A DNA stretch of 35,858 bases, taken from assembly GCA_000998425.1 (NCBI GenBank), contig LCDG01000001.1, forward strand, positions 74,558 to 110,415, given 5' to 3'. The stretch comes from Candidatus Nomurabacteria bacterium GW2011_GWC2_42_20 (GTDB taxonomy: Bacteria > Patescibacteriota > Minisyncoccia > Phycocordibacterales > UBA1550). Positions 1-35,858 of the stretch are shown here, one piece after another. Each line of letters starts with the position of its first letter. Positions within the stretch are counted from its first letter, which is position 1. Made by a program: the position numbers and the translations under genes. The notes under the pieces were generated by a model, which ran no database searches, was not told where the DNA came from, and saw nothing but the letters and a program-made list of their open reading frames with translations.

Positions 1-2
1 TT

Positions 3-254
3 GTAATCGTGATTGTTCTCGCCCCCCTTCGCGGCGAGATTTTAAAATCCTGGCTTCGTCTTGCTGCCTACTGGATCCCGCTTCAAATTCTAGTTGTTGT
101 TTCTATCGTAATTGGCGAGCGCGGTGTCGCTGGTGGCGGATTTTTTAATGCACCTATGGGTGAGCCAATCTCTATATTTCTTTCAGGTTTATTTCTTGTA
201 ATTTCTATTTTTCTTATCATCACAAAATACATCACACTACAAAAGAATGCATAA
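3..254 (+). CDS. small membrane protein, probably 5'-truncated by window edge
   Basis: Open frame to the window start; two hydrophobic segments (WIPLQILVVVSIVIG, IFLSGLFLVISIFLII). Resembles in layout the C-terminal half encoded at 1539-1697. Confidence 0.5.
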   Translation, partial: VIVIVLAPLRGEILKSWLRLAAYWIPLQILVVVSIVIGERGVAGGGFFNAPMGEPISIFLSGLFLVISIFLIITKYITLQKNA

Positions 255-282
255 ATTGTATTAAGAGTAATTATCAAGCAGA

Positions 283-1218
283 ATGAATCAATTAATTGCA
301 CTAGACCTTGCGAGGAATATCGCCACTTCAAGTGTCGCAGTGACTATTTATTCAAGCCCCACTGCCGACCCCGACGGTGATGGTGTGCCAAATCAAGACG
401 ATGTGAAGCCATTTGATGCCACTGTCTTCGCAAACCTTGTCATCCCGAGTGAATACTCATTGTGGGAAAAAGAATCATTTGATTTGCCATTCTCGGTGGC
501 TGGGAAGGGGAGTGTCGTGCTTACCCTCTCAAACACCTATTACAACGTAGGAATAAACCCAATCAAAGACGCTGCGGGGGCAAATATTCCTGCAACAGTA
601 ACGACCACGGATGGTGTAATTACTATTACCTTCAATCAAGACACAAAAGAAGCAAAGAATTACTCCCTTACTCTCACAACTAAGAAGGGTAACACCAAAG
701 AGAGGGAATCGGTTAAGCGAGCACATGAAAGAGAAACGAACCAAGAAAAGAAACACGAACTCGAAAAGGAGCTCGACTTTGCGAGTGCTCCCATAACTCT
801 TAGTATCACCAACACGGATGCAAACAAAACTACGAGTCAAGCAGGCGCGGTAGCAATCTACGATAAGCAACAAACAGCTCAACTTCAATACAAATACAAA
901 GAGAGCGATCATAGCACAACGCTCCTCCTGAAGTCCGATGACACAATCAAGCTCAAGAAAGGACAGCCATTGGAACTTACTGTGAAAGTGACGGGGGTTA
1001 AGAAGGATGTACCCTTCACTACTAATATCACTGGCAATTTCACTATGCTCAGTGTGCTACAGGAAGAAGAACACAAAGACGACGATGATAGAAAGCAAAC
1101 AAAGTTCTCACTGTTCTATCCTCAGAGCACCACAACAACACAGGAATCAATTACTGTTACTACTACAGTAAACGGGGTTACCCAGACGGATGTAGTAAGT
1201 GTGAGATTTGAGGAGTGA
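283..1218 (+). CDS. surface-protein C-terminal cassette with thrombospondin type 3-like Ca-binding motif (DPDGDGVPNQDD), lacks signal peptide
   Basis: 311 aa ORF; starts inside what looks like the last strand of an Ig-like domain (ARNIATSSVAVTIYSS); beta-rich remainder; no leader; repeated at 1710. Confidence 0.6.
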   Translation: MNQLIALDLARNIATSSVAVTIYSSPTADPDGDGVPNQDDVKPFDATVFANLVIPSEYSLWEKESFDLPFSVAGKGSVVLTLSNTYYNVGINPIKDAAGANIPATVTTTDGVITITFNQDTKEAKNYSLTLTTKKGNTKERESVKRAHERETNQEKKHELEKELDFASAPITLSITNTDANKTTSQAGAVAIYDKQQTAQLQYKYKESDHSTTLLLKSDDTIKLKKGQPLELTVKVTGVKKDVPFTTNITGNFTMLSVLQEEEHKDDDDRKQTKFSLFYPQSTTTTQESITVTTTVNGVTQTDVVSVRFEE

Positions 1219-1223
1219 AGGTA

Positions 1224-1253
1224 AAGCACTCGCATGATAATCATGAGAGTGCT
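1224..1253 (+). terminator. hairpin after surface cassette 1
   Basis: aagcactc...gagtgctt inverted repeat just after the stop at 1218. Confidence 0.5.
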
Positions 1254-1281
1254 TAATGTTATTAGTTAATTAAAATATATT

Positions 1282-1697
1282 ATGGAAAAGATAAATATGT
1301 GGATGACAAAAAACATGGCAATTATTGGATCCATTGGTTTTGTTGCAACGTATTTGTTGCTTCAGCGACCATTTGGTTATTTTCTGTACAAATACTGCCA
1401 AAATTTTTCTTGGGGAGAAACATGTATGAGTATCATAAATTATTCGGCGTTACTCCTATTGTTTTTGGCAGTAATGTTTGTACCGTCAGTAATTTCGTTG
1501 TTGTTTAAGAGTGAAGTGTTCGAGTTGTGGAAAAGGACTTTATTTATTTATTTATCATAATTGCAATTCCGTGGTATGAGGGTGATGGTTTTTTTCATAT
1601 TCAAAAAGATATCATTGCGCTAATTTCCTCAATAATTTACGTAATTTTTTCTGTTTTCTACATTCTCTACAAAAACCAGCAGCTAAAATCTAAGTAA
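1282..1697 (+). pseudogene. small multi-TM protein split by frameshift in a (TTTA)4 tract
   Basis: Frame 1 ends at 1560 (KRTLFIYLS*). The frame starting at 1539 continues FIYLFIIIAIPWYEGDGFFHIQKDIIALISSIIYVIFSVFYILYKNQQLKSK*. The shift lies in tttatttatttattta (1539-1554). Confidence 0.65.
1539..1554 (+). repeat. (TTTA)4 tetranucleotide tract inside coding region
   Basis: Direct reading of sequence. Confidence 0.9.
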
Positions 1698-1709
1698 ACA
1701 TCAGTTGGA

Positions 1710-1961
1710 ATGAATTTATTATTCGCACAAGACATGGCGGGGAATATCGCTACTTCTACCATTGCTATCACTATCTACTCGTCTCCCACTGCCGACCCCG
1801 ACGGTGATGGTGTGTCAAATCAAGACGACGTGAAGCCGTTTGACGCTACTGTATTCGCTAGTCTCATAATTCCTACCGAATACTCATTCTGGGAGAAAGA
1901 AAAGTTCACATTACCATTTTCTTCTGTCCACATTTCACATTTCCCGCCGAGAGGGGGATAG
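1710..1961 (+). pseudogene. truncated second copy of surface cassette (DPDGDGVSNQDDVKPFDATVFA...)
   Basis: Protein and DNA near-duplicate of the 283-500 segment; homology stops near LPFSS, then an unrelated 9-aa tail. Confidence 0.65.
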
Positions 1962-2018
1962 TATCGCGTCACTTAGCTGTCTTTGACAGCCGAATATAGA
2001 ATGTTGAATGTAGAATGG

Positions 2019-2055
2019 AATACAGGGTACACGACAAAGTCGTGTACCCTGTATT
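2019..2055. terminator. perfect 17-bp inverted repeat hairpin
   Basis: aatacagggtacacgac-aaa-gtcgtgtaccctgtatt. Confidence 0.7.
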
Positions 2056-2127
2056 GTTGCATAGCTTTGCCTCACGCGGTACAATGTATTTACTTATGAG
2101 ATTTGAATAAGGAATTGGCTCTGCATT

Positions 2128-2175
2128 ATTCTATATTCTATATTCTATATTCTAAATTCCATATTCAAAATTCTA
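2128..2175. repeat. AT-rich ATTCTAT-type heptamer array
   Basis: attctatattctatattctatattctaaattccatattcaaaattcta. Confidence 0.8.
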
Positions 2176-2181
2176 CTAAAA

Positions 2182-2721
2182 ATGGACATCCCAACATTTT
2201 CAAACCCAGAGGCAAACATAGCAACGCTAGGCGTGCGTGAAGGAATGTTTGTTGCAGACCTCGGTGCTGGGACTGGCGCGTACACTATTCCGCTCGCTGA
2301 AAAGGTTGGAGATACAGGGCGTGTGTATGCAGTTGAAGTGCAAAAGGATTTCCTTACAAATATTAAAAACGCCGCACTGTCCCGAGGTCTGAAAAATGTG
2401 GAGCTGTTGTGGGGCGACATTGAGCGTATTGGTGGCACAAAGATCAAAGATGAAGGCGTAGATGCTGTCGTAATCTCCAATGTGCTTTTTCAAGCAGAGG
2501 ATAAGACTGGACTTTTAAAAGAGGCGCGCCGAATTCTAAGGACTGGCGGTAAGCTACTTATTATAGACTGGAGTGATTCCTTTGGTAATCTGGGACCAAC
2601 TCCAGAAATGGTTGTCACGAAAGATTCAACTCTCAAAATGTGTGAAAGTGAGGGATTCGTACTGAAAGATGAAATCCCTGCCGGCGAACACCATTATGGT
2701 TTTTTAATGTTAAAATCATAA
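2182..2721 (+). CDS. class I SAM-dependent methyltransferase
   Basis: VADLGAGTGAYTIPLAEKVGDTGRVYAVEVQ motif I region plus typical downstream motifs. Confidence 0.85.
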   Translation: MDIPTFSNPEANIATLGVREGMFVADLGAGTGAYTIPLAEKVGDTGRVYAVEVQKDFLTNIKNAALSRGLKNVELLWGDIERIGGTKIKDEGVDAVVISNVLFQAEDKTGLLKEARRILRTGGKLLIIDWSDSFGNLGPTPEMVVTKDSTLKMCESEGFVLKDEIPAGEHHYGFLMLKS

Positions 2722-2731
2722 TAATACAATC

Positions 2732-4051
2732 ATGCAGAAACCAAAAATTTTTCAAATGGCGATTATGGGGATTTTTATAGTCCTGCTTATTTTAGGATTC
2801 CTAGGTTTTTCTGGGAAGCTCCCCCTTCCAACCAGTAGCAAAGATGTAAATTATGGGGAGGTGGTACTCTGGGGAAGCATCCCACTACAAACAATGCAGT
2901 CACTCATCGCCAGTAATCTTGCTGCTGAAACGAGCGTTAGAATCAAGTATGTGGAGAAAAACGCAGAAACCTTCAGCAGAGATTTTACAGAGGCGCTCGC
3001 TAGTGGGAAGGGACCTGACATGGTGATTATCGCGCAGGACGAGCTTTTGACAAATATGAACAAGTTGGTCGCTATACCTTACCAAACAATCACCGAGCGC
3101 GATTTTAAAGATACGTTCATAACGGAAGGAGACATGTTTTTGGTTCCAGAAGGAATAGTTGCATTGCCGTTTATGATAGACCCAGTCGTGATGTATTGGA
3201 ACCGTGATATTTTTGCCAATGAGTTTCTTACAACGCCTCCCAAGCTTTGGTCAGAATTTTATAGTCTTGCCCCAAAGATGACTATTCGCGACCAGTCAGG
3301 CAATATAACCAGAAGTTTTGTGCCGTTTGGTGAATACAGAAATATCACCAATGTAAAAGAAATACTTTCTGTGCTATTGATGCAGGCCGGTAGCTCCATT
3401 GTTCTGAATAATAAAGGAGCGCTCGAAGTCGCGCTTATTACAAAGGGTCCAGTAGATGTCGAGAATCCTGTAGTTACCGCAATGCGCTTCTTTACAGAGT
3501 TTGCAAAGAAGGACAAGGATTCGTATTCGTGGAATCGTTCACTGCCACAATCTCGCTCTATGTTTGAAGCTGGCGATCTAGCCATTTATTTTGGTTATGC
3601 GAGTGAATACAAATCAATAAAGCAAAAGAACCCACACCTAAATTTTGAGGTTGCTGTAATGCCACAGGTGAGCAACACTGCAACAAAATTAACCTTTGGT
3701 CGCATGCACGGCGTAGCTATTGCCGCTGCAAGTAAAAATCAGGATGGCGCGTTGCACGCATCAACCTTACTTATCGGCAATGGTGTTATTAAAGGATTAA
3801 GCGCAACAACTGGCCTTCCGCCAGTTCGACGCGATCTTGTTGGTATTCGCCAAACAGATGCGGCATCATCTGTATTCTATGATTCTGCTATTATTTCTCG
3901 AGCATGGCACGACCCGTCTCCATCAGAAACAAACTCAGTATTCATGGATATGATTGATAGTGTAAATTCCAGCAGAAGTAATATGAGTGATGCGCTTACG
4001 ACCGCGCATAGAAGTTTTGAAAGGTTGTTGCTGAGCTATAAACAGCAATAA
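2732..4051 (+). CDS. extracellular solute (sugar)-binding protein, family 1-like
   Basis: N-terminal TM/signal, then VVLWGSIP...GKGPDMVIIAQDELL...VALPFMIDPVVMYWNRDIF typical of SBP_bac_1. Confidence 0.8.
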   Translation: MQKPKIFQMAIMGIFIVLLILGFLGFSGKLPLPTSSKDVNYGEVVLWGSIPLQTMQSLIASNLAAETSVRIKYVEKNAETFSRDFTEALASGKGPDMVIIAQDELLTNMNKLVAIPYQTITERDFKDTFITEGDMFLVPEGIVALPFMIDPVVMYWNRDIFANEFLTTPPKLWSEFYSLAPKMTIRDQSGNITRSFVPFGEYRNITNVKEILSVLLMQAGSSIVLNNKGALEVALITKGPVDVENPVVTAMRFFTEFAKKDKDSYSWNRSLPQSRSMFEAGDLAIYFGYASEYKSIKQKNPHLNFEVAVMPQVSNTATKLTFGRMHGVAIAAASKNQDGALHASTLLIGNGVIKGLSATTGLPPVRRDLVGIRQTDAASSVFYDSAIISRAWHDPSPSETNSVFMDMIDSVNSSRSNMSDALTTAHRSFERLLLSYKQQ

Positions 4052-4096
4052 TTGGAAATAATTGACAATTTATACAGCTTGGCAGACAATTATAAA

Positions 4097-4498
4097 ATGC
4101 GAAAAATTATATTAAACAAGAAAATACGCGTGTCATTACTTGCTTTTGCTGTATTAGCGATTCCTGTTGTCACCTTGTCGCAGGTGGGGATTCCTTGCGA
4201 GGGTACGGCGGCAGACCCTTGTGAGTTTAATGATTTAGTTGTGCTCGCAAACAACATTATTAAATTTTTAATGTTCACTGTAGCTGTACCGCTTGCGGCA
4301 CTTGGTTTTATGTGGGCAGGTGCAAAGCTTGTCCTTAACCAAGATAAAGAAGGCGAGTGGAGCAAAGCAAAAGAACGTTTTATGGATATTGCGATAGGAT
4401 TTGGTATCATGCTCGGCGCCTATGTCCTCATAAAGGGTGTTATATATTCATTCCTGACTGCTGACCAGATCTCATTTATGCAGTTTATGTTTCAATAA
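4097..4498 (+). CDS. TrbC/VirB2-like pilin family protein (1 of 5)
   Basis: Signal-like N-terminus, two TM segments, W/G-rich C-terminal helix pattern. Confidence 0.65.
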   Translation: MRKIILNKKIRVSLLAFAVLAIPVVTLSQVGIPCEGTAADPCEFNDLVVLANNIIKFLMFTVAVPLAALGFMWAGAKLVLNQDKEGEWSKAKERFMDIAIGFGIMLGAYVLIKGVIYSFLTADQISFMQFMFQ

Positions 4499-4527
4499 TA
4501 CACGCAATAATGTATAATTCAGTAAAT

Positions 4528-4887
4528 ATGAAAAAGATTTTTAATATTATTTTCACAGCTGTTTTTCTAGTAATCCCAACGTACTCAATGGCCGCCTATC
4601 AGGCTGGACCAGATACAATTCAAAACCCTATAAAATATTCTACTTTTCCCGAATTTGTTGCAGCAGTCACAGCAGCAGCAGTTAACGTTTTGATGCCTTT
4701 TGTCGTGCTTGCTTTCATTTGGTCAGGATTTCTTTTTGTAAAGGCGCAAGGAAATGAAAAGGAGCTAGAGACAGCAAAAACAGCGATTTGGTGGAGTGTT
4801 ATAGGAGCATTCATACTTATGGGAGCATGGGGTTTCGCGCAAATTATTGGGTCTACGGTTTCTACGATAACAAATGTAACACCATAA
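4528..4887 (+). CDS. TrbC/VirB2-like pilin family protein (2 of 5)
   Basis: MKKIFNIIFTAVFLVIPTYSMAA leader; FIWSGFLFVKAQGNEKELETAKTAIWWSVIGAFILMGAWGFAQII. Confidence 0.7.
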   Translation: MKKIFNIIFTAVFLVIPTYSMAAYQAGPDTIQNPIKYSTFPEFVAAVTAAAVNVLMPFVVLAFIWSGFLFVKAQGNEKELETAKTAIWWSVIGAFILMGAWGFAQIIGSTVSTITNVTP

Positions 4888-4890
4888 TTT

Positions 4891-5187
4891 ATGACATTAA
4901 AAACATTTATTATTGGCGACGCTACTCACACAGGCCTTATTGCGCAAATTGTTGAGCCAGTGATTGGTTTAATGCTCGCTGGCGCCATCTTTTTTTTCAT
5001 CTGGAATGTTTTTAAGGTGATAACGCAGAGTAATAAACCGGATGAGCTAGCGGAGCTCAAATCAAGGGTAATTTGGGGGCTCGTGGCTATCGCTGCTATG
5101 GCATCGGTGTGGGGTCTTGTAAACTTAATACTTGGTTCAACAGGGCTAAATACTGGAGCAGTGATCAACATTAGAACTGGGCCATAG
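4891..5187 (+). CDS. TrbC/VirB2-like pilin family protein (3 of 5)
   Basis: FFIWNVFKVITQSNKPDELAELKSRVIWGLVAIAAMASVWGLVNLI. Confidence 0.7.
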   Translation: MTLKTFIIGDATHTGLIAQIVEPVIGLMLAGAIFFFIWNVFKVITQSNKPDELAELKSRVIWGLVAIAAMASVWGLVNLILGSTGLNTGAVINIRTGP

Positions 5188-5319
5188 TCCAGCTCTAGTT
5201 TCCTTGTATTTTTGTTGTTATTTTTCTATAATATACGCACATACGACCTGTCTATTGTCGTACGAAAGTTATTAATTATTAGTTATCGTTAATTAAAAGT
5301 TTAAATCAGTTTTATTATT

Positions 5320-5685
5320 ATGAATAAAATTATTATAGCTAGCGCCCTCTTTCTATCTTCATTCTCAGTTGCGTATGCTATTGGAGCAGTAGTTCCTGGC
5401 GCTGGTACTACTAGTAGCGTTAGTAGCGCAGTTTCGCTTATTGTGCAGTATATCAACCTGGCAATTGAATTCCTTATTCTCGCCGGCGTTGCATGGGTAA
5501 TCTGGAATGCCTTCAAGTTTGTAATGGCAGGCGGTGAAGCAGAAAAGCGTGATGAGGCTCGTTCAGGTATTATTTACGGGCTCATTGGCATTGCGGTGAT
5601 GTTGTCAGTTTGGGGCTTGGTAACTTTGGTTATGAGCTCAACAGGACTCGGAACGACTAAGACAATTGTAGTCCCAGCTGTTTAA
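5320..5685 (+). CDS. TrbC/VirB2-like pilin family protein (4 of 5)
   Basis: Leader MNKIIIASALFLSSFSVAYA; VIWNAFKFVMAGGEAEKRDEARSGIIYGLIGIAVMLSVWGLVTLV. Confidence 0.75.
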   Translation: MNKIIIASALFLSSFSVAYAIGAVVPGAGTTSSVSSAVSLIVQYINLAIEFLILAGVAWVIWNAFKFVMAGGEAEKRDEARSGIIYGLIGIAVMLSVWGLVTLVMSSTGLGTTKTIVVPAV

Positions 5686-5713
5686 TCTGGTCGCTGCAAT
5701 AAACGTAACTAAA

Positions 5714-5974
5714 ATGCTTCCTGCATCTGGGTCTCCAATTATAGATAAAATCAAAACAGAGATCATTAATCCGATCATTATTCTTTTGGTTGCTGTTGCT
5801 GTTGGGTACTTTCTATATGGACTAATGGAGTTCATTAGAAATCAGGACAACGAAGACGCCCAAGAGTCAGGCAAGAAACACATGCTGTGGGGTGCTATTG
5901 GAATAGCAATAATGTTCAGTGTGTATGGAATTTTGAACCTCGTTAATAACATTGCTGGAAGTCTTACGACATAA
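5714..5974 (+). CDS. TrbC/VirB2-like pilin family protein (5 of 5)
   Basis: FLYGLMEFIRNQDNEDAQESGKKHMLWGAIGIAIMFSVYGILNLV. Confidence 0.7.
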   Translation: MLPASGSPIIDKIKTEIINPIIILLVAVAVGYFLYGLMEFIRNQDNEDAQESGKKHMLWGAIGIAIMFSVYGILNLVNNIAGSLTT

Positions 5975-5997
5975 TTACTTTAGACAGATCTTCTCTT

Positions 5998-6031
5998 GAA
6001 AAACCCGTGTATAAAAATACGCGGGTTTTTC
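5998..6031 (+). terminator. Rho-independent terminator
   Basis: aaaaacccgtgtataaaaatacgcgggttttt. Confidence 0.8.
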
Positions 6032-6043
6032 TTTCTAATATAA

Positions 6044-6076
6044 TAAAAAACCCGCAACATTGCATTGCGGGTTTTG
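6044..6076 (-). terminator. terminator for the convergent gene
   Basis: aaaaaacccgcaacattgcattgcgggtttt. Confidence 0.75.
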
Positions 6077-6107
6077 CCAAAATGGCTATATAATTGCAAA
6101 CCTTCTT

Positions 6108-7082
6108 CTACCAGATTACCGTAGCTGTAGCCCCAGGTTTATTAGACCTGAACATAAGCGATGCGTTCCTGATGTCCACACCGATTAGGGCGTGTATGTC
6201 ATCCTTCAAAGTAGGGCATTTGAATGCCTGACCTGATGGAACGTTGATTTGCCCAGCGCTGTATACGATAGCCATTTCTGAACCTTCGTCAGAGCAGTAG
6301 TAGGTGATTGTTTTCATCGGTGGAGTCCGAATCATGTTTCTCCTATTAAAGTCAGGCGTGAGCTCAAAAACCGTTTCCACTTGAGCCAGTCTTTGCACAT
6401 GCACCACGTTCGTTGCTCTTGGTACTGTAGCCTCTGACTCCTTTTTTGTTTCGCTGGCAGTTTTCCCGTAATTTTCGTTGATGGATTGTGCTGTGTCAGC
6501 AATATCGGTCATCACCTTTTTCGAAAGACCCCAACTAGCGTCGAAGATTCTTGGAGCGTCCTTTGGGTAGCCCCACGCTAAAACAAAGTAAGTGACCATT
6601 CCCAGAACAATTGTCCATGTGAACGCGCTTATTTTCCCAGAAGATAGGAAAGTCCATATGATGTGAGCACCAATTAGTGCTACCACACCACGGAAAACAG
6701 CTTCCTTTCCGTCTGGAGCCAAGTAGCTGGCCAGGTATGCAACAGTAATGACAACGACATACCAAATAAATCTTTTGCCTTCATCGTCATGTTTTGCCCA
6801 CCACCTGCCGACAAATCCTTTACTCTCATCATCCTTCGATTCAAAGAGTTTTTTGGCTCCACTGACAGCAAGCCTGCCTTTAGCGCGATGTTTCCACAGA
6901 ATTGCGCCAGCAAAATATATGACGACTGTAGTAACCATAACCAAAAACATCCATCTGGCAACAGTGGTAATCGTTTCGCCACTGCCACTAGAGCCTAACC
7001 CAGACACAGCCAGGCTAAGAATTATTGCAGGGATGGCAAAAATAGAAATTGCCATCACTTGCCCGATAACACTTTTGTTCAT
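6108..7082 (-). CDS. multi-TM membrane protein of unknown function
   Basis: Several hydrophobic helices; Shine-Dalgarno aaggaga upstream; immediately downstream of the SPFH gene. Confidence 0.7.
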   Translation of the reverse strand: MNKSVIGQVMAISIFAIPAIILSLAVSGLGSSGSGETITTVARWMFLVMVTTVVIYFAGAILWKHRAKGRLAVSGAKKLFESKDDESKGFVGRWWAKHDDEGKRFIWYVVVITVAYLASYLAPDGKEAVFRGVVALIGAHIIWTFLSSGKISAFTWTIVLGMVTYFVLAWGYPKDAPRIFDASWGLSKKVMTDIADTAQSINENYGKTASETKKESEATVPRATNVVHVQRLAQVETVFELTPDFNRRNMIRTPPMKTITYYCSDEGSEMAIVYSAGQINVPSGQAFKCPTLKDDIHALIGVDIRNASLMFRSNKPGATATVIW

Positions 7083-7083
7083 T

Positions 7084-8274
7084 TCATTCTCCTTTCCTTT
7101 TCAATTGTTGAGGAACGATGAGGCGACTTAAAAGCGCATCACCGCTGTTTTCGTTGTCGTTTGTAAAAACGACAACGTTTCCACCTTTTCCAGCTTCCTT
7201 GAGAGCTTCTTGGCGCAGAACGTATTTTCCGTCTGGACCAAAATCAAGAACTGCTTTGGTTCGTGCTGATATGGCATCTGCCTCTGCATTACCCACAGCA
7301 CGAATACCGTAAGCTTCTGCGTCCTTGGTCACCTCGGTTGCTTTTGCGCGCTGCTCTGCTACGTAGATGGCCGTTGTTTCAGCGGCAACCTTCTTGCTTT
7401 CGCCTGCGAGCTCAACATCGAGAATGTGCGCCCCGATGATCTGTATACCGTAAACATCCACAATGCTGTCGGAGTCTTCGCCTATAGGCGCGTGATCATT
7501 GAGCCCCATGATATATTCACAGAACTCATTGCGAACACGTTTGTCTGCACTACCGTCTTCAGGAATCTCGTTTACTTTTTGTGAGCGGAGCTCTTCAAAA
7601 GTGCGCGAGCCAACAAAGAGACGTGCTTGGTCAGTAACAAGCGCCCCGAGCTGGTCAAACCAGTTTTCGTGACGAATTGTAGCTGCTTCTGGACAAATGA
7701 TTTTTACAAGAAGTACAATCTTCAGGTCAACCTCGATATTTCCGCCTATTGCGGATTTTTCACCAGTTGATTTGTCGGTGTATTTTCCGCCAGTTTCGGC
7801 AGCCTCGAGTACAAGAGCGTATGGGAACGTCTGCACGTAGAAGAACGTTGTAGGTTCTTCTCTGTGGTTGAGTCTCCAGTGGTAGTTGCCATCCTCGCCC
7901 TTTACTTCCTCCCATTCGTTCCAACGGAATTCATATTCCATAATACTTCGAAATGGGGGGAACGTACCGAGCCAAAAGATACCAAATTTTTCCTGAAGGA
8001 ATCCAAGGATTCCACCAGGAGCGTTTGGGGTCTCATTTGGCTCAAGTTGGACTACTTCGAGTCGTTCACGACCTTTTCGCATCACGGGCTTCAAATGATA
8101 CCCCGTGAAGGAAATGATTGGACCAACATACGATTCGCCACGTTTGATAATGATGCCATGTCCTTCCTTGATAAAACCAAAAAAGATGTTCATTGTTGCG
8201 AGTGCCCATATGGCAAAAAAGCCCATAGTCCCCTCAACAAGGAGAAGAAACAGAAACGAGATAATAGTTGCCAT
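7084..8274 (-). CDS. SPFH/Band 7 (prohibitin/stomatin-like) domain protein
   Basis: N-terminal TM, then ...VDLKIVLLVKIICPEAA...VDVYGIQIIGAHILDVELAGESKKVAAETTAIYVAEQRAKATEVTKDAEAYGIRAVGNAEA; strong SD aaggagg before ATG at 8274. Confidence 0.75.
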   Translation of the reverse strand: MATIISFLFLLLVEGTMGFFAIWALATMNIFFGFIKEGHGIIIKRGESYVGPIISFTGYHLKPVMRKGRERLEVVQLEPNETPNAPGGILGFLQEKFGIFWLGTFPPFRSIMEYEFRWNEWEEVKGEDGNYHWRLNHREEPTTFFYVQTFPYALVLEAAETGGKYTDKSTGEKSAIGGNIEVDLKIVLLVKIICPEAATIRHENWFDQLGALVTDQARLFVGSRTFEELRSQKVNEIPEDGSADKRVRNEFCEYIMGLNDHAPIGEDSDSIVDVYGIQIIGAHILDVELAGESKKVAAETTAIYVAEQRAKATEVTKDAEAYGIRAVGNAEADAISARTKAVLDFGPDGKYVLRQEALKEAGKGGNVVVFTNDNENSGDALLSRLIVPQQLKRKGE

Positions 8275-8533
8275 GATGGCCTCCTTAGGTAAGTTAATTT
8301 GCAATTATCAAAGATCGATAATCTAAAATTATTATAGCTAATTTTGCTGGAAAAGTCAACCCCACCGGTTTTGCGATAAAGTCTTATCGAATATGCAAAA
8401 TTGGGAACTGAATCGATTGTAATTAATTGCTGGAGTGGCGACGACGAGCGAGCGCTTGGCAAAGTCCCGCCTCCAGGATACTAGGCACAACGTCTTTTAA
8501 TTTTCCTATATTTGTGTATAATGTTTTTTACAT

Positions 8534-8606
8534 GCGCCCATAGCTCAGTTGGTAGAGCAGCTCGCTCTTAACGAGACGGTCGTAGGTTCGAATCCTACTG
8601 GGCGCA
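8534..8606 (+). tRNA. tRNA-Lys(CTT)
   Basis: gcgccca...tgggcgc+a acceptor, loop ctcttaa; -10 box tataat upstream; no encoded CCA. Confidence 0.93.
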
Positions 8607-8764
8607 CAAGAATAAAAGCTGCAAGATCTAATCCTCGCAGTTTTTATTCCAAAGTAACGCGACCAGTAGAATTTGAACCGAAGGCCCACCATTTTAAAGG
8701 AGCATAGCGACTATTAAAATGGATGGTCTCAACTGCAAGGAGAGGCGAATCCTACTGGGCGCAC
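8607..8764 (+). repeat. tRNA-Lys-associated Direct-Inverted-Direct element
   Basis: Terminator hairpin, inverted T-arm (8663-8682), 34-nt core (8689-8722), 19-nt direct copy of the tRNA 3' end (8746-8764 = 8589-8607). Confidence 0.8.
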
Positions 8765-8774
8765 TGTGTGGAGT

Positions 8775-8856
8775 GCCGGGGTGGCGAAATTGGTAGACGC
8801 ACTTGCCTTAGGAGCAAGCGGGGCGACCCATGGAGGTTCAAGTCCTCTCCCCGGCA
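8775..8856 (+). tRNA. tRNA-Leu(TAG)
   Basis: gccgggg...ccccggc+a; anticodon loop cttagga; long variable arm. Confidence 0.93.
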
Positions 8857-9001
8857 CAATATAAATAAAGACGCCCCTAGTGGGTGTTTTTATTTATATC
8901 TGTGACGGCTTCTGGAGGACTTGAACCGTAGGCTCACCATTTTAAAGGAGCATAGCGACTATTAAAATGGATAGTTTCGACCGTAGGGAGAGGCAAGTCC
9001 T
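8857..9001 (+). repeat. tRNA-Leu(TAG)-associated Direct-Inverted-Direct element, right copy degenerate
   Basis: Inverted T-arm ggaggacttgaacc (8914-8927), same 34-nt core (8937-8970), caagtcct (8994-9001) copy of 8839-8846. Confidence 0.75.
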
Positions 9002-9041
9002 GAATTAGCAAATTCATGCCATGGGCACTCCACAGCACAAT

Positions 9042-9083
9042 AAACAAAAGAACCAAGAACATATGTTCTTGGTTCTTTTGTTT
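9042..9083. terminator. 42-nt perfect palindrome, probable bidirectional terminator
   Basis: aaacaaaagaaccaagaacatatgttcttggttcttttgttt equals its own reverse complement. Confidence 0.8.
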
Positions 9084-9111
9084 GCAAGCTGTTACAATAT
9101 CATTGAAATAT

Positions 9112-10635
9112 ATGAATAAATTTTTCAAACAAAATTTACTACTCATATCTGTGTTTATAACTGGTGCCTGTGTTTTGATTATTGAGGTTGTTGCCGTTAG
9201 GGTGCTATCCCCACATTATGGAAACACTATTTTTACAGTATCTAGTGTAATAAGCGTGGTCCTCGCAGCGTTGAGTATTGGATATTATGTCGGGGGCATG
9301 TTCGCCGACCGCCATCCATCAATGAGGTGGTTCTTTGGGATAATTCTTGTGAGTGGCATTCTTTTACTAACGGTGCATCTTTTAGGGAGGGTGATACTTC
9401 CTATTATGAGCATCAATCTTTCTATAACAATGGGACCTCTGCTTTCTTCCGCTGTACTCTTTTTTCTACCAGCATTATTGTTGGGGACACTGTCTCCATA
9501 TGCGATAAAATTACAAAGTGTTCAGTTCCCAGACCAAGGAGTCGGTGACGTTTCTGGAAAAATCTTTTTTTGGTCAACTCTCGGCAGTATTCTCGGGAGC
9601 CTTCTTTCTGGGTTTGTTCTTATCCCGCATTTTGGCATTGACTATATTTTTATAGCAACAGGTACGACTTTGTTTATTCTCGGATTTGTTCCATTATTAA
9701 TATTTGGACTTGAGAAAAAGCAGCTTTTCAGATCATTATTAATAATTAGCCTCCTTGTTTTTATAGCAATATCCACAGTTCAACAAAAAGTAGATGCTTC
9801 TGTATACAGCAAGGATGGTATTTACGAAAAAATTACCATTTACGACGGTGCATTTAATGAAAGGCCGACAAGATTTTTTCAACAAGACAAAAGTCCGTCT
9901 GCGGCAATGTTCATAGACTCTAATAATCCTACTGATATGGTTTATGAATACACAAGATACTATTCTGTGTATAAACTTTTTAAGCTAGATGTACAAAACG
10001 CCCTCGTCATAGGGGCTGGCGCGTACTCTATCCCCAAAGCGCTTCTTGAGGATCTGCCAAATGCTACCGTAGATGTTTCTGATATAGAACCGTCCTTGTT
10101 TATTTTATCGAAAGGGTATTTTGGATTAGAAGAAAACCAACGATTACATAATCATATAAAAGACGGCCGTCGTTTTCTGAGGGATTCTGATAAAAAATAT
10201 GACCTAATATTTAGTGATGTGTACCACTCACTTTTTTCAATTCCAGTCCATTTCACAACACAGGAATTTTTTACAATCGCAAAGAAGAAGCTTAGCGCAG
10301 ACGGAGTTTTCATTGCAAATGTGGTGGGGGACTTGTCTATGCAACAACCATCTTTTCTTATGGCAGAAATAAGAACATTTCAAAGTGTATTTCCCAATAG
10401 TTATTTTTTCGCTGTTGATGCCACGCAAAAAACAGGTTTACAAAATATTATTTTTGTAGGTTATAACGGTAATAAGAAAATTGATCTATATTCGGATCAA
10501 TTACTCAGTCCGTTCACCGATAAATTGATAAGGATAAAAGAGTTTGATTTATCGCAGTCTCCGCTTCTGACAGATAATTATGCACCAGTTGAGTATTTGT
10601 CTGCAAAATTTCTTCAGCAGGCGCTGGGTAAATAG
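9112..10635 (+). CDS. membrane-anchored spermidine synthase-like protein
   Basis: N-terminal multi-TM, then ALVIGAGAYSIPKALLEDLPNATVDVSDIEP...YDLIFSDVYHSLFSIPVHFTTQEFF. Confidence 0.8.
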   Translation: MNKFFKQNLLLISVFITGACVLIIEVVAVRVLSPHYGNTIFTVSSVISVVLAALSIGYYVGGMFADRHPSMRWFFGIILVSGILLLTVHLLGRVILPIMSINLSITMGPLLSSAVLFFLPALLLGTLSPYAIKLQSVQFPDQGVGDVSGKIFFWSTLGSILGSLLSGFVLIPHFGIDYIFIATGTTLFILGFVPLLIFGLEKKQLFRSLLIISLLVFIAISTVQQKVDASVYSKDGIYEKITIYDGAFNERPTRFFQQDKSPSAAMFIDSNNPTDMVYEYTRYYSVYKLFKLDVQNALVIGAGAYSIPKALLEDLPNATVDVSDIEPSLFILSKGYFGLEENQRLHNHIKDGRRFLRDSDKKYDLIFSDVYHSLFSIPVHFTTQEFFTIAKKKLSADGVFIANVVGDLSMQQPSFLMAEIRTFQSVFPNSYFFAVDATQKTGLQNIIFVGYNGNKKIDLYSDQLLSPFTDKLIRIKEFDLSQSPLLTDNYAPVEYLSAKFLQQALGK

Positions 10636-10647
10636 TGCTTCCATGGG

Positions 10648-10805
10648 ATAGTGTCCGGGATGGGACTCGCCTCTCCTTGCAGTCGAGACCATCCATTTTA
10701 ATAGTCGCTTTGCTCCTTTAAAATGGTGGGCCTTCGGTTCGAGCTCCACACTGATAACATCAAATAATAAAAAAGACAGGGACGTACCCTGCTTTTTTAT
10801 TATAG
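10648..10805 (-). repeat. tRNA-Leu(TAA)-associated Direct-Inverted-Direct element
   Basis: 22-nt atagtgtccgggatgggactcg at 10648-10669 and 10802-10823; core 10693-10726; inverted T-arm 10731-10751. Confidence 0.8.
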
Positions 10806-10886
10806 TGTCCGGGATGGGACTCGAACCCATAAGCCTTACGGCGGGAAATTTTAAGTCTCCTGTGTATACCATTCCACCACCCGGAC
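10806..10886 (-). tRNA. tRNA-Leu(TAA)
   Basis: Reverse complement gtccggg...cccggac+a; loop cttaaaa. Confidence 0.92.
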
Positions 10887-10904
10887 ATATTTAATTGTTT
10901 CTTG

Positions 10905-10976
10905 AGGCGTGGGCGAGAATCGAACTCGCGTGTAGAGGTTTTGCAAACCACTGCCTTACCACTTGGCTACCACGCC
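10905..10976 (-). tRNA. tRNA-Cys(GCA)
   Basis: Reverse complement ggcgtgg...ccacgcc+t; loop tttgcaa; U discriminator. Confidence 0.9.
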
Positions 10977-11067
10977 TTTTATTCAATTGTTAGTAATTAG
11001 ACACTAGTCAATATGGAAGCTCGCTCTCGCTACGCTATTGACTAATGGTTAACACCTATGGTCTATA

Positions 11068-11394
11068 CTATCCTTGTTGACCCAACTCGTCAATTCTTTG
11101 GCGATTGCGCTCGCCCTCATCTATCTTTACCTCAAGTACAGGAAGGTTTTTTAAGTGCGCATGATTCTTGATGTATTCACGGAGTTCAGTGCGCTTCCTC
11201 CTCGCAAAGTCTAGTGCCTTTTCCTCCTCACTTGTAGGGAAGCAGGTGAAATAAATTGTTCCACGTTTGAAATCAGGTGAGATTGTCGCATCTGTTACTG
11301 TGATTAGTGAGTTTTTCCCAGCTTCACGAGTGAAAAAATCTGCGGCTATTGAGCGCAGGAACGCGCGCATCTTATCTTGTCTTGGAGTTGTCAT
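11068..11394 (-). CDS. rbfA: ribosome-binding factor A
   Basis: RbfA-like fold: ITVTDATISPDFKRGTIYFTCFP; located directly after infB. Confidence 0.8.
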   Translation of the reverse strand: MTTPRQDKMRAFLRSIAADFFTREAGKNSLITVTDATISPDFKRGTIYFTCFPTSEEEKALDFARRKRTELREYIKNHAHLKNLPVLEVKIDEGERNRQRIDELGQQG

Positions 11395-11407
11395 AATAGA
11401 TGTTTGA

Positions 11408-12943
11408 TTATTTGGCATTCATAACAAATGCTTCAAGTATGTCTCCCGCGGCAATCTCTATTTTTGCCTCAACCATCATTCCGCACTCGTTGCCTTCCTC
11501 GACCTTCTTCGAGGCAAGTTTTTGTTGCTGTAGGCCCTCAATTTTCCCGCGACCAATTTCTACATCGCGACGCATAATTTTTACTTGCGCGTCAACTTCT
11601 AGGAATCCTGTAGTAACTTTTCCACCAATAACCTGCTTATGCTTTGCTATGCTAAATGTCTTAAGAACTTTTGCGGTTCCAACAACTTCTTCCCCCATAA
11701 TCCTTGGTGTACGATGGTCAAGCTCCTCGTTCAACCATTCAGAAAGTTTATAAATAATATCAAACGTTTTGATTGTTATCCCAAATCTTTCAGCAATATC
11801 TTGCGCGCCACGCTCAACTTTTGTATGGAAGCCGATGATAATAGCGCTATCTGACCCTGAAGCGAGTTTTGCATCGTTTTCTCCAATTGCCCCAACTCCT
11901 TTTGCAATTATTTTTATAAGTACATGCTCGCGCTCTATTTTGCCGATTTCTTTCTCTATTGCTTCGAGAGTTCCTGCAACATCTGATTTAAGCACGATTG
12001 GAACGACAAGAGCATCATCTGATATGGGGGCAGTACGAACTGCTTTTATTGTTGGTGATTTGATTCGTGCTTCTCTAAGTTCAAGCTGTGCCTTTTCAGC
12101 GTCTTTTTTATTTTTATACACACGAAATGTGCTTCCTACTGCTGGGATACTGTCAAATCCAGTAATTAGAATAGGGGATGAAAATGTGGCTTCCGGCACC
12201 TGCTTACCAAGAAAGTTTTCGATTGCGCGAACAGGTGACATGCTTTCCTCCGCAAGGATGAACATCCCCTTTTTTAAGGTGCCGTTAGTAATGATGAGCG
12301 TCGCTGATGTTCCACGCTTTGTATCAATGTTTGATTCTACAACGATACCCTCTGCCGGAAGTGAGGTGTCACCAGTAAGATTTTCCATTTCCGCAACGAG
12401 AAGCATCATGTCTAGCAAATCTGAAACACCGGTGCCAACCTTTGCTGAGATGGGAACAAACGGCACATCGCCACCAAACCCCTCGAGATAAATTTCATTT
12501 TCTGCGAGATTTTGTTTTGTGCGCTCAATGTTTGCGTTTGGTTTGTCGATTTTATTTATAGCGACTATATACGGGATGCCAGCTTCTTTTATAGACTTCA
12601 TTGCTTCCTTTGTTTGTTCTTTTACTCCGTCTTCTGCGGATACGACAAGGATAGCGATATCGGCGACACTTGCGCCACGAGCGCGCATTTTTGAAAAGGC
12701 CTCGTGCCCAGGCGTATCGAGGAAAGTGATACGGTTGCTTGCAAGCCCGTCTTTGCGTGTTTCTGCAGGTTGATGCTCTACTTCATATGCAGAAAGGTGC
12801 TGGGTGATGCCACCAGCTTCACCCTCGACAATATTTGATTTGCGAATGTAATCAAGGAGACTCGACTTACCATGGTCAATGTGTCCCATGATAACAACGA
12901 TGGGTGGGCGTGGGACAATGTTCGGAGAGTTTTGTTTTGTCAT
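11408..12943 (-). CDS. infB: translation initiation factor IF-2 (short form, N-terminal extension absent)
   Basis: GHIDHGKSSLLD, GEAGGITQHL, DTPGHEAF, NKIDKP motifs and C-terminal IF-2 domains. Confidence 0.95.
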   Translation of the reverse strand: MTKQNSPNIVPRPPIVVIMGHIDHGKSSLLDYIRKSNIVEGEAGGITQHLSAYEVEHQPAETRKDGLASNRITFLDTPGHEAFSKMRARGASVADIAILVVSAEDGVKEQTKEAMKSIKEAGIPYIVAINKIDKPNANIERTKQNLAENEIYLEGFGGDVPFVPISAKVGTGVSDLLDMMLLVAEMENLTGDTSLPAEGIVVESNIDTKRGTSATLIITNGTLKKGMFILAEESMSPVRAIENFLGKQVPEATFSSPILITGFDSIPAVGSTFRVYKNKKDAEKAQLELREARIKSPTIKAVRTAPISDDALVVPIVLKSDVAGTLEAIEKEIGKIEREHVLIKIIAKGVGAIGENDAKLASGSDSAIIIGFHTKVERGAQDIAERFGITIKTFDIIYKLSEWLNEELDHRTPRIMGEEVVGTAKVLKTFSIAKHKQVIGGKVTTGFLEVDAQVKIMRRDVEIGRGKIEGLQQQKLASKKVEEGNECGMMVEAKIEIAAGDILEAFVMNAK

Positions 12944-12976
12944 AGAGGTTTATAATATTTAATTTCGAGCAGATAT

Positions 12977-13438
12977 TTATCTTATAGCTTGCTTGACTGC
13001 ACCCTGCTCCTCTTCTGTCATTTCGAACTCAGAAGCGAAGTTTTTGATTGGTTTTGCAAAAATACTCATGCGATCGCGCGCGAACAGGCTTGAGATAACA
13101 GCTCCGTCGCCATTTTCAGAAAGAAGAGCAATGGCAAAACTTTGATTACCACCTTCTCCAGTGCCCTTGAATGCGTTAAATCTGATAGTTTCGACACCCT
13201 GAATGCTTCGCTTGATACGCTTGTCTGCTTCAGCCAGGTAACTTATTGTGTCTGCTTGAAATTTTTCAAGGGCGTGAATGTTTTCACCAAGCTCACAAAT
13301 AGTTCCTTCAAGGCTTTTTGCGTCCTTACCCACTAAAAATTTTTTTAGACGACGCTCAAGCATAAAAACCCATAGCCCCAAAGCCACCGTAGTAGTAGTC
13401 AACGCGATAATGAGGATTTGGGTATCTAGCTGGGTCAT
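12977..13438 (-). CDS. DUF4446-like membrane-anchored protein
   Basis: N-terminal TM, then ETIRFNAFKGTGEGGNQSFAIALLSENGDGAVISSLFARDRMSIFAKPI. Confidence 0.7.
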   Translation of the reverse strand: MTQLDTQILIIALTTTTVALGLWVFMLERRLKKFLVGKDAKSLEGTICELGENIHALEKFQADTISYLAEADKRIKRSIQGVETIRFNAFKGTGEGGNQSFAIALLSENGDGAVISSLFARDRMSIFAKPIKNFASEFEMTEEEQGAVKQAIR

Positions 13439-13508
13439 ACAAGTTGAAAGAGTACCATATTTTTGAGGTTTTTGCAAAAAAAGAACTTGCGGGCTATGAT
13501 TGGCGAAT

Positions 13509-14702
13509 ATGAAGAGAATTTACTTAGACAATGCAGCCGCGACGCCTATAGGAGCGAAATCCTTGAGCACGATGGTAGCAACTACAAAAAAGTTTCCTGG
13601 AAACCCTAGTGGGATTCATAAGGAGGGGAGAGATGCGCGCGCCTTCTTGGAGCGCTCGCGCGGGCAGGTTGCTGGAGTGTTGTTTGCTCGCCCAGATGAA
13701 ATTGTATTTACAAGTGGCGCGACAGAGGCCAACAACATGGCAGTAATTGGTGTGGTGCATTCTGCGCGCACGCGCGGTATCATGAATCCTCATGTTATTG
13801 TTTCGGCAATCGAGCACCCCTCGGTTCTTGAAGCCGCACTCTATCTCAAAAGTAGTGGGGTACGTGTGGATTATCTCCCTGTCGACAGTCGTGGGCTCGT
13901 TAATACAAAGGAAATTCGCAAGCTCATCACACCTGAGACCGTGCTTGTGTCGGTGATGTACGCGAACAATGAGATTGGAACGATTGAGCCCATTATTGAC
14001 ATCGCAAAAGAAGTCCGTCATGCGCGCAAAGTGAATGGGTCAGTGTATCCATACTTCCATACAGACGCAGCACAGGCAGGGAATTATTTAGATATGAACG
14101 TTCTTAAGCTCGGAGTAGACTTAATGACGCTTTCGTCTGGGAAAACATATGGCCCGCGTGGAATAGGCGCATTATTTGTAAAACGTATGGTGGAGATGTG
14201 TCCGCTTATGCACGGAGGTGGTCATGAAGGTAATCGTCGACCAGGAACAGAGCCAGTGGCGCTTGCAGTAGGATTTTCAGTTGCGTTAAAAGAATCGCAA
14301 AGCATAAGAGAAAAAGAATCAAGCCGATTACAGAAACTTCGTGACACACTCGCGACGAAAATTTTAAAGAAAGTTTCAGGTGCTTCTGTGAATGGAAGCT
14401 TAGAACATGGCTTGCCAAATATTCTTAATATTTCATTTGATGGAGTTGAAAGTGAGGCACTCGTGCTTTATCTTGACGCTGCTGGAATCGCAGTGTCTGG
14501 CAAAAGCGCTTGCCGTAGCTCAACTAGCGGGCCGTCTCATGTTATACTTGCTGTAGGAGAATCTGCAGATATGCAGGTTGGTTCAATCCGTTTTTCGCTC
14601 GGTAGTGACACAAAGAGTGAAGATATTGCGCGTGTAGCGAACGAAGTGTCTCGTATTGTGCCGTTACTTCGCGAAGCGCAAGCGCAGAGCGATCAGGTTT
14701 AA
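13509..14702 (+). CDS. cysteine desulfurase (NifS/IscS family)
   Basis: IYLDNAAATP, TSGATEANN, HTDAAQAGNYLDM, SSGKTYGPRGIGAL, SACRSS. Confidence 0.93.
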   Translation: MKRIYLDNAAATPIGAKSLSTMVATTKKFPGNPSGIHKEGRDARAFLERSRGQVAGVLFARPDEIVFTSGATEANNMAVIGVVHSARTRGIMNPHVIVSAIEHPSVLEAALYLKSSGVRVDYLPVDSRGLVNTKEIRKLITPETVLVSVMYANNEIGTIEPIIDIAKEVRHARKVNGSVYPYFHTDAAQAGNYLDMNVLKLGVDLMTLSSGKTYGPRGIGALFVKRMVEMCPLMHGGGHEGNRRPGTEPVALAVGFSVALKESQSIREKESSRLQKLRDTLATKILKKVSGASVNGSLEHGLPNILNISFDGVESEALVLYLDAAGIAVSGKSACRSSTSGPSHVILAVGESADMQVGSIRFSLGSDTKSEDIARVANEVSRIVPLLREAQAQSDQV

Positions 14703-14718
14703 CTTTAAATTAATTATT

Positions 14719-15291
14719 ATGTACGAAGCAAAAAATTTTGAACGACTACTGGGAACAGAAGGTTTTTCTGATGTAATTTTACGTAATCATTTTACCCTTT
14801 ACGAAGGGTATGTTTCTAATATAAATAAAATTTCCGATTTACTAAAGTCGATTGAATTAGGAACGCCAGCATACAATGAACTCAAGCGTCGCTTTGGGTG
14901 GGAGTGGAGTGGAATGCGTTTGCATGAATTATATTTTGGGAACATGGTTATAGGGGGAGGCACAATTGACAATAAGTCGCAATTCGTAAAAAGGATTGTA
15001 GAAGACTTTGGATCTTTTGAGAAATGGGAAAAAGATTTTAAGGCAACCGGCGCGATGCGCGGAATCGGCTGGGTGGTACTGGCGCAGGATCTCGAAAATG
15101 GCCAGCTTTTTAATACGTGGGTAAATGAACATGATGGAGGACATTTAGCAGGAGCTAAAATCATTTTAGTGATGGATGTATTTGAGCACGCGTTTGTACT
15201 AGACTATGGTATTAAACGTGCAGATTATATTTCGTCGTTTTGGAATATCATTGATTGGAATGTGGTAGAGGATCGATTTGCTGGTAACTAG
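14719..15291 (+). CDS. superoxide dismutase, Fe/Mn family
   Basis: LRNHFTLYEGYV, MRLHELYF, VMDVFEHAFVLDYGIKRADYISSFWNIIDW. Confidence 0.88.
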   Translation: MYEAKNFERLLGTEGFSDVILRNHFTLYEGYVSNINKISDLLKSIELGTPAYNELKRRFGWEWSGMRLHELYFGNMVIGGGTIDNKSQFVKRIVEDFGSFEKWEKDFKATGAMRGIGWVVLAQDLENGQLFNTWVNEHDGGHLAGAKIILVMDVFEHAFVLDYGIKRADYISSFWNIIDWNVVEDRFAGN

Positions 15292-15314
15292 CGACTACTG
15301 TATGATGTAGAAAT

Positions 15315-16148
15315 ATGGAGCACCTCACAAAAGCACAAATTGTACTTCTCGCACTCTTCACCAGTTTTGTAGCATCAATGGCAACTGGTATCGTTGTGGT
15401 TACGCTTATGGGGCAAGCCCCAGATCCTGTCACACAGTCAATAACCAATGTCGTTGAGCGTACTATTGAAAAAATAACTCCAACAATTGTTGAAAAACCA
15501 GGAAAGACTGTCGTTGTTAAAGATGAAGATCTAATGGTATCAGCGATTGAGAAAAATTTGAAAAGCGTAGTTTCGTTTAGGGTGGTTGGTCAGGATGGTG
15601 ACCTGCGCCTAGCAGGAGTTGGTACTATAGTGTCTGCTGATGGACTTGTGGTAACAGCAAAAGGTAATTTTGGTGTTGGTGTGCTAACTACAACTATAAA
15701 TGGTATTCAATACGCATTGCAGGTGCTGTCGGATGAAAGAAACAATACACTTGGTTTAGGTCGCCTTACTCCTGTTTCTGCAACAAGCACACCGGTATTT
15801 ACCTCTGTTACACTTGGTAATCCTGATATTTTGAAACTTGGACAAACAGCTATTGTTATAGGCGGTCGTGATGGCAAAACAATCTCAACTGGCCTTGTTG
15901 CAAGTATCGACACGAGGACTGTTGTCGATAAAGATACAAAAGTTGAAACAACAGTTTTAGACAACATAGGTGTTTCTATGAGATTTGCAGGATCATCAAA
16001 CGGAGCCCCAATTATTACACTAAGTGGCGACGTTGTTGGGTTTTTGAACATTGATGAAAATACTGGATCTCAAATAGGAGTCTCAGCAACAGAAGCTAAG
16101 AAAATTATTGATGAGGCTAAGAAGTCAGAAGTCACGAATAAAATATAG
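15315..16148 (+). CDS. HtrA/trypsin-like fold membrane-anchored protein, probably proteolytically inactive
   Basis: GVGTIVSADGLVVTAKGNF aligns with HtrA GxGVI..dGlilTN.HVv without His; catalytic-Ser region reads AGSSNGAPIITLSGDVVGF. Confidence 0.65.
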   Translation: MEHLTKAQIVLLALFTSFVASMATGIVVVTLMGQAPDPVTQSITNVVERTIEKITPTIVEKPGKTVVVKDEDLMVSAIEKNLKSVVSFRVVGQDGDLRLAGVGTIVSADGLVVTAKGNFGVGVLTTTINGIQYALQVLSDERNNTLGLGRLTPVSATSTPVFTSVTLGNPDILKLGQTAIVIGGRDGKTISTGLVASIDTRTVVDKDTKVETTVLDNIGVSMRFAGSSNGAPIITLSGDVVGFLNIDENTGSQIGVSATEAKKIIDEAKKSEVTNKI

Positions 16149-16230
16149 CTAGAAACCAAATAGTATAATACATATTTGACAACATAGAACCACTATTGTA
16201 CATTACGCTTAATATTCATTTAAAATATTT

Positions 16231-18921
16231 ATGATGCCTCCATTCAATAATTTCACAACCAAAGCACGCGATATTATTCGTCGCGCGCATGAGCTTGCGG
16301 TAGAGCGAGGGCAAAACCATGTGAGCCCTATGCATCTTTTGACATCATTAGTGCTAGACGAGGAAAGCATAGTTGTGTCTATTCTTGATAGGCTTGATGT
16401 GGATTCCATGGCTTTTGCAGAGGCTATTCTCGATCTAATAGAGCCTACGACAGCACAAAATGTTGCTTCTGCGTCATATCAGCTCTATCTCACCCCAGAG
16501 TTGGGGCAGGTGCTTGGAGAGATTGCGCCACGTATCGCAGAAGGTATGAAGGATGAGCAAATTTCATGCGAACATTTATTTCTGGCACTTTTTGATGTAG
16601 ACGGACAAGCACGTGAATTTTTGTCTCGCTACAATATTGACCGCGAGAGCGTAGCGCGTGTTCTTGAAGAATTTCGCACGCAAAATATAAACGACAGTAC
16701 GCCATCTAAAAAAATGAAGTCTGTTTATAAATACACACGCAACCTTACCGCTCTTGCAGCACAGGACAAGCTTGACCCTGTTATTGGTCGTGACAATGAA
16801 GTCGGTCGTATTATCCAGATTCTTTCTCGTCGTACAAAAAACAACCCAATCCTTATTGGAGAGGCTGGCGTTGGCAAAACAGCAGTAGTCGAGGGGCTCG
16901 CCATTCGTATGGCAAAAGGTGATGTACCGGAGTCTCTAAAAGACAAAGAGCTAGTTTCTCTTGACCTAGGGCAACTTATCGCTGGCACAAAATACCGTGG
17001 TGAATTTGAAGATCGCTTGAAGAAAATAATGAAAGAGATTGAGCGCTCAGAAGGGAAAATCATACTCTTCATTGATGAGATACACACGATCGTCGGTGCT
17101 GGGGCAGCAGAAGGTTCAATGGATGCTTCAAATATGCTAAAGCCTGCACTTGCGCGCGGAGAACTTCGTGCCATAGGCGCTACAACGCTTCGCGAGTACC
17201 AGAAGCATATTGAAAAGGATCCTGCCCTCACGCGTCGTTTTCAGCCTGTACATGTAAATGAACCATCAACAGAAGACGCCATTGCTATTTTACGCGGACT
17301 TAAGGAAAAATATGAGCTATTTCATGGTGTGCATATTACTGATGATGCAATTATTGCAGCAGTGAATCTTTCTAGTCGTTATATTACAGACCGCTTTTTG
17401 CCAGACAAGGCAGTAGACCTCATTGACGAAGCCGCATCCTCCCTACGTATTTCTCTCGAAAATAAACCACCAGTTCTAGAAGAGGCAGACCGTCGTATTA
17501 TGCGACTTGAGATTGAAAAAGAAGCGCTTAAGAAGGAGGCAGGACTGGAAGGTGATGCAGGTAAAAATGCAAAAGCGCGCACCAAAAAGATTGATAAAGA
17601 AATTGGAGATCTTCGGGAGAAAACTCGCGAGATAGAGCTTAAGTGGAAGAATGAAAAAGAGCTCGTTGTGGATATTCGCTCCATTAAAAAATCTCTTGAA
17701 ACAGCGCGCCTTGAGGCAGAGACCGCAGAAATGAAGGCAGACCTAGCGCTTGCTGCAGAAATTCGCTACGGTCGCATTCCAGGTTTTGAAAAAGATCTTG
17801 CCACAAAAGTTGCGCGTCTGAAAAAACTTCAATCATCTCGTCGTATCTTGAAAGAGGAAGTTGTTGAGCAGGATATTGCGGAAGTTGTCGCAAGGTGGAC
17901 AGGAATCCCTGTTACAAAAATGCTTGAGGAGGAAGCTGGCAAGCTTGCTCACATAGAGGGAGAGTTAGAGAAGCGTGTGGTTGGGCAAAGGGATGCAATC
18001 CAAAAAGTTTCAGATGCTATTAAGCGTTCTCGCGCTGGAATTTCGGACCCAAATCGTCCAATAGGGTCGTTTCTTTTCCTTGGACCAACTGGAGTTGGCA
18101 AGACGGAACTTTCGAAGGCTCTCGCACAGTTTATGTTCAACGATGATAAGGCGCTTGTTCGAGTAGATATGTCAGAATACATGGAGAAGCATTCAGTCTC
18201 AAAGCTTATCGGCTCTCCCCCAGGATATGTTGGACACGAAGAAAGTGGCAACCTTACAGAGACCGTTCGTCACCGACCATACTCCGTACTCCTTTTTGAT
18301 GAGATCGAAAAAGCTCACCCAGAAGTATTTAACATCCTTCTTCAGGTTCTTGATAACGGTCATCTTACTGACTCTAAGGGGCGTGTTGTAAACTTCAAAA
18401 ACACGGTCATTATCCTGACCTCTAATATTGGTTCAGAGTATATCGATAAAATGCAGTCGATTGGTTTTGGTACACACGCAAGCGACAAGGCTGATTATTC
18501 TGATGCGAAGGATCGTGTAATGGGATCACTTAAGGATTTCTTCCGCCCAGAGTTTTTGAACCGCCTTGATGAAATTGTCATTTTTGATATTTTGTCGCCA
18601 GAAGTTATTCAGAGTATTGTTGGATTGCAAGTTGATATCATAAAGAAACGTCTTGCGGAAAAGGAGATTGTTCTAAATGTTACACCAGAAGTTCTGACAT
18701 ACCTTGCAGATAAAGGGTATGATTCGCATTATGGGGCTCGTCCGCTCAAACGCTTGATACAGAGCAAGATTTTGACACCAGTAGCAAGCTTGATGATTTC
18801 GTCAGGTGTCCTAAAAGGTGGTCGTGTTCAAGTGTCAGTAGAGAAGGGCGAGATTTCTATACGTGTTGAAAAGAAGCAAGTAACAACAAAACCACGCACC
18901 AGATCAAAAGTTGGAGCCTAG
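16231..18921 (+). CDS. clpB: ClpB-type AAA+ disaggregase
   Basis: Two AAA modules ([18 protein letters not shown]) with ClpB-like M domain ([18 protein letters not shown]) between them. Confidence 0.88.
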
Positions 18922-18992
18922 AGTGAGGTTGATGTGAGATAAAAAAAGTGATAGAGTGAGCAAGCGCCTTTAAAAGGTGTGTTTGCTCAAAT

Positions 18993-19075
18993 GCGTCGGT
19001 GGTGGAGTGGTCAATCACAACAGACTGTAAATCTGTCGGCTTCGGCCTTCGAAGGTTCGAATCCTTCCCGGCGCA
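18993..19075 (+). tRNA. tRNA-Tyr(GTA)
   Basis: gcgtcgg...ccggcgc+a; loop ctgtaaa; long variable arm. Confidence 0.92.
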
Positions 19076-19290
19076 CAAAATAAATGAACCCATTCCGGAA
19101 AGGGCTGGGTGATTTTATTTTGTATCTGACGGAAGGGATTCGAACCGCCGGCCGCAGTCCACGAAGAGGGGACGTAGGTTTCGAGCGCACCAGCGCGAGG
19201 GGCGAATCCTTCCCGGCGCACAAACCACAAACAAAGAAAGCACCCTTTTTGGGTGTTTTTTGTTTTTCGAGGCTGGATTTGAGCCTTGGT
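19076..19290 (+). repeat. tRNA-Tyr-associated Direct-Inverted-Direct element plus second terminator and degenerate inverted T-arm
   Basis: cgaatccttcccggcgcacaaa at 19058-19079 and 19203-19224; inverted ggaagggattcgaaccgccgg at 19131-19151; ggatttgagccttgg near 19275. Confidence 0.78.
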
Positions 19291-19417
19291 GATTAGAAAA
19301 TCATGATGTGAGGCAAAATGGTAGCCATGCAAAAAATGTTTGACAAAATATTCTCATCGTGTGATGCTATAAAGAGTAGTACTTTCACAGGTTAAAACAA
19401 CACATTGGGAGAATATA

Positions 19418-20062
19418 ATGGAAGAAGAAAAGGTATACGTGACACAGGGGTTTATTGAAAAATTTGCTACCTTGTTTGCAGATGACAATTCGTCGTTTGG
19501 AGACATTGCGAAGCTTTTAGTTTTTCAACCTCGCCTTGTTGTTCGGCTCTTGCATGTAGCAAATCATATGTGTACATGCCACGGTTCATTCAAAAGGCCT
19601 ACGACTGTTCAGGGTATCATAAATATCCTTGGATTCGGTAGGGTGGAGGATGAAATCAATCTTATTGAATATGCGCCACTGCATGAGGAGCGCAAGGTAT
19701 TAAATCAGGCAATAAGTTGCTATGTCCTAGCATCGGTGTATGCATCTATCGCTGAGCAGGTGTTTGGGAAGAAAAAAGCGCCAGAGCATTTTTTAGCTGG
19801 TCTTATTGCCCCTCTCGTAGAGGAGGACAACTCAATACTTTACGAATGTAACGACGAACTGAAGGGCTATTTTAACCCTAACTATGCGCATGGAATGCAA
19901 ATTGAAGGGTTGTCAACTATTGCGCACGTAAAAGAGCTCACTAAAGGTTTTGAAAAAGGAATCAATTCATTTGATACAGGACATCTTTACACTACTTGGG
20001 ATGAAGCGAGAAGGAACGCTCGCGCAACACTTATTGTGTATTCTGGTGGCTATGCGGAATAG
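19418..20062 (+). CDS. divergent HDOD-like domain protein
   Basis: FGDIAKLLVFQPRLVVRLLHVANHM...RPTTVQGIINILGFGRVEDEI matches the HDOD pattern (DP.L..rlL..aNs...ItSi..AI..LG...l). Confidence 0.5.
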   Translation: MEEEKVYVTQGFIEKFATLFADDNSSFGDIAKLLVFQPRLVVRLLHVANHMCTCHGSFKRPTTVQGIINILGFGRVEDEINLIEYAPLHEERKVLNQAISCYVLASVYASIAEQVFGKKKAPEHFLAGLIAPLVEEDNSILYECNDELKGYFNPNYAHGMQIEGLSTIAHVKELTKGFEKGINSFDTGHLYTTWDEARRNARATLIVYSGGYAE

Positions 20063-20083
20063 CCAGTGAAAATGAAATAACTT

Positions 20084-20112
20084 AAGACGGGTGATAATTC
20101 ACCCGTCTTTTT
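20084..20112 (+). terminator. Rho-independent terminator
   Basis: aagacgggtgataattcacccgtcttttt. Confidence 0.8.
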
Positions 20113-20166
20113 CTTTATTGACCGATTCTTGCCTTTTCTGACAGGGTGTAGTAGGATAGGGAAACT

Positions 20167-20325
20167 ATGTCACAGGATCAACTTATCAAACTCGCCTGCA
20201 AGAAATGCAAGCGCGTAAACTATTGGACTCGCAAGAACAAAAAGCTTGTTGAGCGTAAGATTGAGCTCGATAAATTCTGCAATTCCTGCCGAGCTCATAC
20301 ATCTCACAAGGAAGCAAAAAAATAA
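20167..20325 (+). CDS. rpmG: 50S ribosomal protein bL33
   Basis: MSQDQLIKLACKKCKRVNYWTRKNKKLVERKIELDKFCNSCRAHTSHKEAKK; two Cys pairs and NYWTRKNK; not in the supplied ORF track. Confidence 0.9.
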   Translation: MSQDQLIKLACKKCKRVNYWTRKNKKLVERKIELDKFCNSCRAHTSHKEAKK

Positions 20326-20342
20326 AAACCGCGTTTTCAGTA

Positions 20343-20368
20343 AAAAGCCCTCATCGGGGCTTTTGTTT
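20343..20368 (+). terminator. Rho-independent terminator
   Basis: aaaagccctcatcggggctttt. Confidence 0.75.
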
Positions 20369-20388
20369 TATATGATATGCTAAATGGT

Positions 20389-21498
20389 ATGAAAGCAGAG
20401 CACAAAGGGCTACGAACATGGATTGAAATTGACACGAAGGCAGTCCGTGCCAACTATCGGACTTTCAGAAAGATTATACCCAAAAAAGTCAGCATGCTTG
20501 GTGTTGTGAAGTCCAATGCGTATGGTCACTCCATTGTTGAGTATTCGCGCGAGCTAGAAAAACTTGGAATTGATATGTTGGCTGTTGATTCGCTTGTGGA
20601 GGCGCTAGTAATCAGAAATAGCGGAATCAAGACACCAGTGCTCGTTCTTGGGTACACTTTGCCAGAAATGTTTACAAAAGCACTCCGCAAAAATATTCAC
20701 CTTACTATTTCAAGCATTGACGGTCTAAAAACTTTTTTAAAAACTCCATTAGCAAATATAATCCCTATTCACCTCAAGGTAGACACAGGAATGCATAGGC
20801 AAGGATTCCTTCTGTCAGAGCTCAAAAAAGTTTTAAAAATTATTGCTGCAGAAAAAATAAATGTTGCCGGCTTGTATACACATTTTGCATCTGCAAAAGA
20901 CCCAAACGAACGTGTGTTTACAAAAGGACAGATCGCGGAATTTGAAACATGGCGCTCAGCGCTATGTTTAGCTGGGTTTACGCCAATGGCGCACGCTAGT
21001 GCGACTGGGGGGAGTTTGTATTTTAACGAGGCGCACTACGATATGGTTCGCATTGGCGCCGGACTCTATGGGTTTTGGCCATATGGTAAGAATTTTTTTA
21101 CCAAGCCTGTACTCTCATGGAAAACAATTGTTTCCGAAATAAAAGGAATACCAGATGGTGCCTGTGTTGGCTATGACTTTACTTACAAGGCTAAAAAAGC
21201 CACACGAATTGCAGTTTGTCCTATTGGTTACTGGCACGGATATCCGCGAGTACTCTCAAATAATTCTGAGGTGCTCGTGCGAGGAAAGCGAGCAAAGGTT
21301 TTAGGTCGCGTGTCAATGGATATGATTGTCATTGATATTACAAATATTCCACATGTGAAAATTGGGGACGAGGTTGTACTAATAGGACAATCTGGGAAGG
21401 AAGAAATTAGCGCTAATGAAATCGCTGAGAGAGCAGATACCTCTGCCTACGAAATACTCACATGCCTAAATCCGCTAATGAAGCGCATATATAAATAA
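20389..21498 (+). CDS. alr: alanine racemase
   Basis: WIEIDTKAVRANYR, VVKSNAYGH, VRIGAGLYG, GRVSMDMIVIDIT. Confidence 0.93.
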   Translation: MKAEHKGLRTWIEIDTKAVRANYRTFRKIIPKKVSMLGVVKSNAYGHSIVEYSRELEKLGIDMLAVDSLVEALVIRNSGIKTPVLVLGYTLPEMFTKALRKNIHLTISSIDGLKTFLKTPLANIIPIHLKVDTGMHRQGFLLSELKKVLKIIAAEKINVAGLYTHFASAKDPNERVFTKGQIAEFETWRSALCLAGFTPMAHASATGGSLYFNEAHYDMVRIGAGLYGFWPYGKNFFTKPVLSWKTIVSEIKGIPDGACVGYDFTYKAKKATRIAVCPIGYWHGYPRVLSNNSEVLVRGKRAKVLGRVSMDMIVIDITNIPHVKIGDEVVLIGQSGKEEISANEIAERADTSAYEILTCLNPLMKRIYK

Positions 21499-21551
21499 TT
21501 CCATTTTTGCGAGGCTTTTGGTATACTCCGATTTGTAAGATAGAAACAAAA

Positions 21552-21622
21552 GGGCCTATAGTTCAGTGGTAGAATATCGCACTCCAAACGCGCAGACCGA
21601 GGTTCGAGTCCTCGTGGGCCCG
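21552..21622 (+). tRNA. tRNA-Trp(CCA)
   Basis: gggccta...tgggccc+g; loop ctccaaa; G discriminator. Confidence 0.85.
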
Positions 21623-21857
21623 CAGTAACAAAGCCCAGATACGAATGTATCTGGGCTTTGTTGTTACTGCGTGGCCCACGAGGACTCGAAGACCGCAGGC
21701 GGGGCACCCAGTGTAATCGCTGGGTCGCCGAGGTGGGTCCGCGAGTACTTATGAGTGAAACGAATTAGTAACTCGGGGACGCGTCCTCGTTTCTTGTCAC
21801 CCAAACACGATAGTGCTTGGGTCTTGTTGTCATTGCGAGACACACGAGGACTCCGCC
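21623..21857 (+). repeat. tRNA-Trp-associated Direct-Inverted-Direct-(terminator)-Inverted element
   Basis: Long palindrome around gatacgaatgtatc spanning the T-arm; inverted copy 21671-21693; degenerate direct copy 21780-21790; second terminator about 21799-21825 and second inverted copy 21842-21857. Confidence 0.78.
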
Positions 21858-21860
21858 ACA

Positions 21861-22772
21861 TTATTTAAGAAAATTCCTTACCTCCTTAAGAATTTTCTCT
21901 TGTTCGTCCGGGTGAAACCATATAATGTTTTTGTTTCTCTTAAACCAAACCAGCTGGCGTTTTGAGTATTGTCGAATTGCGATTTCTAGATTACGAAGCA
22001 TTTCGATTTTTGTAATCTTGTTTTGGAGAAATTGTGCGAGAAATCGATATTCCAGTCCAAGTGATTCCATTCGTTTCCATGAAAGACCTTGTTCGTGAAG
22101 CTTACGCGCTTCTGCGACCATTCCGCAACGCATGCGAGCAATCAACCGCGCTTGAATTCGTTCAGCAAGTTTTTCTCTTGGTAGAGTTAGTCCTATGTAG
22201 AGTGTATTGTAGCACTCTACTGGTAATGTACTCATTGGTACGTTACCAAGAGTTGTTGCAATTTCGATCGCACGAATTAGTCTACGTGAATTTTTAGAGT
22301 CTATATTTTCCGCACGGACATGGTCGAGCTTTTGTAATTTTATATAAAGTTCTTCAATAGAAAGTTTTTCAAGTTCTTTGCGTAATTTTGCGCTTGGTGG
22401 TACGGAAGGGAAGGATGTTGTTGTGAGTATTGCGTCAACATAGAATCCTGTTCCACCGCAAACAATCGGTACCTTGCCACGTTTTAAAATATCGCGAATT
22501 GCGCGCGTGGCGAGTCTTTCGTACTGTACTACAGACATTTTGCGCCTAGGACTTGCCACGTCAAGTATATGATGTGGAACGCCTCGCATTTCACTTTTAG
22601 TTGCTTTTCCTGTCCCAATATTTAACCCCACGTATGTTTGTCGTGAGTCGGCCGAAACGACCTCGCCGTTTACTAGGCGCGCAATTTGAACTGCAAGTGC
22701 CGTCTTTCCTGAGGCCGTAGGACCTACAATGGCGATTATTTTTGACTTGTTATCCATTTTGGCATCATACAT
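21861..22772 (-). CDS. miaA: tRNA dimethylallyltransferase
   Basis: IVGPTASGKTALAVQIA, SADSRQTYVGLNIGTGK, VPHHILDV, GGTGFYVDAI. Confidence 0.95.
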   Translation of the reverse strand: MYDAKMDNKSKIIAIVGPTASGKTALAVQIARLVNGEVVSADSRQTYVGLNIGTGKATKSEMRGVPHHILDVASPRRKMSVVQYERLATRAIRDILKRGKVPIVCGGTGFYVDAILTTTSFPSVPPSAKLRKELEKLSIEELYIKLQKLDHVRAENIDSKNSRRLIRAIEIATTLGNVPMSTLPVECYNTLYIGLTLPREKLAERIQARLIARMRCGMVAEARKLHEQGLSWKRMESLGLEYRFLAQFLQNKITKIEMLRNLEIAIRQYSKRQLVWFKRNKNIIWFHPDEQEKILKEVRNFLK

Positions 22773-22841
22773 TTCTATTTGTTGTTGGTAAAGCTTCCTG
22801 TACTTTCATTTTTTCTATTGCTTTGCTAGTATAGTGACATT

Positions 22842-22923
22842 GCCGGGATGGCGGAATTGGTAGACGCACACGACTCAAAATCGTGCGGGGTAACCCATGA
22901 GAGTTCGATTCTCTCTCTCGGCA
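22842..22923 (+). tRNA. tRNA-Leu(CAA)
   Basis: gccggga...tctcggc+a; loop ctcaaaa. Confidence 0.92.
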
Positions 22924-22965
22924 CATTTTCTTTGGTAATAAAAGTTTGTCTTGTATAATATAAAT

Positions 22966-23931
22966 ATGACAAAACTTCGTGTCGGTGTTATGCGCGGTGG
23001 GCTTGGGCCTGAATATCACGTCTCGCTTCGTACAGGCGGGAATGTACTCGCTGCGCTCGTAGGTAACAAGTATGAGGCACACGACATCCTTATTACTAAT
23101 GTAGGTGAATGGCATATTGATGGAGTACCAACAACACCATCAAAGCTCTCTCAACATGTTGATGTTGTTTTTAACGCGCTCCATGGTGAGTTTGGAGAGG
23201 ATGGAAAGGTGCAAAAAATTCTTGAAATTTTTAACATACCATACACTGGCTCTACGGTACTCCCATCGGCTATTGGCATGAACAAGGATCTTGCCAAAAA
23301 ATATTTTTCTGCGATTGGAATAAAAGTTCCGCACGGCATAGTTGTTGCTCGTGGTGAAGAGGTGGGTGAAGTGATTACGCGGGTTGGAAATGAAGTTCGC
23401 GCGCCATGGGTAGTGAAGCCTTTGACTGGAGGTTCATCTGTCGGTATCTCTCTCGCAAATGATTCTCGTGAATTAGTGTCTGCGATAGAGGGAGCGCTTG
23501 CGTACTCAGAAAAAGCAATCATTGAAGAATATGTGAGGGGGCGCGAAGTAACTGTTGGTGTTGTAGATTCGTCCGACGGACTTGGTTCATACGCAACACC
23601 GCCACTAGAAGTACTTCTTCCAGAAGGAAAGCTTTTTGATTATGACCAAAAATACAAAAACCTGATACATCCTGTTGGGCCAGCACGCATGAGCAGTGTC
23701 GAGCGTCGAGCGCTCGAGGAAGTAGCACTTCGCGCGCATGTTCACTTGGGAGCTCGTCACTACGCACGATACGATTTCATAATGACTGATGACGGGCCAT
23801 GCCTTCTGGAGGTGAATACCTTGCCTGGTCTTACAAATACCTCTCTTCTGATGAAATCCCTCTCGCTCAATGGACTTACTCTCCCAGAGTTTATCGATTA
23901 TGTGCTTACCCTTGCATTAACAAAAAAATAA
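22966..23931 (+). CDS. ddl: D-alanine--D-alanine ligase
   Basis: ALHGEFGEDGKVQ, PYTGS, WVVKPLTGGSSVGI, LEVNTLPGLTNTSL. Confidence 0.93.
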   Translation: MTKLRVGVMRGGLGPEYHVSLRTGGNVLAALVGNKYEAHDILITNVGEWHIDGVPTTPSKLSQHVDVVFNALHGEFGEDGKVQKILEIFNIPYTGSTVLPSAIGMNKDLAKKYFSAIGIKVPHGIVVARGEEVGEVITRVGNEVRAPWVVKPLTGGSSVGISLANDSRELVSAIEGALAYSEKAIIEEYVRGREVTVGVVDSSDGLGSYATPPLEVLLPEGKLFDYDQKYKNLIHPVGPARMSSVERRALEEVALRAHVHLGARHYARYDFIMTDDGPCLLEVNTLPGLTNTSLLMKSLSLNGLTLPEFIDYVLTLALTKK

Positions 23932-23983
23932 GGTATTATATCCCAGTGCTTGAAATGTTTGATTATTAATCGAATATTTTAGA

Positions 23984-24060
23984 GGGCCCGTAGCTCACCT
24001 GGCTAGAGCGCCGGTTTTGCACTCCGGAGGTAAGGAGTTCGATTCTCCTCGGGTCCACCA
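23984..24060 (+). tRNA. tRNA-Ala(TGC), CCA encoded
   Basis: gggcccg...cgggtcc+a+cca; anticodon tgc. Confidence 0.92.
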
Positions 24061-24098
24061 AATTAAAAAACACCAGTTAATCTGGTGTTTTTTAATTT
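24060..24098. terminator. Rho-independent terminator after tRNA-Ala
   Basis: aaattaaaaaacaccag..ctggtgttttttaattt. Confidence 0.85.
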
Positions 24099-24192
24099 AT
24101 CTGTATATTAACGATGGTAACACGCCCCTGTTATTGTGTGTTTGATAATTGACTATGATATACTAGCCCAATTAATATTAATATTAAATATT

Positions 24193-26178
24193 GTGGTAAA
24201 TATAAAAAACGTACTTAGTTTTGTTGTCGTCGCACTGTTGGTTGGTTCTGGATTCTATTTTTCTAGTACTTTAGCTCCAACAAAACCAGAAAAGGTATAT
24301 TGGTTTATCCCAGATGGTCTTCGGGCTGAGCCAGATATGTTTACCATTTTTAGATGGGCAGAAGAAGGAAAATTGCCAAATCTAAAAAAAATGATGAATA
24401 ACGGCAGTTATGGGTATTCCATTCCAGATTTCCCTGGGCATACGCCGGTTAACTTCGCGTCTCTTTTGACTGGTGCTCATCCAGTTGTGCATGGAATTTC
24501 TGATGGACCAATGCATGTGGAGGGTCAGCCATTGGCGAAGCCATCAGCCCCTGGTTTTTCATCTGCAACGAAAAAAGTTGCTCCTATTTGGAAGGTGCTT
24601 GAGGAGTCTGGGAAAAAGGTCGCGTTACTCTCAATCCCTGGATCCACTCCACCAGAACTCGAGAACGGTATTACTATACGCGGGCGATGGGGCGGATGGG
24701 GAGCAGATACCCCAGCTATAAATTTTGAGCCAATCGAAAAATTATCAGAGAGAAAAGAGGCAGGCAACGCTTTCAAGCTTTTTTATCTTGGTCAGAAGCT
24801 AACAGAATTTATTGAGAAAAAAGATGCTAGTGGATGGGAAAATGCCCCAGTTTCTTTTAGCCCTGCAAAGGAAACAAGATTGCTAGGTTATGGATTGCCA
24901 ATAAATGCATATATTTTTGATTCATCGGATGACGGTGTGGTTAATTATGATTCCATAAAATTTTCACTTGACAAAAAGTCAGAACTCGCTGTTTTGAAGC
25001 AAGGAGTGTGGAGCGATTTTAAAGATGTCTCACTTTCATGGAAGGAGCAACAGTTTGACTCGCAGGTTAGAATAAAAATCATTAAGCTTTGGCCAGAAAA
25101 TGGTAATTTCCGCATTAGATTATTCTTTAACAATATGAATAAACTGATAGTGAAACCAGAGGAGGTTGCAAATGAAATAACTGGCAATATTGGGCCAATG
25201 GTGGACTTTGTGGATAACTGGCCAGCCCAATTGATTTATGAAGAAGAAGACAAGGTTACTTTTCTTGAAGAGGCAATGGATAGTTTAGCTTGGCATAAAA
25301 AGGCTGCTGGGTTTATTTTGAACAAGTATAACCCTGATGTGTTTATTCAAGACACATATACTCCAAATCAAATGCTTGAGTCTAGGTGGTGGCATCGATA
25401 TATAGACAAAAATCATCCTGATTATGCTGGGCAGGAAAAGGAAAAAGAAGCATGGAGTGATATTCTAAAAATGTACCAAGGGATTGATGCAATTTTGGGA
25501 GAGGCGATGAAAAATGTTGACAATAAAACATTGGTGGTATTTTCATCAGACCATGGGGTGATACCGCTTCACAAGCAAGTGCGACTCAATAATTTGTTTG
25601 CTCAAAAAGGATGGCTCAAGTTTACAGTAGATGAAAAAACTGGCGAACCTGCTATCGATTGGAATAATAGCAAAGTTGTTTATATGAAAATGGCCCACGT
25701 TTATATAAAACCAGAAGGTCTTGGTGGTAATTGGACTCGTGGTTCTGGTAATGAGTATGAAATATTACGTGATGAGGTGATAAAAACCATTGCTGAAATT
25801 GAGGATGATAACGGTGTAAAGCCCTTGGTCCATGTCGCAAAATGGGAAGATGCACCAACATACTTCGAACTGCCCACAGACAGAATTGGTGACCTCGTAC
25901 TCGAGGCAGAGGCAGGATATCAATGGCAAGAAGAGGTTACAAAAGATTTAGAGGTATTTACTAAAGTTTTGTCGTCTGGCTATAAACAAGGAGTAGATTC
26001 CAAAAAAGTAAAAGGTATGTGGACTCCGTTTGTGATAATGGGGCCCGGTGTTAAAAAGGGATATCAGTTGACTGAGCCGATTTCTCACGTAGACCAAATG
26101 CCCACAATCCTACATTTACTTGATGTAAAAATTCCTGACTATGTGCAAGGGCGAGTTATAGAGGAAATTTTGAAGTAG
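24193..26178 (+). CDS. type I phosphodiesterase/nucleotide pyrophosphatase-like alkaline-phosphatase superfamily protein
   Basis: VYWFIPDGLRAE, FPGHTPVNFASLLTGAHP, VVFSSDHGVIPLHK. Confidence 0.8.
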   Translation: MVNIKNVLSFVVVALLVGSGFYFSSTLAPTKPEKVYWFIPDGLRAEPDMFTIFRWAEEGKLPNLKKMMNNGSYGYSIPDFPGHTPVNFASLLTGAHPVVHGISDGPMHVEGQPLAKPSAPGFSSATKKVAPIWKVLEESGKKVALLSIPGSTPPELENGITIRGRWGGWGADTPAINFEPIEKLSERKEAGNAFKLFYLGQKLTEFIEKKDASGWENAPVSFSPAKETRLLGYGLPINAYIFDSSDDGVVNYDSIKFSLDKKSELAVLKQGVWSDFKDVSLSWKEQQFDSQVRIKIIKLWPENGNFRIRLFFNNMNKLIVKPEEVANEITGNIGPMVDFVDNWPAQLIYEEEDKVTFLEEAMDSLAWHKKAAGFILNKYNPDVFIQDTYTPNQMLESRWWHRYIDKNHPDYAGQEKEKEAWSDILKMYQGIDAILGEAMKNVDNKTLVVFSSDHGVIPLHKQVRLNNLFAQKGWLKFTVDEKTGEPAIDWNNSKVVYMKMAHVYIKPEGLGGNWTRGSGNEYEILRDEVIKTIAEIEDDNGVKPLVHVAKWEDAPTYFELPTDRIGDLVLEAEAGYQWQEEVTKDLEVFTKVLSSGYKQGVDSKKVKGMWTPFVIMGPGVKKGYQLTEPISHVDQMPTILHLLDVKIPDYVQGRVIEEILK

Positions 26179-26198
26179 GTTGAAACAATGATAGTATG

Positions 26199-26231
26199 AA
26201 AAACAGTGACATATGTATTGTCACTGTTTTT
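26199..26231 (+). terminator. Rho-independent terminator
   Basis: aaaaacagtgacatatgtattgtcactgttttta. Confidence 0.75.
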
Positions 26232-26245
26232 ATATTATTTAGTTT

Positions 26246-27787
26246 ATGAAAAGTAGAATTTTTACGATTGTGTTATCTGTACTCATCATCCTTGCTATGT
26301 ATGCTGGATACGTAGAATTTTACAAAAAAAATGGATTAACAGCCTTTATAAATCCCGCACAGTCTGCACAAAATAATAGTAACGGTGTTCTTTGCAAGGA
26401 TTGCAATTTGATCGTAGTTTCGCTATCCAACGTTTCTGCGAAACATATGAGTCTTTATGGCTATGAAAGATTAACAACACCTAATCTTGACGAGCTTGCT
26501 AAGGAGTCGATTGTTTTTGAAAATGCCTTCACCCAGTCTTCCTGGACATTGCCTGTGGGGGTTTCGTTTTTCACATCCCTATACCCGTATTCTCATGGGG
26601 TAATGAATAGAATTGAAAATAATGTGCTAAGTAAAAACATTATAACTCTGCCAGAAATTTTAAAATTAAATGGTTATAAAACAGCCGCCTTCACTGGTGG
26701 GCTTGATTATGCGAAAAGTTTTGGACATATGCGCGGTTTTGATGAAATAGAAGAAGAGGGGGGCAATGGTAGTTGGCCTACCGATTCTGCAGGATTCAAT
26801 AATACCTTTCGCAAGGCATCAAGCTGGATAGACAAAAATTCCGATAGCAATTTTTTTGTTTTTTTGCATGGTTATGATACTCATTGTCCATTTACTCCTC
26901 CATTGGAATATAGGGGCATTTTTTCTTTAAGGAGTGAAGGAGTAACAATTGATAACTCTCTTTGTGTTAGGGCTTATCAAAAGATAGAAACCAATGAATA
27001 TGAAGCTTATTATTTTAGAGACGGACAGCAACGTGTCGCCTTAAATCAGGAGGACATAAACTACTTAGAGGGCTTGTACGATGAAGAAATTTTGTCAGTG
27101 GACAACCAGTTGGCTGATTTTTTGAGTGGGATTGATAAAAAAATTTTAGACAGCACGGTTATTGTTGTTTTTTCTGACCATGGTGAAATGTTTGCAAAGC
27201 ATGGTCGGTTTGGGAGGGCTGGAACTATTCGTGGTACTCTATATGACGACGTTTTGCATATCCCACTCATCATTAAATTGCCAAACGTCAAAGGCAAGAA
27301 AATTACTGGATTAGTCCAAATGATTGACGTTATGCCTACTTTGTTAAATGTTTTGGATATTACTAATGGTGATTATGTTATGACAGGGAAGGATTTGACG
27401 GATTTAATAAATGGTAAAAAGGAAAGTGTTAACGACTTTATTTTTTCTGGGTCAGAGTTTAAGGTTGATCTGATTGATTTTGTTTATAAAGACAAAAGTA
27501 TTAATGAAGCGATAAGAGACAAGCGGTGGAAATTGATTCATGAGGTTGTTTTTGATGAAAAAGATGAACAAAAAATTAAATCAGAAACATACGAACTATA
27601 CGATGTTACGAGAGACCCAATGGAGCTAAATAACCTGATAGGTCAAGAAAAAGAAATAGAGAAAAATTTAAAAACTAATTTAGTAGATTGGGCAAAATCT
27701 GCTAAAGAGTTTGCCAATCAACAGCCCAATACGAAAGAGCTGCCAGATGATTTTATAAATGAAGCTAGGAAGATGGGGTATTGGTAA
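26246..27787 (+). CDS. sulfatase-fold (alkaline phosphatase superfamily) membrane protein
   Basis: N-terminal TM; SSWTLPVGVSFFTSLYPYSHGVM; HGYDTHCPFTPP; VFSDHGEMFAKHGRFG. Confidence 0.8.
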   Translation: MKSRIFTIVLSVLIILAMYAGYVEFYKKNGLTAFINPAQSAQNNSNGVLCKDCNLIVVSLSNVSAKHMSLYGYERLTTPNLDELAKESIVFENAFTQSSWTLPVGVSFFTSLYPYSHGVMNRIENNVLSKNIITLPEILKLNGYKTAAFTGGLDYAKSFGHMRGFDEIEEEGGNGSWPTDSAGFNNTFRKASSWIDKNSDSNFFVFLHGYDTHCPFTPPLEYRGIFSLRSEGVTIDNSLCVRAYQKIETNEYEAYYFRDGQQRVALNQEDINYLEGLYDEEILSVDNQLADFLSGIDKKILDSTVIVVFSDHGEMFAKHGRFGRAGTIRGTLYDDVLHIPLIIKLPNVKGKKITGLVQMIDVMPTLLNVLDITNGDYVMTGKDLTDLINGKKESVNDFIFSGSEFKVDLIDFVYKDKSINEAIRDKRWKLIHEVVFDEKDEQKIKSETYELYDVTRDPMELNNLIGQEKEIEKNLKTNLVDWAKSAKEFANQQPNTKELPDDFINEARKMGYW

Positions 27788-27796
27788 AATAAAACG

Positions 27797-29287
27797 ATGA
27801 AACGTTCACATATATTTTTTTTAGTTTTTACCCCGTTACTTATTGTTGTTAGTTTCGCTGTGTTTTTTTATGCTGGGAATGCTAAAAATAGCATCGCAGA
27901 GAATGAAAGTTTTGAAAAGAGACTACAGTGCCCTGGATGCAACTTAGTGATAATTTCTTTAACAAACACTAGAAAAGACCACCTTGGCATTTATGGATAT
28001 GATAGAAATACCACTCCGAATATAAATAAGTTTTTTGAAAATTCTATGATTTTTGAAAATGCGTTTGCTCCAGCATCGTGGACACTCCCTGTCGCTGTCT
28101 CACTTTTTACTTCTTTGTTCCCAGATACTCACGGCGTAATGGATAGAGTTGGTGAGAGTAAACTTTCAGATGACGCTCTTACCCTTGCGGAAATCTTCAA
28201 TAGGAATGGTTACAAAACCGCTGCCTTTACTGGAGGAGGGGATTACAACAAAAAATTCAATCATGCACAAGGTTTTGATGTTTACGTTGATGAAGGCGGT
28301 ATTATTGGCCCGATTTCGTATTTTGGCATAGAGGATTCCGTGCCACAAGCAATAGACTGGCTGAACAAACTCAAGCGTAAAAATAATTTTTTCTTATTTA
28401 TACAAGGATTTGACACGCACTGCCCATTTACACCAATAGAACCTTTTGACAAACAATTTATTGGTGAAGAAAAAAGCACTGTGGACTACTCGACATGTTT
28501 ATGGACATTTGGGCAAACAAAAGAAGTTTATAAAAATGGAACAAGATATTGGCCAGTAAAAACAATGTCTAGTGGAGGAAATATAGAAGAAGTAATGCTT
28601 ACAGATGAAGATGTGGTGTATATGATATCTTTGTATGATGGAGAAATAGCTCAGGCAGATAATAATTTAGGTTCACTTTTTAAAATTTTTGAGGAGAAGC
28701 AACTATTGCAAAATACAGTTTTTATTTTTATGGCAGAACACGGGGATATGCTCGGTGAGCATGGCAGATTTATGAGAGGTGGTCCACTAAGAGGGACATT
28801 TTATGATCCAGTAATCAATTTCCCACTCATTATCAAACATCCTAAAATTGATCAACTGTTTAAAATAGATACACTAGTACAGACTGTTGATTTGATGCCA
28901 ACCTTGCTTGAGATGTTTAAGTTAAAAGATGAAGAAGGTGAAAAACGTCAAGGGAGGAGCTTGCTGGGTGGTTTAAGCGGAAATATGGAAACAAATGAGT
29001 ATGTATATGCTGCGTCAGCGTATAGGGCTGTAGACAATAAATTTTTTGATGGGTTTTCAAGGGTTGAGGTGATTAGAAATAAGAACTGGAAATTAATAAA
29101 GGAAAATATCGCACCAGTTAAAAGTGAAGACAAGCCATCGTATGATCTAATTGGAGACGAAGAATCTTTTGAATTATTTAATATCCTAAGTGATCCAGAA
29201 GAAACAAACAATCTCATTGACCAAGAAAAAGATGTGGCGGTGCTGCTAAAGAAAAAGCTTGACGTGTGGGGAAGTGACAAGCATTAA
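27797..29287 (+). CDS. sulfatase-fold membrane protein, paralog of preceding gene
   Basis: ASWTLPVAVSLFTSLFPDTHGVM; QGFDTHCPFTPI; FMAEHGDMLGEHGRFMRGG. Confidence 0.8.
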   Translation: MKRSHIFFLVFTPLLIVVSFAVFFYAGNAKNSIAENESFEKRLQCPGCNLVIISLTNTRKDHLGIYGYDRNTTPNINKFFENSMIFENAFAPASWTLPVAVSLFTSLFPDTHGVMDRVGESKLSDDALTLAEIFNRNGYKTAAFTGGGDYNKKFNHAQGFDVYVDEGGIIGPISYFGIEDSVPQAIDWLNKLKRKNNFFLFIQGFDTHCPFTPIEPFDKQFIGEEKSTVDYSTCLWTFGQTKEVYKNGTRYWPVKTMSSGGNIEEVMLTDEDVVYMISLYDGEIAQADNNLGSLFKIFEEKQLLQNTVFIFMAEHGDMLGEHGRFMRGGPLRGTFYDPVINFPLIIKHPKIDQLFKIDTLVQTVDLMPTLLEMFKLKDEEGEKRQGRSLLGGLSGNMETNEYVYAASAYRAVDNKFFDGFSRVEVIRNKNWKLIKENIAPVKSEDKPSYDLIGDEESFELFNILSDPEETNNLIDQEKDVAVLLKKKLDVWGSDKH

Positions 29288-29288
29288 A

Positions 29289-29882
29289 TTATTTGCAAAC
29301 AAACGAGTTGTTAAAGTTGTTTAGTTTCTCGACTGACGCATCCTTATCTGTAAAATATTGCATTTTAAATAACATATTTGTGTCATCGCAATAAAAATAG
29401 CCTAAGGTGGCCCTATATTTTATCAGATTGTCGACACATACTCCATATCCGAAACGTTCCCCCGCGTACATGATGAGGTGCTCTCCATAATGGGACTTTT
29501 GTGTTACTGGTTTGTATTTTTCATCGCAAGCAGACTCCTGTGTCAAAAATTCTGGGTACGGTGGAAGTTGCGGCTCAAAAAAACTTTCAATTAGAGTGAT
29601 TTCTTTTTGTATATATTCGTTTGCGAAATCCTTTGTTGTTTTTTGTATGGTTTCAATTTTAATTACATCATCATTATTATTAACTGCGAGAATTCGATTA
29701 TCTGAAATTTCTTTAGCATTAAAGTTTTCTATTCCAGTAATATGTATCCCAGCTTTATTTAGCTGATGAGGAAGCCCTCGGTTTATTTTTTGGGCGTAAA
29801 TAATATAGACCAAAACGATTATAAAAATAACCACGAGGGTTGTAGCTTGAAGCGTTCGTTTTTTTTTAAGAATCATATTCAT
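29289..29882 (-). CDS. membrane-anchored protein of unknown function
   Basis: N-terminal TM; convergent with the sulfatase-like gene, 1-nt gap. Confidence 0.6.
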   Translation of the reverse strand: MNMILKKKRTLQATTLVVIFIIVLVYIIYAQKINRGLPHQLNKAGIHITGIENFNAKEISDNRILAVNNNDDVIKIETIQKTTKDFANEYIQKEITLIESFFEPQLPPYPEFLTQESACDEKYKPVTQKSHYGEHLIMYAGERFGYGVCVDNLIKYRATLGYFYCDDTNMLFKMQYFTDKDASVEKLNNFNNSFVCK

Positions 29883-30047
29883 TTTTAATGAATTGCGGAA
29901 CCTTGAATAATGTGAGTATACAGTAAAAATAATATTTATGCTGTTTGTTTATAAATTGAAATTTAATGTTATCCACAGGGGGCTATCTTGATTATAAAAA
30001 GTCGTGGTACAATTAAGATGTTACCAATACAACCACCTTTATTATTT

Positions 30048-31983
30048 ATGAAAATTAAAATATTTACTGCTTTTAAGGTTCTCCTCCTGTCGTTTGTACT
30101 TACTGCTGGACTTAGCTATGTTTACGCTTGGACAGCACCAACATATTCGCCTCCAAGTGGGAATGTATCTGCTCCTATTAATGTGGGTTCTGTCACTCAA
30201 ACAAAAACAGGAGACATTTGTACGATATTTGGTGGAACGACAAAATGCTTAAGTATGGTCGTGTTATTGCCACCTGCAACCGCCAGCCTCTCTGCTTCGC
30301 CAACGAGCATCGCATACGGCGCTGCCTCCACTATCACATGGAGCTCGACGAATGCAACTTCGTGTACTGCAGGAGGCGCATGGTCTAAGGCTACTTCAGG
30401 AAGTGTTGGTACAGGGGCACTTACAGGTCCTGCAAATTACACATACACACTTTACTGTACTGGAGCAGGTGGTAATTCGGCAACTCAGTCTGTTACTGTC
30501 GCCGTAGGAGCTGCACCACCCACCGCCACACTCTCTGCTTCGCCAACGAGCATCGCATACGGCGCTGCCTCCACTATCACATGGAGCTCGACGAATGCAA
30601 CTTCGTGTACTGCAGGAGGCGCATGGTCTTGTTGGTACAGGGACACTTACAGCTTCCCAGACGTACACGCTTTACTGCACAGGGGCGGGGGGTAACTCAG
30701 CTACCCAATCAGTAACAGTTTCTGTTGGGGCAGCACCTGCAACCGCCACACTCTCTGCTTCGCCAACGAGCATCGCATACGGCGCTGCCTCCACTATCAC
30801 ATGGAGTTCAACGAATGCAACTTCGTGTACTGCAGGAGGCGCATGGTCTGGCGCAAAGGCTACTTCAGGAAGTGTTGGTACAGGAGCCCTTACAGCTTCT
30901 CAGACGTACACGCTTTACTGCACAGGGGCGGGTGGTAATTCGGCAACTCAGTCCGTTACTGTCGCCGTAGGAGCTGCCCCTGCACCAACTCTGACGTTCT
31001 CTGCTTCGCCAACGACTGTTGCGAACGGAGGTTCATCAACAGGTACATGGTCAAGCACAAATGCAACATCTTGCACAGCATCTGGTAGCTGGTCTGGTAC
31101 TCAGGCATTATCAGGATCTGCATCTACTGGACCACTACCAGGTCCTGCAAATTACACATACACACTATCTTGTACGGGGGTAGGAGGTACTATCTCGAGG
31201 AGTGTGACGGTTGCTGCTTCTGCACCAGTTTATACGCCTGGCTCGACGTCATACACTGGTCCAGGATCGTACACATTCACTGTTCCGCCTGTTGTTTATG
31301 CTCTCAACATTGAGGCCTGGGGCGCAGGCGGCCGCGGTGGTGATGGATCCGCAAGTATGCAGTATCAAGGCTATTGGACATACACAGGCGGTGGTGGCGG
31401 CGGTGCTGGCGGATATGTAAAAACAACATTGCCAGTGTCTCCTGGTCAAACATATACAGTAAATGTTGGCGCAGGAACTACTGCGACAACACCTTATACA
31501 GTTTACGGACTGTGGTATGGTATTGCTTTTGGCGCGCAGAGAGGCAATAGCGGAGGCAACTCATCATTCGGTTCTTCTATTGTAGCATATGGTGGCGGCG
31601 GAGGTGGTATGTTTGGTTGGGCTGCAGATGGAGGCGGTGTAAACGGGGCCAAAGGATGTAGCACTTTGGTTGATAATGGGTACGGTACACTCGTTCCCTC
31701 TGGCTATAGTTCTGTAGCAACAGCTGGGGTGGGTGGAACAGCTGTAGGTGGAACGACTAATACAACAGGTGCAGCAGGGTTGAAGTGTAACGATGGAGGT
31801 TCAATGTATGGTAGCTGGAGTGTTGGACAACCAGGAGCTGCTGGCGGCGCTGGTGTAGCTAGTCTTGTGAATGGCGTGCGGTATGGAGCAGGAGGAGCTG
31901 GTGGCAATGCATATATTGGCGGTAGTGTAGCCCAGAGCCCAGGATCTGCTGGTGGTAACGGAGCTGTTATTATAAGCTGGTAA
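30048..31983 (+). pseudogene. secreted Ser/Thr-rich repeat surface protein with Gly-rich C-terminus, frameshifted in repeat 2
   Basis: Signal peptide MKIKIFTAFKVLLLSFVLTAGLSYVYA; four ~235-bp repeats; reading frame changes at 30629/30630. Confidence 0.75.
30274..31215 (+). repeat. four tandem repeats (SASPTSIAYGAASTITWSSTNATSCTAGGAWS...TYTLYCTGAGGNSATQSVTVAVGAAP)
   Basis: Units start near 30274, 30514, 30736, 30981; the first three are nearly identical over ~90 nt. Confidence 0.85.
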
Positions 31984-31993
31984 TATAGACAAT

Positions 31994-32575
31994 ATGAATA
32001 ACATAGAAATAGATCAAAAAAAGACGCATTCGAAATTATTTACCGTTGCTTTTGCTGGTCTTGCTGTGCTGGTAGTTATTAGTCTTGGGGTGGCCTGGTC
32101 CTCATTTAGAGAGATAGAGCAGTTGAAGCAATCAGTAGACACTGGTGACAATGAGATGAAAGACCGTGTTTTAATGGCAAATACTCCAACTTATGAACTT
32201 GGCGATATAAATAGTCCTCATGTAATTGGGTCTATTCTTTCTATTGAAAATGACACAATACTTCTTGAAACCAAGGTGTCAATTCCAAACCCGTTTCCAA
32301 AACAAGGAGAGTTGCCATTCTCGACTGGTATTAAAAATGTTTCAGTCATGATTAACAGAGATACAATTTTTACTCCAAATAAAGAGGCGTTGATTGCTGG
32401 ACAATCAATCAATGTATTTACAAAGGAACCTAAACCAGAAAACGAGGCGGAGGTGAACGCGCTATTGATTACATTGTTTGCTTCCCCAAGTGAACGCCTC
32501 ATTAAGTCACTCGACCTATACGCGTCATCAACAATAAAAAATATAAAGAACAAAACATCTGATAATCTCCAGTAG
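31994..32575 (+). CDS. membrane-anchored protein of unknown function
   Basis: N-terminal TM (LFTVAFAGLAVLVVISLGVAW), soluble C-terminus. Confidence 0.65.
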   Translation: MNNIEIDQKKTHSKLFTVAFAGLAVLVVISLGVAWSSFREIEQLKQSVDTGDNEMKDRVLMANTPTYELGDINSPHVIGSILSIENDTILLETKVSIPNPFPKQGELPFSTGIKNVSVMINRDTIFTPNKEALIAGQSINVFTKEPKPENEAEVNALLITLFASPSERLIKSLDLYASSTIKNIKNKTSDNLQ

Positions 32576-32732
32576 TTAAATAATTCTAAAGATTTGAATG
32601 CAAACGTAAGCAAACAGGATTGTTGCCAAGAATCCTGTTATTGCTTGATAGTATAAAAATATCGTCTATACTTAAGGTAGACTTGAATTTTGGTTGTTCC
32701 TTACTTTTTCAGAAAAAGAGAGGGGGTGTGTC

Positions 32733-33068
32733 ATGGACGTGCGATTTAATCCGAATGAAGGGAAGACTACGCTTTCTTTTTTACCAAAGGAGACCGATCG
32801 ACTTTCTGTGCTAATGCAGTTGGTGATAGAAGAGGAAAAAATAAGGGGTACGCAGGTTCCAGATTTTGGAAAAGACTTTTTTAAAAGTTTTGCAACCTCA
32901 AAGGATAAGTTTGTTATTGAGTTTGATTTTAGTCTCCTGCCATTCACAATCGCATACCTAGATGAGGTAATAGAGGAAATGTTGGAATATGGTAGCGACC
33001 CAACAGACCTTGATAGTTTTGTAGAACAAATCAATTCCTTTTGTTCAAAAGGCCACAAACTTCAGTGA
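32733..33068 (+). CDS. small acidic protein of unknown function
   Basis: Start with SD-like agaggggg; 111 aa; terminator follows. Confidence 0.6.
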   Translation: MDVRFNPNEGKTTLSFLPKETDRLSVLMQLVIEEEKIRGTQVPDFGKDFFKSFATSKDKFVIEFDFSLLPFTIAYLDEVIEEMLEYGSDPTDLDSFVEQINSFCSKGHKLQ

Positions 33069-33077
33069 ATTGTTTTA

Positions 33078-33103
33078 CCCGGGCATACAAAGCCCGGGTT
33101 TTT
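33078..33103 (+). terminator. Rho-independent terminator
   Basis: acccgggcatacaaagcccgggttttt. Confidence 0.85.
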
Positions 33104-33126
33104 CTTTTGTTGCATAATACGCTATT

Positions 33127-34089
33127 ATGAGCGAAATGTTTGAGGTCCTGCTAATTATTTTAGGTCTCGTTATTTTTGAGACAATCATGAGTATCGATAA
33201 CGCGGTAGTGAATGCCGACGTGCTTTCGACGATGAAGAGTAAGCGCGCTAGACGCTTCTTTTTAACGTGGGGTATTATTTTTGCGGTTTTTGTTGTCCGC
33301 GGTGTATTGCCATCGATAATCGTTTTTCTTTCAACGCCAGATATCGGTATTTGGGGTGCAATTTCGGCAATTTGGCAAAATGACCCGGCAGTAATGATTG
33401 CGGTCGCGGAAGCAACGCCAACGATTATGGTAGCTGGTGGAATGTTCCTAATCCTCCTTTGGGCCCACTGGCTTTTTATGGAGGACAAAAAATTTGGGCT
33501 TCCTCATGAATGGTATGTTCAGAAGTATGGCGCTGTCTGGTTTTATTCTATAGCTGCCCTCCTTCTGGTTGGTGTGATTTATGGAATTAACAATTTAATT
33601 AAAGAGAATCCGATGCATCTTGCCCTGGCGGCAGCGATTGGTTTCAGTGTATTTTTTATTACACAGGGGTTCAAGGATAATGCAGAGATAATCGAAAAGC
33701 GAATTATTGAGTCTGGAGAGCACAGTGCTATGTCCGACTGGGCGAAAGTATTTTTCCTTGAGGTTCTCGATACTGTATTTAGTATTGACGGTGTAGTTGG
33801 AGCATTTGCGTTTACTACATCTGTACCACTCATCCTTATAGGTACGGGCATTGGAGCTATTGTGGTTCGCCAGCTCACTGTCGCAAGTGTTGATCGCATT
33901 CGCTCGTACAGCTATCTAAAAAACGGAGCGATGTACTCGATAGGGTTTCTTGGATTCGTAATGATCCTAGAAGCTTTTGGTGCCCATATTCCAGCATGGG
34001 TCTCTCCAATGGTCACAATAAGCGTTGTGGGATATTTCTTTTGGCGCTCGGTTGCAGAGAATAGATTAAATGGTAACACAGTTGTATAA
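33127..34089 (+). CDS. TerC/DUF475-family integral membrane protein
   Basis: FETIMSIDNAVVNADVL and FFLEVLDTVFSIDGVVGAFAFT TerC-like repeats. Confidence 0.85.
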   Translation: MSEMFEVLLIILGLVIFETIMSIDNAVVNADVLSTMKSKRARRFFLTWGIIFAVFVVRGVLPSIIVFLSTPDIGIWGAISAIWQNDPAVMIAVAEATPTIMVAGGMFLILLWAHWLFMEDKKFGLPHEWYVQKYGAVWFYSIAALLLVGVIYGINNLIKENPMHLALAAAIGFSVFFITQGFKDNAEIIEKRIIESGEHSAMSDWAKVFFLEVLDTVFSIDGVVGAFAFTTSVPLILIGTGIGAIVVRQLTVASVDRIRSYSYLKNGAMYSIGFLGFVMILEAFGAHIPAWVSPMVTISVVGYFFWRSVAENRLNGNTVV

Positions 34090-34103
34090 TTGAATGTATT
34101 AAT

Positions 34104-35135
34104 ATGAGTTATCAAAAATCAGAACTTTATTTCCTGTTGGCACTACTTTTTGGAATAGGTATCCTCGCTTTTCTAATTTTTCAGCCATTTATTTATGCAC
34201 TTATATTAGCAATAATATTTGCTACTGTATTTTCGTCTATACATAAAAAAATTCTTATTCTTGCTCGTAAGAACCGTGGGTTGGCAGCGCTACTTACCAC
34301 TGCCTTTATACTAATCGTTATTGTTGTGCCAATTACATTTTTAAGCACACAAATATTTAAAGAAGCTACACAGCTTTATTCATCACTTGTAGAAAATGGA
34401 GGAACAAGCGTAATTTCTACCGAAATAGAAGCTGTGGTGCGAGGTTTTGGAATACCATACATGCAAGTAGAAACGCTTGATTTTAATCAATATGCAAAAC
34501 ATGTACTGAATTGGATAATTGGTCATTTGGGAACAGTTTTTTCGAATGTTGCAAAGATAATGATAGGTCTCTTTGTTTTGCTTATTGCGCTGTACTACTT
34601 ATTTAAGGATGGAAATTACTTGAAAAAAACGGTCATAGCGTTAAGCCCGTTGCAGGATGTTTATGATGAGACCATTTTTAATAAACTAGAACTTGCAATC
34701 AACTCAGTAGTGCGTGGGAGTATTTCCGTGGGGCTCGTGCAGGGCGTGCTGACGGCGATTGGGCTAACTATTTTCAGTGTACCAAATGCAGTGTTGTGGG
34801 GTAGCGTGGCTGCTGTATCCGCGCTGATTCCTGGTGTTGGAACTTCGTTGGTGCTTATTCCCGCTATCCTGTTCCTATTTTTTACTGGTGCAACTACATC
34901 AGCTATAGGCCTTCTAATTTGGGGTGTTGTCGCTGTTGGGCTTGTGGATAATATTTTGGGACCAAAGATAGTTGGCAGTGGCGCAAAGCTTCATCCGTTC
35001 CTTATTTTGTTATCTATTTTAGGAGGGATTAGCTTTTTCGGACCACTTGGATTTTTGTTTGGACCATTAACACTCAGTTTATTGTTTGCGTTTCTTGAGA
35101 TTTATTCCACTATTCGTGGAGCTCGAAAAGCTTAA
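34104..35135 (+). CDS. AI-2E family transporter (PF01594-like)
   Basis: 8-TM pattern with GVLTAIGLTIFSVPNAVLWGSVAAVSALIPGVGTSLVLIPA and DNILGPKIVGSGAKLHPFLILLSILGGISFFG. Confidence 0.88.
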   Translation: MSYQKSELYFLLALLFGIGILAFLIFQPFIYALILAIIFATVFSSIHKKILILARKNRGLAALLTTAFILIVIVVPITFLSTQIFKEATQLYSSLVENGGTSVISTEIEAVVRGFGIPYMQVETLDFNQYAKHVLNWIIGHLGTVFSNVAKIMIGLFVLLIALYYLFKDGNYLKKTVIALSPLQDVYDETIFNKLELAINSVVRGSISVGLVQGVLTAIGLTIFSVPNAVLWGSVAAVSALIPGVGTSLVLIPAILFLFFTGATTSAIGLLIWGVVAVGLVDNILGPKIVGSGAKLHPFLILLSILGGISFFGPLGFLFGPLTLSLLFAFLEIYSTIRGARKA

Positions 35136-35608
35136 TGAAAACAGTTGTAGTTCTAGACAATCTCCGCAGTGTTTATAATGTAGGTTCTATTTTTCGAACA
35201 GCAAATGCTGTAGGAGTTTGTAAAATATATTTGTGTGGCACAACGCCTACGCCGGTTGATAAGAAGGGTGACCGTAGAAAAGATTTTGCAAAAGTTGCGC
35301 TCGGGGCAGAGGATACGGTGGAATGGGAATATGTAGAGAATACACTTGAGTGCGTATTGAAACTTAAAAAAGAAAATTACTTCATTGTTGCTTTGGAACA
35401 GGATGAAAAATCAGTAGACTACAAAAATGTGAATGTCGATGATAAAGAGAGGGTTGCCTTTGTGGTTGGAGCAGAGGTGGTTGGTGTTGCAAAGGGTGTA
35501 CTTGCAGAGAGTGATGTCGTTGCAGAGATCCCAATGCTCGGGACCAAGGAGTCACTCAATGTTACCATTGCTTTTGGGGTGGCAGTGTATAGGGTATTAG
35601 GGGTTTAG
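35135..35608 (+). CDS. SpoU/TrmH-family RNA methyltransferase
   Basis: LDNLRSVYNVGSIFRTANAVGV, FVVGAEVVGV, IPMLGTKESLNVTIAFGVAVYRV. Confidence 0.88.
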   Translation: MKTVVVLDNLRSVYNVGSIFRTANAVGVCKIYLCGTTPTPVDKKGDRRKDFAKVALGAEDTVEWEYVENTLECVLKLKKENYFIVALEQDEKSVDYKNVNVDDKERVAFVVGAEVVGVAKGVLAESDVVAEIPMLGTKESLNVTIAFGVAVYRVLGV

Positions 35609-35690
35609 ATTAATGTTAATATTTTACATATACAAAGTTGCCTTCCTGTGGTATACTTATAACTGGAATAACTAAACAAGGAGGTGGAAT

Positions 35691-35858
35691 ATGTGCAAGT
35701 CACGAGATGGGTTTGATGATCTTTTTGCTGGGATGACAGCTGAAGATTTTCTTCAGGAGAACGATGGAGATTCAAGTTGTAAACATGAGTGGAAAGACGA
35801 TGGTGACAACATGCAGATTTACTGCAAAAAGTGCACTGCACGGCGTTACAACACCTTT
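35691..35858 (+). CDS. small zinc-ribbon-like protein, 3'-truncated by window edge
   Basis: SD aaggaggtgg then MCKSRDGFDDLFAGMTAEDFLQENDGDSSCKHEWKDDGDNMQIYCKKCTARRYNT; CxH...CxxC. Confidence 0.6.
   Translation, partial: MCKSRDGFDDLFAGMTAEDFLQENDGDSSCKHEWKDDGDNMQIYCKKCTARRYNTF

Follow-up and report, generated by a model that had tools for sequence, protein, structure and literature searches.

Elements behind tRNA genes of Patescibacteria look like an undescribed mobile element with a guide tailored to each occupied gene

Genomic islands and satellites of tRNA and tmRNA genes, which use tyrosine integrases (Islander, PMC4383910), target the 3' end of a tRNA, tmRNA or protein gene, restore that gene and leave the displaced fragment at the far end. 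The elements described here share this hallmark, in that the 3' end of the target is duplicated around the insert and the gene is restored, at tRNA genes and at topA. Unlike such islands, they are ~100-300 bp long and gene-free; they have an inverted guide as well as a folded, conserved core, and that core is the same at many different targets. IS110 elements (PMC11208160) likewise possess a structured RNA-like segment with a guide that matches target sequence surrounding the insertion junction, but the bridge RNA uses a fixed pair of loops, whereas the present guide is a single uninterrupted stretch that copies each target. REP/RAYT (Y1) elements are also small intergenic hairpin elements, but without target-copied arms. 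HDV-like theta ribozymes near phage tRNAs are structured RNAs beside tRNA 3' ends as well, in a phage context (PMC10879173), whereas the present elements are chromosomal and gave no theta match in our Rfam scans. In group I introns and trans-splicing ribozymes, too, a guide is complementary to both sides of a junction, and a folded core and a copy resembling a 3' exon come after it. The present core differs in being ~100 nt long, in lacking a group I core match and in having no U.G at the junction; the Rfam group I model RF00028 left the cores unmatched and matched real introns in L143. We know of no inverted tRNA copy as a feature of HDV-like theta ribozymes. The initial annotation of this DNA did not recognize a described element, and we agree: the cores matched no Rfam family at gathering or permissive E-values, the only relevant matches being tRNA, tmRNA and group I introns, and no description was found in the open-licence literature.

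Layout at the tRNA loci of the window

The window, meaning the whole stretch of 35,858 nt that was analysed, contains eight tRNA genes, as had been annotated. At Lys(CTT), Leu(TAG), Leu(TAA), Tyr and Trp, the tRNA 3' end is succeeded by a hairpin, an inverted copy, a folded core and a direct copy, in this order. This five-of-eight layout, proposed in the initial annotation, was confirmed by comparison with 60 shuffles per tRNA locus. Direct and inverted copies both beat all 60 shuffles at Lys and Tyr, and at least one copy did so at Leu(TAG), Leu(TAA) and Trp. The same search downstream of the Cys, Leu(CAA) and Ala tRNAs, from which the layout had been said to be absent, found neither kind of copy. 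The claimed spacing of 145-175 bp was also borne out, with start-to-start distances between direct copies of 157 (Lys), 154 (Leu-TAA) and 145 (Tyr) in the repeat search, and of ~154 (Leu-TAG) and ~175 (Trp) when read off the sequence. The second direct copy, described as a copy of the tRNA 3' end throughout, is full-length (C56 to C74) only in Lys, Leu(TAA) and Tyr, and is an 8-11 nt T-loop/T-stem part in Leu(TAG) and Trp. An inverted copy of the host T-arm is present at all five loci, as claimed, but those of Lys and Leu(TAA) are imperfect. The cores fall into two subfamilies, R1 (Trp) and a second type, A4 (Lys, both Leu and Tyr).

On the plus strand, the called gene for tRNA-Lys(CTT) (8534..8607), whose 3' end is direct copy 1, is followed by a trailer with a terminator-like hairpin seen in the sequence (8609..8650), the inverted copy, or guide (8659..8679, copy search), a core consisting of a hairpin with the tandem G.A apical motif GGAGC-AUA-GCGAC (8680..8745, z -3.6), and direct copy 2 (8746..8764, copy search, 19/19 identical). 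The neighboring tRNA-Leu(TAG) call (8775..8857, plus strand) is followed by a terminator-like hairpin (8859..8899, inverted-repeat search), a 13/13 inverted copy of the T-arm (8915..8927, copy search), a core 86-88% identical to that of Lys by comparison (8928..8991) and the partial direct copy 2 (8987..9001, copy search, identity CAAGTCCT). tRNA-Leu(TAA) lies on the minus strand (10805..10886, tRNA call), with a terminator-like hairpin seen in the sequence (10763..10802), an inverted copy of the T-arm (10736..10748, copy search), a core (10670..10735) that, despite different arms, shares 96% identity with the Lys core across 78 nt, and a 22/22 direct copy 2 (10648..10669, direct-repeat search). 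The tRNA-Tyr(GTA) call (18993..19076, plus strand) is followed by a terminator-like hairpin (19075..19123, inverted-repeat search), the inverted copy (19130..19146) and direct copy 2 (19198..19221) from the copy search, between which lies a shorter core form common to Thr and Met elements of two other genomes, G003 and G002 respectively (19147..19197), and a second terminator-like hairpin seen 3' of direct copy 2 (19230..19266). At tRNA-Trp(CCA) (21552..21623, plus strand, tRNA call), a perfect hairpin (21627..21662) and an inverted copy with 18/18 complementary positions (21673..21690, inverted-repeat search) form one continuous, perfect palindrome with the trailer and the tRNA 3' end. The Trp locus continues with the R1-type three-way-junction core (21676..21795, z -4.4; 94.8 bits, as a member of the training set), the T-part direct copy 2 (21780..21790, copy search) and a partial second unit of hairpin and inverted copy, 74% identical to 21634-21687 (21800..21853).

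Guide, core and distribution of the elements

Each element bears the sequence of its own host tRNA, as had been proposed: the guide matched its own tRNA T-arm at 11/12 nt or better in 69% of copies, versus 1.9% for other tRNAs. Where the displaced copy differed from the tRNA, the guide still paired with the tRNA in 73/73 informative cells; a maintained helix between the inverted copy and direct copy 2 was rejected, with 0 compensatory cases in those 73 cells. The functional copy is thus tracked more closely by the guide than by the displaced copy, which suggests some constraint or templated correction after insertion and counts against the mobile reading given below. Direct copy 2 begins exactly after a conserved GUGACC at tRNA genes and topA alike; many tRNA elements have it in truncated or decayed form, and in several distant relatives it extends to an encoded CCA.

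The R1 core is a three-way-junction RNA fold with strong, RNA-like covariation. Across 122 sequences, pairing was 92.8%, and 647 double changes were counted versus 185 in shuffled alignments, a level reached in 0/500 shuffles. Sense-strand guide mismatches were G-U in 51 cases versus A-C in 28. A hairpin with a CUGC loop, P1h, recurs at the acceptor/T boundary, and there are elements that lack the terminator hairpin (L147, L154).

The layout, complete or partial, accompanies ~14 of the ~38 tRNAs of the source genome. Outside the window these include Leu(GAG), Arg(TCT), Lys(TTT), Arg(TCG) and Val(GAC), while Met, Phe and Ile have it in degenerate form. It recurs in relatives: with a covariance model of R1, 38/41 genomes from the same order had the core, as did 41/380 sampled across Patescibacteria, which are ultra-small bacteria. 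Copy number ranges from 0 to 29 per genome, with 29 in G001 (99% complete). Nearly all R1 matches lie immediately 3' of a tRNA or tmRNA gene, or recurrently at the topA 3' end, always downstream of and on the same strand as the target gene; 17/18 distant loci inspected were preceded by a tRNA. Searching 84,980 genomes for the exact P3 pattern returned 25 matches, all under Patescibacteria-type titles or in untitled 'bacterium' MAGs, and 21 of these lay downstream of a same-strand tRNA.

The elements, annotated as tRNA-linked, are not tRNA-exclusive: tmRNA and the protein gene topA are targets too. The topA junction is CAC|GAAGAC or CAC|AAAAAC. Duplicated topA ends from five genomes have diverged under coding constraint, with 7/2/45 differences at the three codon positions, almost all at position 3. 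Copy-2 topA ends are often still open with few amino-acid changes, those of G005 and G009 being truncated or decayed, and displaced tails resemble element-free relatives (copy 2 of G007 reads LNKPE, like G004 and G011).

Mobility and competing explanations

Taken together, these sequence comparisons point to small, non-autonomous elements of Patescibacteria at the 3' ends of tRNA, tmRNA and topA genes, which would move horizontally, restore the gene and displace its old end; we give this reading a probability of roughly 0.6. Cores up to 95% identical occur beside different tRNAs, and vertical inheritance per tRNA was rejected, as mean core identity for the same tRNA across genomes was not clearly higher (0.41 vs 0.39). 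At the Cys-Leu(TAA) site, tRNA-Cys(GCA) (10904..10976, minus strand) is separated from Leu(TAA) by an empty 17-nt gap in the source genome; the site is occupied in G013, G015 and G029, with matching flank AAGAAACAATTAAATA. Orthologous tRNAs within one genus occur with and without the element, and units also occur in tandem. Recurrence in relatives and occupied versus empty sites thus support the mini-mobile element that had been suggested as one option. At Asp(GTC), it is the hairpin beside the tRNA, rather than the displaced hairpin, that looks like the terminator of the empty site. This speaks against the mobile reading unless a deletion followed or the insertion had another polarity. The idea that an orphan His-arm element in G001 (C4) marks the end of a large island was rejected, as no tRNA-His was found on the 19-kb stretch.

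A full copy comprises the functional gene 3' end (direct copy 1), a variable trailer/terminator hairpin, an optional P1h, the guide, P2 and P3 ending in GUGACC and, as direct copy 2, the displaced 3' end of the gene. The guide is the reverse complement of 9-12 nt or more of target across the junction, 3 nt before and 7 or more after, with the tRNA junction in the T-loop (TTC|GANTCC). In the mobile reading, incoming DNA would supply the replacement 3' end, the folded core may work as RNA or single-stranded DNA, and guide-target pairing may direct or maintain insertion; natural transformation, with recombination via the duplicated ends, may be the route. It is a good deal less likely that a ~100-nt three-way-junction RNA or single-stranded DNA, with a guide copied per gene and no protein of its own, directs its own insertion or exchanges the 3' ends of tRNA, tmRNA or topA transcripts. 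If the mobile reading is true, much of the space behind tRNA genes of a major, mostly uncultured phylum is held by an element class that recognizes its target by a copied antisense guide. Insertion specific to gene ends would then need little protein, tRNA loci of minimal genomes would have a source of turnover, and the class may be a new programmable system. For genomes nearly devoid of transposases, the question of how their DNA is mobilized would become testable.

An unlikely alternative is a cis-acting RNA controlling or policing how the upstream transcript matures, its guide pairing either with the nascent tRNA T-arm and acceptor or with copy 2, so that the precursor toggles between two folds. 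It keeps some plausibility because the inverted copy follows the functional gene copy and never copy 2 alone, and the conserved RNA structure, the G-U bias of the mismatches and the invariable downstream, same-strand position are consistent with it. Such a role fits poorly, however, with the patchy presence, the differing carriage by orthologous tRNAs in one genus, the swapping of cores between tRNAs, the frequent position behind a terminator-like hairpin and the topA mRNA target, which does not go with tRNA maturation. More doubtful still is an exchange at the RNA level, in which a small (trans-)splicing-like RNA would use its guide to align the gene, up to the junction, with direct copy 2, which could then replace the first end. 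The complementarity across the junction resembles an internal guide sequence, and the exact start of copy 2 after GUGACC, its reach to an encoded CCA and the open topA copies agree with such an exchange; the topA pattern is explained equally well by horizontal origin, many copies 2 are decayed or truncated (including topA of G005 and G009), and the group I mismatch and missing U.G count against it.

A template-switch product had been offered as another option, here taken as quasi-palindrome formation during replication at terminator palindromes, with no mobile element. It would account for the continuous palindrome, perfect in Trp, and could preserve the match between guide and tRNA; it may act secondarily on the arms. 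As the sole cause it is very improbable and largely refuted, because the core covaries and is conserved across the phylum; the recurrent P1h, the hairpin-less elements and the mainly synonymous differences between topA duplications are likewise unexplained by it.

Candidate mobilizers and vectors

Among candidates for a common mobilizer, a reverse transcriptase, an IS110 recombinase, a REP transposase and a dedicated integrase were all unsupported. The reverse transcriptase family PF00078 is absent from the high-copy genomes G001, G013, G012 and G015, and the DEDD recombinase of IS110 occurs in 2/41 genomes and is absent from the other 39, high-copy ones included. An extra tyrosine integrase was rejected, with one PF00589 gene each in G001, G013 and G000 and no room for an ORF in the element; genomes usually have one Xer-type recombinase, and the high-copy G001 has none extra. 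No elements were found in the plasmids, phages or viral contigs searched, the viral set having been scanned with one pattern, and this counts against the mobile reading. Element-rich genomes carry Y1 genes more often (p 0.007), the correlation with copy number being weak. A Y1/RAYT mobilizer was rejected, as no element adjoins the inspected Y1 genes; several of these genes bear short palindromes of their own.

Layout and folded core

Eight tRNAs were identified in the window with ARAGORN and Rfam. The initial annotation described a layout of tRNA 3' end, hairpin, inverted copy, core and direct copy after Lys(CTT), Leu(TAG), Leu(TAA), Tyr and Trp, and this was borne out by repeat searches and reading of the sequence; Cys, Leu(CAA) and Ala were without it, as claimed. 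Directly behind the Leu(TAG) element, a perfect 42-nt palindrome (AAACAAAAGAACCAAGAACAT/ATGTTCTTGGTTCTTTTGTTT; window 9042-9083) overlaps the start of an ORF and is probably a terminator. When tRNAs detected across the 679-kb genome were scanned alongside shuffled controls, the layout, complete or partial, also occurred behind Leu(GAG), Arg(TCT), Lys(TTT) (as two tandem units), Arg(TCG) and Val(GAC), with degenerate versions behind Met, Phe and Ile. Carriers comprise ~14 of ~38 tRNAs in this genome.

The core aligns as a three-way junction of P1 (inverted copy paired with direct copy 2, the displaced second copy of the gene end), P2 (GNC-GGA...GAG-NC) and P3 (GGUC...GACC, with a tandem G.A motif). 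In an alignment of 122 distinct sequences, which was fitted to the model and thus leans towards structure, 92.8% of cells were paired and double changes occurred in all 27 pairs, totaling 647 versus 185 in shuffles. Pairing was 96-98% in P2 and P3 and 83% in P1. The excess of G-U over A-C mismatches (51 versus 28) is a weak pointer to the sense strand. In many elements the inverted copy is interrupted, where acceptor and T-stem meet, by an additional hairpin, P1h, whose loop is often CUGC. Four of the five window elements belong to a second subfamily; the apical G.A motif is common to both.

Correspondence between guide and functional gene

For 69% of 101 elements, the inverted copy, or guide, agreed with its host tRNA's T-arm at 11 or all 12 of 12 positions; against other tRNAs the figure was 1.9%. 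Among elements preselected for a recognisable guide, there were 73 cells in which direct copy 2 was unlike the tRNA; the inverted copy paired with the tRNA in 73 of 73 and with copy 2 alone in 0 of 73, and therefore tracks the functional gene. In some copies the guide is set in a different register, at the acceptor end (e.g. L137:1371, L039:16441).

Distribution and targets

Of 41 genomes from the order, R1, a covariance model of the core, matched 38 (permissive settings gave up to 29 copies per genome), confirming the recurrence in relatives that the initial annotation had asked for; in a sample of 380 genomes from across the phylum, it matched 41. In one relative (G001), at least 21 of 29 matches were within 400 nt behind a tRNA, among the tRNAs listed; of the remainder, two were behind tmRNA, one behind a further tRNA and one 470 nt behind a tRNA, and two adjoin masked bases. 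At distant loci, 17 of 18 were behind a tRNA, and in several the displaced copy extends to the encoded CCA. A single-hairpin pattern run against 84,980 genomes gave 25 matches, all with Patescibacteria-type titles (Yonathbacteria, Kaiserbacteria, Nomurabacteria and others) or from untitled bacterial MAGs; 21 had a same-strand tRNA 73-674 nt upstream, and the others were at contig ends or adjoined masked bases.

Individual loci varied. In a Cys, Leu(TAA), Lys(CTT), Leu(TAG), Leu(CAG) cluster (L130; G015 C19), each of the tRNAs has an element of its own behind it. Other elements (L132:971-1097, L132:5083-5207, L116:1026-1144) carry tRNA-His-like arms but are orphans, lacking a recognisable upstream tRNA. 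Behind tRNA-Ile(TAT), several tRNA-Ile 3' half copies are broken by small AGCA-loop hairpins (L048:677-1100; G000 C7), apparently the same element, decayed or differently arranged. R1 also scored weakly (24.6 bits) across the 3' end of smpB upstream of tmRNA (L108:977-1073), a match probably due to chance.

R1 matches without a tRNA led to topA as a target, and an element was directly behind topA in 8 of 20 relatives' loci fetched. In five genomes, the duplicated topA ends had 12, 17, 9, 12 and 4 differences per 60 nt, with 45 of 54 at codon position 3, indicating that both copies diverged as coding sequence. By analogy with islands that restore their target gene, this divergence fits acquisition from another lineage. 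Element-free relatives have tails similar to the displaced ones. The topA guide varies with the topA codons at each locus, reading GTCTTCGTG or GTTTTTGTG; the G002 guide matched copy 1 and not copy 2. In G030, one element was behind rplL.

Probable mobility and candidate modes of movement

Cores up to 95% identical adjoin different tRNAs, and similarity was not clearly higher for the same tRNA in two genomes. In the window, the core behind Lys shares 96% identity with that behind Leu(TAA), and the arms of each follow the respective tRNA. Comparison of empty and occupied orthologous sites, as initially suggested, yielded a pair: the Cys-Leu(TAA) site is empty (17 nt) in the window's genome, and in G013 it holds an element, beyond which lie another tRNA-Cys end and the matching flank.

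Rfam contained no family matching the element, and searches of open-licence papers turned up no published description of it. Its closest counterparts are tDNA islands, bridge-RNA elements, REP sequences and group I introns, every one of which departs from the element on a defining test. Group I introns adjoin tRNA exons at L143:599-803 and 2015-2238, and one of the tRNA ends interrupted there (GCCGGTTCGATTCCGGC) has an element behind it.

We have shown the anatomy and sharing pattern of the element, and from here we infer how it may move. Occupied alleles could spread between species by transformation, then recombination via the duplicated gene ends; this does not explain how a core gains a guide to a new gene. 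For that step, the target may be copied as template at insertion, or the guide may direct insertion. A regulatory role and 3'-end exchange at the RNA level are both live rival explanations. Neither reverse transcriptase nor IS110, RAYT or an extra tyrosine integrase was supported as a common mobilizer, each being absent or unlinked in the genomes examined. RAYT-like genes (L164, L165, L169, L176-L180) are flanked by their own short near-perfect palindromes, e.g. GTGAAGGTCNNACCTTCAC, which in these genomes are a REP-type system separate from the element. Tandem element units exist, and behind tRNA-Arg(TCG) (L160:1501-1746) 131-bp units are arranged head-to-tail, each with a CCA-bearing tRNA end.
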